NCBI GenBank assembly: GCA_002375765.1
Contig: DFMV01000047.1
Coordinates: 93,611 to 157,610, forward strand
Length of the DNA: 64,000 nt
Reading direction: 5' to 3'
DNA from: Rhizobiales bacterium UBA3584
GTDB taxonomy: Bacteria; Pseudomonadota; Alphaproteobacteria; Rhizobiales; Devosiaceae
Position 1 is the first letter of the stretch. Every line of letters begins with the position of its first letter. Shown here piece after piece: positions 1 through 64,000 of this stretch. Below the pieces are notes generated by a model. It was not told where the DNA came from. It was given only the letters and a program-made list of their open reading frames with translations, and did no database searches. The translations under genes were made by a program, and so were the position numbers.

Positions 1-422
1 TCGGCCTGGGCATCGTCCAGCTTGTTGCCCAAATGGCGCTGAATGGCCGCTGCATACACGTTCCACATGCGCGCCTGCATAGCTCGGCCAGCCTCGGTTA
101 TGATAACCCATCGGCCCCGTCCATCTTCGGAAAACACCTCGCGCCGAACCAGCCCCGCCTTCTCCATCCGGTCGAGAAGCCGAGACAGATTGTGCTGTGC
201 CAAGAGGGTCCGCCGCTCGATTTCATAAGGCCGTAATCTGCCGTCCTCGGCCCGCCCTACCTCCAGCAGTACATCGTACCAGCCGAGCGGCGGCAGGTCG
301 GCCATCTTCAAATCCTGCTCGATCGCCGCAAGGACAATTTGCTGCGTGCGCATCAGGCGCACCCACGCCTTGACAACAGAGGGCGAAGGATGCGGCAGCT
401 TTGTATCAGGGCGATCGGACAT
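1..422 (-). CDS. MarR-family transcriptional regulator, 3' end cut by window edge
   Basis: Reading the minus strand from an ATG at 422 gives an uninterrupted 140-codon frame that runs off the start of the window. It begins MSDRPDTKLPHPSPSVVKAW and has the winged-helix layout of MarR proteins: a first helix pair (about residues 15-45), a recognition region around LLAQHNLSRLLDRMEKAGLV (about 73-92), and a wing with EDGRGRWVIITEAG (about 99-112). MarR proteins are dimeric repressors, often released from DNA by small aromatic or oxidising ligands. The gene is divergent from a glutathione S-transferase, and the 118 bases between them carry a long palindrome, so a role in detoxification control is likely. 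The C-terminal dimerisation helix is mostly missing because of the window edge. Confidence 0.88.
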   Translation of the reverse strand, partial: MSDRPDTKLPHPSPSVVKAWVRLMRTQQIVLAAIEQDLKMADLPPLGWYDVLLEVGRAEDGRLRPYEIERRTLLAQHNLSRLLDRMEKAGLVRREVFSEDGRGRWVIITEAGRAMQARMWNVYAAAIQRHLGNKLDDAQA

Positions 423-424
423 AA

Positions 425-490
425 ATGCAGTTACATCTATATTGACGAGCAACGCAAGCTCATATAGATGCAACTGCATGTATATGAGCT
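425..490. promoter_or_regulatory. Nested palindromic operator between marR and GST genes
   Basis: Bases 457-490 form a 34-bp imperfect palindrome: outer arms AGCTCATATA (457-466) and TATATGAGCT (481-490), inner arms ATGCA (468-472) and TGCAT (475-479). Only one base pair (467/480) and the central AC are asymmetric. A second copy of the inner half lies at 425-442 (ATGCAGTTACATCTATAT), an inverted repeat matching 462-479 at 17 of 18 positions. A possible -35 for the GST gene, TTGACG, is at 442-447 between the two copies. The position between a MarR gene and its divergent neighbour suggests a two-site operator controlling both. The binding protein is inferred. Confidence 0.72.
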
Positions 491-540
491 CGACGAAGGC
501 CACTTCCGGCCTCGGCTTAATTCAAACAGGAGATTTCACC

Positions 541-1224
541 ATGTCCAACGCCCATCTGACTCTCGTCAGCCACCACCTGTGCCCTTACGTTCAGCGTGCC
601 GCTATCGTGCTTGCCGAAAAGGGCGTGCCGTTCGAGCGCCGCTATGTCGATCTGTCGGCAAAGCCAGACTGGTTTTCCGCCATTTCTCCGCTGGGCAAGG
701 TGCCTCTGCTGATCATCAAACAGGAGGATGGCACCCAGGCAGTGGTGTTTGAGAGTGCCGCGATCTGCGAATATCTTGAAGAAACCCAACCCGGCACGCC
801 ACTCCATCCCACCGATCCGCTGGCAAGGGCCCGACACCGCGGCTGGATGGAGTTTGGTTCCTCCATCCTTTCGGACCTGTGGGGCTTTGAAACCGCCAGG
901 GATTCGAACACCTTTGCGGACAAGCACAAGGCGTTGCTCGCCAAGTTCAGCCGCGTCGAGGCAGAGTTGGGTGATGGACCGTTTTTCTCCGGCGAGGCGT
1001 TCAGCATGATCGATGCGGTTTTCGCGCCGATCTTCCGCTATTTCGACGTGTTCGACACCTTGACGTCGACCAGCCTGTTCGACCCGCTGCCGCGTGTGGC
1101 CAGATGGCGAGGCGAACTCGCCGCGCGCGAAAGCGTAAGCGCAGCCGTCACCTCAGACTATGCCGACCGGCTCATGGGGTTTCTTAGAAATCATGACGCA
1201 TGGCTCTTAAGGCAAGCGGCCTGA
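541..1224 (+). CDS. Glutathione S-transferase family protein (CPYxQR type)
   Basis: The product is 227 residues. An N-terminal thioredoxin-like domain carries CPYVQR at residues 14-19, with the cysteine where Omega/Lambda-like and bacterial Cys-type GSTs place their catalytic residue. The cis-proline region (GKVPLL, about 57-62) and the FESAAICEYLEE segment (about 75-86) that binds the glutathione gamma-glutamyl group follow. An all-helical C-terminal domain completes it. Such enzymes catalyse glutathione-dependent thiol transfer or reductive conjugation in the cytosol. The start at 541 is chosen because AGGAGA (about 529-534) lies at ribosome-binding distance and the protein then starts right before the first beta strand. 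An upstream in-frame ATG at 346 would run through the operator and the divergent MarR gene. Confidence 0.9.
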   Translation: MSNAHLTLVSHHLCPYVQRAAIVLAEKGVPFERRYVDLSAKPDWFSAISPLGKVPLLIIKQEDGTQAVVFESAAICEYLEETQPGTPLHPTDPLARARHRGWMEFGSSILSDLWGFETARDSNTFADKHKALLAKFSRVEAELGDGPFFSGEAFSMIDAVFAPIFRYFDVFDTLTSTSLFDPLPRVARWRGELAARESVSAAVTSDYADRLMGFLRNHDAWLLRQAA

Positions 1225-1261
1225 CGGACCGGAAACAGCCCATTTTCAGCTGCGCATCCAT

Positions 1262-1290
1262 AAAAAAGAGGCCGGACCCAAAGGTCCGGC
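1262..1290 (-). terminator. Intrinsic terminator of the phytase-like gene
   Basis: GCCGGACC (1271-1278) pairs with GGTCCGGC (1283-1290). On the minus strand the hairpin is followed by a T-rich run (complement of AAAAAA at 1262-1267). It lies 30-60 bases past the stop codon of the minus-strand gene that ends at 1320. Confidence 0.8.
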
Positions 1291-1319
1291 CCCTCCAGCA
1301 TCTTGTCTGGTTCGCAGGC

Positions 1320-3503
1320 TTATTCGACTGCGCCGATCGACCAGAAATTGGTCTCGCCCGAACTGTCGTCCACGCCGTCATTGTCGGTCACTGCCCAGCC
1401 GATGCCGTTGGCATCGATGGCAAAGCCTTCGACCTTGTCGAGAACATAGCCGTTGAGCGCCTGAAGGTCGGGGATGAAGTCGCGAACTTCTTCCTTGGTG
1501 ACCACCGGCAATTCACCGCCGATCTCGGCACCGACCAGTTCGGCAACCGGAACGCGGTAGAGCTTTTTAAGCTCGGCATTGCCGGCGATCTGGTTGTCGC
1601 GTTCTACGATATAGGCGTAATCACCGTGGATGGTGATTTCCGAAAGCCCGACCCAGGCGCCGTCGGTCGGAGTTTCCAGCGGATAGTGGACGGCACCCCA
1701 TTCGCCAGTCGAAGGCTTATAGGACACCAGCTTGGTCATGCCCGCTTCGTCATCGCCCCATTCGCGCTGAATGGCGATCCAGAGCACCATGTCCTCGCCA
1801 GTACCCACCGAGCTGACGCCCTCGGAACCGAAGCGGATTTCGTTGGCCAGCAGCGAGTCCGGGAACGATACTTCCTCGACGATCGCCCCCTCGGCATCCA
1901 CGCGATAGAGCATGTGCGGGATGTCGCGGTCGGTCCGGCCTTCCGAGGCCAGCCAGAACCCGCCTTCGCCATCGAGCGTGATGCCTTCGAGGTCGAGCGC
2001 TTCGGCTGCGGCGCCATCACGGGTGATCAGCGTTGCCTCGGTAATCATCGCCGGGCTCTGGGCCGCATCGATCGTATAGATGGTCGGCATCATCGAAAGG
2101 TAGCTGTCATTGACCGCATAGAGCTTGCCGGCTTCGTCCGCATCGGCAACCAGACCCGAAAGGGCCACCCAACCGATCGGCGTGCCATCTTCGTTCATCG
2201 CCGACACGATCTGCGGATAGTCAGGCGCATCGACGTCTTGATACGCAAAGATCATCACATGCGAACCGGCAAGGCCGTCTTCGCGCAGATCTTCTTCATT
2301 TGCCGTCGCGATGATGTTGCGATCGGGGTTCGCCACGGCGCTTTCCGGTCCCATGCCCGAGGGGATGGACTGGATGTATTCGGGTTCACCGTCGGTGGTG
2401 CGGTAGATGGCGATCAGTGAGGACCGCTCCTGCATGACAAAGATCAGCGTGTCATCGCCGAATGTTGCCACTTCCATGCCTTCGGGTTCGATGCCCTTGG
2501 CGTCCGACCGGCCTTCGGGATAGTGCCCGAGGGTTGCGGTGATCATTTCCATCGCCGCGCCGGATTCATAGGCGACCGAACCGTCCTTGTTATAGATTGT
2601 AAAGCCGCGTGAACCACCATTGTAGTCGCCTTCGTTCGAGGCAACGAAATGGTCGGCGTCGATCCACTTGACGGCGTCCGGCTCGCGCAGGCGCGTATCC
2701 TGGCTCTCGGTGAACGAGAGCACGCCGTCTTCCTCGGTATCGATGCCCGAAAGGTCGGTCGAACCGGCCGAGAAATCATTGATAACTTCGCCCGAATTGC
2801 CGTCGATGATAACGAAATGATTGTTCTCCTGCATGGAGACGACCAGTTCGTTGTTCTCGTTGAAATCGGTGAACTCGGGCTCGGGATCGCTCGGCGCGAT
2901 GTCGGCGAGGCCGGTCACGTCGACTTCGATCATCGAGTCACAATCGAGCCCTGCGTCGCTGGTCGAAAACAGCGTCACGTTCCCGGCGGGAAGCTGCGGG
3001 ATTTCCCCGTCATTGAGGTCTTCGTCGCGCTCGTTCTCAATCGCCACGGCCAGAAGTGTGCCGTCGGGCGATTTGGCAACGGAGTCAGGCTGCCCCGAGA
3101 CGTCGCAGGTCGCAACGATTTCCTTGCTGGCCATGTCGATGACCGCGACGTGGCCCGAGGGCGCAACGAAGCTCTCTGAGGTATTGACGCCGGCAAAGGC
3201 GTAGTCGCCAATCACGACGACCGAAGTCGGCTCACCGTCCGTGCTGACGTATCCGGCAGCGGCAGGAGCGGCCGGATCGGTGATGTCGACGAACCCGATT
3301 CCACCACCGGGGCTGTCGGAATAGACCAGCGTCATGCCGTCTTCCGAGGCCGATATGATTTCTGAGGATGTTGCTTCGGCTTCGGGCGCATTTTCTGCGA
3401 CCGGAAAGCTGGCGATACGGTTGAAGAAGGCTGCCTGCGCTGGCATGGCCGCGCTGGCGAGCAACCCGGCAGCGAGTGCCGCGAGCAGAGTCGATTTGGT
3501 CAT
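1320..3503 (-). CDS. Exported esterase-like phytase-family protein
   Basis: 727 residues with a clear Sec signal peptide (about 1-24, cleavage after AQA). The first half (about 30-430) has repeated beta-propeller-like strands (GGGIGFVDITDP, VAVIDMASKEIV, HFVIIDGNSGEV) like those of surface-layer or LVIVD-type propellers. The second half (about 440-727) resembles the phytase-like esterase domain (Pfam Phytase-like), with the pattern DLEGITLDGEGGFWLASEGR near residue 500. The family is found in many alphaproteobacteria as secreted proteins tied loosely to phosphate-ester or ester hydrolysis; the substrate is not known. The protein is very acidic, as expected for export. It is monocistronic, with its own terminator. 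Confidence 0.72.
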   Translation of the reverse strand: MTKSTLLAALAAGLLASAAMPAQAAFFNRIASFPVAENAPEAEATSSEIISASEDGMTLVYSDSPGGGIGFVDITDPAAPAAAGYVSTDGEPTSVVVIGDYAFAGVNTSESFVAPSGHVAVIDMASKEIVATCDVSGQPDSVAKSPDGTLLAVAIENERDEDLNDGEIPQLPAGNVTLFSTSDAGLDCDSMIEVDVTGLADIAPSDPEPEFTDFNENNELVVSMQENNHFVIIDGNSGEVINDFSAGSTDLSGIDTEEDGVLSFTESQDTRLREPDAVKWIDADHFVASNEGDYNGGSRGFTIYNKDGSVAYESGAAMEMITATLGHYPEGRSDAKGIEPEGMEVATFGDDTLIFVMQERSSLIAIYRTTDGEPEYIQSIPSGMGPESAVANPDRNIIATANEEDLREDGLAGSHVMIFAYQDVDAPDYPQIVSAMNEDGTPIGWVALSGLVADADEAGKLYAVNDSYLSMMPTIYTIDAAQSPAMITEATLITRDGAAAEALDLEGITLDGEGGFWLASEGRTDRDIPHMLYRVDAEGAIVEEVSFPDSLLANEIRFGSEGVSSVGTGEDMVLWIAIQREWGDDEAGMTKLVSYKPSTGEWGAVHYPLETPTDGAWVGLSEITIHGDYAYIVERDNQIAGNAELKKLYRVPVAELVGAEIGGELPVVTKEEVRDFIPDLQALNGYVLDKVEGFAIDANGIGWAVTDNDGVDDSSGETNFWSIGAVE

Positions 3504-3740
3504 TGCAATCCCCTGATGCGTGAAATGATCACGCCGGGCGTCTTAGGCCCCCTCGGCAACACTTCTGTGACAACGCCGAACCGGCCTGTGCATGTACTTT
3601 TGCCGTCATCGGACCTATATACTGGCGACTAGAACAAAATGAGATTCGAGCGCCGCCAGAAAAAGCATGTCCTCGGCGTGATCGGGGACGGATCCGGTTA
3701 TTCGGTTCGGCGGCGCGAGCAAGGAAAAAACTCAACCTAC

Positions 3741-6065
3741 ATGTCAGCCGTCCCGCCCCATCGCCCGCAAGGCCCCATCACCTCCCAGTTCGCTGCGCGT
3801 GAGCCGGCCTACCTTGCCGGGCTCAACGCCGAACAGCGCGAGGCGGTGGAAACGACCGAAGGCCCCCTCCTGGTCCTTGCCGGCGCCGGGACGGGCAAAA
3901 CCCGCGTCCTGACCACCCGCATCGCCCACATCCTTGCCACCCGCAAAGCCCGGGGCAACCAGATCCTCGCCGTCACCTTCACCAACAAGGCGGCGCGCGA
4001 GATGAAGGAGCGCATCGGCAAGCTCGTCGGTGCCTCGGTCGAAGGCATGCCCTGGCTGGGCACCTTCCACTCCATCGGCGCTCGCCTGATCCGCCGCCAT
4101 GCCGAGCTGGTCGGCCTGCGCCCCGATTTCACGATTCTGGACACTGACGACCAGATCCGTCTCATCAAGCAATTGCTCGCCGCCGAAAACATCGATGAAA
4201 AGCGCTGGCCCGCCCGCCAGTTCGCCTCGATGATGGATGGCTGGAAAAACCGTGGCCTGCTCCCCAAGGACATCTCCCCCGCCGATGCCGGGTTCTTTGC
4301 CAATGGCAAGGGCCAGAATATCTACAAGGACTATCAGGCGCGGCTGAAAACATTAAACGCCGCCGATTTCGGCGATCTCCTGCTCGAAGGCATTCGCCTG
4401 TTCAAGGAAAACCCCGAAATTCTCGCCCAATATCACGACCGCTTCCGCTACATGCTGGTCGACGAATACCAGGACAGTAACACCGCCCAATACATGTGGC
4501 TCCGCCTCCTCGCCCAGTCCCGCGACGGCATCAACAGCTCGAACATCTGTGTGGTCGGCGATGACGACCAGTCGATCTATGGCTGGCGCGGCGCCGAGGT
4601 CGATAACATCCTGCGCTTCGAAAAGGACTTCCCCGGCGCAAAGATCATCAAGCTCGAACGCAACTACCGCTCCACCTCCAACATCCTCTCCGCCGCCTCC
4701 CACCTGATCGCCAACAACGAGTCCCGCTTGGGCAAGACGCTCCAGACCGATGTTGGCGAAGAAGGTGAGAAACTCTCGGTAACCTCAGTCTGGGACTCCG
4801 AAGAAGAGGCTCGCCAGATCGGCGAAGAGATCGAACAATACCAGCGCCAGGGCGACCCGCTCGACGACATGGCCATCCTCGTGCGCGCCTCGTTCCAGAT
4901 GCGCGAATTCGAAGAACGCTTCATCACTTTGGGGTTGAACTACCGCGTTATCGGCGGCCCGCGCTTTTACGAGCGCAAGGAAATCCGCGACGCGCTGGCA
5001 TACTTGCGCATCGTCGCCCAGCCCGCCGACGATCTTGCCCTCGAACGCATCGTCAATGTGCCCAAGCGCGGCCTTGGTGATGCCACCCTGCAGATCGTCC
5101 ATGACACTGCCCGCGCCGCCCAAATCCCGCTGCTGACAGCCATCCGCGAGCTGACCGAAACCGAGGAATTAAAGCCCAAACAGCGTTCGACCTTTCGTGA
5201 ACTGGTCCGCCAGATCGACGATTGGGCCGATCGTCTCCGCACCATCCCCCACCATGAGCTGGCCGAACAGATTCTCGATGAATCCGGCTACACCGCCATG
5301 TGGCAGAACGACAAATCCGCCGACGCCCCCGGACGGCTGGAAAACCTCAAGGAACTCATCCGCTCCATGGAAGAGTTCGAAAACCTTGGCGGTTTCCTCG
5401 AACACATCGCTCTGGTCATGGACCGCGATTCCGGCGAGGGTGGCGACGCGGTCTCGATCATGACTCTGCACTCGGCCAAGGGCCTCGAATTCAACACCGT
5501 CTTCCTCCCCGGCTGGGAAGAAGGCCTGTTCCCTCATCAGCGCGCTCTCGATGAATCCGGCCTCGCCGGTCTCGAGGAAGAACGGCGTCTGGCCTATGTC
5601 GGCATCACCCGCGCCCGAAAACGCTGCCGCATTTCCCTCGCCCAGAACCGCCGCATCCACGGGCTCTGGCAATCCGCCATCCCCTCGCGCTTCCTCGACG
5701 AACTCCCCGCCCAGGTCGTCGAAGTCACCGACACCGGCTCCTCTTACGGCGGCTACACCTATGGCGGCCGCGCCACCACCCGGTTCGACAACCGCGACCC
5801 CTTCGAATCCGTCTATGAAACCCCCGGCTGGCAACGCGCCCAGCGCCAGCAATCGTCCCGCAAGGGCCCAGGCCCTGTCACCATAGACGGCGACCTCGTC
5901 GCCCGCTCCTCAGGCCCCTCGGCCGCCTACGGCGTCGGCGAACGCGTCTTCCACCTCAAATTCGGCTACGGCACGGTGACCGCCGCTGAAGGTAACAAGC
6001 TCTCGATTGATTTTGAGAAGGCCGGGCCCAAGAAGGTGCTGGATAGTTTTGTGAAGCGGGGGTGA
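3741..6065 (+). CDS. uvrD: ATP-dependent DNA helicase UvrD/PcrA
   Basis: A 774-residue superfamily 1A helicase. Motifs in order: Q motif LNAEQREAV (28-36), Walker A AGAGTGKT (47-54), Walker B DEYQDSN (about 239-245), GDDDQSIYGWRGA (about 273-285), LERNYRST (about 303), TLHSAKGLEF (about 574) and VGITRARKR (about 620). The C-terminus (GERVFHLKFGYGTV) is the PcrA/UvrD Tudor-like domain. It unwinds DNA 3' to 5' in nucleotide excision and mismatch repair. The ATG at 3741 is preferred because AAGGAAA (3721-3727) precedes it and the Q motif follows at the usual distance; an in-frame ATG at 3639 would add 34 residues without family-like sequence. No LexA-type repeat was found upstream. Confidence 0.95.
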   Translation: MSAVPPHRPQGPITSQFAAREPAYLAGLNAEQREAVETTEGPLLVLAGAGTGKTRVLTTRIAHILATRKARGNQILAVTFTNKAAREMKERIGKLVGASVEGMPWLGTFHSIGARLIRRHAELVGLRPDFTILDTDDQIRLIKQLLAAENIDEKRWPARQFASMMDGWKNRGLLPKDISPADAGFFANGKGQNIYKDYQARLKTLNAADFGDLLLEGIRLFKENPEILAQYHDRFRYMLVDEYQDSNTAQYMWLRLLAQSRDGINSSNICVVGDDDQSIYGWRGAEVDNILRFEKDFPGAKIIKLERNYRSTSNILSAASHLIANNESRLGKTLQTDVGEEGEKLSVTSVWDSEEEARQIGEEIEQYQRQGDPLDDMAILVRASFQMREFEERFITLGLNYRVIGGPRFYERKEIRDALAYLRIVAQPADDLALERIVNVPKRGLGDATLQIVHDTARAAQIPLLTAIRELTETEELKPKQRSTFRELVRQIDDWADRLRTIPHHELAEQILDESGYTAMWQNDKSADAPGRLENLKELIRSMEEFENLGGFLEHIALVMDRDSGEGGDAVSIMTLHSAKGLEFNTVFLPGWEEGLFPHQRALDESGLAGLEEERRLAYVGITRARKRCRISLAQNRRIHGLWQSAIPSRFLDELPAQVVEVTDTGSSYGGYTYGGRATTRFDNRDPFESVYETPGWQRAQRQQSSRKGPGPVTIDGDLVARSSGPSAAYGVGERVFHLKFGYGTVTAAEGNKLSIDFEKAGPKKVLDSFVKRG

Positions 6066-6176
6066 AAACCGCCGGTCTGGCAATGGCTTCTTGTCAAAAC
6101 CGGGCCGTAGAATCCGGGTCGCGCCAGGCCACTCGATTTGAGACCACATCCCCGTTCACACCAAACGGGGAAAGAA

Positions 6177-6947
6177 ATGTCTCAGCTCAAAAACAAAATC
6201 GCCATCATCACCGGTGCCACTTCGGGCATCGGCGAAGCCGCGGCGCTGCTCTTCGCTCGTAAGGGTGCATGCCTTGTCATTTCGGGCCGTCGGCAGGACA
6301 AGCTCAACGATCTCGTAAGACAAATCGACAATCTCGGCGCCAGCGTCGTGGCCGTTGCTGGCGATGTGCGCGAGGAGAGCCACGCCCAGGCTTGCGTTGA
6401 CACCGCGACGAGCCAGTTCGGTGGTCTCGACATCGCCTTCAATAACGCTGGCGCCGCCACTGCCATGGGTTCGGTGACCGATCTCGATCCCACTGAATGG
6501 CAGGAGGTCATGGAGACCAATCTTACCAGCGCATTTCTCGGCTCGCGTCACCAGATCCCGGCCATGCTCAAACGCGGGGGCGGGTCGTTGATTTTCACCT
6601 CGAGCTTCGTGGGCAACACGGTCGGCTTCCCCGGCATGGCGGCCTATGCCGCTGCCAAGGCCGGGCTGGTCGGCCTCGTTCAGACGCTCGCCGCCGAATA
6701 CGGCGCTCAGGGAGTCCGCGCCAACGCTCTGCTGCCCGGAGGCGTCGATACGCCGTCGAACGCGGCGAACCTTCCAGGCGCTGCGCCGGAAATGCGCGGG
6801 TTCATCGAAAGCCTGCACGCGCTCAAGCGCCTTGGCAAACCCGAGGAGCTGGCACAAGCGGCCCTCTTCCTTGCTTCTGATGCGTCCAGCTTTCTGACCG
6901 GCACAGCAGTACTGGCCGATGGCGGCGTCTCGATCACCCGAACGTAA
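6177..6947 (+). CDS. SDR-family oxidoreductase
   Basis: 256 residues of classical short-chain dehydrogenase/reductase. It has the cofactor loop TGATSGIG (about 12-19), the stabilising NNAG (about 89-92), the catalytic serine in TSSFVG (about 141-146), the YxxxK pair in YAAAKAG (about 156-162), and a C-terminal FLTGTAVLADGGVS typical of the FabG-like branch. An arginine after the second strand (GRR) suggests NADP preference. The substrate cannot be read from sequence. The start follows GGGGAAAG (6167-6174). It is a single gene downstream of uvrD, closed by a hairpin at 6956. Confidence 0.9.
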   Translation: MSQLKNKIAIITGATSGIGEAAALLFARKGACLVISGRRQDKLNDLVRQIDNLGASVVAVAGDVREESHAQACVDTATSQFGGLDIAFNNAGAATAMGSVTDLDPTEWQEVMETNLTSAFLGSRHQIPAMLKRGGGSLIFTSSFVGNTVGFPGMAAYAAAKAGLVGLVQTLAAEYGAQGVRANALLPGGVDTPSNAANLPGAAPEMRGFIESLHALKRLGKPEELAQAALFLASDASSFLTGTAVLADGGVSITRT

Positions 6948-6955
6948 AGTCGTAT

Positions 6956-6979
6956 GGAGCGGCCAGTTGTGGCCGCTCC
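6956..6979 (+). terminator. Hairpin after the SDR gene
   Basis: A perfect 10-bp stem, GGAGCGGCCA (6956-6965) with TGGCCGCTCC (6970-6979), and a GTTG loop begin 9 bases after the SDR stop. The T tract afterwards is weak (TTCC, TTTCTCTTTG), so this may be an inefficient terminator. Confidence 0.6.
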
Positions 6980-7082
6980 TGCCACTTCCAACATTTCTCT
7001 TTGACATCGATCAATGAGTGGAACCGCCGGCCCGCGCAAAGTGTTTAATCTGCATACACTTCAGCCCAGCGGAGTTGCCCCC

Positions 7083-7307
7083 ATGTCAGACCTTCACCCA
7101 GGTATCGCCACAGCAAATCCCGACGCCTTCCGCGTCAACGATCATGAAGATTACCAGTCCGGTGAAGGCCCCATGACCCCCTCACAGGCCGCCGAGCTGC
7201 TCTGCCTCGCCCAGCGCGCCGAGGAACCCGACGCCTATGATGACGACCTCACCAGCCTCGAAGCGATCAACCGCATCAAGCTGCTGAAACGCAAGCTGGA
7301 CGGATAG
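7083..7307 (+). CDS. DUF3072-like small protein
   Basis: 74 residues. The central pattern GEGPMTPSQAAELLCLAQRA, followed by a DDDLTSLEAINRIKLLKRKL segment, matches the layout of DUF3072 proteins (PMT-x-x-Q then a helix and a second short helix). Function is unknown; the fold is likely two or three helices with no export signal or membrane segment. The ATG at 7083 is chosen over 7014 because the family-like part starts just after it. An inverted repeat AAGTGT-N11-ACACTT (7039-7061) lies 22 bases upstream and could be an operator. Confidence 0.7.
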   Translation: MSDLHPGIATANPDAFRVNDHEDYQSGEGPMTPSQAAELLCLAQRAEEPDAYDDDLTSLEAINRIKLLKRKLDG

Positions 7308-7353
7308 CGCGCTTCTGGCGATTATTCGGCGGAAAGAATCCCCCGCTACGAGC

Positions 7354-8124
7354 CTAGGCCAGCCCGTAGAGCACTGGCATGGGCGCCGTGCGATTGGCGT
7401 CGAAATTGGCCAGCACATAGTCGCGGAACGAGCGCTTGAACAAAAGGCTGGGCAGCACATCGCCCAACCTGTCCCAGCGACAATGGTTGATCAGCGTCAA
7501 CCCGCCCGAATGCTCGGCATCGGGCAACACCAGCGTTGAATTGTCCAAACCCGTCTGGTCGGCAAACCACCCGGCTGTATATTCCCACACCGCCAAATTC
7601 TGCTCACCGCTTTCCGCCAGGAAATAATTGAACAGGAACACGCCGTCGCGGCTGTGATCGACCGGTCCGATGCGTCGGGCGTTCTGGCCGACAATCACTT
7701 CGGCACGCTTCGCCCCCGCCCGCCCCCGCTTTTCCAGAGCGGCAAATTCCGGCGTCGCAATCAGCGCTCTCGCGCGCTCTGGCGTCCCGGTCTCGATCAG
7801 AACGACAACGTCGAACCGGGCCTGCGGCACATCGGGACGCGCCTTTTTGTAGCGCCCTTCCCCGGGCGGCACGATCAGTGCCTTGAACACCACCGCCTTC
7901 TGAACCCCATCAAGCCCTCCGATATTGACCGCCATCCCCTTGAGATCCTCAAGGAGCCGCCTCTTGCCGGCACTTTGGGTGAGATAGAATGGCAAGCGGC
8001 TGTGATCGACTTCGAGCGCAAAGACGATATAACCGTACCCATTGGGTTCGATCAGCTCGATCTTGGGAAACCGCCCGGTTTCACCCACGACAGTGAGGGA
8101 ACCCGTGTTGAAATTCGCATTCAT
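7354..8124 (-). CDS. Conserved hypothetical protein divergent from MarR
   Basis: 256 residues, cytoplasmic by sequence (no signal peptide or membrane segment). I do not recognise the family. The segment FDVVVLIETGTPERARAL (about 104-121) and the late LTLINHCRWDRLGDVLPS look like strands and helices of ferredoxin-like or dimeric alpha-beta barrel folds, but this is weak. It shares a 47-bp divergent promoter region with a MarR regulator (8172-8621), and two overlapping palindromes lie in that gap. It is therefore probably the regulator's direct target, perhaps in detoxification or small-molecule breakdown. Confidence 0.7.
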   Translation of the reverse strand: MNANFNTGSLTVVGETGRFPKIELIEPNGYGYIVFALEVDHSRLPFYLTQSAGKRRLLEDLKGMAVNIGGLDGVQKAVVFKALIVPPGEGRYKKARPDVPQARFDVVVLIETGTPERARALIATPEFAALEKRGRAGAKRAEVIVGQNARRIGPVDHSRDGVFLFNYFLAESGEQNLAVWEYTAGWFADQTGLDNSTLVLPDAEHSGGLTLINHCRWDRLGDVLPSLLFKRSFRDYVLANFDANRTAPMPVLYGLA

Positions 8125-8145
8125 GAGCGCACCTTTGCGTGCCTG

Positions 8146-8167
8146 TTACATATAGTGTAATATACAC
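8146..8167. promoter_or_regulatory. Two overlapping palindromes, likely MarR operator
   Basis: TTACATATAGTGTAA (8146-8160) has arms TTACA/TGTAA. GTGTAATATACAC (8155-8167) has arms GTGTA/TACAC and shares six bases with the first. They fill the centre of the 47-bp gap between the divergent hypothetical gene and marR, ending 5 bases before the marR start. This arrangement is typical of MarR autorepression and co-control of the neighbour. The regulator-site pairing is inferred. Confidence 0.72.
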
Positions 8168-8171
8168 ATAA

Positions 8172-8621
8172 ATGTTCGACTATCAAGCCGCCACGCCCCA
8201 TTGGGTCAATCGCCTGTCGTTTCTCATCCGCGCCGAAGTGCAGCAGCGCTTCAAGGCGGCTGGCCACGCCATAACGGCCGAGGAATGGGCAATGCTCATG
8301 ATGCTCTGGGCCAAAGCCCCGCAATCGATGGGCCAGTTGGCCGCCATGTCCTTGCGAGACCGGACCACGGTCACCCGGCTGGTCGATTCCATGGTCGCCA
8401 AGGACCTCCTCCGGCGCACTGCCGACCCCAGGGACCGTCGCTCGGTCCTGGTCGATCTCGGGCCGAAGGGCCGGGCCCTCGAAGCCCCCCTTACCGCCAT
8501 CGTCAGCGATTTCATTGCCCAGGCCACAAAAGGACTTTCGCCCGAGGAAGTCGCCGGTGCCAATGCGGTGCTCAAAAAGATGACAGCAAACATTCTCGGT
8601 GAGGACGACGCACTCGGTTAA
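8172..8621 (+). CDS. MarR-family transcriptional regulator
   Basis: 149 residues. The winged helix is clear: ITAEEWAMLMMLWAKAPQSM, the recognition helix RDRTTVTRLVDSMVAKDLL (about 62-80), and the wing RTADPRDRRSVLVDLGPKG (about 82-100), followed by the long C-terminal dimerisation helix. MarR dimers repress their own gene and a divergent partner until a ligand binds. The ATG at 8172 directly follows the palindromic operator, so repression would block transcription initiation. No cysteine pair suggests an oxidant-sensing subtype. The natural ligand is not apparent. Confidence 0.9.
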   Translation: MFDYQAATPHWVNRLSFLIRAEVQQRFKAAGHAITAEEWAMLMMLWAKAPQSMGQLAAMSLRDRTTVTRLVDSMVAKDLLRRTADPRDRRSVLVDLGPKGRALEAPLTAIVSDFIAQATKGLSPEEVAGANAVLKKMTANILGEDDALG

Positions 8622-8686
8622 ACGCAACATTTACCCGCCGATGCCAAGCTGGGTCCGAATTTGGGGAGCGGCCGAGAACGGCGTCA

Positions 8687-9619
8687 ATGAAGAACATACT
8701 TTTGAGAGAAGCCGCCGCTCCGGCAGTCACAAGCAATCGGGAAACTGACTCGCTCGGCCTTTATGAGCAGGCCGCATCGATCGTTCCCATGGGCGCCTTC
8801 TCCTGCAACCTTGCAGATGAACGGCTGAGCTGGACCGGCGGGGTCTTCGATATGTTCGGCCTCTCTGGCGAACGCCCTCCCGAGCGCCAGGCCACCGTGG
8901 AAATGTACACGGAAGCCTCGCGCGCATTGCTCGGCCGCAAGCGGTCCCACGCCATCGCCACCTGCTCGAGCTTCTCGCTCGATGCAAACATCATTCGCCC
9001 CGACGGCACAGAGCGCTGGATACGGATCAACGCAGCCGTGCGTAGCGTAAATGGGCGGGCCGAAACCCTGTACGGCATGAAGCAGGACATCACCGAGGAC
9101 CATGCGAGATGGGAAATCCTGCGCGCCCAGGCGGAATGCGATCCTTTGACCGGGGTCGCCAATCGCATGCGTTTTCAACGTTTCCTTGAAAGACCCAACG
9201 ATGAACCGGCACTCGGACGAATCGGCGCGCTGATCCTGTTCGATCTCGATGGCTTCAAGCAGATCAACGACCGCTGGGGCCACGCCGCGGGCGATGCCTG
9301 CCTTGTCGCGTTCGGCGAACGCCTCAAAAGGGCATTTCCGCAGGCGCGTCTGGTTTCTCGTATCGGCGGCGACGAATTTGCGGTCCTGCTTCCGCCGGTT
9401 GGCTCGGCCAGCAAGACCGAGCGCGATGTGCGCTGGTTGACCCAGAGCCTTCTCTCTCCAGTGCCCTGGAATGGCGACCGGCTTCCCATCGGGGCTTCGG
9501 TCGGCATTGCTTTTGCTTCAAGAGCCTATGAACTCGACCCGCAGCATTTGTTCGTCGTGGCCGACAGGAATCTCTACGAGGCCAAAAAGGCAGCCGCCAC
9601 CGGCACCGCTTGGGCCTGA
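8687..9619 (+). CDS. PAS-GGDEF diguanylate cyclase
   Basis: 310 residues, cytoplasmic. The N-terminal part (about 25-140) is PAS-like: it contains GAFSCNLADERLSWTGGVFD and ends with the PAC-like YGMKQDITEDHARWE. The GGDEF domain (about 148-305) starts with DPLTGVANRMRF and has an intact active site GGDEF at 227-231. It should make cyclic di-GMP from two GTP. The inhibitory I-site RxxD is not present five residues before GGDEF (the local sequence is ARLVSR), so product feedback of the usual type is unlikely. The PAS domain is the probable sensory input. It stands alone, 65 bases after marR. Confidence 0.9.
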   Translation: MKNILLREAAAPAVTSNRETDSLGLYEQAASIVPMGAFSCNLADERLSWTGGVFDMFGLSGERPPERQATVEMYTEASRALLGRKRSHAIATCSSFSLDANIIRPDGTERWIRINAAVRSVNGRAETLYGMKQDITEDHARWEILRAQAECDPLTGVANRMRFQRFLERPNDEPALGRIGALILFDLDGFKQINDRWGHAAGDACLVAFGERLKRAFPQARLVSRIGGDEFAVLLPPVGSASKTERDVRWLTQSLLSPVPWNGDRLPIGASVGIAFASRAYELDPQHLFVVADRNLYEAKKAAATGTAWA

Positions 9620-9677
9620 GGCATCCAATCTCAGTAACCCCCTATCGTTCCCGGTCGGATCGTGGCAGATAGCGCCT

Positions 9678-10379
9678 ATGAACACCCTAACGACAATCGG
9701 CTTTGACGCCGACGACACGCTTTGGGAAAACGAGCACTTCTTTCGGCTGACCGAAGCCCATTTCGCAGAACTGCTGGCCGATTACGCCGAGCCCGAGCAT
9801 CTCTCTGCCCGGCTGCTGGACGCCGAAAAGCGCAACCTCGCTCATTATGGCTTCGGCATCAAAGGCTTCACCCTCTCGATGATTGAAACCGCCATCGAGA
9901 TCACCGACGGCAAGGTGCCCGGCGATATCATCGCCCGCATCGTTGCCGCCGGCCGCGAAATGCTCAGCCACCCCGTCAACACCCTGCCCCACGTCCACGA
10001 GACACTTGAAGCCCTCACCGCCAGCCACACACTGGTGCTGATCACCAAGGGCGATCTGTTCGATCAGGAGCGCAAGCTGGCGCAATCCGGTCTGGGCGAT
10101 TTTTTTAACGCCGTAGAGATCGTCTCCGACAAGTCCCCCGCCACCTATTCGACCGCCTTCGCGCGCCACGGCGACGGCCCAGAACAGGCCATGATGGTTG
10201 GAAATTCCCTCCGCTCGGACGTTCTCCCCGCCATCGAAGCGGGCGGATGGGGCACTTACGTCCCCCACGCGCTCACTTGGGACTACGAACGCGCCGAAGA
10301 GCCCGACAACGCTCCCCGTTTCGCCAAAATCGAAACGCTGGCCGAACTGCGCCCCCTGATCGAACGCCTCGAGCGCTAG
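9678..10379 (+). CDS. HAD-superfamily hydrolase
   Basis: 233 residues. Motif I is GFDADDTLW with nucleophile D10 and acid/base D12. Motif II is LVLITKGD. The motif III/IV region has VSDKSPATY and VGNSLRSDVLPAIEAGGWGT, which holds the Mg-binding acidic residue. A helical C1-type cap lies between residues about 17 and 90. Proteins like this dephosphorylate small metabolites such as nucleotides (YjjG-like) or sugar phosphates. The start at 9678 is chosen because the first beta strand and the nucleophile follow within 10 residues; longer in-frame starts would overlap the upstream cyclase gene. Confidence 0.88.
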   Translation: MNTLTTIGFDADDTLWENEHFFRLTEAHFAELLADYAEPEHLSARLLDAEKRNLAHYGFGIKGFTLSMIETAIEITDGKVPGDIIARIVAAGREMLSHPVNTLPHVHETLEALTASHTLVLITKGDLFDQERKLAQSGLGDFFNAVEIVSDKSPATYSTAFARHGDGPEQAMMVGNSLRSDVLPAIEAGGWGTYVPHALTWDYERAEEPDNAPRFAKIETLAELRPLIERLER

Positions 10380-10424
10380 CATCAATCGACTTTCGCCTGA
10401 TCCGCCCTAGCCTCTTTCTCTTCG

Positions 10425-10522
10425 GTCATCCCGGCCTTGAGCCGGGATCCAGTACCCCCCAGCGCCCGAGACTGAACCACAAGTTCTGGCGCCAGCGCCT
10501 CCCCGATCAGGTCCGGGATGAC
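10425..10522. repeat. 98-bp intergenic repeat with 10-bp terminal inverted repeats
   Basis: GTCATCCCGG (10425-10434) is exactly inverted as CCGGGATGAC at 10513-10522. The left end also forms a hairpin, ATCCCGG (10428-10434) with CCGGGAT (10442-10448). The first 29 bases match 56172-56200 with two differences. It lies between convergent genes (HAD and AraC). Such palindromic mosaics are common between genes in Hyphomicrobiales. It carries no reading frame of its own. Confidence 0.75.
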
Positions 10523-10594
10523 GACAATGCGTTGCCCCACATCCCGGCCCGGCCAATCCATTCAGACCACAGGCACCGGTTGAAGACCGGCGCC

Positions 10595-11437
10595 TTACCC
10601 CTTGATCGGAATCCAGATTTCCAATCCACCATGTCCGGTCCTGGGGTCGAACTTTTCATCATAAAGCTCGAACATTGGCGCATCGCCATCGGGCTTGTCG
10701 GGACTAACCGGCATATATTGGCTCCAGATCGCATTCATCGTGTGCCGCAACTCCGAGATATGCCCCTTGTGCGCAAAGGCAAGGTAAGATCGGGCAGCCA
10801 GTTTGATGACCTCAAGTTCTGCGGGCACGTCTCCCGGTTGCTCGACGGCGACCCCGCAGGTGTAGCGAAAGGTCCCCTCGGTTTCGTTGAACCCGTCGCA
10901 TACCCCGTACCAAAGGCCCTTCTGCTCGCCCAGCGTACCCTCGAAAGGCTGAAACTCCACCCATTGCGCAGGGATGCCCCCCACCTCGCGATATTTATAT
11001 CGTCGGCTCAGCCCGACGATGGTCAGCGGCCCGCTCTTCTCGCGCCGCGGCTCTGCCAGTTCAATTGTCGTCTCGTTTGCTCTGTCCATTCTGATGGGCT
11101 CCACAAGCAGGGTTTGATCCACCGCGCCTCCATCCCTCACCGTCTCGGGCGTTACCCCGAACCGGTCGCGAAAGGCGCGGGTAAAGGCTTCATGGGACCC
11201 GTATCCGGCTTGTAGCGCCACATCGAGTATGCTTGGCGCGCCCGCCGCGAGCTGCCGGGCCGCTTCGGTCAACCGCCGGCCCCGCAGATAGTCGATGACC
11301 GGATACCCCGTTGCCGCCGCAAAGCTGCGGCACATGTGAAATCGCGACACGCCGCAGGCCGCTGCGATTTCATCGAGCCCAACCCCTTTGCGGAAATTGC
11401 TCTCGATGTACCAGATCACCTTGCCCACGAACCGCAC
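10595..11437 (-). CDS. AraC-family regulator with GyrI-like ligand domain
   Basis: 280 residues from a GTG start. The first 100 residues hold the paired helix-turn-helix of AraC proteins (LDEIAAACGVSRFHMCRSFA, then ILDVALQAGYGSHEAFTRAF and FGVTPETVR). The C-terminal 150 residues form a GyrI-like (Rob/SOUL-like) effector domain with TIVGLSRRYKYREV, LWYGVCDGF, AFAHKGHISEL and a terminal LEIWIPI. This HTH-first order is that of Rob and many alphaproteobacterial drug-binding regulators. The GTG at 11437 is preferred because AAGGGA precedes it by 7 bases; reading from further upstream would add 58 low-complexity residues. No clear target operon is adjacent. Confidence 0.85.
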   Translation of the reverse strand: MRFVGKVIWYIESNFRKGVGLDEIAAACGVSRFHMCRSFAAATGYPVIDYLRGRRLTEAARQLAAGAPSILDVALQAGYGSHEAFTRAFRDRFGVTPETVRDGGAVDQTLLVEPIRMDRANETTIELAEPRREKSGPLTIVGLSRRYKYREVGGIPAQWVEFQPFEGTLGEQKGLWYGVCDGFNETEGTFRYTCGVAVEQPGDVPAELEVIKLAARSYLAFAHKGHISELRHTMNAIWSQYMPVSPDKPDGDAPMFELYDEKFDPRTGHGGLEIWIPIKG

Positions 11438-11628
11438 GGCAGTTTCCCTTGATGTCTTTACACCACCGACATTGCGCCAACCGCCACGCCCCGGCTTGAC
11501 CGCCCTTGCGCTTTTCCGGCCCCGCTTACAGGTTTTGTGAGAAGTTGGGTCAGTGTGTGCCGAACCGAAGGTCCGCGACAGCGAACACTGTCGTTTACAG
11601 GCTGCCATCACCCAACTGGTCGCGCAAC

Positions 11629-11922
11629 CTAAAGCCCGAGCCCACCCACCGGCTCTGTCTCGAACCGGTTGTCGAACCCGACGATCAACGGTCGCGCCTG
11701 GGCAATCGCATCCTGCACCGCCGTCAGTTCCAGCGACGCCTTGTGGCTCTCGGCATCGTCCCAGACCTCGGTCACCCAGATCCCGTCAGGATGCTCCTTG
11801 CATCGCGCAACGATATAGCTGTGGCACCCCGGCATCCGCCCGCCGGCGCTTTCTTTCAGGATAGCCATCAACTCTTCGCGCCGGCCCTCCGTCGCGATCA
11901 TTCGCCCGATCAATCCATACAT
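11629..11922 (-). CDS. Antibiotic biosynthesis monooxygenase-like (putative quinol monooxygenase)
   Basis: 97 residues with the ABM/dimeric alpha-beta barrel pattern: the first strand MYGLIGRMIATEGRREELMA, a central CHSYIVARCKEHPDGIWVTE and the WDDAESHKASLE motif at about 54-65. Relatives such as YgiN act on quinols or detoxify reactive compounds as dimers without a metal cofactor. Function here is only family-level. It lies upstream of, and in the same direction as, the AraC gene but 190 bases away, so cotranscription is uncertain. Confidence 0.8.
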   Translation of the reverse strand: MYGLIGRMIATEGRREELMAILKESAGGRMPGCHSYIVARCKEHPDGIWVTEVWDDAESHKASLELTAVQDAIAQARPLIVGFDNRFETEPVGGLGL

Positions 11923-12146
11923 CTTTCCTCCAAACTCCCGGCACGGGCCAGATCGTACCCATCACTCCGCCGGACAGACAACACTCGCGCGTCCCGCCCC
12001 CGATGGCAAATTTGGGTCGGTTTCAGACCTACACCCAGAACAAACATGGAACGACATTTCACCCACGTCCATAGCTTTTACCGCCAATGTTGACTTATCG
12101 CTGTGCCCGTTTCACAACCCGCGCCAGTCCAGTGAAAGCGACCCCA

Positions 12147-13016
12147 ATGCCCCAGGATCAGATATCCATCCCCCTCACCAAGGACCAGGCCTATGCCCTG
12201 GTCGATGCCGTGATGGACCGCGATGATTTGGCCCTCACGGCCTCGGCCCACGAGAACGAGGACACCGGAGAATGGGTGTTCCAGGCCACCTGCGACAGCC
12301 CGCCCGATCTGGCTGCGTTCGAGGCGCTGGCCCGCGAAATCCTCGGTGGCGACGTCGGCTTTGCCATCGAACCCATTGATGAAAAAGCCGATTGGGTGTC
12401 ACGCTCACTCGAGGGCCTCAAGCCGGTCACCGCGGGCGGCTTCTACGTCTATGGCAGCCATGAGACCGGCGCCCTGCCGCGCGGGCTCATCCCCATCCGC
12501 ATCGACGCCGCTCAGGCCTTCGGCACCGGTCACCACGAAACCACTACGGGCTGCCTTGAGGCAATCGAACGCGTCCTCAAACGCAAAAAACCCATGCGTC
12601 CCATAGACATAGGCACCGGCACCGGCATTCTGGCCATCGCCGTTGCCAAGCGCCGCAAACTCCCGGTCCTGGCCTCCGACATCGACCCTCTCGCTGTCCG
12701 CATTACCCGGGAAAACGCCCGGACCAATGGGGTTTCACACATGATCGTCCCGGTCGATGCCGCCGGTCTCGACCACACGACAATCCGGGGCAACGCGCCC
12801 TACGATCTCATAATCGCAAATATCCTGGCTGGCCCGCTGGTGGAGCTCTCGCCCGATATCGGTCGCATCGCCGACCGCGGAGCGGCCATCATCCTCTCGG
12901 GCCTGCTCAACACCCAGGCGCAGCGCGTCATCGCCGCCTACAACCGTCAGGGCATGGTGCTGAAGGACCGCATCGTCCGCAAGGACTGGGCCACGCTGAT
13001 TCTGGAAAAGGCATAA
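12147..13016 (+). CDS. prmA: Ribosomal protein L11 methyltransferase PrmA
   Basis: 289 residues, the usual length. An N-terminal L11-recognition domain (about 1-95) is followed by a SAM-dependent methyltransferase domain. It has DIGTGTGILAI at 154-164 (motif I), an acidic end of strand 2 in ASDIDPLAV (about 176-184), and IIANILAGPL (about 222-231), the NPPY-like segment of PrmA. QAFGTGHHETT (123-133) is a PrmA signature. The enzyme trimethylates lysines and the N-terminus of L11 in the cytosol. The start at 12147 gives the family N-terminus; an in-frame start at 12087 would add 20 residues. Confidence 0.95.
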   Translation: MPQDQISIPLTKDQAYALVDAVMDRDDLALTASAHENEDTGEWVFQATCDSPPDLAAFEALAREILGGDVGFAIEPIDEKADWVSRSLEGLKPVTAGGFYVYGSHETGALPRGLIPIRIDAAQAFGTGHHETTTGCLEAIERVLKRKKPMRPIDIGTGTGILAIAVAKRRKLPVLASDIDPLAVRITRENARTNGVSHMIVPVDAAGLDHTTIRGNAPYDLIIANILAGPLVELSPDIGRIADRGAAIILSGLLNTQAQRVIAAYNRQGMVLKDRIVRKDWATLILEKA

Positions 13017-13051
13017 CAAAAAGCCCCGGCGGCTGGCGGGCCGTAGGGGCT
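13017..13051 (-). terminator. Terminator of the 47-residue protein gene
   Basis: AGCCCC (13022-13027) pairs with GGGGCT (13046-13051), with further GC pairing inside. On the minus strand the hairpin is followed by TTTTTG, so it ends the small minus-strand gene at 13096-13239. It may also block read-through from prmA. Confidence 0.6.
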
Positions 13052-13095
13052 CATGCTTACGATAGTGCTGTGGGGCCGTTCAGCCCCAGGCGACC

Positions 13096-13239
13096 CTATT
13101 CGGCCGCGCCCTTCTTGGACGTGCCGAAGTCACACCCGTAAATCCGCGTATAGCGATCGACCTGACGAGCCGCTTCACGGCTGCGGGCTTCGATCATGGC
13201 ATCGAGTGCCTTGCGGAAGAAGCTCTTGTCTTCAACCAT
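13096..13239 (-). CDS. Small conserved protein, 47 residues
   Basis: A 47-codon frame starting MVEDKSFFRKALDAMIEARS, preceded by AAGGAG at good spacing before the ATG (13239) and followed by a terminator, so it is probably real. It is mostly one amphipathic, basic helix and ends in DFGTSKKGAAE. Similar short proteins occur in Hyphomicrobiales without known function. It has no signal peptide and no membrane segment. It is convergent with prmA and divergent from the aminopeptidase gene. Confidence 0.65.
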   Translation of the reverse strand: MVEDKSFFRKALDAMIEARSREAARQVDRYTRIYGCDFGTSKKGAAE

Positions 13240-13380
13240 GTCATCTCTCCTTGGTTGGCAAAAATCGAGTAACCTTTGCCTTCGAGACAATAGATAGAGC
13301 CATTCGCTTCTGTTAGTTAGTCCTCAAAGCGAAACCCAGCCATGCCGGAAGCGCATGGACGGTTAACGAGAAAGTCCATC

Positions 13381-15207
13381 ATGCCCGAATATGCCGCTAT
13401 CCCGGACGCCAGGTTCCAGACCTTCGACGAGAAGTCTGACCCTGCCCAGGTCGCCCCGCGCCTTTCCGCCCTCAGAACCACTTTCGCGGAGCTGGGAATC
13501 GACGGCTTCCTGATCCCGCGCACCGATGTTCATCAGGGCGAATACGTGCCCGATTGCGATGCGCGCCTTGCATATCTCACCGGGTTCACCGGCTCTGCGG
13601 GCATGGCCGTGGTGACGAACGATCTCGCGGCCCTGTTCGTGGACAGCCGCTATACGCTTCAGGCCCCGGCCCAGACCGACACCGCGCTGGTTTCCATTCA
13701 CGATACGACAACGACCAACCCCGGCGACTGGATGGCCGAAAACCTTCCCTCTGGCTCCCGTATCGGGTTCGACCCCTGGCTGCACACGCCGGGCCGTCTG
13801 GCATCGATCAGAGAGCCACTGGAAAAGGCAGGCATCGAGCTTGTACCCGTCTCCAATCCCATCGATGCGATCTGGACAGACCGGCCGGCGCCCCCGCAGG
13901 GACCGCTTGACGTGCTCGGCCACAACCGTACCGGCAAGCCCACCACCGAAAAGCTCGCCGAACTGCGCGCAACGATGGTCAAGGAGGACGCGGCAGCGGT
14001 CGTTCTGACCTTGCCGGAATCGCTGTGCTGGCTGTTCAACATCCGTGGTCGTGACGTCCCCCACAATCCGTTCGTTCTCGGTTTTGCCATCATCCCCGCT
14101 GAAGGAAGGCCGACCCTGTTTCTGGCCCACAACAAGCTCACCGACGAGAACCGCTCCGCCCTGGCCGATATCGCCGACCTCAAGAGCAAGGATGGGTTTG
14201 AAGCCGCGCTTGGCGATCTGGCCAAACAGGGCCGCGCCGTCTGGTTCGATCCGGAAACCGCGCCGGTTCAGGTCAAATCGGTGCTGTCGAACGGCGCGAG
14301 ACTGATCGAGAAGCGCGATCCCGTCCTGTTGCCCAAGGCCAAAAAGAACGATGTCGAACTGGCCGGCATGCGCGAGGCCCATAAGCTCGACGGCATCGCC
14401 TTTGCCAAGTTCCTCGCCTGGTTCGATGAGGCAGCGCCGCGCGGCGGCCTCACCGAAATCGACATCGTCAAGATGCTCGAAGCTTACCGGCGCGAGGAGC
14501 CGACCGCGGTCGATGTGAGCTTTGAAACCATTTCAGGCTCGGGGCCCAACGGCGCCATCGTTCATTACCGCGTTTCGGAAAAAACCAACCGCACGCTCAA
14601 TCCCGGCGAATTGATGCTGGTCGATTCAGGTGCCCAATATCTCTCGGGCACCACCGACATCACCCGCACAATGGCCACTGGCCCGGTCACCGCGCAGCAG
14701 AAGGACCATTTCACGCGCGTCCTCAAGGGCATGATCGCCATTTCTCGCGCCCGGTTTCCCAAGGGCACCAACGGCGCACAGATCGATATCCTGGCGCGTC
14801 AGTTTCTCTGGCAGGTCGGTCTCACCTTCAACCATGGCACCGGCCATGGCGTCGGCGCGTTCCTCTCGGTCCATGAAGGCCCGGCCGGGATTTCGCCGCG
14901 TTACACCGTGCCGTTCGAGCCTGGCATGGTCCTGTCCAACGAGCCTGGCTATTACCTCGAAGGCCAGTACGGCATCCGGATCGAGAACCTCATCATCGTG
15001 CAGGAGAGCGAACTGGCCCCGGGCTATCTCGATTTCGAGACCCTCACTCTGGCGCCCATCGACCGGCGCCTGATCGCTGTCGAGATGCTCGAAACCGCTG
15101 AACGCGACTGGCTCAACGCCTACCACGCCCGCATCGCCCGCGAAATCGCCCCCCACCTCGACGAAAACACAAGAAGCTGGCTGGATCGGGCCACCGCTCC
15201 GCTGTGA
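13381..15207 (+). CDS. pepP: Aminopeptidase P family protein (Xaa-Pro aminopeptidase)
   Basis: 608 residues, long three-domain form. Two creatinase-like N-terminal domains (about 20-165 and 175-325) precede the M24 pita-bread domain (about 330-550). Dinuclear metal ligands are visible: D415 in LMLVDSG, a second Asp in TTDITRT (about 426), His in NHGTGHGVG (about 484-492), Glu in LSNEPGYY (about 521) and Glu in GIRIENL (about 535). A C-terminal extension with LNAYHARIAREI closes it. It removes N-terminal residues preceding proline. The start at 13381 follows GAGAAAG; an in-frame ATG at 13342 lacks a ribosome-binding site. The gene symbol is by family. Confidence 0.9.
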   Translation: MPEYAAIPDARFQTFDEKSDPAQVAPRLSALRTTFAELGIDGFLIPRTDVHQGEYVPDCDARLAYLTGFTGSAGMAVVTNDLAALFVDSRYTLQAPAQTDTALVSIHDTTTTNPGDWMAENLPSGSRIGFDPWLHTPGRLASIREPLEKAGIELVPVSNPIDAIWTDRPAPPQGPLDVLGHNRTGKPTTEKLAELRATMVKEDAAAVVLTLPESLCWLFNIRGRDVPHNPFVLGFAIIPAEGRPTLFLAHNKLTDENRSALADIADLKSKDGFEAALGDLAKQGRAVWFDPETAPVQVKSVLSNGARLIEKRDPVLLPKAKKNDVELAGMREAHKLDGIAFAKFLAWFDEAAPRGGLTEIDIVKMLEAYRREEPTAVDVSFETISGSGPNGAIVHYRVSEKTNRTLNPGELMLVDSGAQYLSGTTDITRTMATGPVTAQQKDHFTRVLKGMIAISRARFPKGTNGAQIDILARQFLWQVGLTFNHGTGHGVGAFLSVHEGPAGISPRYTVPFEPGMVLSNEPGYYLEGQYGIRIENLIIVQESELAPGYLDFETLTLAPIDRRLIAVEMLETAERDWLNAYHARIAREIAPHLDENTRSWLDRATAPL

Positions 15208-15228
15208 AAGACACCGTCGGGCGTCCGG

Positions 15229-15591
15229 TCAGATGGTTGGGCCCGGCGGCATTTCGTTGCGGCCGTCCAGGCGCTCCACCTCAAGCGCAAAAACATCGAC
15301 GCCCACAAGGCACCGGGCGTTGATCGAAATTCTGTCCCGATAACCGGTCCTGAAGATTGCGGTGCCGCAGGTCGGGCAAAAATGGTGCCCGCCATCCACG
15401 TCGCGCCATAGATAGACCGAGAGCCTGCGCTTTTGCGTCAGAAGACGCACCGCCTCCACCGGCACCTTCCAGTGAAGGAAGCCCGAGCGCGCGCAGGTCG
15501 AACAATTGCACTCCACGAGCCGCCCCAACTCATGGGACACTTCAAGCTCGATTTCGCCGCAATGGCAGCAAAGCTTGTGGACCTCCGGCAT
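15229..15591 (-). CDS. GFA family (CENP-V/GFA domain) zinc protein
   Basis: 120 residues with the GFA zinc pattern: CCHCGEIE near the start, CNCSTCARSG at about 29-38, and FCPTCGTAIF at about 71-80, giving two zinc sites. Glutathione-dependent formaldehyde-activating enzyme is the founding member, but most relatives have no proven activity. The chosen ATG (15591) gives the usual N-terminus MPEVHKLCCHCGE. It is convergent with the aminopeptidase gene, 21 bases apart, and downstream of an exported-protein gene. Confidence 0.88.
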   Translation of the reverse strand: MPEVHKLCCHCGEIELEVSHELGRLVECNCSTCARSGFLHWKVPVEAVRLLTQKRRLSVYLWRDVDGGHHFCPTCGTAIFRTGYRDRISINARCLVGVDVFALEVERLDGRNEMPPGPTI

Positions 15592-15613
15592 GACCCGGTG
15601 CTCCTTTGTCGCG

Positions 15614-20699
<5,086 letters not shown>

Positions 20700-20799
20700 C
20701 GCTCCCGCTTCTCCCGTTCGTTTGGTGGCCCCGACTATGTACCCTGTGAAACGCCCCCGCTGCAAACCTCGAACGCGAGATTCGCACCATTGAAGACGC

Positions 20800-20830
20800 G
20801 AACATTACAGGAACAAACTTCCAGCGACAA
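20800..20830 (-). promoter_or_regulatory. SOS (LexA-type) promoter of recN
   Basis: On the minus strand TTGTCG (complement of 20825-20830), a 17-bp spacer and TAATGT (complement of 20802-20807) form a sigma70-type promoter. The direct repeat GAAC-ATTACAG-GAAC (20800-20814), which reads GTTC-N7-GTTC on the recN strand, overlaps the -10. GTTC-N7-GTTC is the known alphaproteobacterial LexA motif. Confidence 0.82.
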
Positions 20831-20842
20831 GCGCATACGAAA

Positions 20843-20867
20843 ATGCCCCGACCGCTGGCCGGGGCAT
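20843..20867 (-). terminator. Terminator of bamD
   Basis: ATGCCCCG (20843-20850) pairs with CGGGGCAT (20860-20867). On the minus strand it is followed by TTTTCG, 26 bases past the bamD stop. It separates bamD from the recN promoter. Confidence 0.8.
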
Positions 20868-20892
20868 CGCCATATTGCTGCCTGGACGAGAC

Positions 20893-21747
20893 CTAGCGAT
20901 CCGCCATCCAGTTTCCAGTCATCATCTGGGGCTGCAGGCCCTGGTTCTGGAGCAGCGCAAAGCCCCGCTGATACCATTCCGAGCTCGGATAGTTGGTGCC
21001 CAGCACGGCTGTTGCCGTCTGTGCTTCGCCCACCAGGCCCAGCGTCAGATAGGCTTCGGTCAGCCGATACAGCGCTTCTTCCACATGGGTCGAAGTCTGA
21101 TGATCTTCCACAACCACCCGGAACCGATTGATCGCCGCCGTGTACTGGCCATTGCCCAGATAGTAGCGGCCCACGCTCATTTCCTTGCCGGCAATCTGAT
21201 CGCGGGCAATCAGCAGCATCTGCCGCGATTCCTGAGCATAGCGCGAGTCCGGATAGTTCGCCTGCAACTGGGTGAATGTCTCGATGGCGTCCTGAGCCAG
21301 TTCCTGATCGCGCGTGATATCGGTGATCTGCTCGTAATACGAGCTGCCCTTGAGGAACAGGATATAGGGCACTTCCGAGGAGCGCGGATAAAGCGCCAGG
21401 AACTGGTCGGCCTGCCGCGCGGCTTCCGAGAAGCGGGCAAGGCGGAAATTGGCGAAGACCTGCATCACCTTGGCGCGTTCGTTGACCTCAGAGAACGGGT
21501 TCTGCCGCTCGAGCGTTTCAAGATCCTCGATGGCAGCGATATAGCGATTGTTCTCCATATTGGTGACAGCGCTTGCGTAAAGCTGTTCGGCTGGAACCAA
21601 CGGCTCTTCGTCCCCGGTGCGCGAAAACATCGACATGGGCGAACAGGCGGCAAGCACCCCAACAAGGGCCATGGCCGCGGCCATCTTCCAAATCCGTGGC
21701 GCTTTGCTTGGTCTGGCTATGATCTTCACGAAAAACTCCGTCCTCAT
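20893..21747 (-). CDS. bamD: Outer membrane assembly lipoprotein BamD
   Basis: 284 residues from the ATG at 21747. A lipoprotein signal ends in the lipobox LAAC (about residues 32-35), so the protein is acylated and sits on the inner face of the outer membrane. The mature part is TPR repeats, with family motifs AEQLYASAVTNMENNRYIAA, FLALYPRSSEVPYILFLKG, TFTQLQANYPDSRYA and MSVGRYYLGNGQYTAAINRF. BamD is the essential partner of BamA in barrel insertion. Position after lpxC is the usual alphaproteobacterial order. Starts at nearby in-frame ATGs (21759, 21684) are possible. Confidence 0.93.
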   Translation of the reverse strand: MRTEFFVKIIARPSKAPRIWKMAAAMALVGVLAACSPMSMFSRTGDEEPLVPAEQLYASAVTNMENNRYIAAIEDLETLERQNPFSEVNERAKVMQVFANFRLARFSEAARQADQFLALYPRSSEVPYILFLKGSSYYEQITDITRDQELAQDAIETFTQLQANYPDSRYAQESRQMLLIARDQIAGKEMSVGRYYLGNGQYTAAINRFRVVVEDHQTSTHVEEALYRLTEAYLTLGLVGEAQTATAVLGTNYPSSEWYQRGFALLQNQGLQPQMMTGNWMADR

Positions 21748-21834
21748 GGCCCGGGGCATGAACCGTGACCCGCGCGTGCCCACAATTCGCTAGCGGGCAA
21801 TCTGTTCAAAACTGTGACGGGGGTTATCGCCCAT

Positions 21835-22791
21835 TCAACCGATGGAACGCAAGTAGGGCTCAACAGACAGCCTCTCGGGCAGGTCGCCGAGCGCTTCCAT
21901 TTCGAGCGGCAGCGCATCAGCCTCGAGAATTTCGTAATTGGCTTCGCTGGCAAAAAGCGACTTGAGCACCAGCGCGTTCAACCCATGCCCACCTTTGTAG
22001 GATTTGAACCGCCCATAGATCGGCAGCCCGGCCAAGGCCAGATCGCCCACGGCGTCGAGCAGCTTGTGACGCACGAATTCATCATCGAAGCGCAACCCAT
22101 CCGGATTGACGATTCTTTCTTCCTCGATGGCGATGGAATTTTCAAGGCTCGATCCCAGGGCGTAGCCGGCCTGGCGCAAAACCTTGGCCTGTGCCACGAA
22201 CCCGAACGTGCGCGCCGGGGCAACCTCGACGGCAAATTTGCGCGGCGACCAGTCAAAGATCATGCGCTCTCGGCCGATCACCTTGCTGTTGAAATCGATT
22301 TCCACGTCGAAAGCCCGCCCGTTATAGGCTTCGAGCATGGCGAAAGCATCATTGTCGCGAACCGTCACCGAACGCAGGATGCGGATGAATTTCTTGCGCT
22401 GGGGCTGGATCGAGATGCCGGCGTCGAGCACCGCATCCACGAACGGTTCGGCGCTGCCGTCAATGATCGGGCATTCTTCGCCCCAGACCACGATTTCCGC
22501 ATTGTCGATGCCCAGCCCGTTGAGCGCCGCCAAGACGTGCTCGACGGTCGCGACGCTGACCGAATTGCCAAGATCGATAACCGTGCACAGCGAGGTTCGG
22601 CTCACGCGCGAATGGTCGATCTTTACGCTGGCGGACGTGCTGCCATCGTCCAGTATGCGGGTCAACGTATAGCCGGAATCGGCGGGTGCCGGATTGATGA
22701 CAAGGCGCGAGGGCTTGCCATTATGCACACCGATTCCAGCGAATTCCGCGGGACGCGTCAGCGTGCATTGGCGCACGGTATTGTTCTTCAT
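21835..22791 (-). CDS. lpxC: UDP-3-O-acyl-N-acetylglucosamine deacetylase LpxC
   Basis: 318 residues. Zinc ligands are visible: H85 in VEHVLAAL, and H242 and D246 in RHKLLDAVGD. The catalytic His269 is in YKGGHGLN. It performs the committed step of lipid A synthesis in the cytosol, so the organism makes lipopolysaccharide. The ATG at 22791 follows GGAGC. It lies downstream of ftsZ across a long hairpin (22845-22877), so it may have its own promoter or be reached by read-through. Confidence 0.96.
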   Translation of the reverse strand: MKNNTVRQCTLTRPAEFAGIGVHNGKPSRLVINPAPADSGYTLTRILDDGSTSASVKIDHSRVSRTSLCTVIDLGNSVSVATVEHVLAALNGLGIDNAEIVVWGEECPIIDGSAEPFVDAVLDAGISIQPQRKKFIRILRSVTVRDNDAFAMLEAYNGRAFDVEIDFNSKVIGRERMIFDWSPRKFAVEVAPARTFGFVAQAKVLRQAGYALGSSLENSIAIEEERIVNPDGLRFDDEFVRHKLLDAVGDLALAGLPIYGRFKSYKGGHGLNALVLKSLFASEANYEILEADALPLEMEALGDLPERLSVEPYLRSIG

Positions 22792-22844
22792 TGGTGCTCC
22801 GGGCCCTTTTGTTGACGAATGGCCCAATCGCCCTATTAACGAAG

Positions 22845-22877
22845 ATCGGCCTGACACGAAACCCGTGTCAGGCCGAT
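22845..22877 (-). terminator. Long hairpin between ftsZ and lpxC
   Basis: ATCGGCCTGACACG (22845-22858) is exactly complementary to CGTGTCAGGCCGAT (22864-22877), a 14-bp stem with a 5-base loop, 26 bases past the ftsZ stop. The T tract after it on the minus strand is poor (CTTCGTTAAT), so it could be an attenuating terminator or a processing/stability hairpin. Confidence 0.6.
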
Positions 22878-22902
22878 TTAGCGCCTAAATGGCAATTTTG
22901 AA

Positions 22903-24609
22903 TTAACCGTGGCGTTTGAGAAACGCTGGGATCTCCAGCTGTTCTTTCTGCGGGGCACGAGCCGGAGCACGACCATGTGCGTCGAGTTGTCCCGCCGCGC
23001 CTTCCGTCTGGGGACGCGGAGCGGCCGGACGGGAGGGGGCAGCTTCAATGGCGCTACGGGCCGCCGCATCGTCGAACTGGGGCTGCAAGCGCTCCCCCTG
23101 GGGCTGCGGCTCGGCTTCCCCGCCAAGGCTCAAACCCACATTGGAGGCCAACCGGCGGAACAGGGCGCGCGCGTTGCGCGGCTCTTCGCTCCGGGGCTGT
23201 TCCATCTGCTGGCGAGCAACCGGCGGCATGTCTTCAGCACGAGGAATGCGGCGCTGCAACTGCGGACGCTCGGCGCCCGAGGGAACGTAAGGCTTGGGCA
23301 TGGCCGCGTCGGGCGCGCGCTGAGCTTCCTCAACCGGCTGACGCACGGTGGCGGCAGGCGTATAGGGCTCGATGGTCACGCCGGCATCTTCGGTTTGCCG
23401 AGCGGCAGTTGCCGCGGCAGCCGCCGCCGAATTGCCATCCTTGATCGCCTGGGCAACGGCAGCTTCGAACTGGTCGTCGCTCATATGCGCACTGGCCTGA
23501 GCCGGAGCGCTCTGCTGGGAAGCAGGCTGTTCGGCACGGGGCGCCTGCGCAGTCGCCGGAGCGGCAACAGCTTCCGGCAAACGCTTGGCCTGCAGCGGCT
23601 GGCGGTTTGCGTTGGGCTTGACCGGGTCAAGCGCCTGAACCATCAGCGCGTCGGTGCCGGTCGCAACGACCGAAACGCGAACCTTGCCCTGCAGCGAATC
23701 GTCGAACGTTGCACCAAGAATGATATTGGCATCCGAATCCACTTCCTCGCGGATCCGCGAAGCCGCTTCGTCGACCTCGTACAACGTCATGTCCTTGCCG
23801 CCGGTGATCGAGATCAGGAGCCCACGGGCGCCCTGCATTGAGACATCGTCGAGCAGCGGATTGGCGATAGCGGCTTCGGCGGCGTGACGCGCACGATCCT
23901 CGCCCTCGGCCTCGCCCGTGCCCATCATCGCCTTGCCCATGCCGCGCATCACGGCGCGCACGTCGGCAAAGTCGAGGTTGATGAGCCCTTCCTTGACCAT
24001 CAGGTCGGTAATGCAGGCAACACCCGAAAACAGAACCTCGTCGGCCATCGCGAACGCGTCGGCAAACGTGGTCTTTTCGTTGGCCACCCGGAACAGATTC
24101 TGGTTCGGGATCACGATCAGCGTATCGACATGGCGGTGCAGCTCGTCGATGCCCTCATCCGCCAGCTTCATGCGGCGATTGCCCTCGAACTGGAACGGCT
24201 TGGTCACCACGCCAACGGTCAGTATGCCCTGCTCGCGTGCTGCGCGCGCCACGACGGGCGCCGCGCCCGTTCCCGTGCCACCGCCCATACCGGCGGTGAT
24301 GAACACCATGTGCGAACCCGAAAGATGATCGTTGAGTTCATCGAAACTTTCTTCGGCCGCCGCACGCCCCACCTCGGGGTGCGAACCGGCGCCAAGACCT
24401 TCGGTCACACCCACGCCGAGCTGGATGACGCGTTGCGCGCGGGACAACGCCAGCGCCTGCGCGTCTGTGTTGGCCACGACGAACTCGACGCCTTCAAGGC
24501 CCGAGTTAATCATGTTGTTGACCGCGTTTCCGCCCGCACCACCGACGCCAAAGACGGTGATTCGCGGCTTAAGTTCTTGGATTCCCGGAATCTGTAGGTT
24601 GATTGTCAT
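22903..24609 (-). CDS. ftsZ: Cell division protein FtsZ
   Basis: 568 residues. The GTPase domain has [11 protein letters not shown] (about 20-30) and the tubulin signature GGGTGTG at 109-115. The T7 loop [11 protein letters not shown] (about 210) completes GTP hydrolysis in the next subunit. A long, Ala/Pro/Gln-rich linker (about 325-555) separates the core from the C-terminal conserved peptide [10 protein letters not shown], which binds FtsA and other partners. The long linker is typical of alphaproteobacteria. It polymerises into the Z-ring. Here it is separated from ftsA by 1.4 kb holding two foreign-function genes, so it must use its own promoter, and a CtrA-like site lies upstream. Confidence 0.97.
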
Positions 24610-24656
24610 CTCTGGCCTCTTAGTGGCTGCATGGCAAAGATGTAGCGCTCAATTCG

Positions 24657-24671
24657 TTAACCGGACCCTAA
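24657..24671 (-). promoter_or_regulatory. CtrA-like site upstream of ftsZ
   Basis: TTAA-CCGGACC-CTAA (24657-24671) differs from the CtrA box TTAA-N7-TTAA in one base. A further half-site TTAACC is at 24689-24694. They lie 48-85 bases upstream of the ftsZ ATG. In Caulobacter CtrA represses ftsZ from such a site; the same role here is inferred. Confidence 0.5.
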
Positions 24672-24794
24672 CAAAGCTACCGATTTCGTTAACCAGTCTG
24701 CAAAATGCGAGCCTTGACAGCCACAAAGTCACCGCATGTTAAGCATGATTTGCCCCACCTGAGCCGACATCGGCTTGACATTTTCCAGCGCCAT

Positions 24795-24818
24795 AATATA
24801 ACCATAACAGAATATAAC
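24795..24818 (+). promoter_or_regulatory. AT-rich direct repeat before the VOC gene
   Basis: AATATAAC occurs at 24795-24802 and again at 24811-24818, 16 bases apart, in an AT-rich island (about 24790-24840) within a GC-rich genome. The gene start follows at 24846 with AGGAGCAGGAA. It is either a promoter/UP-element region or a regulator's tandem site. Confidence 0.4.
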
Positions 24819-24845
24819 ATATTGGTTCTTTAATAGGAGCAGGAA

Positions 24846-25322
24846 ATGTCCAGGATCACTCCAAGCCTCTGGTTCGATAACAACCTCGAGGAAGCCATGG
24901 ATTTCTACGCCTCGGTCTTCCCCGACACCAAAATCCACGGCACCACCCGCTACACCGAAGGCGGCATGGGCGAACCCGGCACGGTGATGACCGGAGATTT
25001 CGAAATCCTCGGCCAGCGCTTCAACGCCATCAATGGCGGCCCCCACTTCAAGTTCTCCGAAGCGACCTCCTTTATCATCGACTGCGCCGATCAGGCCGAG
25101 GTCGATTATTACTGGGACAAGCTGACCGAAGGCGAAGGCGCCGAAAGCCAGTGCGGCTGGGTCAAGGACAAGTTCGGCGTCTCCTGGCAGATCGTGCCCA
25201 GAGCCCTCTACGACACCGTGACGGGCAAGGACCCCGAAGGCGCCAGGCGCGCCACCCAGGCCATGCTCAAGATGAAAAAACTGATCGTCGCCGATCTCGA
25301 GGCGGCCTATCGCGGCCAATGA
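24846..25322 (+). CDS. VOC-superfamily PhnB-like protein (3-demethylubiquinone methyltransferase fold name)
   Basis: 158 residues. It has the family start ITPSLWFDNNLEEAMDFYAS, then VFPDTKI, NGGPHFKFSEATSF, and the ending KDKFGVSWQIVPRALYD with the usual MLKMKKLIVADLEAAY tail. These proteins are named 3-demethylubiquinone-9 3-methyltransferase or PhnB-like in databases, but they have the vicinal-oxygen-chelate fold and no SAM motif, and their activity is mostly unknown. It is on the plus strand, opposite to the surrounding dcw genes, with sodC converging on it. This looks like an insertion between ftsA and ftsZ. Confidence 0.87.
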   Translation: MSRITPSLWFDNNLEEAMDFYASVFPDTKIHGTTRYTEGGMGEPGTVMTGDFEILGQRFNAINGGPHFKFSEATSFIIDCADQAEVDYYWDKLTEGEGAESQCGWVKDKFGVSWQIVPRALYDTVTGKDPEGARRATQAMLKMKKLIVADLEAAYRGQ

Positions 25323-25328
25323 CCAAGA

Positions 25329-25357
25329 GCAGGGGGGATCTACTCAAGCCCCCCTGC
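25329..25357. terminator. Bidirectional terminator between the VOC gene and sodC
   Basis: GCAGGGGGG (25329-25337) pairs with CCCCCCTGC (25349-25357) around an 11-base loop, in the 55-bp gap between two convergent genes. T tracts are weak on both sides. Confidence 0.6.
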
Positions 25358-25377
25358 GATACCGAGCGTCCTGCAGC

Positions 25378-25887
25378 TTATTCTATTACAGCGCAGGCGA
25401 TCCTGTCGCCGGCATCCCCCGACGGCTGGCTCTGATAGTCATCGGCGCCACCATGGATTATCAGCGCCCGACCCATGATATCGGCATCACCCCGTCCGAG
25501 GGTGATGAAGGGATTGAACAAATGGCTGCGCAGAAAACCGTCAGCGCCGATATACTGGTTCGGCATGTCCCCGGCATGCGGTCCAGTCTCGCTGTAATAG
25601 CCATGATCGACATTGGCGGGATTGAAATGGCCGCCCGCTGAGTCAAAGCCGCCGTCCGGGTCGCATTCACCATTTTCATGGACGTGCACCGCCACCCATT
25701 GTTCGGCTGGAAGTCCGTTGACGTCGATTTCGATAACCACGCCGTTGCCCGTATGGGCCAGCGTTGCCTCACCGATTTCTTGTCCTTCGGCGTCGATATA
25801 GGTCGCGCTGGCTGTCTGGCCCTGCGCATATACGGGCGAGGACGCAAACATCAGGGCCAAAGCTGAAGTTGCAAGCAGTGCTTTCAT
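25378..25887 (-). CDS. sodC: Periplasmic Cu,Zn superoxide dismutase SodC
   Basis: 169 residues with a signal peptide (about 1-21, cleavage after VYA). Copper ligands are H68, H70, H87 and H145; zinc-site residues include H87, H95, H104 and D107. The disulphide pair is C75 and C165. The electrostatic-loop pattern SQPSGDAGDRIAC is intact. It dismutates superoxide in the periplasm. The ATG follows GGAGG. It sits between ftsA and ftsZ, in the dcw direction, with a 120-bp gap from the ftsA stop that contains its probable promoter, so it is not necessarily part of the division operon. Confidence 0.95.
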   Translation of the reverse strand: MKALLATSALALMFASSPVYAQGQTASATYIDAEGQEIGEATLAHTGNGVVIEIDVNGLPAEQWVAVHVHENGECDPDGGFDSAGGHFNPANVDHGYYSETGPHAGDMPNQYIGADGFLRSHLFNPFITLGRGDADIMGRALIIHGGADDYQSQPSGDAGDRIACAVIE

Positions 25888-26007
25888 GGGAGATCCTCCA
25901 CAATGGATGGGTTGGAACGACCAAGCCTGGCTTGGCTCTCCTGCCCAATGCCCCCGCGCGGGCAGGGTTCCTGGAGGATAACAAGGGTGGTCCGGCGCCG
26001 CGCGTCC

Positions 26008-27321
26008 TCAGACGAAACCCGATTTCAGCCAGCTTCCAACCCTGGCGAAATATCCGTCCGATCCCGTCAGCTTCCGCGTCGGACGCGGCTGGACGTATTC
26101 TGTTCCGCACACCTGCGGATAGACCAGCATCCCCGCCACTGTCGCAAACGCGGGCCCCTTGGCCCGATCGGGCAGCCCCGAAACCCCCAGCGGACGTCCA
26201 TTGCGCACATTGCGCGCCAGCATGCGCCGCGCCAGTTCGGGCAGCCCGGTCAGATCCGATGCCCCGCCGGTCAGAACGAACCGGCGGCCCGAAATATCCA
26301 TCATCCCGGTCGCCTGCATCCGGTCACGGATCGCTTCGAGAATTTCCTCGACACGCGGCCGGATCACCCGCGTCAGCATCTCACGCGAAATCGAATTGGG
26401 CGATTCATGGGAGTTGGCGCCAATCGGCATCACGGTGATGACGTCGGTCTCGTCGGTCTGCCCCTGCAGGCATGACCCGTAAAGCGTCTTGAGCCGTTCC
26501 GCGTCCGCCACGCTCACCGAAAGCTGCCGCGCGATATCGAGCGTGATGTGATGCCCGCCGATCGCCAGCGCATCGGCATAAACCAGATGGCCCTCGTTGA
26601 AGACCGAAACCGTCGTCGTCGCCCCACCCATATCGACACAGGCAACCCCCAGATCGGCCTCGTCATCGACCAGCGTCGCCAGCCCCGACGCATAGGGCGT
26701 CGCCATCAGCGCCTCGACTTCGAGATGGCATTTGTTGAGCGCCAGTTCGATGTTGCGCATGGCCAGCGTCTCGGCCGAAATCACGGCAACATCGACGCCC
26801 AGCGTCTCGCCCACCATGCCGCGCGGATCGCGCACACCCTTTTGTCCGTCCAGCGCATAGCCAATCGGCAGCGCGTGGATAATCGAGCGCTCGTCGCGCA
26901 CGCTGCGGTCATTGACGGCAATCAGCACCCGCGAAATATCGCTCGGCTCGACCTCATGGCCATCGAGCGAAACGCTCGCCGAAAATGTCTCCGAACCCAA
27001 CCGCCCGGCGGTGACGTTCACGACCACCGACTGCACGGTGATCCCGGCGGCCCGCTCCGCCATGCCGACAACCGAACGGATGGCCTGCTCGGCCTTGTCG
27101 AGATCGGTCACCACGCCGCTTTTGACGCCCGCAGAAGGGCCGTACCCAAACCCGATGATCTCGGCCATATGCGTACGCCCGCGCAGCGCCCTGCCCTCGC
27201 GCGGCACCAGCCGCGCGATGACGCAGCATATCTTGGTCGAACCGATATCGAGCACGGTCACCAAAGATGACCGCCCCGGCTGCACCGGTTTCAAACGCGC
27301 TGTCATCGCAGAGGTCATCAT
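26008..27321 (-). CDS. ftsA: Cell division protein FtsA
   Basis: 437 residues of actin-like ATPase. It has the phosphate-1 motif VLDIGSTKICCVIA (about 23-36), the SHS2 1C insertion (about 110-190), the phosphate-2 motif VDMGGATTTVSVF (about 230-242), the adenosine motif FVLTGGASDLTGLPEL (about 340-355), and a C-terminal amphipathic helix YFARVGSWLKSGFV that tethers it to the membrane. It anchors FtsZ to the membrane and recruits later divisome proteins. Its ATG overlaps the ftsQ stop as ATGA. Unusually, ftsZ does not follow directly. Confidence 0.96.
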   Translation of the reverse strand: MMTSAMTARLKPVQPGRSSLVTVLDIGSTKICCVIARLVPREGRALRGRTHMAEIIGFGYGPSAGVKSGVVTDLDKAEQAIRSVVGMAERAAGITVQSVVVNVTAGRLGSETFSASVSLDGHEVEPSDISRVLIAVNDRSVRDERSIIHALPIGYALDGQKGVRDPRGMVGETLGVDVAVISAETLAMRNIELALNKCHLEVEALMATPYASGLATLVDDEADLGVACVDMGGATTTVSVFNEGHLVYADALAIGGHHITLDIARQLSVSVADAERLKTLYGSCLQGQTDETDVITVMPIGANSHESPNSISREMLTRVIRPRVEEILEAIRDRMQATGMMDISGRRFVLTGGASDLTGLPELARRMLARNVRNGRPLGVSGLPDRAKGPAFATVAGMLVYPQVCGTEYVQPRPTRKLTGSDGYFARVGSWLKSGFV

Positions 27322-28283
27322 TGAGCGTCTTCTTCTTCACGAACCGTGGGCCGAACGGCCACATATTGCGCAACCCGCATGTCGATCAGATCGAGGTCGC
27401 GCTGCAGAACCTGATATTCGAGCTGATAATCGTTGAGCCTGCCCAACGCATCGACCACCCCGCTTTCGGGCAGTTGCACACGCAGGCCGGAATAAAAGAT
27501 CAGATCCCAGCGCCTGTCCGCCACGCGGTTGAGCGCGGCCAGATCGAAGGTCAGATCGGGATAGCGGTTGACCAGATTGATCATCGCGGCCGCGTTGTCC
27601 CCGGCTCCCTCGCCGATCACCATCGGCAGATCGCCGTTCTCGACACCGGCCGGCGCAATCGGCGCGCCCGAAGCATCGATCAGCATGGTCGCCCCGTCGA
27701 TCCGCCAGCGCGCCATGGGCGTCTTCTCGGTAATCGAAACCAGAAGGCTGTCGGGATAGACCTTGCGGATCGTGGCCGATGCGACCGAAGGGATTTCCTC
27801 GACCCGCAGTCGCGCCTCGGCGATATTAAAGCCAAGGCTTGTCGAACCGCCTTCGATCCCCAGCGCATGCGCCACATCGGCCTCCCGCGTCAGCGAAAGC
27901 CCGGTGATTTCGATCTTCTCGATCCCGAACCCGGCATCGGCCATATGGCCCGTCAGCACATTGCCGACCACGCCCAGACCGCCAGACAGTTCGTCGCGCA
28001 GGACATAACCGCCAACTGCAACGCAAACCACGATCAGCAGCGCCACGACCCGCAGCGCCAGCTTCTTGTGCAGAACCCACCAATTGCCCAGCGATACCAA
28101 TATCCCACCACGCCGGCGCACCTGCACCAGCATGCCCCGCCCGCCGGCAAGGGCTGGCGACCGGTCGCGTGTTAGGGGGGAAAGGCTCGGAACCACCCGC
28201 AGGGCAGGACGCTCGATGCGTGGCGCGGGTGGCGCGAGAGGGCTGGAAGCGGGCACGGCCCCGATGACTTCCTTACGCCTCAT
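27318..28283 (-). CDS. ftsQ: Cell division protein FtsQ
   Basis: 321 residues from the ATG at 28283, which overlaps the ddl stop as ATGA; a TTG three codons earlier is less likely. A long basic/proline-rich cytoplasmic tail precedes a single membrane helix (about 77-95). The periplasmic POTRA domain (about 118-187, starting IEKIEITGLSLTREADVAHA) and the beta domain with PMARWRIDG follow. FtsQ links FtsL/FtsB to the rest of the divisome and controls FtsWI activation. Confidence 0.94.
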   Translation of the reverse strand: MRRKEVIGAVPASSPLAPPAPRIERPALRVVPSLSPLTRDRSPALAGGRGMLVQVRRRGGILVSLGNWWVLHKKLALRVVALLIVVCVAVGGYVLRDELSGGLGVVGNVLTGHMADAGFGIEKIEITGLSLTREADVAHALGIEGGSTSLGFNIAEARLRVEEIPSVASATIRKVYPDSLLVSITEKTPMARWRIDGATMLIDASGAPIAPAGVENGDLPMVIGEGAGDNAAAMINLVNRYPDLTFDLAALNRVADRRWDLIFYSGLRVQLPESGVVDALGRLNDYQLEYQVLQRDLDLIDMRVAQYVAVRPTVREEEDAQ

Positions 28284-29200
28284 CTGTTGCAACTTGCGTC
28301 CTCCACCATCCAGCTCACCAGCTCTTCGAACGAATGGCCGGCATGGGCCGCCAACTCTGGGACCAGCGAGGTTTTGGTCATCCCCGGCTGGGTATTGATT
28401 TCAAGGCACACAAGCTCGCCATCATCACCGCCGCGCGGGTCGTAGCGGAAGTCGCTCCGCGTCACCCCGCGGCAGCCCAAAGCGGCATGCGCCATCAGCG
28501 ACATCTTCTGAACTTTTTCGTAAATTTTCGGTGAAACCTGCGCCGGCAACTCATGCCGCGACCCACCATTCACGTATTTGGCCTCGTAATTGTAGAAGGC
28601 AAGGTCCGTGACGATCTCGATCACCCCCAGCGCCACATCCCCCATCACCGCGCAAGTCAGCTCGCGCCCGGGGATGAACCGCTCCACCATCAGCTCCTCG
28701 TCGCCATCCCAGTCGGTGCGCAGGATTTCCTGGGGCGGATGTTCCTGGCCCTCCTTGACGATGAACACATTGACGCTCGACCCGTCATTATAGGGTTTGA
28801 CCACATAGGGCGGAGCCATCACATGGCTCTTGGCGATGGCATCGCGTGTCGCGATCACATGATCTGTGACCGGCACGCCCGCCGATTTGAACATTATCTT
28901 TGCCTGATGCTTGTCCATGGCCACCGAAGAGGCCAGAACGCCCGAATGGGTATAGGGAATTCCGAGGATTTCCAGCACCCCCTGAATGGTCCCGTCCTCG
29001 CCGAACCGCCCGTGCAGCGCATTGAACACCACGTCGGGCCTGAGCTCGTTGAGCACCAAGGCAATGTCGCGCTTGACGTCAATCTCCGTGACCTCGTACC
29101 CGGCATTGCGCAGCGCCTGCGCGCACTCGGCACCAGAACTCAGCGAGACCTCGCGTTCGTGCGACCATCCGCCCTTGAGCACTGCAACATGTTTGGCCAT
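28280..29200 (-). CDS. ddl: D-alanine--D-alanine ligase
   Basis: 306 residues, ATP-grasp ligase of the DdlB type. Motifs: VLKGGWSHEREVSLSSG (about 6-22), YVVKPYNDGSSVNVFIV (about 132-148), the Glu-rich strand EELMVERFIPGRELTCAVMG (about 168-187), and CLEINTQPGMTKTSLVPELA (about 267-286) that binds Mg and ATP. It joins two D-Ala for the UDP-MurNAc pentapeptide. The position between murB and ftsQ is the standard order. The usual serine/tyrosine pair is retained, so this is a D-Ala-D-Ala rather than a D-Ala-D-Lac enzyme (inference). Confidence 0.95.
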   Translation of the reverse strand: MAKHVAVLKGGWSHEREVSLSSGAECAQALRNAGYEVTEIDVKRDIALVLNELRPDVVFNALHGRFGEDGTIQGVLEILGIPYTHSGVLASSVAMDKHQAKIMFKSAGVPVTDHVIATRDAIAKSHVMAPPYVVKPYNDGSSVNVFIVKEGQEHPPQEILRTDWDGDEELMVERFIPGRELTCAVMGDVALGVIEIVTDLAFYNYEAKYVNGGSRHELPAQVSPKIYEKVQKMSLMAHAALGCRGVTRSDFRYDPRGGDDGELVCLEINTQPGMTKTSLVPELAAHAGHSFEELVSWMVEDASCNR

Positions 29201-29222
29201 TGGTTCGCCCCTTCCGGCTTGT

Positions 29223-30200
29223 TCAGGCTACGCCGGCAAAAACATCGCCGTCTAAAAACTCTTTGACTTCGCGCCCCGGCGCGAAGTGCCCCATCCGCCG
29301 GATTTCCCACACCAGCTCGACCCCGTGCTTCTCACGAACTTTGGCCCGTACGGTTTCGCCAAGCGTTTCAATGTCATAGGCGCTTGCCGCATCGAGATTG
29401 ACGAGGAAATTGGTGTGCATTTGCGAGACCTGCGCATGCCCGATCCGCAGCCCACGGCACCCGGCTTCATCGACCAATTGCCAGGCCGATTGGCCGTCCG
29501 GATTCTTGAACGTCGATCCACCAGTGCGTGTATTGGTCGGCTGCGTGCTCTCGCGCCGCTCGGTGATCTCGCGCATCTTGGCGAGAATGCTTTCGCTCTC
29601 GCCCGCCAGCCCTTCAAACACCGCCGAGGTAAACACAACGCCCTCCGGCCCGTTCGATTTGCGATACTGATAGGCCATGTCGGCATTGGCCAGTTCGATG
29701 ATCTCGCCATCGCGCGTCACGCCGCGCAGGCTCACCACCCGCTCTTTCGCTTCGGTGCCATAGCACCCCGCATTCATGTAAAGCGCACCACCAACCGCAC
29801 CTGGAATGCCCCGGAAAAATTCCAGTCCGTCGATTCCCGCCTTGGCTGCCGCCGTGGCAATCTTGACGTCGGGAAGCCCCGCCCCGGCCCGCACGCGATT
29901 GCCACCCAGCACCTCGACCCCGCCGAACGCCTTGGCCGGCAGCTTGATGACCACTCCGTCTATCCCGCCATCGCGGATCAGAAGGTTCGAGCCTAGCCCG
30001 ATCACGGTCACCTTGATCTCGGCCGGCAGATTTTTCAGAAACAGCGCAAGATCGGCCTCGTCCGCCGGCTCGAAATAGAGCTGCGCCGGTCCGCCCACGC
30101 GGAACCACACGGCCTTGGCCAATGGATGGTTGGGGACCAGATTGCCCCTCACATCGCCGATCCAGCCGGAAAACTGCGGCAAAAGGTCGGGGAAACTCAT
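29223..30200 (-). CDS. murB: UDP-N-acetylenolpyruvoylglucosamine reductase MurB
   Basis: 325 residues, FAD-dependent. It has [14 protein letters not shown] (about 32-45) and [14 protein letters not shown] (about 66-79) of the FAD-binding domain, [18 protein letters not shown] (about 120-137), and the proton-donor serine in [11 protein letters not shown] (about 220-230). It reduces UDP-GlcNAc-enolpyruvate to UDP-MurNAc with NADPH. The ATG at 30200 overlaps the murC stop as ATGA; reading from further upstream would overlap murC by 90 bases. Confidence 0.96.
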
Positions 30201-31630
30201 GCGCTGACCTTGGACTTTCCTGCCAGTTCGGCTTCCAGTTCGCCCGGCAGCGCCGCCGCCCACAGCGTGATGTTCCCCGCCCCCAGGCACACGACATAGT
30301 CGCCTTCCCCAGCGCGATCCGCGATCAGGCCCGCCAACTCTTCCGGCCCAGCAATCGCCCGTGCATCGCGATGTCCACGGGCCCTGATACGGTCCACCAG
30401 CTCGATATGACTCACGCCCTCGATCGGCGCTTCACCTGCCGCATAGACCGGCGCCACCAGCACCGTATCGGCTTCGTTGAAACACGCCGAAAAATCGTCG
30501 AACAGATCGTTGAGCCGCGAATAGCGGTGCGGCTGCACCACGGCAATCACGTCGCGCTTTGCCGATTGCCGAGCTGCGCGCAGCACCGAGGAAATTTCGA
30601 CCGGATGGTGTCCGTAGTCGTCGATAATCGCAATACCGTTGACCTCGCCGGTCTTGGTAAAGCGCCGCTTGACCCCGCCGAAGCCTTTGAGCCCCGCCCG
30701 GATCTGCGCATCGGTGATCTTGAGTTCCTGCGCCACCGCAATCGCCGCTGTCGCATTGAGCACATTGTGCATCCCCGGCATGGGCAGTTCCAGCGCATCG
30801 ATGGTTCGCGTCTTGCCGCTGATCCGGTCGCGGACGATCACCGAAAACTTCGAAACACCATTGTCGTTGACCACATCGATCAACCGGACATCCGCCTGGG
30901 GGTTGAGCCCATAGGTAATCATCCGCCGGTCTTCGATCTCGCCCACCAGCGCCTGTACCGTGGGGTGATCGAGGCACATCACCGCAAAGCCGTAGAACGG
31001 CACGTTCTCTACGAAATTGCGGAACGCTTTCTTGACCCCGTCGAAATTGTGGTAATGGTCCAGATGCTCGGCGTCGATATTGGTCACCACTGCCACGTCC
31101 GCCGGCAGCTTGACGAACGTGCCGTCGCTCTCGTCGGCCTCGACAACCATCCAGTCGCCCTGCCCCAGCCGCGCATTGGTGCCATAGGCGTTGATGATGC
31201 CGCCATTGATGACCGTCGGATCGAACTGCCCCGCATCGAGGAGCGCCGCGACCATCGAGGTCGTCGTCGTCTTGCCATGAGTGCCGCCAATGGCAATCGC
31301 GTTCTTGAAGCGCATGATCTCGGCCAGCATCTCGGCCCGCCTTACAATCGGCAGCCCCTTGGCGCGCGCTTCTTTCAGCTCGGGATTGTCCTTCTTGATC
31401 GCCGAGGACACCACGACAACCGCCGCATCGCCGATATTTTCGGCCTTCTGCCCGACCATCACCTCGATGCCCATGGCCTGCAGCCGCTGCACATTTGCGT
31501 TCATCGACGCGTCCGAACCGCGCACCGTGTAGCGCTGGGTGTGCAGCACTTCGGCAATACCGCTCATCCCGATCCCGCCAATGCCGATGAAATGCACGGG
31601 CCCGATATCTCGTGGCATCTTGGTGTTCAT
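30197..31630 (-). CDS. murC: UDP-N-acetylmuramate--L-alanine ligase MurC
   Basis: 477 residues. The N-terminal Rossmann motif [15 protein letters not shown] (13-27) binds the UDP part, the ATP loop is [12 protein letters not shown] (115-126), and the central Mur ligase signature includes [10 protein letters not shown]. It adds L-Ala to UDP-MurNAc. The start overlaps the murG stop as ATGA. It is coupled on both sides, to murG and murB. Confidence 0.97.
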
Positions 31631-32721
31631 GATTGTCCTTTGGCGGTTTGCTCGACGAGATCGGCCAGCCGTTCGACGGCATCGGGCCTGCCCACCGCCA
31701 GCGCGGCAGAAGCTGCTGCCCGAAGGCGATCCGGAGCGAGGAAGAGTTCGTTAAGCTGGGTGGCAAGAGATTGCGGTGAAAGCGTGACCTGGTCGAAGAC
31801 CCAGGCCCCACCGGCCTCCTCCATCACCAGCGCATTGGCCTTCTGATCCTGATCGAGCGATCCGGGCAGCGGGATCAGAATCGACGGGCGCCCCAGCGCT
31901 CCCAGTTCTGCAATGGTCGAAGCCCCGGCCCGCCCGATCACCAGATGGCTCGAAACGATGCGTTCGGGCAGGTCTGTGAAAAAGCCCGCCAGTTCTACAT
32001 TGACCCGCGCCGCGCGATAGGCTTCCGCCACCCGGTCGAGGTCTTCCTCGCGGCATTGCTGGGTGACGACCAGGCGCCGCCGCAATGGCTCGTCGAGTTC
32101 GGCAATCGCCGCCGGGACGATGTCGGAAAACGCGCGCGCGCCCTGGCTGCCCCCGAACACTAAAAGATTGATCGGTCCGCCCTCGGCCAGGGCCGGATAG
32201 CTCATCCCGGCAATCGCCCGCACCCTGTCGCGCACCGGATTGCCCACCAGCACCTTGTCGAGCTTGAATTTGTCCGCATGCACGGTCTGGGCAAAGCTCA
32301 TGGCCAGCACCTTTGCAAACCGCGCCAGCGCCCGGTTGGCGCGCCCCATCACGGCATTCTGCTCATGGAGAATGCCTGGAATGCGCAGCACCGAAGCCGC
32401 CAGAAATGGCGGAAAGCAGGGATAGCCTCCGAACCCGACCACTGCCGCCGGTTTGATCCCGCGCAACACACCGATTGCAGTTGCCGTCCCGCCGAGGATC
32501 GTGAACACCGCCTTGATGAACTTTATCGGATTGCGGATCGAAGGTGTGGCCGCCGGCACCACATGGATCCCGCTCGCCGGAAACTCCGCCCCGTAATGGC
32601 TGACCCGTTCGTCGGTCACCAGATGGATTTCGTGCCCACGCCGGCGCAATTCCTGCGCCAGCGCCATGGCTGGAAAAAGATGTCCGCCCGTCCCCCCGGC
32701 CATCAATGCAAATGTACTCAT
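31627..32721 (-). CDS. murG: Lipid II synthase MurG
   Basis: 364 residues, family 28 glycosyltransferase. It has the N-terminal [10 protein letters not shown] (9-18) that binds lipid I, the second G-loop [12 protein letters not shown] (about 184-195), and the UDP-GlcNAc contact [18 protein letters not shown] (about 264-281). It transfers GlcNAc to lipid I on the inner face of the membrane. It starts at an ATG 36 bases after ftsW. Confidence 0.97.
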
Positions 32722-32757
32722 GTCAACCTGTTGTTCAGGGGCTAAAGCGGGGCCAAT

Positions 32758-33945
32758 TCAGCGTTTTCCCGGCACGCTCTGATTGTCCAGAGCGCTGCGG
32801 ATCGGCAGGCCGGTGGCAAAGGTTTCTTCCGGCTTGCGCCGCGTCAGCGCCAGCAATAACCCCATGGACAGCCCGATCGCAATCATCGAAGTGCCGCCAT
32901 AGGAAACGAACGGCAGCGTCATGCCCTTGGGCGGGATGAGATTGAGATTCACCGTAAGGTTGAAGGCCGATTGCACACCGAACTGAATAGCCAGCGCGCT
33001 GGCCGCAAGTCTGTTGAACAGATTTTGCTGCGCCATCGCCAGATTGAGCGCCCTGATGACGATGAAGGCGATCAGCCCCACCAGCATCAGGCAAAACAGG
33101 ATGCCGAACTCGCTCGCGCCCGCCGCGAACACAAAGTCGGCATGGGCGTCTGGCAGGTAGCGCCGCGCGATTCCCTCGCCCGGCCCCATACCGAACCATC
33201 CGCCCTCCAGCAGCGATTCAAGAGCGCGCTCGGCCTGATAATTGTCACCGGTCTCGGGGTTGAGGAAGGCATCGATACGGCGCGCCACATGCGGAAAGAA
33301 CGTATAGGCCATGACCAGAAGCACGATCGCCGCCACCCCCAGAACCGCAATCACCAGCCAGGAAATGCCAGCCAGGAACAGCAGTCCCCCATAGACCACT
33401 GAAACCAGGATGGTCTGCCCCACGTCAGGCTGGAGCAGCAGCAGGCCCACAACCAGCCCGGTCGCCCCGAGGGCAAGGATATGGCCGGGCACGTCCTTGC
33501 GTTTCATCTGCTCGGAGATGAACCAGGCCGACATCACCGCCAGCGCGGGCTTTACGAACTCGATGGGTTGGAGCGACTGCCCCATAAAGGAAATCCAGCG
33601 CCGCGCGCCCTTGACCTCCACCCCATAGCGCAGGGTCATTGCCAGCAGCACCACGCCCCCAACCAGCGTGACCAATGCGATGATTCGCGTCCAGCGTGCA
33701 TTGACCAGAGAGGCCAGCAGCATCGCCCCCAGCGCCGGGATGCAGAACAGCACATGCCGCTGGGTAAAATGCCACGGCCCCAGCCCGATGCGCTCGGCCA
33801 CCGGCGGGCTCGCCGCAAAGCTCAACAGCACCCCGAAACCCATCAGCGCGCACAGCGCAAACATCAGTTCGCGATCCACGGTCCACCACCATTCGGCAAT
33901 GGGCGTCTTTCGCTCGCGGGAGAACCAGGCGGAAATGGCGGTCAC
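32758..33945 (-). CDS. ftsW: Peptidoglycan glycosyltransferase FtsW
   Basis: 395 residues, SEDS family, with about ten membrane helices. Family motifs: KGARRWI (about 120), QPIEFVKPALAVMSAW (about 132-147), LLQPDVGQTIL (about 175), the region DAHADFVFAAGASEFGI (about 267-283) with the putative catalytic Asp, and the ending PKGMTLPFVSYGGTSM. FtsW polymerises septal glycan with FtsI. The start is GTG at 33945 with GGAG ahead. It is the first gene after the 422-bp gap in which murD would be expected. Confidence 0.96.
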   Translation of the reverse strand: MTAISAWFSRERKTPIAEWWWTVDRELMFALCALMGFGVLLSFAASPPVAERIGLGPWHFTQRHVLFCIPALGAMLLASLVNARWTRIIALVTLVGGVVLLAMTLRYGVEVKGARRWISFMGQSLQPIEFVKPALAVMSAWFISEQMKRKDVPGHILALGATGLVVGLLLLQPDVGQTILVSVVYGGLLFLAGISWLVIAVLGVAAIVLLVMAYTFFPHVARRIDAFLNPETGDNYQAERALESLLEGGWFGMGPGEGIARRYLPDAHADFVFAAGASEFGILFCLMLVGLIAFIVIRALNLAMAQQNLFNRLAASALAIQFGVQSAFNLTVNLNLIPPKGMTLPFVSYGGTSMIAIGLSMGLLLALTRRKPEETFATGLPIRSALDNQSVPGKR

Positions 33946-34367
33946 GGGATACTCCGGTACGCGGGGGGTACAAAATTGCAGAATGCGAAACTACCACCCC
34001 AGTGGTTACCATTTCGCAACCATGACGCCTTTGCTAAAACGTCTGCCCGCGCTTTTCTTCCCCCACCTCCCCGCTGTCCCGGCGAACGCCGGGGCCCATG
34101 CTCAGTTCCGTCCCCACCCTTGTCATTCCGGGGCTTGTCCCCGGAATCCATCATGATGAGCGCCCACACGCTCCGACCGCACTTGTCCCGTCCGGTATCG
34201 AGCCCCTGGTTTTTTGTCTCACGGCCGCACCAGAAACGAGGATGCATACGAGCTTCCGGTGGGGGGCAGGATGGAGACAGGGGAAGCGTGCGAGAGTGCC
34301 CAGGCCGCATGCCGCATCGGACCCACGCGCAAGAGCCGCGCCGCCCTCAATCAACAGGAGAAAAATG
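33946..34367. other. Gene-free gap at the usual murD position
   Basis: Alphaproteobacterial dcw clusters usually run mraY-murD-ftsW. Here 422 bases separate mraY from ftsW, and no frame encodes Mur ligase motifs. The gap holds two palindromic repeats (see 34078-34155), and its 34200-34360 part shows nothing recognisable beyond a possible ftsW promoter. Whether this is the scar of a lost murD or a relocation cannot be told from sequence alone. Confidence 0.7.
34078..34155. repeat. Dispersed palindromic repeat, two hairpins
   Basis: CCCGGCG/CGCCGGG hairpin at 34078-34093 and ATTCCGGGG (34125-34133) with CCCCGGAAT (34139-34147), followed by CCATCATGATGAG. The second part reappears inverted at 52303-52337. 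The first resembles the TCCCCGC-GAAA-GCGGGGA hairpin at 56263-56280. These look like copies of intergenic mosaic elements. Confidence 0.75.
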
Positions 34368-35453
34368 TCACCGCAGCTTCAGCGAACTCAGCCCGATCAG
34401 CGCCAGAACCATCGCAATGATCCAGAACCGGATCACGATCTGGCTCTCGGTCCAGCCCAGATGCTCGAAATGGTGGTGAATGGGTGCCATCTTGAACACC
34501 CGTTTGCCCGTCAGCCGGAACGAAACCACCTGCACGATCACCGATACCGCTTCGAGAACGAACAGCCCGCCCACGATCGCCATGACCAACTCGTGCTTGG
34601 TGGCCACCGCAATGGTCCCCAGCGCGCCACCCAGCGAAAGCGACCCGGTATCGCCCATGATGATCTGGGCCGGCGGCGCGTTGAACCACAAAAATCCGAG
34701 CCCCGCCCCGATCAGGGCCCCGCAAACGATGGAAAGCTCGCCCGTTCCGGGAACGAAGTTCAAGAACAGATAGTCCGAATAGACCTGGTTACCCACCAGA
34801 TAGGCAATCAGCCCGAACGCTGCGGCCGCGATCATCACCGGTACGATCGCCAGCCCGTCCAGGCCGTCGGTCAAATTCACCGCATTGCCCGCACCCACGA
34901 TCACGAAGGCGCCGAAGATGAAGAAGAACAGGCCCAGATTGAGCGCCAGATCCTTGACGAACGGCAAGAGCAGCGCGTTTTCGTACCCCTCGGGCGCCTG
35001 ACTGGCGATGATGATGCACGCGGCGATGGCGATCGCCGACTCGATGGCCAGCCGCGCCCTGCCCCCGAACCCCTTGTGGTTCTGGTGCTTGACCTTGAGG
35101 TAATCGTCGTAAAACCCGACCAGCCCGAACCCGGTCGTCACCAGCAGAACCGCCCAGACATACATGTTGGAAAGGTCCGCCCAGAGCAGGATCGAAACCA
35201 GAGCGCCCGAAAGGATCATCAACCCGCCCATGGTGGGCTTGCCCTTCTTGGTCAAAAGATGGCTCTGCGGCCCGTCCTCGCGGATCGGCTGCCCCTTGCC
35301 CTGCCGCACGCGCAGCGAATTGACCATGCCCGGCCCGAACAGGAATACGAAAAACAGCGCCGTGATGATCGCCCCGCCCGTCCTGAACGAGAGGTACCGG
35401 AACACGTTGAAGACCGGAAAGGCGTCAGCAAACTGCTGCAGGAAATAGAGCAT
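34368..35453 (-). CDS. mraY: Phospho-MurNAc-pentapeptide transferase MraY
   Basis: 361 residues, ten membrane helices. It has the pattern KKGKPTMGG (about 69-77), the metal-site [10 protein letters not shown] (about 111-120), the [11 protein letters not shown] segment (about 190-200), and the catalytic [23 protein letters not shown] (about 255-277). The C-terminal [13 protein letters not shown] is a signature. It makes lipid I from UDP-MurNAc-pentapeptide and undecaprenyl phosphate. It lies 19 bases downstream of murF. Confidence 0.97.
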
Positions 35454-35472
35454 GGGGTTACCGTCTGTGCCT

Positions 35473-36870
35473 TTACTTTCTTCCGCCGAACCGGTCTCGG
35501 ATCCGGGCCACCAAAGAGCCCAGCTTCACGCCGTTCGATCCCTTGAGCATAACTGAGTCGCCCGGTGCAAGCGTTTCCAAAACAGCTTCGCCAATCTCGT
35601 CCACAGCCTGTGCCCGCCCCGCAACAAGCGCCGCTGGCAAAGCGTCCGCCAGTTTGGCCATATGCTCCCCCACCAGAAACACCAGGTGGGGCCTTGCCGC
35701 GACCACCGCATCGGCCAGTCCCGCGTGATAATCGGCCGACGCGGCCCCCAGCTCGCGCATGTCCCCAAGCACCACTATGCGCCGCCCCTCGGTCGGCATC
35801 GTCGCGAACACCTCGAGCGCCGCGCGCATCGATGTGGGATTGGCGTTATAGCTTTCGTCGATCAACCGGATGGGATGGCCCGGATCGCCAAGCAAAATCG
35901 CCGCGCCACGCCCCTCCGGCGCTCCGTGACCAGCCAGAGCCGCCATCGCCTTTTGCACATCGCCGCCAACCGCCCGCGCCGCCAGCAATGCCGCCACCCC
36001 ATTGGCCAGCATGTGCCGCCCACCGGTGGCAATCGAAAGATCGAGTGACAGTCCGTCGCCCTCGACATGTCCGGTCGCTCCGTCCCGCGTCACCCGATAA
36101 TCGGAAATCGTCACATCGGCGTCGGCAAAGCCATAGCTCAGCGTTTCCAGCCCCGCAGCCTCCGCTACGCCGGCCAGCCGCTCCACATGCGCATGATCGC
36201 GCCCGATGATCGCCAATCCCCCCGGTTCCACGCCGGAAAAAATCTCTGCCTTGGCATCGGCAATCGCCGCCTCGGAGGCAAAAAACTCAAGATGGGCCGG
36301 CGCCACCGTTGTCACCACCGCCACATGCGGACGCACGAGCCTGGAAAGCGGTGTGATCTCTCCAGCCGCGCTCATCCCGATCTCGAATACGCCGAATTCG
36401 GCGTCGGCCGGCATCCGCGCCAGCATCAGCGGCACGCCCCAGTGATTGTTGAAACTCTTGATCGAGGCATGGGTCTTCCCGCTGGCCTCCAGCGCCACCC
36501 GCATCGCTTCCTTGGTCGATGTCTTCCCCACACTCCCCGTTACCGCGATGATGCGGGCCCGCGTCCGGGATCGGGAAAACGTTGCCAGCCCGTAAAGCCC
36601 CTCCAGCGCATCTTCGACAACGATCAGCGGTAGCCCCGACAGGGCTTCGGCCTTGTCCCGGCTCACCAGCGCCGCAACCGCACCCGCCTCGATGGCCCTG
36701 GCAACAAAATCATGTCCGTCGAAATTCTCGCCCCTGATCGCAACAAACAGCGCTCCGGCAGCAATTTCGCGGGAATCTATCGAAATGGAGGAAACGGTTT
36801 CGACAGCGATATCGCGGGCTTCCCCACCGGTCGCGGCGACGATCTCATCGATGCCATAGAGCGCAGACAC
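35473..36870 (-). CDS. murF: UDP-MurNAc-tripeptide--D-Ala-D-Ala ligase MurF
   Basis: 465 residues. ATP loop [11 protein letters not shown] at 111-121; [16 protein letters not shown] (about 138-153) and [15 protein letters not shown] (about 338-352) are MurF signatures. It adds D-Ala-D-Ala to the UDP-MurNAc tripeptide. The start codon is GTG at 36870, 8 bases after the murE stop, with TGAGG as a plausible ribosome-binding site. Confidence 0.95.
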
Positions 36871-36878
36871 TGAAGGCC

Positions 36879-38327
36879 TCAGGTCCCGAAGGCCGCGCGC
36901 ACGACCTCGTGGTCGGAAAAATGATGCTTTGTCTTTCCCACGATCTGGTAGTCCTCATGTCCCTTGCCGGCGACCAGAACAACGTCCTCTGCGCCCATTC
37001 CGGCAATTGCATGACCGATTGCTGCCGCCCGATCTCCCATTTCCCTCGCGCCGGGCGCCGCCGCCAGTATCTGCGCGCGAATGGCGTTCGCATCTTCCGT
37101 GCGCGGATTGTCGTCGGTAACGATCACCAGATCGGCCAGCCTTTGAGCCACCTCCCCCATCTGCGGGCGCTTGCCCGGATCGCGATCGCCTCCGCACCCG
37201 AACACGACGATCAGCCGTCCCTTGGCGAAGGGCCGAAGCGCTTCCAGCGCGTTTTCCAGTGCATCGGGCGTGTGGGCATAGTCCACAAACACGGCGGCCT
37301 CGCCGCGCTGGACAACCTTTTCCAGGCGCCCCTTGGCCCCCTCAAGCGTTTCGAGCGCTTTGATGGCATCGCCATTGGCAACGCCGGTCGCCATGGCCAG
37401 CCCGGCCGCGACCACCGCATTGTCCACCTGGAACCGCCCCACCAGCGGCAGCAGGAATTCCATCGGCTCGCCCACCAGCTTGCCCTTGACCCGCTGCCCG
37501 AACCCCTCGCTTTCAACGCTCTCGACATCGATATGCGCTCCGCCCGCGCCCACGGTGAATACCGTCGCGCCCTTGTCGAGCGCCGCGAACATGAAGGGCA
37601 GCCCCTCCTCGTCTTCGGCGTCGACGACGGCAGTCGCATCGGCGTCGATCAGGTCGCGGAACAGCCGCAGCTTGGCATCGCGATACGCTTCGATCGTCTC
37701 GTGATAATCGAGATGGTCGCGGCTGAGATTGGTGAACGCCACCGCGCTGAACTTCACCCCGTCGAGCCGTCGTTGATCCAGGCCATGGCTGGAGGCTTCA
37801 AGTGCAACATGATCCACGCCGTCCGCCTTGAGCTTTGCCAGCGTCTTGTGCAGCGATAGCGAGTCGGGCGTCGTCAGCTCGCCCGGAATATGGTCTTCGC
37901 CCACCATCAGCCCGAGCGTGCCCAGGCTGGCGCCACGAATGCCCGAATGGGCCCAGATCTGGCGCAGAAAAGACACCACCGAGGTCTTGCCGTTCGTCCC
38001 GGTTACCGCAGCGCAAATGGCTGGTTGCGGTCCGCAGAAATTGGCGGCGGCTATGGCATAGGCAGCCCGCACATCGTCAATCAGCACCACCGGAATTCCC
38101 GGATCGGCCTTTGGTGCCTCGTCAGTAACCATGACGACGGCTCCACGGCCGGCAGCATCCTTTGCATAGCTGTTTCCGTGTCCGCGCGTGCCCGGCAGCG
38201 CAAAGAACACGTCACCCTGCCCAATCAGCCGGCTATCGGCGTTCAGTCCGCCAACCTCGATATCGGGCAAATTGTCTGCCCCGGCGACCCCGTGCAGAAT
38301 GTCGGTAAGCTTATGCGGCAATATCAC
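36879..38327 (-). CDS. murE: UDP-MurNAc-L-Ala-D-Glu--meso-DAP ligase MurE
   Basis: 482 residues. ATP loop TGTNGKTSVVSF at 109-120; EASSHGLDQRRL (about 177-188) is a MurE signature. The substrate motif is DNPRTE at 406-411, the form found in meso-diaminopimelate-adding enzymes, so the peptidoglycan is of the meso-DAP type. The start is GTG at 38327 with GGGGGAC ahead. It lies 24 bases after ftsI. Confidence 0.96.
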   Translation of the reverse strand: MILPHKLTDILHGVAGADNLPDIEVGGLNADSRLIGQGDVFFALPGTRGHGNSYAKDAAGRGAVVMVTDEAPKADPGIPVVLIDDVRAAYAIAAANFCGPQPAICAAVTGTNGKTSVVSFLRQIWAHSGIRGASLGTLGLMVGEDHIPGELTTPDSLSLHKTLAKLKADGVDHVALEASSHGLDQRRLDGVKFSAVAFTNLSRDHLDYHETIEAYRDAKLRLFRDLIDADATAVVDAEDEEGLPFMFAALDKGATVFTVGAGGAHIDVESVESEGFGQRVKGKLVGEPMEFLLPLVGRFQVDNAVVAAGLAMATGVANGDAIKALETLEGAKGRLEKVVQRGEAAVFVDYAHTPDALENALEALRPFAKGRLIVVFGCGGDRDPGKRPQMGEVAQRLADLVIVTDDNPRTEDANAIRAQILAAAPGAREMGDRAAAIGHAIAGMGAEDVVLVAGKGHEDYQIVGKTKHHFSDHEVVRAAFGT

Positions 38328-38351
38328 GTCCCCCGTTTTCAGCCACTTGCA

Positions 38352-40076
38352 TCAGAACCCGGTAAATTCGGCCCCGCTGCGCAACTGGACTGGCACCAAT
38401 TGGGCGTCGATTTGTGGCCCCAGAACGGGTTGGATACCGAGCATCGGTGCTATGCGCTTGACGATACGTCCCGACATCTGTCCCGCGTTCCAGCCGGCGG
38501 TACGCCCCGATCGCTCGTTTTCTGCCTTTGGTTCATCTACAAAAATGATCAGGGCATATTTAGGATCTTCGAGCGGAAAAGCCGAGGCGAAAAAAGCCGT
38601 GACAAGACTGCTCGAATATCGTCCATCGACCACCTTTTCCGCAGTCCCTGTCTTGCCGCCCCACCGGTAGCCCTCGGCGATCTTGTTGCCCGTGCTGCCT
38701 GAACCGATGACTCCGTTCATGCGCAACAGATAGCGCAAATAATCGCTTGTCTGCTGGGAAACGACCTGCGTGGCTCCGGCCATGGCCTCCTGCTCGGTGC
38801 GCGGAAACAGCGTCGCATCCATCAGGTGCCCGCCATTCACCAGCGCCGCGGTCGCCGTCAACATTTGCAGCGGCGTCACGCTCAGGCCATGCCCGAAAGA
38901 GGCCGTGGCAGCCCCCACTTCCGAAAAGCTCGCCGGAATGCTCGATCTCGTGACTTCCGGAAGCTCGATATCGGGAGCACCATCCAGCCCGATCCGCGTC
39001 AGAAAGGCCCGGAAATTATCCTTGCCCAGAGCCTGCATGATCTTGATCGTTCCGATATTGGAGGAATAGCGGAACACCTCGGGCACCGTCAGAACGCGGT
39101 ATTCACCATGGAAGTCCTCGATCGTGTACCGCCCGAAGCGCACGCCAAACCGGGCGTCGACCGTGTCGGTGAGTTGCACCGCGCCCGCATCCAGGGCGGC
39201 AGCAAACGTGATCGGCTTGAAAATCGAGCCCACCTCGAACTTTGCCGCGGTCAGCCGGTTGAAGCGCCCTTCCTCGAGCATGGTCCCGGGATTGTTGGGG
39301 TCGAAGTCGGGAATGGACGCCATGGCGATGATTTCGCCGGTCCGCACATCCATGATCGCTCCGCCCGCCGCGATCGCCTGATAGCGCTCGATGGAACTCA
39401 CAAGCTCTTCATGCAGGATGCTCTGGACGCGCAGATCGAGCGAAAGGTTGACCGGGGTCAGCGCGCTGTCGCGCGCCAGCCCCAGATTTTGCAGCAGGGC
39501 CAGATTGTCGTCATCGAGATGCTTTTCGACACCGGCAATCCCGACATTGTCGATATTGACCGCACCCATCACATGCGCGGCGACCGTCCCGCCGGGGTAG
39601 AACCGCTTGCTTTCCTCGAGAAAATCGAGCCCCGGAATGCCAAGCCGCATGATCCGGTCGCGCTGGGCGGGGGTCAATTCACGCGCCACCCACACAAACC
39701 CTTGATCCCCCGTCAGTCGGTCGCGCAGCCAGGCGCTGTCCAGTTCGGGCAAAACCGTCAGGATCGCGTCCGCGGCCTCATCGACATCGAGTATGCGTCG
39801 GGGCTCGGCAAAGAGCGATGGCACGCGGATATCGACCGCCATTTCCAGTCCGTTCCGATCGAGGATTGCCGGACGGGACGCCATGATGGCATCGCGTGTC
39901 TGGCCCTCGATCGTGGTATCGATCTCGATATTGCCCAGCCAGATGAGCCGCCCCACCATCACCGAAAACACGATCAGAACGAACGCCATGGCCCAGCGAA
40001 TGCGCGCGCCGGTCAGATTGCCGCGCGCCTTGCGCGTGCCGTCGATGGAAATGGTTTCGGGGGTGATCGCGCTCAT
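38352..40076 (-). CDS. ftsI: Septal peptidoglycan transpeptidase FtsI (PBP3)
   Basis: 574 residues, class B penicillin-binding protein. It has one N-terminal membrane anchor (about 28-48), a pedestal domain, and a transpeptidase domain with S284-x-x-K287 (GSIFK), S338-x-N340 (SSN) and K475-T-G (GGKTGTAEK). It crosslinks septal peptidoglycan with FtsW and is a beta-lactam target. The ATG overlaps the ftsL stop as ATGA. Confidence 0.96.
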   Translation of the reverse strand: MSAITPETISIDGTRKARGNLTGARIRWAMAFVLIVFSVMVGRLIWLGNIEIDTTIEGQTRDAIMASRPAILDRNGLEMAVDIRVPSLFAEPRRILDVDEAADAILTVLPELDSAWLRDRLTGDQGFVWVARELTPAQRDRIMRLGIPGLDFLEESKRFYPGGTVAAHVMGAVNIDNVGIAGVEKHLDDDNLALLQNLGLARDSALTPVNLSLDLRVQSILHEELVSSIERYQAIAAGGAIMDVRTGEIIAMASIPDFDPNNPGTMLEEGRFNRLTAAKFEVGSIFKPITFAAALDAGAVQLTDTVDARFGVRFGRYTIEDFHGEYRVLTVPEVFRYSSNIGTIKIMQALGKDNFRAFLTRIGLDGAPDIELPEVTRSSIPASFSEVGAATASFGHGLSVTPLQMLTATAALVNGGHLMDATLFPRTEQEAMAGATQVVSQQTSDYLRYLLRMNGVIGSGSTGNKIAEGYRWGGKTGTAEKVVDGRYSSSLVTAFFASAFPLEDPKYALIIFVDEPKAENERSGRTAGWNAGQMSGRIVKRIAPMLGIQPVLGPQIDAQLVPVQLRSGAEFTGF

Positions 40077-40462
40077 AGCAGCCCCTCCAGCAGGGAGCCG
40101 ATCGGATCTTCTCCAGCTTCAATGGTTTCAAACAGGGCATCAAGGGATTCGGTATCGAGCCGCTGTTGCGGCCGCATGGGCAAATCGGCAAAACTGCCGA
40201 ACTGCTCGGCCTCCGCGACCTGAAGGTTTAGAACGTCATTGTGACGATCGACGATGGGTTGAATATGCGTGGGCTGGTTGAGATAGGCCCAGTCCGCCTT
40301 GAGAACGGAAAGATCGGCCTGCTGTTGCGCGATGGCCGTTTCGATACGCCCGATCTCTTCGGCCGTCAGTTCGGCCATGTGCTTTTGCGAATAGACGGCA
40401 ACAACGGCGAGAACCGCAATGATGGCCAGCACGATATTGAGGCGTTGCAAAAACCGGCTCAT
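40073..40462 (-). CDS. ftsL: Cell division protein FtsL
   Basis: 129 residues. A short cytoplasmic part (MSRFLQRLN) is followed by one membrane helix (about 8-25) and a periplasmic coiled coil (about 30-65, ELTAEEIGRIETAIAQQQAD). The motif LKADWAYLNQP (about 54-64) is the FtsL signature in alphaproteobacteria. It joins FtsQ and FtsB to activate FtsWI. The ATG at 40462 overlaps the rsmH stop as ATGA. Confidence 0.9.
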   Translation of the reverse strand: MSRFLQRLNIVLAIIAVLAVVAVYSQKHMAELTAEEIGRIETAIAQQQADLSVLKADWAYLNQPTHIQPIVDRHNDVLNLQVAEAEQFGSFADLPMRPQQRLDTESLDALFETIEAGEDPIGSLLEGLL

Positions 40463-41436
40463 GCCACACCCCTCCTGAAGCCTGGCACGCCCAGTCCCGC
40501 GGCCCGTTCCGGCCGCGCCGCGATCGCCGTTCGCACACCGCTGCGCAGGGTCGCTGAACGCGCCCGCGGGTTGCGCCCCACCTCGTCTTTGCCAGCCTTG
40601 ACGGGCTTGCGCACCGGCGCCCAGCACGCCTCGATCGGCGCCGAATACGGCAGGTGCCGCGACTGGGGCGCCGCGGTCTTGGTCTGGTCAAAGAACCGTT
40701 TGACGATCCGGTCCTCGAGCGAATGGAATGTCACGACCGCCAGCCGCCCGCCTTCGGGAAGGATGCGCTCGGCGGCAAAGAGCGCCGCGACCAGCTGGTC
40801 GAACTCGCCATTGACCGCAATCCGCAATCCCTGGAACGTACGCGTCGCCGGATGCGGCGCACCCGGCTTGCGCCCCACGGTCTTTTCGATCAACTGTGCC
40901 AGCGCCAGCGTATCGGTGATCGGCGCGCTCTTGCGCGCTTCGACGATTGCCTTGGCAATGCGGCGCGAAGCCCGCTCCTCGCCAAATGCAAAGATCAGAT
41001 TGCCCAGATCGGTTTCGCTCAAGGTGTTGACGAGATCGGCCGCCGTTTCGCCTTCCCGACCCATCCGCATGTCCAGAGGTCCAGACCGCATGAACGAAAA
41101 GCCGCGCTCGGCCTGATCGAGCTGCATGGAGCTCACTCCGATATCGAGCACGACGCCATCGACCTGCTGTTCGCCAACCAGGGTATCGAGCTCGGAAAAC
41201 GGCCCGGCAACAAATACGAAGCGGTCGGGAAACTCGCTCGTGAGCGCGTCTGCGAACGGCGCCACCGTCGGATCGCGATCGATCCCGGTCACATGCGCAC
41301 CCTCTTCAAGCAGCGCCCGGGAATACCCGCCTGCCCCGAATGTGCCATCCACCACGCGCGCGCCATCGAGCGGCGAAAGCGCTGTCAGCACCTCGCTCAG
41401 CAACACCGATTCATGAGAGGATTGTGGCTCGCCCAT
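40459..41436 (-). CDS. rsmH: 16S rRNA (cytosine1402-N4)-methyltransferase RsmH (MraW)
   Basis: 325 residues. Motif I is VVDGTFGAGGYSRALLE (about 24-40), GVVLDIGVSSMQLDQAERGFSF splits into the family signature (about 94-115), followed by LDMRMGREG and, late, GGRLAVVTFHSLEDRIVK (about 240-257). It methylates C1402 of 16S rRNA. It is the first dcw gene here because mraZ, usually just upstream, is absent. The promoter is probably in 41437-41597, between rsmH and rnpB. Confidence 0.96.
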   Translation of the reverse strand: MGEPQSSHESVLLSEVLTALSPLDGARVVDGTFGAGGYSRALLEEGAHVTGIDRDPTVAPFADALTSEFPDRFVFVAGPFSELDTLVGEQQVDGVVLDIGVSSMQLDQAERGFSFMRSGPLDMRMGREGETAADLVNTLSETDLGNLIFAFGEERASRRIAKAIVEARKSAPITDTLALAQLIEKTVGRKPGAPHPATRTFQGLRIAVNGEFDQLVAALFAAERILPEGGRLAVVTFHSLEDRIVKRFFDQTKTAAPQSRHLPYSAPIEACWAPVRKPVKAGKDEVGRNPRARSATLRSGVRTAIAARPERAAGLGVPGFRRGVA

Positions 41437-41506
41437 CTGGTCAGATACTCGCGCCCGGCGCTCCTTGGGCCAGCCGAGGATTTCGGCCGGTACTCAAAAC
41501 TGAAAC

Positions 41507-41525
41507 AAGTGGCATTGATCCACTT
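41507..41525. promoter_or_regulatory. Inverted repeat upstream of rsmH
   Basis: AAGTGG (41507-41512) and CCACTT (41520-41525) are exact complements around CATTGAT, about 71 bases before the rsmH start. It could be an operator for the dcw cluster or the end hairpin of rnpB transcription. MraZ-type TGGGA tandem repeats with 5-bp spacing were not found. Confidence 0.35.
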
Positions 41526-41597
41526 TGAGCAGATTGCATCCCAGTCTTTAAGATTTTGTTTCCCAAACCGATTTGGAGGCACAAAGAACGGGCAAAA

Positions 41598-41981
<384 letters not shown>

Positions 41982-42010
41982 GCTGATGTAGGGTGCCGGG
42001 GGTGACCCGG

Positions 42011-42745
42011 TCAAGTCGATTGAGTCGAAGTCAGCGCCGGTCGCGTGCCCCGCGCCCGGGTCACATCGCGATAGGCGGTGTTGATCGACGCCATCTTGGC
42101 AGAGGCCAGCCCCATCAATTCCTCGGGCACGCCCTTGGCAACCATCCGGTCCGGATGGTGCTCGGCCACCAGCCGCCGATAGGTCCGGCGCAGCTCGTCA
42201 TCGGTCACGTCGGGCGCGAGCCCGAGCACCGCATATGGGTCCCGATGCCCTGACGGCATCAGCACGTGTTGGGAGGCGATCTGCTCGAAACGCACGGAAT
42301 CGAACCCGAAAATCTCACTCACCGCTTCGAGATAGGCCATCTCGTCGCCATGCACGAACCCATCGGCCGTCGCGATCTCGAACAACGCGTCCAGCACGTG
42401 CTCGAGCGTCGCCGGACTGTCGGCAAACAGCTTGCGCACCTTGCGCGCATAGCTGTCGAACCCGGCCACATCCTGCTGAGCCAGAGCGAAAAACCGGTCC
42501 ACATGCGCGTCGGCGCCCTCGGGAATGTCCACAAGCGTGTGAAACGTGATGACTTCGCGCCGACTCACCACCCCGTCAGCCACGGCCATCTTGGCCGAAA
42601 GTGCAATGATCGACATGGTGAACGCCGCCTCGCGGCCGCCCGGCGCCCAGTTGTCGGGGTCCAGAATGCTGGCAATACCGCCCGCCAGCCCTGTCCCCTG
42701 CGAGAACGAGCCAAGGAGCGCTGCGATTTGCTGCCAGATCGACAT
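42011..42745 (-). CDS. DjlA-like J-domain protein with TerB domain
   Basis: 244 residues. A TerB-like helical domain (about 35-150, with MAVADGVVSRREVITF and IATADGFVHGDEMAYLEAV) is followed by a C-terminal J domain (about 165-232): DPYAVLGLAPDVTDDELRRTYR and the HPD motif in AEHHPDRM. It stimulates DnaK ATPase. The N-terminal membrane helix of E. coli DjlA is not obvious here. It lies upstream of rnpB and in the same direction; 30 bases separate its stop from the rnpB 5' end. Confidence 0.88.
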   Translation of the reverse strand: MSIWQQIAALLGSFSQGTGLAGGIASILDPDNWAPGGREAAFTMSIIALSAKMAVADGVVSRREVITFHTLVDIPEGADAHVDRFFALAQQDVAGFDSYARKVRKLFADSPATLEHVLDALFEIATADGFVHGDEMAYLEAVSEIFGFDSVRFEQIASQHVLMPSGHRDPYAVLGLAPDVTDDELRRTYRRLVAEHHPDRMVAKGVPEELMGLASAKMASINTAYRDVTRARGTRPALTSTQST

Positions 42746-42852
42746 GACAATGTCCCGTGCGAACTTTTGCGGAGGGGTTGTTTATCGTCCGCAGCAATTG
42801 GGCACAAGCAAGACAGGACGCACCCGATGCGTCAATACGCTCGATTGGAAGA

Positions 42853-43584
42853 TTACTCGTAAACGAAACCGAAGGGATTGGTCTGCGGAACCTGCTGCCG
42901 GCGCTCGATGACGACGCGGCTGTTCAGTGTAGGAACCTGCTCCTCATAGACCCAGAGGATTTCCCCGTTCGGGCCAACAACGCCGACCAACTCATCCTGC
43001 TCGCGATTGCGCGGATCAGATGCGCTGTTTGATCCGCTGAGCGGCGCCAGTGTCTGCGTATCGGGCGGCGTCAGAAAACCCGGAGCCGAGACCTGCGAGT
43101 TCTGGCCGGACATGCCGGCGGCGCGCGCAATCGCCTCATAGTCGATGCCGGTCGCATCCTGCTGCTGGGGCACCCCGAGCCCTTCGGGCCGAGGCAGCGG
43201 GCGCGGCGGCTCGATTGCCGCCGTTTCGGCAGCGCTGGTTTCGGTCTGCGGGGTCACAGCCGCAACGGGCTCCTCGGCAGGAGCAGTCGCCACCGTCCGA
43301 TCAGCGGCGGGCCGGTTTTCGCCCAACGGCCGCCCATTGACCGTCACCATCGGACCATGCGTGGCCTCACCGGCCCGGTCGCGCTCGGCCTGCGGCACCA
43401 CGGGAAAGCCCGCGCTTTCGACAACCCGGTCGGCCGCTGTTGCATCGCGCTCGGTATTTTCCGCTGGCGCATCGGGCAAAGCGACAAAGCCTGCGCCCGG
43501 CTCCTGCTGCAAGGCAGCAGCGCCAACCGCACCCATTATCAGTACCAGCATCGCGCCCGATGCCACGGATCTTGAGAGCATCAT
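42853..43584 (-). CDS. Exported or membrane-anchored Pro/Ala/Glu-rich hypothetical protein
   Basis: 243 residues from an ATG at 43584 with GGATA ahead; an in-frame ATG at 43614 is an alternative. The N-terminus has a hydrophobic signal or anchor (about 4-23, SVASGAMLVLIMGAVGAAAL). Most of the rest is low-complexity, rich in Ala, Pro, Glu and Thr (ETSAAETAAIEPPRPLPRPE). The C-terminus is better ordered: VGVVGPNGEILWVYEEQVPT and RVVIERRQQV. I do not recognise a family. It could be a periplasmic linker-type protein. It lies between metF and the djlA-like gene. Confidence 0.6.
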   Translation of the reverse strand: MMLSRSVASGAMLVLIMGAVGAAALQQEPGAGFVALPDAPAENTERDATAADRVVESAGFPVVPQAERDRAGEATHGPMVTVNGRPLGENRPAADRTVATAPAEEPVAAVTPQTETSAAETAAIEPPRPLPRPEGLGVPQQQDATGIDYEAIARAAGMSGQNSQVSAPGFLTPPDTQTLAPLSGSNSASDPRNREQDELVGVVGPNGEILWVYEEQVPTLNSRVVIERRQQVPQTNPFGFVYE

Positions 43585-43706
43585 ATCTGCGTATCCAATC
43601 GGCCCACTGGCCATGTGCCCCCGCACAGCCAATCTCTTCGTCCCTGAAAATGGCAGCAGTTTGGTGAATGGAACCTGAAGGCCCGTTCCCGTGCCGGGCC
43701 CCTGGA

Positions 43707-43794
43707 GTGCGATCGGGAAAAGTTGCAGACTTTTCCGGTTCGATCGCACGACAAAACAATGACTTAGAGCCCCAGTCCGATTCAATCGGGCTCT
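43707..43794. repeat. Intergenic palindromic repeat after metF
   Basis: GTGCGATCG (43707-43715) pairs with CGATCGCAC (43741-43749). Inside, GGAAAAG (43716-43722) pairs with CTTTTCC (43730-43736). A second stem is AGAGCCC (43766-43772) with GGGCTCT (43788-43794), enclosing CCGAT/ATCGG. The linker ACAAAACAATGACTTAGAGC is, from memory, common between genes in Hyphomicrobiales. It may also end metF transcripts. Confidence 0.65.
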
Positions 43795-44692
43795 AGGGAC
43801 GAATACCCAGCAATCGCGCCAGCGCCAGCACCAGATTGGAGCGGTTGAGCGTATAGAAATGGAACTCGGTGATCCCAGAATCGAGCAGTTCAGTCACCTG
43901 CTCGGCGGCGACGGCCGCCGCGACAAGCGCGTGGGTCTCCGGATCGTCGTCCAATCCCTCGAAACGGTCCGCCAGCCATTGCGGGATCGACGCCCCACAC
44001 CGGCCGGCAAAACCCGCGATCTGCCGGAAGCTGTGGATCGGCTGCACACCGGGCACGATCGGCGCGGTGATCCCCGCCTTGTGCGCCCGTTCCACGAACC
44101 GCCAGTAATCGCCGTTCTCAAAGAACATCTGGGTGATCGCGCGATCCGCACCGGCATCGAGTTTGCGCTTGAGATTGTCGATATCGGCATCCCAGTCCGC
44201 GCTTTGCGGATGCTTTTCAGGATAGGCCGCCACCGAAATATCGAAATCACCCAGCTTGCGGATGCCCGCCACCAGATCGGCGGCGCTGTTATATCCATGA
44301 GGATGCGGGGTAAAGGCATGCCCGACCCCTTCGGGAGGGTCACCGCGCAAAGCGACGATACGCTTGACGCCCGCCGCAGCGTAACCACGCACCACGTCAT
44401 CGACCTGATCGCGGGTCGCCCCGACACAGGTCAGATGCGCCGCCGCCGGAACGCCGGTCTCATTGGTGATCCGCGAAACCATGCGCAGCGTGCGCTCGCG
44501 CGTCGAGCCACCCGCGCCATAAGTCACGGAAACAAACCGCGGCCCAAGCGGCGCCAACCGCGAAAGGCTCGCCCAGAATCTCTCCTCCATGGCGTCGGTC
44601 TTGGGCGGGAAGAACTCAAAGCTCACCGCAATGTCGGGACGCCCACTCTCGGGCTGACGGCTCAGCCGGCTCTCGTCTGTCGCAGACACCAC
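43793..44692 (-). CDS. metF: Methylenetetrahydrofolate reductase MetF
   Basis: 299 residues. It has VSFEFFPPKTDAMEERFWA near the N-terminus with the catalytic Glu, VSVTYGAGGSTRERT (about 54-68), HLTCVGATRDQVD (about 82-94), RIVALRGDPPEG (about 108-119), and QMFFENGDYWRFVERA (about 183-198). It reduces 5,10-methylene-THF to 5-methyl-THF for methionine synthesis, using FAD. The start is GTG at 44692, 2 bases after the upstream stop, with AAAGGAG at good spacing. It is coupled to the SahR-like regulator in one operon. Confidence 0.95.
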   Translation of the reverse strand: MVSATDESRLSRQPESGRPDIAVSFEFFPPKTDAMEERFWASLSRLAPLGPRFVSVTYGAGGSTRERTLRMVSRITNETGVPAAAHLTCVGATRDQVDDVVRGYAAAGVKRIVALRGDPPEGVGHAFTPHPHGYNSAADLVAGIRKLGDFDISVAAYPEKHPQSADWDADIDNLKRKLDAGADRAITQMFFENGDYWRFVERAHKAGITAPIVPGVQPIHSFRQIAGFAGRCGASIPQWLADRFEGLDDDPETHALVAAAVAAEQVTELLDSGITEFHFYTLNRSNLVLALARLLGIRP

Positions 44693-44694
44693 GA

Positions 44695-45663
44695 TCAGAC
44701 TCCTTTTGTATGGTTTGGTTTTATGGTTTCGAGCGCCCAAAGGCACACCGTCAGCCCATCCTCACGCGAGGGGGGAAAGCTCTTGCACGAGGCAACACTG
44801 AGCCCAGCCGCATCGGCCCAAAGGGCCATCTGCTCGTGCGACATGCCCAGCCGGCGATGCGCCTGCTCGCTGCGCAGGAACTCGAGATCATGGGGTGCAA
44901 AATCGACCACAAGCATCCGCCCCTCGGGCTTGAGGCAGGACGCTGCGTGGGCGATCGCAATCGAAGGGTCGTCGAAATAGTGCAGCACCTGGTGCAGCAT
45001 CACCAGATCGGACGACCCATGATAGTCGCCCAGCTCGGTTATGTTGCCCAGCCGCACCTGCGCGTTCTCTATGCCTTCGGCATCGAGCTTGGCCCGCGCC
45101 ACCGAAAGCATTTCCCTGCTCGAATCCAGCCCGATGCCCTGGGTGTATTTCCCCGCGAGGAGCTCGAGCATCCGCCCGGTTCCGGTCCCCAGATCGAGAA
45201 ACATCTCGACCGGCCCCTGCCCCGCGGCTGCAACGATCGCCGTCTCCAACGCGGATTCGGCAACGTGCAGGCTGCGCAACTTGTCCCAGCTCTGCGCGAT
45301 GGTGGCAAAAAAGGTGGCAGCGCGTTCCTGCTGTGCTGCCCGCAACCCCGACAGCTTTTCAAGGTCGCGCCGCAGCTCGGAAGCGTCGGTATCCAGATGG
45401 TCCATCAGCCATTCGGCCAAAGCGCCACTGGTCCGGTCGCGATTGAGCCGGTAATAGGCCCACGCCCCTTCGGCATGCCGGGTTACAAGTCCGGCGTCGG
45501 CCAGCAGCTTGAGATGCCGGGAAATCCGCGGCTGACTCTGGCCCAGAATCTCGGTAAAATCCTTGACGGACAGCTCGCCCTGAACGAGAAGCGCAAGCAG
45601 GCGCAGGCGGGTGATTTCACCCGCCGCCTTCAAGAGCAAGACGATGTCCTGCGGTTGCCGCAT
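44695..45663 (-). CDS. ArsR-family regulator fused to a SAM-methyltransferase-like domain (SahR-like)
   Basis: 322 residues. Residues about 1-95 are an ArsR winged helix (LRLLALLVQGELSVKDFTEI, SQPRISRHLKLLADAGLV). Residues about 140-300 are a class I methyltransferase fold with FLDLGTGTGRMLELLA. No ArsR metal-binding cysteine pattern is present. Fusions of this kind include SahR, a proteobacterial repressor that senses S-adenosylhomocysteine and controls methionine-cycle genes. Location directly ahead of metF, and a perfect palindrome at its own promoter, support that role. The methyltransferase domain probably serves as ligand sensor rather than enzyme (inference). Confidence 0.88.
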   Translation of the reverse strand: MRQPQDIVLLLKAAGEITRLRLLALLVQGELSVKDFTEILGQSQPRISRHLKLLADAGLVTRHAEGAWAYYRLNRDRTSGALAEWLMDHLDTDASELRRDLEKLSGLRAAQQERAATFFATIAQSWDKLRSLHVAESALETAIVAAAGQGPVEMFLDLGTGTGRMLELLAGKYTQGIGLDSSREMLSVARAKLDAEGIENAQVRLGNITELGDYHGSSDLVMLHQVLHYFDDPSIAIAHAASCLKPEGRMLVVDFAPHDLEFLRSEQAHRRLGMSHEQMALWADAAGLSVASCKSFPPSREDGLTVCLWALETIKPNHTKGV

Positions 45664-45695
45664 GCGTGTCCCTGTCTGTCAAAGCAGTTCGGGAC

Positions 45696-45725
45696 ATAAA
45701 GATATCTTTATATCTTTCCTGTCAA
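45696..45725 (-). promoter_or_regulatory. Operator and promoter of the sahR-like/metF operon
   Basis: ATAAAGATATCTTTAT (45696-45711) is a perfect 16-bp palindrome, 33 bases before the regulator's ATG. A -35 TTGACA (complement of 45720-45725) stands next to it, so the palindrome covers the -10 region. A half-repeat, TATCTTT, extends it to 45717. It is a likely autorepression site. Confidence 0.8.
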
Positions 45726-45738
45726 GGCTTGTGCCCTG

Positions 45739-46854
45739 TCAGGCCACGACTTCTTCCTGACGTCGGCGGAAGGAATGGGACCGCCACAGCCCGAAAATGC
45801 CTGACGCTTCGTCCTCGCTCAGCGCCTCGTAACGCTTGCGCACATTAACGATATCATCGCGGCTCGGCATATCGCGCCACGGCAGGACCGAAACGACCGA
45901 CTCGAACAGATCGGCATCGAGACCGATGGCACGCGCCGCCACCGTAAAGGCCACATAATCCTGCATCGCCAGCCATTTGACGACGATCTCAGGTCGCACT
46001 TCCAGCAGCATGGTTAGGCCCGCCGCCGTGTGATGGCCATACCCGAACCGGGTAAACCGGTGCAGTGCCTTGAGATCGAAGCGACGCCGATCGGCAAGGG
46101 CTTTGACCTGGTTCCAGGCCAGCTTCCATTCCTGGGAAGAAAAGCCCGCCTGGTTTTTCATGCGATTGTACACAACCGCTTGCACCCGCGACGCGGTCTT
46201 GGGGTTATCCGTACGGGAAAAGATGCCGATCTGCTCGAGGGCCGCATTCCCCATGCTGGAAATTTCGGCTCGCACCTCGGCCCAGTCGATGTCCTTGCGT
46301 CCACGAAGCAGTTGCGCGAAAGCTTCGGTTTCGAGCGCCCGTTGAGCAATCTTGTCAACGGTGCGGATTGTGATTTCGGCCCGCGCGTTACCCAGCAGCC
46401 GCATGACCGAAGGCTCAGCCCCGAACATCGCGATCGATTCACCTACGCGGCCCGCCAGCCCCTTGCGGCTTGCAATGGCCAGGCGGTGTTCCTCGGAACG
46501 GTGTTCGACGATATCGATAAGATCGTCATCGGATAGCACCTGGGAGAATTCGAGCAGCGGCCCTGCCACCTCGATCTCGTCATTGGCCAGTTTGAGAACC
46601 ACCGAGCCGGGTGCGCGCTCGAGCGGCGCCAGCATTTTGGCCACGTGCGCTCGGGCCTCGACTTCCACGATATCGGCCAGTTGGCAAAGCACTTCGTCAT
46701 ACTGTGCAACCTGCTCGTCGTCGCAACGATCCGACACATAAGAGAACAATTGCGCCAGATTGCGGATCAGATGGTCGCGCTCACCGGCGTCGGCCTCGCC
46801 GTTCAGAACCCTGAAATTTGCGAATGCCCGCACGCTTTCACTTGCTTCGGTCAT
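45739..46854 (-). CDS. DUF2336 domain protein
   Basis: 371 residues, helical, cytoplasmic. The DUF2336 region covers most of it; characteristic parts are LIRNLAQLFSYVSDRC, EVEARAHVAKMLAPLERAPG, VLSDDDLIDIVEHRSEEHRLAIASR and GRVGESI. The repeats resemble HEAT-like helices. The family is largely restricted to alphaproteobacteria and has no proven function. The gene stands alone between the sahR-like gene and katA. Confidence 0.85.
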   Translation of the reverse strand: MTEASESVRAFANFRVLNGEADAGERDHLIRNLAQLFSYVSDRCDDEQVAQYDEVLCQLADIVEVEARAHVAKMLAPLERAPGSVVLKLANDEIEVAGPLLEFSQVLSDDDLIDIVEHRSEEHRLAIASRKGLAGRVGESIAMFGAEPSVMRLLGNARAEITIRTVDKIAQRALETEAFAQLLRGRKDIDWAEVRAEISSMGNAALEQIGIFSRTDNPKTASRVQAVVYNRMKNQAGFSSQEWKLAWNQVKALADRRRFDLKALHRFTRFGYGHHTAAGLTMLLEVRPEIVVKWLAMQDYVAFTVAARAIGLDADLFESVVSVLPWRDMPSRDDIVNVRKRYEALSEDEASGIFGLWRSHSFRRRQEEVVA

Positions 46855-46978
46855 GATGTTCTCCCCGGCTGGTTGCCGTATATTCGACCTACCTAGCGCT
46901 TCCGTCTTTTCGGCCCGCTGAATTCGTCCGGAGAGATTTGAATAAAAGTCTAGGTAATTTCCCTGATCACAACGAAAA

Positions 46979-47004
46979 GGGCCCGGCTCAAGCGAGCCGG
47001 GCCC
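46979..47004 (-). terminator. Terminator of katA
   Basis: GGGCCCGGCTC (46979-46989) pairs perfectly with GAGCCGGGCCC (46994-47004). It is flanked by AAAA and AAAAAA, so on the minus strand TTTTCGTT follows. It lies 27 bases after the katA stop. Confidence 0.88.
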
Positions 47005-47030
47005 AAAAAATGGTGCGCAATAACGATAGC

Positions 47031-48512
47031 TTATTCAGCGGCCGAGATGGCTGCGGGACGCTCCGTCTTGCCGGCCGCCAAGGCAGCCCGCACGCCTGCG
47101 CCATACTCAGGGTGAACCTGGTCGAACAGCTTGCACTGACGTTCCTTGATCTCGTCGGGAGCATCGCCCATCGCTGCGGCGATATTGGAGAACAACCGCT
47201 TTTTCTGCCCTTCGTCGAACAGGTTGAACAAGGCCCGCGGCTGGCTGAAATCGTCATTGCCTTCGCGGTGGTTGTACCGGTCGGCATCGCCCGAAATCTT
47301 GAGCGGCGGCTCCTGGACGGACTTGTCTTCGGCCGGACCATTAAAGCTGTTGGGCTCGTAATAGGCTTCCGGATTGCCCGTCTTGATCCCGCCATAGAAA
47401 TTCATCTGGCCATCGCGATGATAGTGATGAACCGGACATTTCGGTGCGTTGACCGGCAGTGCCTCGTAATGGGTGCCCAGACGATAGCGATGCGCGTCGG
47501 CATATGAGAACACGCGCGCCTGCAGCATCTTATCGGGCGAATGTCCGATCCCGGGAACGATGTTGGACGGCGAGAACGCAACCTGCTCGATTTCCGCGAA
47601 ATAGTTCTCGGCATTGCGGTTAAGCTCGAGCACGCCGATCTCGATCGGCGGATATTCGGCATGCGGCCACACCTTGGTGAGGTCGAACGGATTGTAGGAA
47701 GTCTTTTCCGCATCGGCCTCGGGCATGATCTGCACCTGCACCGTCCAGCGCGGGAACTCGCCTTTTTCGATCGCACCGAAAAGCTCTTCCTGGTAGCTTT
47801 CGCGGGTCGAGCCGATGACCTTTTCGGCCTCTTCATTGGTGTAGTGCTTGTGGCCCTGCTGGGTCTTGAAGTGGAACTTCACCCAGAACCGCTCGCCATT
47901 GTCGTTCCAGAACGAATAGGTGTGGCTTCCGTACCCGTTCATGAACATCGGCGCGACAGGCAGGCCGCGGTCGCTCATCAGGATCGTCACCTGATGCAGG
48001 CTTTCGGGCGAAAGCGACCAGAAGTCCCACATGGCGGTCGCCGAACGCAGATTGGTCTTGGGATGCCGCTTCTGGGTGTGGATGAAGTCGGGGAACTTCA
48101 GCGGATCGCGCACGAAGAACACCGGCGTGTTGTTGCCCACCAGGTCCCAATTGCCCTCTTCGGTATAGAACTTGATGGCAAAGCCGCGCACGTCGCGCTC
48201 GGCGTCGGCGGCGCCCAATTCGCCCGCAACGGTCGAAAACCGCAGGATAAGCGGCGTTTCCGCACCCGGCTGCAGCGCCTTGGCGCGCGTATATTTCGAA
48301 ATATCACCGGTGATCTTGAGCGTGCCGTGAGCACCCCAGCCCTTGGCGTGCACCACGCGCTCGGGGATCCGCTCGCGGTTCTGGTGCGCCAGCTTTTCGA
48401 TCAGCTGGTAGTCCTGCATCAGCACCGGGCCGCGCGGTCCGGCAGTGATCGAATTCTGGTTGTCGGGAACCGGCGCGCCCGCGCTGGTCGTCATTGTCGG
48501 TTTGTCGGACAT
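47031..48512 (-). CDS. katA: Catalase (monofunctional, small-subunit clade 3)
   Basis: 493 residues, the length of small-subunit haem catalases. The distal His is H55 ([13 protein letters not shown]) and the distal Asn about 128 ([15 protein letters not shown]). The proximal haem-ligand Tyr is in [14 protein letters not shown] (about 335-348). NADPH-site residues are typical of clade 3. It breaks down hydrogen peroxide. It is divergent from oxyR with an inverted repeat between them, which is the classic peroxide-response arrangement. Confidence 0.96.
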
Positions 48513-48592
48513 GAGGCCTCCTAGTTTGTATCGATTCTAAAGAGATGGCTTTTCCTAGCCTCAGTGCGGCAATCATGCAAATTGATAAAACT

Positions 48593-48613
48593 GACAATCA
48601 TGATAAGATTGTC
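48593..48613. promoter_or_regulatory. Inverted repeat in the katA-oxyR intergenic region
   Basis: GACAATC (48593-48599) and GATTGTC (48607-48613) are exact complements around ATGATAA, in an AT-rich patch of the 124-bp divergent promoter. The site is 24 bases before the oxyR ATG and about 80 bases before katA. It fits a LysR-type site where OxyR would repress itself and activate katA. Confidence 0.65.
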
Positions 48614-48636
48614 TAATCAAGCCAGATGAGCCACGA

Positions 48637-49557
48637 ATGCAAACCATCACCCTGCGCCAGCTCCACTACGCGCAAGCAATTGCCGAAGAAGGCCATTTCG
48701 GTCGCGCTGCCCAGCGTTGCCATGTGACTCAGCCCGCGCTTTCCCAGCAAATCCGGCTGCTCGAGGATCGTTGCCAGACCTCTCTTTTCGACAGGCTTGG
48801 CAAGACGGTGACGCTCACCCCCTTCGGCCGTGAATTTCTTGCCCACGCCAGCCGCGTCCTGAGCGCCGCCGTCGATCTTGAGACCTTCGCCGACATGGCC
48901 GCCGGCCAGCCCGCCCGCCCCTTGCGTTTCGGGCTCATCCCCACCGTCGCGCCTTATCTCCTGCCTGAAATCCTGCCCTCACTGGGGTCCGATCTTGGCG
49001 ATATCCGCTTCTCGGTCAGCGAGGGCAAGACCGAACGCTTGCTCGCCGCCCTCAACGACGGCGATCTCGATCTCGCGCTCATCGCCACCGAAACCGACCG
49101 CCCCAACCTCACCTCGATTGACCTGTTCGCCGATCCGTTCGTGCTTGCCACCCGCAGCGGCACCAACCTGGCTGACCCGGTGAGTCTCGCCAACCTGCCG
49201 CGCGACAAGTTCCTGCTGCTCGAAGAGGGCCATTGCCTGCGCGACCAGATGGTCGACGCCTGCGCCCTCAAGCCCGATTTGCAGGGCCGCACCTTCGCCG
49301 CCACCTCGTTAACCACTATTCTCGAACTGGTGGCCAATGGCTATGGCGTGACGCTTCTGCCCACCATCAGTTTGCGCCGCGAGGAGCACAACAAGCGCAT
49401 CGAATTCCACACGCTCGGCGCGCCCGGCGCGGCGCGCGTGCTTCGGCTCGTCTGGCGCGCCAACTCGCCCTACGAGGCGCTCTATCGAAAGATCGGAGAC
49501 ATCGTCACAAAAGTCGGCGAAACAAGCCTGCGGACTGATCTGCGGACCTCGGCCTAA
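48637..49557 (+). CDS. oxyR: Hydrogen peroxide-sensing regulator OxyR
   Basis: 306 residues, LysR type. The N-terminal HTH is LRQLHYAQAIAEEGHFGRAA and VTQPALSQQIRLLE (about 7-44). The effector domain carries C200 and C209 in EEGHCLRDQMVDAC, equivalent to the C199/C208 redox pair of E. coli OxyR, so it should form the activating disulphide with peroxide. It should activate the divergent katA and repress itself. Confidence 0.94.
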   Translation: MQTITLRQLHYAQAIAEEGHFGRAAQRCHVTQPALSQQIRLLEDRCQTSLFDRLGKTVTLTPFGREFLAHASRVLSAAVDLETFADMAAGQPARPLRFGLIPTVAPYLLPEILPSLGSDLGDIRFSVSEGKTERLLAALNDGDLDLALIATETDRPNLTSIDLFADPFVLATRSGTNLADPVSLANLPRDKFLLLEEGHCLRDQMVDACALKPDLQGRTFAATSLTTILELVANGYGVTLLPTISLRREEHNKRIEFHTLGAPGAARVLRLVWRANSPYEALYRKIGDIVTKVGETSLRTDLRTSA

Positions 49558-49566
49558 CCGGTCCGT

Positions 49567-50400
49567 TCAGTCCTCGGGCTCTGCCTGTCCCGTCACCATG
49601 CTCAGGAACTCGAGCAACAGCGGGTTGAACAGATCGGGACGCTCCAGACTGGGCAGATGCGCCGTCCCCTCGATTACCACCGCAAAGGCGTTTTCCATTT
49701 CCTCGGACAGATCGTCGTGACGATTGACGATATGGGGAAAATCGAGGTCCCCGGCCACCAGCAGCGCCGGAGTATCGATTTCGCTTATGCGGTCGATCGC
49801 CGCCTCGGGCTTGTCCTCCCGCGTCATCTCGCTCTTGCGCAAAATATTGCCGTTCATCGCCTGAAACAGCGCCCGCACCTCGCCTTTCACGCGCCCGCTT
49901 TCCGAAAGCGGCCCATCGAGCCAGGCATGGGTATCGACCGCGTTGATCGCATCGACATCCCCGCTTTCCTCCACGGCCTCCATGGCATTGGCGATCTGCA
50001 TGATCTCGGGTGGCAGGTGCGGCACCCTGGCCCCGCTGATCGAGGTGCCCACCAGCACCAGCCCCGCCGTGCGCTCGGGATTGGCCAGCGCGAAATCGAT
50101 GGCCAGCGCACCGCCCATCGAGCAGCCGACAAACACCGCGGCATGCACGTCCAGCGCATCAAGCACCGCTTCGAGATCTTCGAGATGGGAAAATCCTTCG
50201 TCGGGCGAGGTCGTGTCCCCGAACCCGCGCCGGTCATAGGCAATCCCCCAGAACCCGGCCGCCGCCACCGCCTCGATCTGGTTCTCCCACATGCGCCGGT
50301 CACACACCCCCGCATGCAAGAACACCACCGGAATCCCCTCTCCGGCCTCGATGCCGGTGAAGACGGCGTCATCGATTTCAAGCGAGAATGGTTCACTCAT
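49567..50400 (-). CDS. Alpha/beta-fold hydrolase
   Basis: 277 residues. Oxyanion segment VVFLHAGVCDRRMWENQ (about 25-41), nucleophile elbow GCSMGGA (about 92-98), a helical cap at about 130-200, acid residue in LLVAGDLDFPHIV (about 211-223) and the catalytic His in GTAHLPSLERPD (about 245-256). It resembles non-haem haloperoxidase/3-oxoadipate enol-lactonase-like hydrolases; the substrate is unknown. It is convergent with oxyR, with only 9 bases between the stops. Confidence 0.87.
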   Translation of the reverse strand: MSEPFSLEIDDAVFTGIEAGEGIPVVFLHAGVCDRRMWENQIEAVAAAGFWGIAYDRRGFGDTTSPDEGFSHLEDLEAVLDALDVHAAVFVGCSMGGALAIDFALANPERTAGLVLVGTSISGARVPHLPPEIMQIANAMEAVEESGDVDAINAVDTHAWLDGPLSESGRVKGEVRALFQAMNGNILRKSEMTREDKPEAAIDRISEIDTPALLVAGDLDFPHIVNRHDDLSEEMENAFAVVIEGTAHLPSLERPDLFNPLLLEFLSMVTGQAEPED

Positions 50401-50425
50401 AAGACCAGCCTATCGCAAAATCATT

Positions 50426-50449
50426 GGGCCGGGGAAAAATCCCCGGCCC
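50426..50449 (-). terminator. Hairpin after ettA
   Basis: GGGCCGGGGA (50426-50435) pairs perfectly with TCCCCGGCCC (50440-50449) around AAAA, 26 bases past the ettA stop on the minus strand. The T tract is modest (ATGATTTTGC). Confidence 0.7.
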
Positions 50450-50474
50450 GCATTCACTGTCGATTTGTATGACC

Positions 50475-52130
50475 CTACCGCGTCAGCGGCTTGTAGCTCA
50501 CCCGCTTGGGGTTGACCGAATCCGGGCCCAGACGCCGAACTTTGTCGGCCTCGTAATCCTGGAAATTGCCCTCGAACCATTCCACATGGCTGTCGCCTTC
50601 GAACGCCAGGATATGGGTGGCAAGCCGATCGAGGAACATACGATCGTGCGAGATGATGACCGCGCAACCGGCGAACTCCTCGAGCGCCTCTTCCAGCGCC
50701 GCCAGCGTTTCGGTGTCCAGATCGTTGGTCGGTTCGTCGAGCAGCAGAACGTTGGCGCCCGATTTGAGCATCTTGGCCAGATGCACGCGGTTGCGCTGCC
50801 CGCCCGAAAGCGTGCCCACCGGCTGTTGCTGGTCGCCGCCCTTGAAGTTGAAGGACGAGGTGTAGGCCCGTGAATTGACCTCACGCTTGCCCAGCTTGAT
50901 GATGTCGTTGCCGCCCGAGATTTCCTCCCAGACGCTCTTTTTGGGATCGAGGCTGTCGCGGCTCTGATCCACATAGCCCATATGGACGGTTTCGCCGACC
51001 GTAATCGTACCCTCGTCGGGCTGCTCCTGCCCGGTCAGCATCTTGAACAGCGTGGTCTTGCCCGCCCCGTTCGGCCCGATCACGCCAACAATGCCGCCCG
51101 GCGGCAGCTTGAAGCTCAGCCCGTCGATCAGCAGCCGGTCGCCAAAGCCCTTCTTGACGCCGTCGATGTCGATGACGTTCTGGCCCAGCCGCTCGCCGGG
51201 CGGAATGATGATCTGGGCGGTGTTGGACTGGGTCCGCGCCTCGTTGATCTTGACCAGTTCGTCATAGGCCCGGATACGTGCCTTGGACTTTGTCTGGCGC
51301 GCCTGGGGCGACTGGCCCAGCCATTCCTTTTCGCGCTCCAGCACCTTCGAGCGGGCCTGATCCTCGCTCTTTTCCTGTTGCATGCGCTTGGCCTTGGCCG
51401 TCAGATAGGCCGTATAGTTGCCCTCATAGGGAATGCCGCGCCCGCGGTCGAGCTCCAGAATCCAGCCCGTTACATTGTCGAGGAAGTAGCGGTCGTGGGT
51501 GATGATCAGCACCGCGCCGGGATATTCGCGCAGATGCTTTTCCAGCCACGCCGTTGTTTCGGCGTCCAGATGGTTGGTCGGTTCGTCGAGCAGCAGCAGG
51601 TCGGGCTGGCTCAGCAGCAGCTGGCACAGCGCCACGCGCCGCTTTTCACCGCCCGAAAGATTGGTGACGTTTTCCCCGCCCGGCGGGCAGCGCAACGCGT
51701 CCATGGCCATCTCGACCTTGGAGTCGAGGTCCCAGAGGTCTTCCGCGTCGATCTGGTCCTGAAGCTTTGCGGCTTCATCGGCCGTTTCGTCGGAATAATC
51801 CATCATCAGCTCGTTATAGCGATCGAGGATGGCCTGCTTTTCCTTCACCCCGATCATCACATTGCCCTTGACGTCGAGCTGCTCGTCGAGCTGGGGCTCC
51901 TGGGGCAGATATCCGACAGTCGCACCATCGGCGGCCCAGGCTTCGCCGGTAAATTCGGTGTCAATTCCGGCCATGATTTTCAGAAGCGTGGATTTACCCG
52001 CGCCGTTCGGCCCCAGGATGCCGATCTTGGCATCGGGATAGAACGAGAGGTTCATGTTGTCGATGACCTTCTTCCCGCCGGAATAGGCCTTGGACATGCC
52101 GTGCATATGATAGATGAATTGACGCGCCAT
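50475..52130 (-). CDS. ettA: Energy-dependent translational throttle protein EttA (ABC-F)
   Basis: 551 residues with two ABC cassettes and no membrane part. The first has Walker A GPNGAGKST (40-48), LSGGEKRR (about 159-166) and DEPTNHLD (about 180-187). The arm insertion lies at about 95-135, the linker (about 240-320) carries the basic helix, and the second cassette has GPNGAGKTT (about 354) and LSGGQRNR (about 443). The ending RVSYKPLTR is an EttA signature. It binds the ribosomal E site and gates the first elongation step according to ATP/ADP ratio. Confidence 0.95.
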   Translation of the reverse strand: MARQFIYHMHGMSKAYSGGKKVIDNMNLSFYPDAKIGILGPNGAGKSTLLKIMAGIDTEFTGEAWAADGATVGYLPQEPQLDEQLDVKGNVMIGVKEKQAILDRYNELMMDYSDETADEAAKLQDQIDAEDLWDLDSKVEMAMDALRCPPGGENVTNLSGGEKRRVALCQLLLSQPDLLLLDEPTNHLDAETTAWLEKHLREYPGAVLIITHDRYFLDNVTGWILELDRGRGIPYEGNYTAYLTAKAKRMQQEKSEDQARSKVLEREKEWLGQSPQARQTKSKARIRAYDELVKINEARTQSNTAQIIIPPGERLGQNVIDIDGVKKGFGDRLLIDGLSFKLPPGGIVGVIGPNGAGKTTLFKMLTGQEQPDEGTITVGETVHMGYVDQSRDSLDPKKSVWEEISGGNDIIKLGKREVNSRAYTSSFNFKGGDQQQPVGTLSGGQRNRVHLAKMLKSGANVLLLDEPTNDLDTETLAALEEALEEFAGCAVIISHDRMFLDRLATHILAFEGDSHVEWFEGNFQDYEADKVRRLGPDSVNPKRVSYKPLTR

Positions 52131-52302
52131 AAAGCGGGTGCCTCTTTGGAAATTCGTATCTGAGAAACTTGGGGCCGTATGTAGGACAAGCCGTCAGGCG
52201 GTGCAATGGGCGCGCGCCAACCGGAAACCCGGCTCCCGCCCCCAATCAGGTCCGGGGCACGCCTATTCTGGAAGCGCTCCTTGCGGCCGGAGAGTGTCGA
52301 CA

Positions 52303-52337
52303 CTCATCATGATGGATTCCGGGGACAAGCCCGGGAA
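52303..52337. repeat. Dispersed repeat copy, inverted relative to 34125-34155
   Basis: ACTCATCATGATGGATTCC followed by GGGGACAAGCCCGGGA is the reverse complement of the sequence at 34123-34155 with few differences. It lies in the 261-bp gap between ettA and the oxidoreductase gene. The rest of the gap (52131-52302) holds the probable ettA promoter and nothing else recognised. Confidence 0.7.
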
Positions 52338-52391
52338 CGGCAAGGAAGGGGTGAGCGGTGGGGATGGAACCGAGAGATTGCCCGCCCGCGT

Positions 52392-54578
52392 TCAGCGCTC
52401 TATCCACACCGGGACCGATTTGAAGGCCGGGGTGTTCGAGCGCGGATCGATGGCCGTCCCCACCAGCACATTGGCTTCCGGATAATAGGCCAGCGCCGAA
52501 CCACGGGGGATATCGAAGCTCAGGGCCTTGAGCCTGCTCATCTTTCCCCGTTCGGACGCCAGATCGATCAGATCGCCTTCGGCAATGCCCATCTCCTCCA
52601 TGTCCTTGCCATTGAGCAGCACCGACCAGCGCGGCGCCTTGTTGCGATAGCTGTCGGTCTCTTCGTAAACGATGGTGTTGAACTGCCCCTCAGACCGGAT
52701 CGTCGCCAGCGTCAGCGCCTTGCGGCCCTCCGGCGCCTCAGGGGTTTGCGGCAGAGCGATCACCTGAAAATGCCCCTTGCCGTCGGCCGTCGAAAAGCGC
52801 GGCTCGTGCATGACGCGATTGGCGATATGAAACTCACGCTTTGCCACATCGATCTCGGCCAGGTCCTTCAGACCAGGCACGATTTCCGAAATCGCCCGCC
52901 GCACCTCGGCGTGCTTCTTGAACGCCTGAAAATTGATGGGGCTGTCGGGCAGGATGCGGGTGGCGAGATCGGTGAGGATGACGCTTTCGGGGCGCACATT
53001 GGCCAGCCGGTCGATGCCGCCATCCGATAGTCGGATGAAATTGAACATCGATTCCTGGGTGGTGGGCTCCCATTCCTCATCGCGCGCCGTCACCGGCAGG
53101 ATGAGACTCTCGGAATCATCGTGCCCATGGACATGCCCCAGATTGAGCGTCGTGGTCAAAAACAGCTTGAACCCTATGGAGTTGAGAGCCTTTTCGGCCC
53201 AAGCCGTATCCGGCGACGCGCCATAGAGATTGCCGCCCATGATGACTGCCGCATCCATTTCCCCGCCATGGGCCGCGTGCAGGCAGGCCATGGTGTCCAG
53301 GCCCTTTGAGCGGCTGAGAGAAATCGAAAACTGCCGCTCCATTTCGGCCATCACGTCCTCGGTCAGCAGTGGTTTGACCCCGATCGTCCCGATCCCCTGC
53401 ACATTGGAGTGCCCGCGCAACGGCAACAGCCCGGCAATGGGCCGCCCGATCATGCCGCGCAGCAGGGCCAGGTTGGCGATTGATTCAACGTTTTCAACGC
53501 CATGGACGTGATGGGTCATCCCCATGCCCCAGGCGAAAACCACGTTCTTAGCCCGGCCATAGCGGTGCGCCACGCGCTCGATTTCGGCCCGCGCGAGCCC
53601 TGTCGATGCTTCGATAGCGTCCCATGACATTGCATGGACCTGCGCTCTGTAGGCCGCAGCATTGCCGGTATGGTTTTCAATGAACTCGGCGTCCTCCATC
53701 CCCGCCTCGATCACCGCCTTGGCGATGCCCAGCATCAAGGCGATATCGGACCCGATACGCGGCTGGAGATAGTCCGAAGCGATCTCGTCGCCCCCCTTGA
53801 GCATAGAGGACGGCGATTTGGGCACGGCGAACTTGACCAGCCCCGGCTCGCGCGCCGGATTGATGACAATCACCTCTCCGCCCCGGTCGCGGCAGTGCTT
53901 GAGCATGTGAATGAAGCGCGGATGATTGGACGAGGGATTGGCCCCGATCACAAAGATCATGTCCGCGCCAGTAAGGTCCGCCAGTTCCACCGTCGCCGTG
54001 CCCTTGCCGATGGTCGTGGCCAGCCCCTCGCTGGTCGCCTGGTGGCAGAAATAGGAACAGTTGTTGACGTTGTTGGTGCCAAAGGCTCGCGCCAGGAGCT
54101 GGAAGATGAACCCCGCCTCGTTTGACGACCGCCCCGAGGAATAAAAGAACGTCCGGTCCGGCACCGTGGCCAGCAGCCGCTTGGCGGCGTGATCGAGCGC
54201 CCAGTCCCAATCGACCACCTCATAACGGTCGGCATTGGCCGCCTTGTAAACCGGATCGCCCAACCGGCCCAGATGCTCCATCTCCTTGCCGGTCAGTTCC
54301 TTGAGATCGGCAAGCGGGTGGGTGAAGATGGCGTGCGGAATGGCCGGTTGCAGATCGGTCGATTGCGCCTGCACCGACTTGTTGCAGACCGAGGGGAACT
54401 CGCCCAATTCGTTGGTCATGCCGCCCATCTGCCCGCCCATGCCATAGGCGCAGGCCTTGCACGTGTTCTTGGCCGTCAGCGCCTTGGCCGCCTTGCCCAC
54501 GCCCATGCGGGCCACGGTCTGGAGCGTATAGAGAACCTTCTTGGGCCCTCCCCCCACGGTCTGGTGCGAATGCGGCAT
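52392..54578 (-). CDS. FdhF/YdeP-family molybdopterin oxidoreductase
   Basis: 728 residues, related to the formate-dehydrogenase-like alpha subunit family that includes E. coli YdeP. An N-terminal NTCKACAYGMGG with a later VCNKS gives three cysteines, perhaps for an iron-sulphur cluster. Then come FFYSSGRSSNEAGFIFQLLA (about 144-163), NCSYFCHQATSEGL (about 172-185), and pterin-binding segments FVIGANPSSNHPRF, IVINPAREPGL and LPLRGHSNVQGIGTIG. The C-terminal molydopterin dinucleotide-binding domain contains LATIRSEGQFNTIVYEETD. Substrate is unknown; acid-stress roles are reported for YdeP. No fdhD is next to it, though one is usually nearby. Confidence 0.9.
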   Translation of the reverse strand: MPHSHQTVGGGPKKVLYTLQTVARMGVGKAAKALTAKNTCKACAYGMGGQMGGMTNELGEFPSVCNKSVQAQSTDLQPAIPHAIFTHPLADLKELTGKEMEHLGRLGDPVYKAANADRYEVVDWDWALDHAAKRLLATVPDRTFFYSSGRSSNEAGFIFQLLARAFGTNNVNNCSYFCHQATSEGLATTIGKGTATVELADLTGADMIFVIGANPSSNHPRFIHMLKHCRDRGGEVIVINPAREPGLVKFAVPKSPSSMLKGGDEIASDYLQPRIGSDIALMLGIAKAVIEAGMEDAEFIENHTGNAAAYRAQVHAMSWDAIEASTGLARAEIERVAHRYGRAKNVVFAWGMGMTHHVHGVENVESIANLALLRGMIGRPIAGLLPLRGHSNVQGIGTIGVKPLLTEDVMAEMERQFSISLSRSKGLDTMACLHAAHGGEMDAAVIMGGNLYGASPDTAWAEKALNSIGFKLFLTTTLNLGHVHGHDDSESLILPVTARDEEWEPTTQESMFNFIRLSDGGIDRLANVRPESVILTDLATRILPDSPINFQAFKKHAEVRRAISEIVPGLKDLAEIDVAKREFHIANRVMHEPRFSTADGKGHFQVIALPQTPEAPEGRKALTLATIRSEGQFNTIVYEETDSYRNKAPRWSVLLNGKDMEEMGIAEGDLIDLASERGKMSRLKALSFDIPRGSALAYYPEANVLVGTAIDPRSNTPAFKSVPVWIER

Positions 54579-54661
54579 ACGTCAAATCTCCTCGCGGCAA
54601 GTATGGCACGGCGGACGGCAGTGACAACAGATCGCTGCGCAACACTGTTTCACGCAATCGC

Positions 54662-55156
54662 TTACCAGTGCCGATACACCAGATCGTCGGGATCGGGCCG
54701 CGCTGCGTCGGGATCGAGCGCTGCGCCCAGCCGCTCGGCCAACCGTCGCGAGCGGTGATTGTCGTGATCGACATAGCTCACCAGCGAGGGCAGAGCCAGC
54801 GTCTCGCGTGCCCAGGCCTTGATGCAATTCGCAGCCTCGAGCGCATAACCCTTGCCTTCCTGCCCGGCATAAACCAGCCACCCCAGCTCATGCTCGGGAA
54901 AAAGCGGCCCCGAATTGATCGCGACCTGCCCAACGGTTTGGTCGCCCACGTCAACCATCAGCGCCCCATGGCCCATCAAGAGCCATTGAGCCGTGTCATG
55001 GCAGAAGGCATACCACGCGCCCTCCCGGTCGAACGGCCCGCCCATATGGATGGCGCGCTCCGATTGCATCAGCGCGGCGTAGTCCTCGAAATCTGCCATC
55101 TGCGGCGCCCGCAGAACCAGGCGGTCGGTGGTGAGGATGGGTGGGGTCGCTGTCAT
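54662..55156 (-). CDS. GNAT-family N-acetyltransferase
   Basis: 164 residues of RimJ/RimL type. It starts with ILTTDRLVLRAPQMADFEDY, has GQVAINSGPLFPEHELGWLVY (about 76-96) and the acetyl-CoA loop GQEGKGYALEA (about 98-108), and ends with SYVDHDNHRSRRLAERLG. Such enzymes acetylate protein N-termini or small amines. Its target is unknown. It is divergent from the YdcZ-type transporter pair. Confidence 0.9.
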   Translation of the reverse strand: MTATPPILTTDRLVLRAPQMADFEDYAALMQSERAIHMGGPFDREGAWYAFCHDTAQWLLMGHGALMVDVGDQTVGQVAINSGPLFPEHELGWLVYAGQEGKGYALEAANCIKAWARETLALPSLVSYVDHDNHRSRRLAERLGAALDPDAARPDPDDLVYRHW

Positions 55157-55227
55157 GTCCAGACTTTGTCTTTGGGGGCAGATCGAATGCGCTTATAGCC
55201 AGTGTACTGCCCACCGGACGATTCGCC

Positions 55228-55716
55228 ATGTCATCCCTCTCCTCATCATCCGCCCTCCGGCCCGCACCCCTCCATCTGCTGCTGGCCTTCGCCAGCGGCG
55301 GCCTCTTGACCCTCATGGTCGATTTCAACGGGCTTGTCGGGCTTTTCGGCGGTGCCATGTACTCCTCATGGGTGGCCCATGGCACGGGAACAGTTGCCGC
55401 GCTGATCTTTCTGGCGCTGCTGCGCCTCCGCCCTCGATCGGGCGCAACCACCGAAAAGCCCCGCGCCCCTCTCTGGGCCTATCTCGGCGGCGTTTCGGGC
55501 GCGCTGACCGTCACGCTCACCTCAACCACGGTCAACACGCCCCTGGCCCTTTCAGGCACCCTCGCGCTGGGCCTTGCCGGACAGGTGCTGTTTTCGCTGG
55601 CCGCCGACCGCTGGGGCCTGTTCGGCCTGCCCAAGCGCATCCCCCGGATCAAGGATTTCGCTGCGCTGGCGCTGATCTTTGCCGGCTCGATGATCATCAT
55701 TTTCGGGCAGGGTTAG
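55228..55716 (+). CDS. DMT-superfamily YdcZ (DUF606) half-size membrane protein 1
   Basis: 162 residues with about five membrane helices. Family features are the N-terminal helix LLLAFASGGLLTLMVDFNGLV, WVAHGTGTVAALIFLALL and the middle YLGGVSGALTVTLTSTTVNTPL. DUF606 proteins are five-helix halves of EamA-type transporters. The second half is encoded 4 bases downstream, so the two likely form a heterodimer in the inner membrane. The substrate is unknown. The ATG at 55228 is chosen because earlier starts would add a non-family segment. Confidence 0.85.
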   Translation: MSSLSSSSALRPAPLHLLLAFASGGLLTLMVDFNGLVGLFGGAMYSSWVAHGTGTVAALIFLALLRLRPRSGATTEKPRAPLWAYLGGVSGALTVTLTSTTVNTPLALSGTLALGLAGQVLFSLAADRWGLFGLPKRIPRIKDFAALALIFAGSMIIIFGQG

Positions 55717-55720
55717 GCAG

Positions 55721-56143
55721 ATGACCACAGCCATTCTCTTCGCCCTGCTCGCGGGCATCCTCGTTTCGCTCTCCCGGCAATTGAACGGGCGGTTGGCGCT
55801 GTCGACAACCGCACTGATCGCCTCCTACTGGAACCATGTGGTCGGCTTTGCCGTGCTCACGGTTCTGGGCCTGATCCTCGGCGGCCTGTGGCCCGAAGGG
55901 GCGTTGAGCGCCCCATGGTACGCCTATCTGGGTGGCACAATCGGGGTGGTTTTCGTTGCCTCGGGCAGTTGGCTCATCGCCCGCATCGGCGCGATCAACA
56001 CCGCCATGCTGGTCATCGGCGGCCAGATGATCTCGGGCGTCCTGCTCGATCTGGCCCGCGGCAACACCGAAAACCTCGCGGCCAGCGCCATCGGCGTGAC
56101 CATGATTATCGCCGGCATGGCCCTGACGCAAAAGCGGGATTAG
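55721..56143 (+). CDS. DMT-superfamily YdcZ (DUF606) half-size membrane protein 2
   Basis: 140 residues, about five helices, 4 bases after its partner. It has LLAGILVSLSRQLNGRLALST, WNHVVGFAVLTVLGL, YLGGTIGVVFVASGSWLIARI and the ending GVTMIIAGMALTQ. Tandem DUF606 genes are usual; both are needed for a full EamA-like pore. Shared ancestry with the upstream half is visible in the YLGG segment. Confidence 0.85.
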   Translation: MTTAILFALLAGILVSLSRQLNGRLALSTTALIASYWNHVVGFAVLTVLGLILGGLWPEGALSAPWYAYLGGTIGVVFVASGSWLIARIGAINTAMLVIGGQMISGVLLDLARGNTENLAASAIGVTMIIAGMALTQKRD

Positions 56144-56171
56144 GTCAACCGACGCCTCCCTCTCCACCGGC

Positions 56172-56280
56172 GTCATCCCGGACTTGATCCGGGATCCAGT
56201 AACCGGCAGCGCTGGCGGTTCCGTCGCCGGTGCGGAGTGTGCTGGGCACCGGCTCGGGCCTGTCCCCGCGAAAGCGGGGA
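56172..56280. repeat. Dispersed intergenic repeat with hairpins
   Basis: GTCATCCCGG-ACTTGAT-CCGGGAT followed by CCAGTA (56172-56201) matches 10425-10453 except at two positions. A further hairpin TCCCCGC-GAAA-GCGGGGA is at 56263-56280. The gap 56144-56420 is otherwise without a gene. Confidence 0.75.
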
Positions 56281-56420
56281 GCCGGGGTGACGGAGGGGGT
56301 TTTGGAGGAATGGGACATCAAGGCAAATGCCGATTCAGACGCCAACATGCGACATCGCCACTCTGGCGCAGCGGCATGGATGGGCGTATGTCGGCCCCGT
56401 CCAACCGGAAAATACCCGCC

Positions 56421-56693
56421 ATGCTCCAGACCCTGCTTGTCCCCGTCGCCGGCCTGATGATCCTTATCGCCGCCATCAAGGGGCTGCTGCCCAGGGCGAA
56501 ATGGCGTGAGAGGCTGTATTCGGTGTTCGCCGGCGGCTGGTCGGGTTTCGGCGTCGCGATCTATCACCCCGTCTGGCTGGGGCGCTTTGCCCCCATGGGC
56601 TGGGTCCACAATCCCAACATCGTCATGATCTTCGGCTTCGGCTTATTGGCGCTTGGCGTCTTTGGTGCCTCGATCATGATTGGCGACCGCTAA
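56421..56693 (+). CDS. Small hypothetical membrane protein
   Basis: 90 residues with two or three membrane helices (about 5-23, 33-50 perhaps, and 66-87). It starts MLQTLLVPVAGLMILIAA and ends GVFGASIMIGDR. The family is not recognised. Its last 51 bases overlap the end of the opposite-strand GST gene, so the two genes converge with overlapping 3' ends. The ribosome-binding site is weak, and the start is a best guess. Confidence 0.55.
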   Translation: MLQTLLVPVAGLMILIAAIKGLLPRAKWRERLYSVFAGGWSGFGVAIYHPVWLGRFAPMGWVHNPNIVMIFGFGLLALGVFGASIMIGDR

Positions 56694-57311
56694 CTGGGAC
56701 GCGAAAGCCCGTTTGTATGCGGGCCGCGCCTCCCCCCGAGCCACATAGGCCGATAGGCTTGGATATTCCTCCAATATCCCCGCCCCCTCCAGCCTGCGCA
56801 GCACCAGCACCATGATCAGATCGGCCGCGCTGAACGTGCCGTCGAGCCATTCGGAAGCGCCGAGCCGGTTGGCCAGTTGGTCCAGCCGCACGCGCACGCG
56901 ATCCTCGAGAATGGGCAACAACTCGCCATACCATGGCCTGTCACCCACCAAATATCGCGACTGTTCGCGCTCGACGATCGGCGGCTCGACGGTGTTGAGC
57001 GCCGAGAACATCCAGGTGATCGCCCGCGCCCGTGCATTTTCATCCTCGGGCAACAGGCCTTTGTGGTGTTGCGCGATGTGAAAGACGATCGCGCCGGTCT
57101 CAAACAGCGCAAGATGGCCCTCCTCATAGGTCGGGATCTGCCCGAAGGGATGCAGCGCGAGGTGACTGGGCTCTTTCATCTGCTTGAGCGAAACCAGGCG
57201 AACCTCATAGGGCAGCCCCACCTCTTCAAGCGCCCAGCGCACCCGCATATCCCGCGCCAGTCCCCTGCCGCCATCCGGCGAATTTTCAAACGCCGTAATC
57301 GTGATTGCCAT
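56643..57311 (-). CDS. Glutathione S-transferase family protein
   Basis: 222 residues. N-terminal thioredoxin-like fold: ITITAFENSPDGGRGLARDMR, cis-Pro region HPFGQIPTYEEG (about 55-66), and the glutathione-binding FETGAIVFHIAQHH (about 70-83). The helical C-terminal domain contains TFSAADLIMVLVLRRL (about 160-175). It uses Ser/Asp-type rather than Cys chemistry at the N-terminus as far as can be seen. The ATG at 57311 follows AGGAGAG. Confidence 0.88.
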   Translation of the reverse strand: MAITITAFENSPDGGRGLARDMRVRWALEEVGLPYEVRLVSLKQMKEPSHLALHPFGQIPTYEEGHLALFETGAIVFHIAQHHKGLLPEDENARARAITWMFSALNTVEPPIVEREQSRYLVGDRPWYGELLPILEDRVRVRLDQLANRLGASEWLDGTFSAADLIMVLVLRRLEGAGILEEYPSLSAYVARGEARPAYKRAFASQLAVANHDRGTKDAKRQ

Positions 57312-57416
57312 GGCTGTTCTCTCCTGATTGTCGTTACGACGGTCCGCGCCACGGCGTTCCGACAAACAGGTCACACTATTTCACGGTTGGCGGGTGCGCC
57401 GGCAACGACCGATGCT

Positions 57417-58766
57417 TCAGTCGTCGGGCAGCGCGCCCGGAAGGAAAACGCTCACGCCCAGCCCCCCGAGCGGCGCACGCTCGAGGACCACCCTGCCACC
57501 GTTGATTTCGACAATGTCATGCGCGATCGATAGCCCCAACCCCGTTCCGGCCTGGCTCTGGTCGTGACGGACACCGCGTTGCCGCGCTGTTTTCATCTGC
57601 TCCTCGGTCATGCCCGGACCGTTGTCGGCGACGATGATGCGCAGGTTTTCGTCCTCCTGACAGACAGCTATTTCAATGGTGTCGCAGGTATGGCGCAGTC
57701 CATTGTCGAGCAGGACCCCGATCAGTTCGATAAGATCATGACGGTCCAACTGAACGATGGCTCCGTCCGGGCAGGCAATTTTCCAGGTGACCATCCCGCC
57801 CCGCTCGGTTCTCTTGAGAACCGAAACGACCTGCTCGATCGCGGGAGACAGAGGTGTGCTGGCCGTTGCACTGGCGGATCGCAACCGCAACTGGGTGAGG
57901 CGCAACTGATATTCGATGCGTTCATTCATCGTCTGCACCAGCCGATCAAGCGCATCGGCTTCCTGATCGTCCCCGAGGTCGCGCAGGCGTGCCTCGGTCG
58001 CGCCCAGCGCCGACAGAGGGGTCCGCAGGGCATGGGCCAGGTCGCTGGCGCGGGCACGCGCAAATTCGAGCATCGCCCTTTGCGCGTCGAGCAACCCGTT
58101 GACCTGCTCGACCAGTGGACCGATTTCCAGCGGATAGTCGTCGCGCAGCCGCGCCGCGCGCCCCGTGCGGATGTCCTCGATACCGGTTCTCAGGCTGGCC
58201 AATGGAGCAAGGCCGAGATGGACCTGAAGGACCGCCGCAAGCGTCAGCGCCCCCCAGACCAGCGCGAGCGCACTGGTCAGTTGCATCGAAAAGGTGCGCA
58301 CCGAAAGATCGATCTGCTCGCGATCCCGCGCGACGGTCACCACCAGCCGATTGTCGGGCGGCCCGGAAAACCGGATTGTCTGGCTTAGTCCCAGGATCGG
58401 CATGCCGGCCGGCCCCTCCGATACGATCAAGGCCGGCGATGCGTCCTGCCCCAAGTCCAGCGTCACATCGAACAGCGACGGCGAGCGGGCCAGCACTTCG
58501 CCGTCGGGGCCGTCGATCTGCCAGTAGAGCCCGCCATAGGGCAACTCGTAGCGCGGATCGGCCAGCGGCCGGTCCAGATCACCGACTTCGATGCGGTCAA
58601 CCTGGGCCACCAACCGGTTGAGCGTGGCCCTGAGTTCGGTTTCTGCCGAGGCTTCAAGATGCGCCCGGAACAGGTGTATGAGCAAAACGCCGACCGCGAT
58701 CATCGCAAGGCCGATCCACACGCCTGCCCCGATCAGAAGCCGCAGGCGAAGCGAGGTCCCCCTCAC
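57417..58766 (-). CDS. Sensor histidine kinase
   Basis: 449 residues. TM1 is about 10-33 and TM2 about 162-182, with a 128-residue periplasmic sensor between. A HAMP-like linker (about 183-235) leads to the phosphoacceptor H245 in SDLAHALRTPLSALG. The catalytic domain has the N box GVLLDNGLRHT, G1 VADNGPGMTE and G2 GTGLGLSIAHDIV. The periplasmic part has several Asp/Glu residues. The start is GTG, overlapping the stop of the response regulator gene as GTGA, so the pair is coupled. The overall layout resembles PhoQ-type sensors. Confidence 0.93.
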   Translation of the reverse strand: MRGTSLRLRLLIGAGVWIGLAMIAVGVLLIHLFRAHLEASAETELRATLNRLVAQVDRIEVGDLDRPLADPRYELPYGGLYWQIDGPDGEVLARSPSLFDVTLDLGQDASPALIVSEGPAGMPILGLSQTIRFSGPPDNRLVVTVARDREQIDLSVRTFSMQLTSALALVWGALTLAAVLQVHLGLAPLASLRTGIEDIRTGRAARLRDDYPLEIGPLVEQVNGLLDAQRAMLEFARARASDLAHALRTPLSALGATEARLRDLGDDQEADALDRLVQTMNERIEYQLRLTQLRLRSASATASTPLSPAIEQVVSVLKRTERGGMVTWKIACPDGAIVQLDRHDLIELIGVLLDNGLRHTCDTIEIAVCQEDENLRIIVADNGPGMTEEQMKTARQRGVRHDQSQAGTGLGLSIAHDIVEINGGRVVLERAPLGGLGVSVFLPGALPDD

Positions 58767-59428
58767 GCACCGGGTCCTTCCACGTAATATCCAAAACCCC
58801 GCCGCGTCTTGATGATCTCGCCCCCGACGCGGCGGCGCACACGCCCCACCAGCACCTCAATGGAATTGGAGTCGCGTTCGAAATCCTGGGCGTAAAGGTG
58901 CTCGGTCAGCTCCAGTTGCGAAACCACGCGCCCCCGATTGTGCGCCAGATACGACAGCAGGCTGTATTCTCTCGGCGTCAGCCCCATCGGCACGCCGCCC
59001 CGCAAAACCTGCTGCATGCGCGTGTCGATAACCAGGTCCCCCACTTCGATGCGCGGCGAGGCATGACCGGCCGAACGGCGCAGGACAGCCCGGACCCTGG
59101 CCATCAGCTCTTCGGGCCGGAACGGCTTGACGATGTAGTCGTCGGCACCGGCCTCGATCCCGTCGACCCTCTCAGCCCAGTGCCCCCGTGCCGTTACGAT
59201 GATGACCGGTCGGGTCATGCCTTCCTGCCGCCACCGCTTGAGCAGGGTCATCCCGTCGAGTTGGGGCAAGCCGAGATCGAGTACGATGACATCGAACGGC
59301 TCGGTGCTTCCCAGGAACCAGGCCTCCTCGCCATCCGCCTCGCCCGTGACCGTAAACCCGGCCGCAGCCAATGCCGCCGCCATGGTGGAGGCAATCCGGG
59401 GATCGTCTTCGATGACCAATGCACGCAT
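58763..59428 (-). CDS. OmpR/PhoP-type response regulator
   Basis: 221 residues. Receiver domain (1-120): acidic pair in VIEDDPR, phosphoacceptor D51 in IVLDLGLPQLDGM, Thr/Ser in IVTARGHWAERV and Lys in DDYIVKPF. The C-terminal winged helix (about 125-220) has LTPREYSLLSYLAHNRGRVVS and the RDSNSIEVLVGRVRRR recognition region. It lies between the PepSY gene (6 bases upstream) and the kinase. Confidence 0.93.
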   Translation of the reverse strand: MRALVIEDDPRIASTMAAALAAAGFTVTGEADGEEAWFLGSTEPFDVIVLDLGLPQLDGMTLLKRWRQEGMTRPVIIVTARGHWAERVDGIEAGADDYIVKPFRPEELMARVRAVLRRSAGHASPRIEVGDLVIDTRMQQVLRGGVPMGLTPREYSLLSYLAHNRGRVVSQLELTEHLYAQDFERDSNSIEVLVGRVRRRVGGEIIKTRRGFGYYVEGPGA

Positions 59429-59434
59429 GGCTTC

Positions 59435-59935
59435 CTATCTGACCGGGTTGCCGGTATGCGCGTAATAGTAAAGCGTATCGAGCGTCCCGTCAGGCAGAAG
59501 TATCTTGAGTTCGTAGAGCAAAAACCCCTCGACGGTGAGCAGCCGCGTATCGATAAGGCTGCCCCCGTGCTGTTCCAGGGCCGGCCGCAGCACGCGGTCC
59601 AGGGGAACCGCCTGCCCTGTCCTCACCGCCTGAGCGGCCCGATCCTGCGCCGACTGCGCCGAACCCGATCCGCCGCCGGCAGCGTTGCCCAACCCATTGC
59701 CCGGGATGTCTCCGGCATTGGCTGCGCCATTTCCAGCATCGTCTGGGTCTGGCGTCTCGCCGGCACGCTCTGCATTGTCACTGACATCGGCGCCTGCGGA
59801 ATTTTCCGCGGCAGTATCAAGGCCGGGATTGTCCGGACGTCCGATATCGGGACGCCCCGAATTGCCCTGAGCGGATGCAAGTGTGGGCGTGAGCGCCACA
59901 ATCGCGCCGAGAGCAACAAATGACAGGATGCGCAT
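59435..59935 (-). CDS. Periplasmic PepSY-domain protein
   Basis: 166 residues with a signal peptide (about 1-22, LASA). A low-complexity Gly/Asn/Asp-rich linker (about 23-100) is followed by one PepSY domain (about 108-166): VPLDRVLRPALEQHGGSLID, then FLLYELKILLPDGTLDTLYYY. PepSY domains are peptidase-inhibitor-like and often modulate sensor kinases. Being the first gene of an operon with a response regulator and kinase, it probably adjusts the kinase's periplasmic domain (inference). Confidence 0.87.
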   Translation of the reverse strand: MRILSFVALGAIVALTPTLASAQGNSGRPDIGRPDNPGLDTAAENSAGADVSDNAERAGETPDPDDAGNGAANAGDIPGNGLGNAAGGGSGSAQSAQDRAAQAVRTGQAVPLDRVLRPALEQHGGSLIDTRLLTVEGFLLYELKILLPDGTLDTLYYYAHTGNPVR

Positions 59936-60083
59936 GGCTGGCTCGGGACCTGTTAATTTCGCGCGCACGGCGCGCCATCTCGGGGTGGGACGCAAAGCGC
60001 CAACTGGTGCATCAGGAACCTCGAACGCATCGCGATACGCTCGTCATCCCCTGCCGTCCCCTGGGCACTTTGAACCGACCCAA

Positions 60084-60100
60084 CTGACAAAATGCTGACA
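60084..60100. promoter_or_regulatory. 11-bp-spaced tandem repeat, OmpR/PhoP-type site
   Basis: CTGACA occurs at 60084-60089 and 60095-60100, a period of exactly 11 bases (one DNA turn), which is how OmpR/PhoP-family dimers bind. It lies 149 bases upstream of the PepSY gene and 237 upstream of the divergent acidic-protein gene. The rest of the gap 59936-60336 holds nothing else recognised. Confidence 0.6.
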
Positions 60101-60336
60101 GAGACCTCAGGCCGGCGTCAGGCTTTGATTGCTAGGCTCGATTCGCAAACCAGACCTCCGGTCATGGTATGGCAGAACGGGTGGCGCCGCTAGCACCAAG
60201 ACTGTACCCCCGCATACGCGGTGTCACTCGCTCTGTTTCATCGTATTGCGCCGGCCACGGCGCGCTTGTCCGCGAGGCGTCCGGGTTGGGCCTTTGATCG
60301 CCTGATACGCCTGGCGGACCGAAAAGGGAAATTTCC

Positions 60337-60747
60337 ATGAAACTGTCGCTCATCTCCGTAATCGTCGGTCTCTCGATGGCAGCACCGGGCGCCGCGCTGG
60401 CCCAGGAGGTCGTGTCGTGCGACCCCCAGTCCATCGCGCAACTTCTCGGCCTTGAGCCCATTCCCGGCTGCGAGGCCGACGTCAGCGACCCGGATGGCGA
60501 AGAGCCCGTCAATGAGCGCCTGACCGGTCTGCAGACCGCGCACGAGGCATCCGGCGGACGCTCGACCGAGGCCCTCGAGCATGCCAACGCCATGAGCGGT
60601 GGTGCTGTGCTGGCCGCCCATATGAATGGCGATGACGATGATGATGATGATGATGAGGAAGAAGAAGAGGTCGAACTCGAGGAGGAGGACGACGACGAGA
60701 ATGAAGGTCGCGGCCGGCCCGAAGATGCCGGTCGGGGCCGTCCCTGA
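60337..60747 (+). CDS. Secreted acidic protein with poly-Asp/Glu tail
   Basis: 136 residues. Signal peptide about 1-23 (cleavage after ALAQ). The middle (24-95) has two cysteines (28, 45) and LEPIPGCEADVSDPDGEEP. The C-terminal 40 residues are a run of eight Asp, then Glu, then mixed Asp/Glu, then GRGRPEDAGRGRP. The Asp run is coded by GAT/GAC repeats (about 60630-60655). It is probably a periplasmic or surface cation-binding protein. No family is recognised. It is divergent from the PepSY/two-component operon. Confidence 0.75.
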   Translation: MKLSLISVIVGLSMAAPGAALAQEVVSCDPQSIAQLLGLEPIPGCEADVSDPDGEEPVNERLTGLQTAHEASGGRSTEALEHANAMSGGAVLAAHMNGDDDDDDDDEEEEEVELEEEDDDENEGRGRPEDAGRGRP

Positions 60748-60773
60748 TCCTCGCACGCACAAAGCCCGGATAT

Positions 60774-60798
60774 CGAACGCGGTGAAACGCCGCGTTCG
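60774..60798 (+). terminator. Hairpin after the acidic-protein gene
   Basis: CGAACGCGG (60774-60782) pairs with CCGCGTTCG (60790-60798), 27 bases after the stop. No T tract follows, so it is a weak terminator candidate. Confidence 0.45.
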
Positions 60799-60889
60799 GT
60801 GCCCCTCCCGCTTCGCAAAAGTGGGAATTGTCCGAAATTGCCGTGGCCGGTGTCCCCGACCCCTGTCATTTTCTGCAGACCATCGGTAA

Positions 60890-63311
60890 TTGCCAAGATT
60901 CGGGATCAAATTTTTGCACGGACCTTTCCACCGCTTTGCGAAGCTCTCATCGCTGGTTGGCCTGTGCATTGCCCTCGCCGGGTGTGGTGGGGGGAGCAAT
61001 GGCGGCGGCGGATCAGCGGATTCCAATCTTCCTCAGCCCGATTATTCCAATGACTGGGTCAGCGCCTCGGTCGCCCACACCTTCGACACGGTGCAAGCCG
61101 CTCAGATACGCAACTCCTCCCGCTTTCAGGGTGTCGATGCCGCTATCAGCGGCGGGGGGGTCGAACCAGTCCCATCCTTATGAACTCGCAAGGCTCGACC
61201 TTGTGCTCTCGGGCAACTGGACTGGAGCGGGCCAGCGCGTCGCCGTGGTTGACGACGGATTCCGCACGACCCATCAGGAATTTGCGGGCACCGACATCGT
61301 TGCAAACGGCAACATTGCGGTCGCCGGAGGTTCCTCGCACGGCACCCACGTCGCGGCCCTGATTGCCGGCAGCGACGATCAGGGGTCCATGATGGGGTTC
61401 GCCCCCGATGCCGATTTGCATCTCACAAGCTATCTCGATGACAGCAGCCGCACCGGCATCGATCTCGACAAACTCGCCGCTGCGACCGCCGAAGCCGCCA
61501 GCCTCGATGCCGTCGCCCAGAACAATTCCTGGGGTCTGCTCTATACGCCACCGGGCGACCCCACGCGCGAACTCCTCGTGACCGATGTGCGCGATCATAT
61601 GACTTTGAATGGCTCGACCGTCGCGGAGGCTTTTGCCGGCCTGGCCGGGGGAACCCAGGCCGCCTGGAGCACCTATTTCGATGAACTCGAAGCCTTCCAG
61701 TCCAGCGGTGTGATCGTTTGGGCGATGTCCAATGACGACACCCTGGCCGTCAACGACGCGTCCAGCGCACTGCCACTGTTCATCCCCGAGCTCGATGCGT
61801 GGATTGCCGTGGGAAACGGACTGTTCCAGACAAACAGCGCCAACGAGATCACCAGCGCCTCACGCCTCTCTGCCGCCTGCGGCGAGATGGCGAGCCAGTG
61901 CCTGTTCGCCGATGGAACCACACGCTCGGCGGGAGTTTCCAGCGATACCTCCTATGGGCTGGGCACGGGGACCTCGTTCGCCGCTCCCCAGGTTTCCGGG
62001 GCGGTTGCCATAATGGCTCAGGCTTTCCCCTCGCTCTCACCGCAGGAATGGACCAAGCGCCTTCTGGCGACTGCCTATTCCGATTTTGTCGATTTCGCCC
62101 AGGACGGCACCGTCAATTTCGGTAGCGGCATCGTCAGGGCCTATTCGGATGAATGGGGCATGGGCGTGCTCGATATAGCTGCGGCGCTCAGCCCGGTGGA
62201 CGGCGTATCGCTGGTTAATGGCCGCTCACTCGACAGCGCCGAGCGCACGACGCTCGCCGGCGCGGCGCTGGTTTCCGGGGCGGCCTATGGCAACGCCACG
62301 CGCCGGGCATTGTCGGGCATGGACATCGCTGTTTTCGATGGCCTCGATACGCCCTTTCTGGTGCCCGCCGAAACCTTTGCCATAGCCGCCGATTCCGGTC
62401 CGGAGCGGCCGCACGCCCTGCCGCTTTTCGGCGACAGTTCCGTCGTCGACGCCCTGGCCGTCAGTGGAAGCGACCGCCAGTCGGGACAAACCACATTCGG
62501 GACAAGCACATATCGCCTGACCGTGGCAGCCCTGGGCGGCGCGGAAATTGTCTCATCCTCTCGCGGTTTGAGCAGCCCGGCCGCGATGACCGGATCGCTC
62601 GCTTCGCTTTCAGGCCGTGGCGCGGGGATGGTCGGGCAGGTTGAAGCCGGACCATTGACCGTTGAGCATTACGGGTTTGTTTCCAGTCACGCGACTCTGT
62701 CGGAAAGCGCCGTGGGAGGGGTTGGCGCGGCGCTGGGCCTCGATCTGGGCGCGATCGGCCTCAAGGCTTCCTTGCTGACCGCCCAGGAACAGGGCGGGGT
62801 TCTCGGCCTTTCCGGTTTCGGCCTGATGGGAGCGCCATCCGGCGCGGCCATTAATTCGGCCGCCTTGTCCAGCCAACTCGAAATTGGGGCCGGGAGCATG
62901 ATTTTTGCCGGCCTTGAGACAGGCACCGCTGTTGCCGAAGCCGGCTCAGGCTATGTGACCGCAATGGATAACCTGACCTTTTCAGCTTTTCAGGTCGGGC
63001 TGTCGACGGCGAATGTTCTGGGCGACGCCGATCAGCTGACCTTTGCCATCTCCCAGCCCCTGCGGCTCGAAACGGGCGCCGTCGACTTCACCCTGCCGGT
63101 CGGGCGCACACAGGATGGCGCGGTTGTTATGGCCGACCATCGCGCCACCCTGGCCCCGGCCGGACGCCAGATCGACCTCGGGCTGCGCTACCAGATTGCC
63201 CTGGAAACCGAAGCGGAACTGGCGTTCGGTGCGGTGGTCAGTCATGACGCGGGCCATATAGGGGGCGCCACCAACGCCGTATTCGGCGGGCAGCTTCGCG
63301 GGCGTTTCTGA
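60890..63311 (+). CDS. Subtilisin-like (S8) lipoprotein protease with barrel-like C-terminus, split by a frameshift at G7
   Basis: Two frames together make one protein. Frame A (from TTG 60890 or TTG 60914 to a stop at 61181) encodes a lipoprotein signal with lipobox LAGC, a Gly/Ser linker and NSSRFQGVDAAISGGG. Frame B continues from 61161 as SNQSHPYELARLDL. Removing one G from the run 61154-61160 joins them in frame. In frame B the S8 catalytic residues are all present: Asp (codon 61251, VAVVDDGF), His (61338, SSHGTHVAALIAG) and Ser (61974, GTSFAAPQVSGA). The end, about 63000-63311, is beta-rich and finishes in Phe, like autotransporter barrels. The shift may be a sequencing error, a pseudogene, or phase variation. 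Confidence 0.82.
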
Positions 63312-63428
63312 CGCTTTTCACTCAACGCGCCCGGCTTCACTTTCCCTCCCTCGCTCACCGCTGGCGCTTGCCGCGTGCGATCTCGTGTGCCGGGCGCGCG
63401 CCCCGTACTGAGCAGTTCCAATCCTAAT

Positions 63429-63487
63429 AGTCCGATAAATACGACCTTGTATCTGCTTTTTCGGACTTAATGTCAAAAAAACTTGAC
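63429..63487. promoter_or_regulatory. AT-rich promoter region with two inverted repeats
   Basis: AGTCCGA (63429-63435) and TCGGACT (63461-63467) are exact complements. GTCAAAAAAACTTGAC (63472-63487) has arms GTCAA/TTGAC, the second arm overlapping a possible -35 TTGACT. The stretch is AT-rich against its surroundings and lies 56 bases before the membrane-protein start. It could be the operator of the regulator encoded downstream. Confidence 0.5.
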
Positions 63488-63542
63488 TTATAGAAATTTC
63501 AGTTCTATGCGTCTCCCCACACATCAAAACGCGGGAAATGCA

Positions 63543-63971
63543 ATGAGCTACAAACAATGGAATGCACTGATCATGGTGACGAGTGCCCTTATCATCTCGA
63601 CATGGGTGGGTTGGGGCCTTGCGACCGATGGCCCTCCGCCCGATGCATCCGCCGGGGCCTGGCAGATGCTTTGGGCCATTCTTTACGTGATCGTCTTCAA
63701 CATCGTGGCCTCTATAGTGGTCACCATCGTCGTCAGCATCGTCCAGCGCGAGGAACTGGTCGATGAAGCCGGGGACGAGCGCGATCTGGCGGTCAGTTCC
63801 CGCTCCATGCGCAATGGTTATGCTGTTCTCTCGGTGGCGACCGCCGGTGTCATTGCCGCGCTGGCGTTCGGCCTCGATACCGTTCTGGTGCCTCACGCGC
63901 TGTTTGGCATCTCCATGCTGGCCGGCGGCGTCTTCGCCGCATCCCAGCTTGTTTACTACCGGATCGGATAG
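63543..63971 (+). CDS. Four-helix membrane protein, unknown family
   Basis: 142 residues with four predicted membrane helices (about 9-27, 40-62, 90-110, 115-137). An acidic cytoplasmic loop REELVDEAGDERD lies between helices 2 and 3, resembling DUF2178-like proteins that are often paired with an XRE regulator. It starts MSYKQWNALIMVTSAL. The next gene starts 5 bases after its stop, so they are likely one operon. Confidence 0.72.
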   Translation: MSYKQWNALIMVTSALIISTWVGWGLATDGPPPDASAGAWQMLWAILYVIVFNIVASIVVTIVVSIVQREELVDEAGDERDLAVSSRSMRNGYAVLSVATAGVIAALAFGLDTVLVPHALFGISMLAGGVFAASQLVYYRIG

Positions 63972-63976
63972 ACCGG

Positions 63977-64000
63977 ATGGGCAAGGGAAAACCAAAAATC
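63977..64000 (+). CDS. Start of a probable XRE-type HTH regulator, cut by window edge
   Basis: Only eight codons, MGKGKPKI, fall inside the window. The ATG follows the membrane-protein stop by 5 bases, and small XRE regulators commonly follow this kind of membrane protein and begin with a short basic stretch like this. The assignment is by context only. Confidence 0.4.

What the first reader, a model, noticed from the sequence alone, without database searches (positions are those of the whole stretch)
61154..61160. Seven-G run splits a secreted subtilisin-like lipoprotein: possible phase variation
The lipoprotein signal and linker are in one frame, and the intact S8 catalytic domain in another, meeting exactly at a run of seven G. 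One G fewer restores a single long protein. Homopolymer tracts near the start of surface-protein genes are the usual form of on/off contingency switches, and this one follows the signal sequence of an exposed protease.
Basis: partly seen in the sequence, partly recalled or inferred. Interest (0 to 1): 0.75.

Follow-up and report, generated by a model that had tools for sequence, protein, structure and literature searches.

The report
Strain-specific frameshift in surface protease
In this genome of a Pelagibacterium bacterium, one extra G in a short run of Gs throws a cell-surface protease gene out of frame, while a same-species genome and other relatives carry an intact copy; it looks like an ordinary one-off mutation, or possibly an assembly error, rather than a built-in on/off switch.

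Summary
In detail: seven G at 61154-61160, lipobox signal and linker in one frame, a complete S8 protease domain in another. The genus is Pelagibacterium. A complete same-species genome (G061) differs over 4,347 bases by one substitution, one 6-base repeat slip and this single G; it has six G and one 806-codon frame. The intact protein looks like a NalP/SphB1-type subtilisin autotransporter lipoprotein.

A phase-variation switch is weakly supported. The run is short, not over-represented, and absent in the nearest sister species (GGC GGC GGC), although a more distant species has six G. Of 105 G/C runs of six or more compared between the two strains, only this one differs in length; 5 of 5 comparable 8-10-base tracts are identical. 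mutS and mutL are open.

Best reading: a recent one-strain slippage frameshift in a dispensable gene (7 of 13 genus genomes have it; apparently broken in 4 of 25 family copies). Main rival: an assembly error, since 13 of 15 one-base indels between the assemblies are insertions in this one, 7 of them beside an N gap; the window's contig has no N. A real switch keeps about 10%.

The parts
60890..61183 (+). Upstream reading frame: signal, lipobox and linker, ending in a stop after the G run (97 aa from TTG 60890, 89 aa from TTG 60914)
   Evidence: P0001 begins at the codon equivalent to 60914
60974..60985 (+). Lipobox LAGC, Cys codon 60983-60985
   Evidence: sequence; the Cys column is kept in at least 90% of 40 aligned relatives
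61154..61160 (+). Run of seven G; six in the same-species genome G061
61161..63311 (+). Downstream reading frame: protease and C-terminal region, open to the stop at 63309-63311
   Evidence: the frame is also open upstream, back to 60828 from the first start codon
61224..62093 (+). Peptidase S8 domain (PF00082); catalytic Asp 61251, His 61338, Ser 61974
   Evidence: PF00082 92.5 bits; columns invariant in 40 relatives; triad assignment recalled
62610..63308 (+). C-terminal strand-rich region, probable outer-membrane beta-barrel, ending in Phe
   Evidence: model of the intact relative P0001, pLDDT 87.8, about 12-13 long strands; final Phe kept in at least 90% of 40; no sequence-family match

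Best explanation
The gene encodes a NalP/SphB1-like subtilisin autotransporter lipoprotein. In the lineage of this genome, slipped-strand replication lengthened a short run of G from six to seven. Ribosomes that start at the lipoprotein signal now stop at 61181-61183 and leave an 89-97 aa stub, so neither protease nor barrel is exported. The allele is recent (no other decay seen) and the gene is dispensable. It is a one-off loss-of-function allele that could revert like any homopolymer indel but lacks the signs of a maintained switch. Shown: the frames, the run lengths in two genomes, intact relatives, the stability of other runs. Inferred: slippage as the cause, loss of export, dispensability, no selection for switching.
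For: G061: one frame, six G, otherwise nearly identical. P0001, P0002 and the genus orthologs are intact. Sister species GGC GGC GGC TCC, P. luteolum GGG GGC GGG GAC. Only length difference among 105 G/C runs of six or more; 5 of 5 tracts of 8-10 identical. mutS and mutL open in both genomes. No N in this contig. Patchy gene: 7 of 13 genus and 24 of 136 family genomes; 4 of 25 family copies apparently broken. Six-base G:C runs are common indel sites in mutator Pseudomonas lines (PMC4702332 passages).
Against: No reads, so an error is possible: 13 of 15 one-base indels are insertions in this assembly, another +G splits an ORF that is open in G061 (C5:19193), the site lies 2.8 kb from the contig end, and two of the three small indels of the contig lie 517 bases apart. 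For a switch: P. limicola has six G at the site, and six-base tracts are phase-variable elsewhere (bvgS C6, PMC1891110). The three other broken family copies may be draft errors.
Confidence: 0.53

Rival explanations
1. Assembly or consensus error: the strain really has an intact run and the gene works.
For: 13 of 15 one-base indels against G061 are insertions in this assembly; 7 lie in 374 bases beside an N gap on C28 and one about 300 bases after a gap in L066; estimated completeness is 92.77 against 100 for G061 at about equal size. The site is 2.8 kb from the contig end, and a 6-base repeat difference lies 517 bases away.
Against: No N in this contig and only one one-base indel in 157,099 columns; other G/C runs agree in length (1 of 105 differs; 5 of 5 longer tracts equal), so homopolymer miscalling is not general; at C5:26741 it is G061 that has the shorter frame.
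Confidence: 0.34
2. Phase variation: the run flips between six (on) and seven (off) often enough to be a selected switch for a surface protease, as in NalP.
For: Both states are seen in two strains of one species; the protein layout matches NalP, whose poly-C tract switches it (PMC5472700); sphB2 of Bordetella has a variable coding tract (PMC1891110 table; that sphB2 is a subtilisin-like autotransporter is recalled); bvgS C6 is called phase-variable there; P. limicola has six G at the site.
Against: Short run; tracts of 8 or more were the predominantly variable ones in N. meningitidis (PMC5084427) and the Bordetella screen took C/G tracts above 8. Not over-represented; absent in the nearest species and in P. 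luteolum; tracts of 8-10 are stable between these strains; mismatch-repair genes open.
Confidence: 0.1
3. Recoding or an internal start: the seven-G gene still gives a protease, by ribosomal or transcriptional slippage, or as a cytosolic form from ATG 60999.
For: The downstream frame is open across the upstream region and has candidate starts, among them ATG 60999 behind a Shine-Dalgarno-like GGGGGGAG.
Against: G061 and the other intact relatives need no frameshift; the run is absent in the nearest species; a +1 shift would be needed, which is rare in bacteria (recalled).
Confidence: 0.03

Closest known systems
NalP of Neisseria meningitidis (phase-variable subtilisin autotransporter lipoprotein; PMC5472700 passages)
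   Same: Lipobox, subtilisin-like protease and probable C-terminal barrel; a homopolymer in the coding region
   Different: NalP has a poly-C tract with about half of strains on; here the run is only 6-7, is not conserved and was seen in two alleles in two genomes
Subtilisin-like autotransporters, group 15: SphB1, Ssp, EprS, fusolisin (PMC9289746 and PMC9977779 passages)
   Different: All NCBIfam scores are far below cut-off; that review's passages place the group mainly in beta- and gamma-proteobacteria, this one is alphaproteobacterial
Spontaneous frameshifts at six-base G:C runs (PMC4702332 passages)
   Same: One-base insertion in a six-base G run
   Different: Those data come from mismatch-repair-deficient lines; mutS and mutL are open here

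Membership tests
Homopolymer contingency (phase-variable) locus | Tract longer than chance and of a length usually seen to vary (about 8 or more) | tested here: not met
   Seven here, six in G061; 4 G/C runs of seven or more against about 36 expected in the contig. Shorter exceptions exist (bvgS C6)
Homopolymer contingency (phase-variable) locus | Tract kept in related species | tested here: not met
   Of three other species with a readable site, two have no run (GGC GGC GGC; GGG GGC GGG), one has six G (P. limicola); the site was not read in the remaining orthologs
Homopolymer contingency (phase-variable) locus | On and off states both occur in the species | tested here: inconclusive
   Seven G (split) here and six G (one frame) in G061, one genome each; P0001 intact, DNA not seen
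Homopolymer contingency (phase-variable) locus | Switching within a clonal population | not testable with these tools
   No reads or colonies
Subtilisin autotransporter lipoprotein (NalP/SphB1 type) | S8 domain with catalytic triad | tested here: met
   PF00082 92.5 bits; Asp, His and Ser columns invariant in 40
Subtilisin autotransporter lipoprotein (NalP/SphB1 type) | N-terminal lipobox in frame with the protease | tested here: not met
   Not met in the window's own allele (other frame); met in G061 and in 18 of 25 family copies, 3 more unchecked
Subtilisin autotransporter lipoprotein (NalP/SphB1 type) | C-terminal beta-barrel translocator | tested here: inconclusive
   Model shows about 12-13 long strands and a final Phe; no Pfam match and only insignificant PDB sequence matches; barrel-only model failed (pLDDT 27.6)
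Subtilisin autotransporter lipoprotein (NalP/SphB1 type) | Surface export and cleavage of other surface proteins | not testable with these tools
   Needs experiment

The most novel reading that the evidence does not exclude
A free-living Pelagibacterium switches a NalP-like surface protease on and off by slippage of an unusually short G6/G7 run, so that NalP-style phase variation exists outside host-associated bacteria and works at a run length usually thought too short.
Probability: 0.08. Interest if true: 0.5.

Novelty: new member of a known kind. Interest (0 to 1): 0.15.

Why it matters
If it were a switch, it would extend phase variation of surface proteases to a presumably free-living bacterium and to very short runs. 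As it stands it mainly shows how to judge such calls: comparing all homopolymers with a same-species genome separates a single frameshift from a hypervariable tract system.

Tried and rejected
Hypermutation through lost mismatch repair: mutS (911-codon frame) and mutL (615) are open in both genomes. A general homopolymer problem in the assembly: not seen, though insertions near N gaps are. RNA element at the junction: no Rfam match at gathering score in 60700-61400. Barrel-only prediction from two sequences failed, so the barrel was not searched on its own; the lists shown for the whole model are subtilase-type proteases, which says nothing about the barrel. Frame-wise GC3 did not sharpen the junction. 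The scan of genome contigs gave P. luteolum and one remote hit; records near the window's genome may be left out there. Left out of the tract comparison: four G000 tracts whose flanks found no match in G061, one G061 tract with only a partial 56-base match on C4 (not followed), and one pair broken by an N gap. Alignment blocks under 1,500 bases, or under 1,000 bases or below 97% or 95% identity, were dropped before counting. Literature: searches were seen as listings (15 of 153 papers listed; others listed per longer list); passages of PMC5472700, PMC5084427, PMC4702332, PMC9289746 and PMC9977779 and passages plus part 1 of 2 of section 6 of PMC1891110 were read. No listed title concerned this gene family in Pelagibacterium or Devosia.

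Full report
What is there. The window (G000:C32:93611-157610) carries seven G at 61154-61160. Upstream, a frame from TTG 60890 or 60914 encodes a hydrophobic signal with lipobox LAGC and a Gly-rich linker and stops at 61181-61183. Downstream, another frame holds a complete S8 domain (PF00082, 92.5 bits) and runs to the stop at 63309-63311.

Comparison. A genus search finds the gene in 7 of 13 genomes, this one included. One is a complete genome of the same species, G061. Over 4,347 bases around the gene it differs by one substitution, one 6-base GAT slip in the preceding ORF and one G: six G instead of seven, and a single open frame of 806 codons. P0001, 99% identical, is intact and reads GGGA where G061 reads GGGS; its DNA was not seen. 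So seven is the derived, split state, and the run is mostly not conserved.

Is the extra G typical of this assembly or species? In the window's contig, 157,099 alignment columns in three blocks against G061 hold 66 SNPs and three indels (15, 6 and 1 base); the block boundaries mark two larger differences that are not in that count. The SNPs are 37 transitions and 29 transversions; by a rough ORF are synonymous, 40 not, none makes a stop, 5 are intergenic. Of 33 G/C runs of six or more there, this is the only one that differs in length. A second comparison (eleven stretches given, ten aligned; L073 had not been probed, and L077 found no match) covers 162,679 bases with 715 SNPs and 3 one-base indels. 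A third (it repeats five of those stretches) covers 393,079 with 635 SNPs, 12 one-base indels and one of 3 bases; its 72 G/C runs of six or more show one substitution and no length change. Counted once each there are 15 one-base indels: 13 insertions and 2 deletions in this genome. Seven sit in 374 bases next to an N gap on C28, one about 300 bases after a gap in L066; the window's contig has no N. One further +G (C5:19193) splits a minus-strand ORF that is open in G061; at C5:26741 the longer frame is in this genome instead. There are 11 G runs of eight or more here and 7 in G061 (counted from the rows); the five pairs that could be compared have equal length, 8 to 10 bases.

Reading. Homopolymer lengths agree almost perfectly, so general homopolymer miscalling is unlikely; yet insertions lean to this assembly and no reads are held, so an error at this one site stays possible. 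The same stability speaks against a species that uses short G runs as switches. In N. meningitidis tracts of eight or more were the predominantly variable ones, though a C5/C6 case is mentioned (PMC5084427 passages); the Bordetella screen took C/G tracts above eight while naming bvgS C6 as phase-variable (PMC1891110). In mutator lines of P. aeruginosa six-base runs took 40.7% of indels and 96.3% were in G:C runs; the authors note that such runs could act as switches (PMC4702332). mutS and mutL are open here.

Dispensability. In the family, 24 of 136 genomes have the gene at E 1e-40, 25 copies in all. Eighteen have a lipobox-like motif and the protease in one frame, three are whole in one frame with the lipobox unchecked, and four are apparently broken: this one, G091 (one in-frame TGA), G107 and G135 (frame change). 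The last three may be draft errors and were not checked further.

Verdict. Likeliest is a recent one-strain frameshift in a dispensable autotransporter protease gene (0.53), then an assembly error (0.34), a switch (0.10), and recoding or an internal start (0.03). Interest is low.

Noticed in passing
window 60631-60656: A (GAT)n repeat in the preceding acidic ORF (60337-60747) is 6 bases longer than in G061, in frame; it lies 517 bases from the G run, so two of the three small indels of the contig are neighbours.
   Followed up: partly
window 60985-61001: The Gly codons after the lipobox form a Shine-Dalgarno-like GGGGGGAG just before ATG 60999, which is in the protease frame of this allele; probably chance.
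   Followed up: partly
L132:40-514 (G000:C28:20040-20514): Seven one-base insertions in 374 bases next to an N gap split a 1303-codon frame of G061: a poor assembly patch.
   Followed up: partly
L069:19193 (G000:C5:19193): One extra G splits a minus-strand ORF that stays open in G061; a second possible frameshift of the same kind.
   Followed up: partly
L089:1501 (G061) and L081:1501-1672 (G000:C34): A 13-G tract in G061 coincides with a scaffold gap between 11 and 12 G in the window's genome; a better place to look for an unstable tract.
   Followed up: partly
G008:C1:2930387-2930408: The sister species has a run of 22 G on the minus strand; a candidate contingency tract.
   Followed up: no
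L086:1501 and L090:1501: A 10-G tract of equal length in both strains lies inside a 428-codon frame (looks like glycerate kinase, recalled), so long G runs here need not be switches.
   Followed up: partly
L047, L062, L063: Copies of the protease gene in three other genomes of the family carry an in-frame TGA or a frame change.
   Followed up: partly
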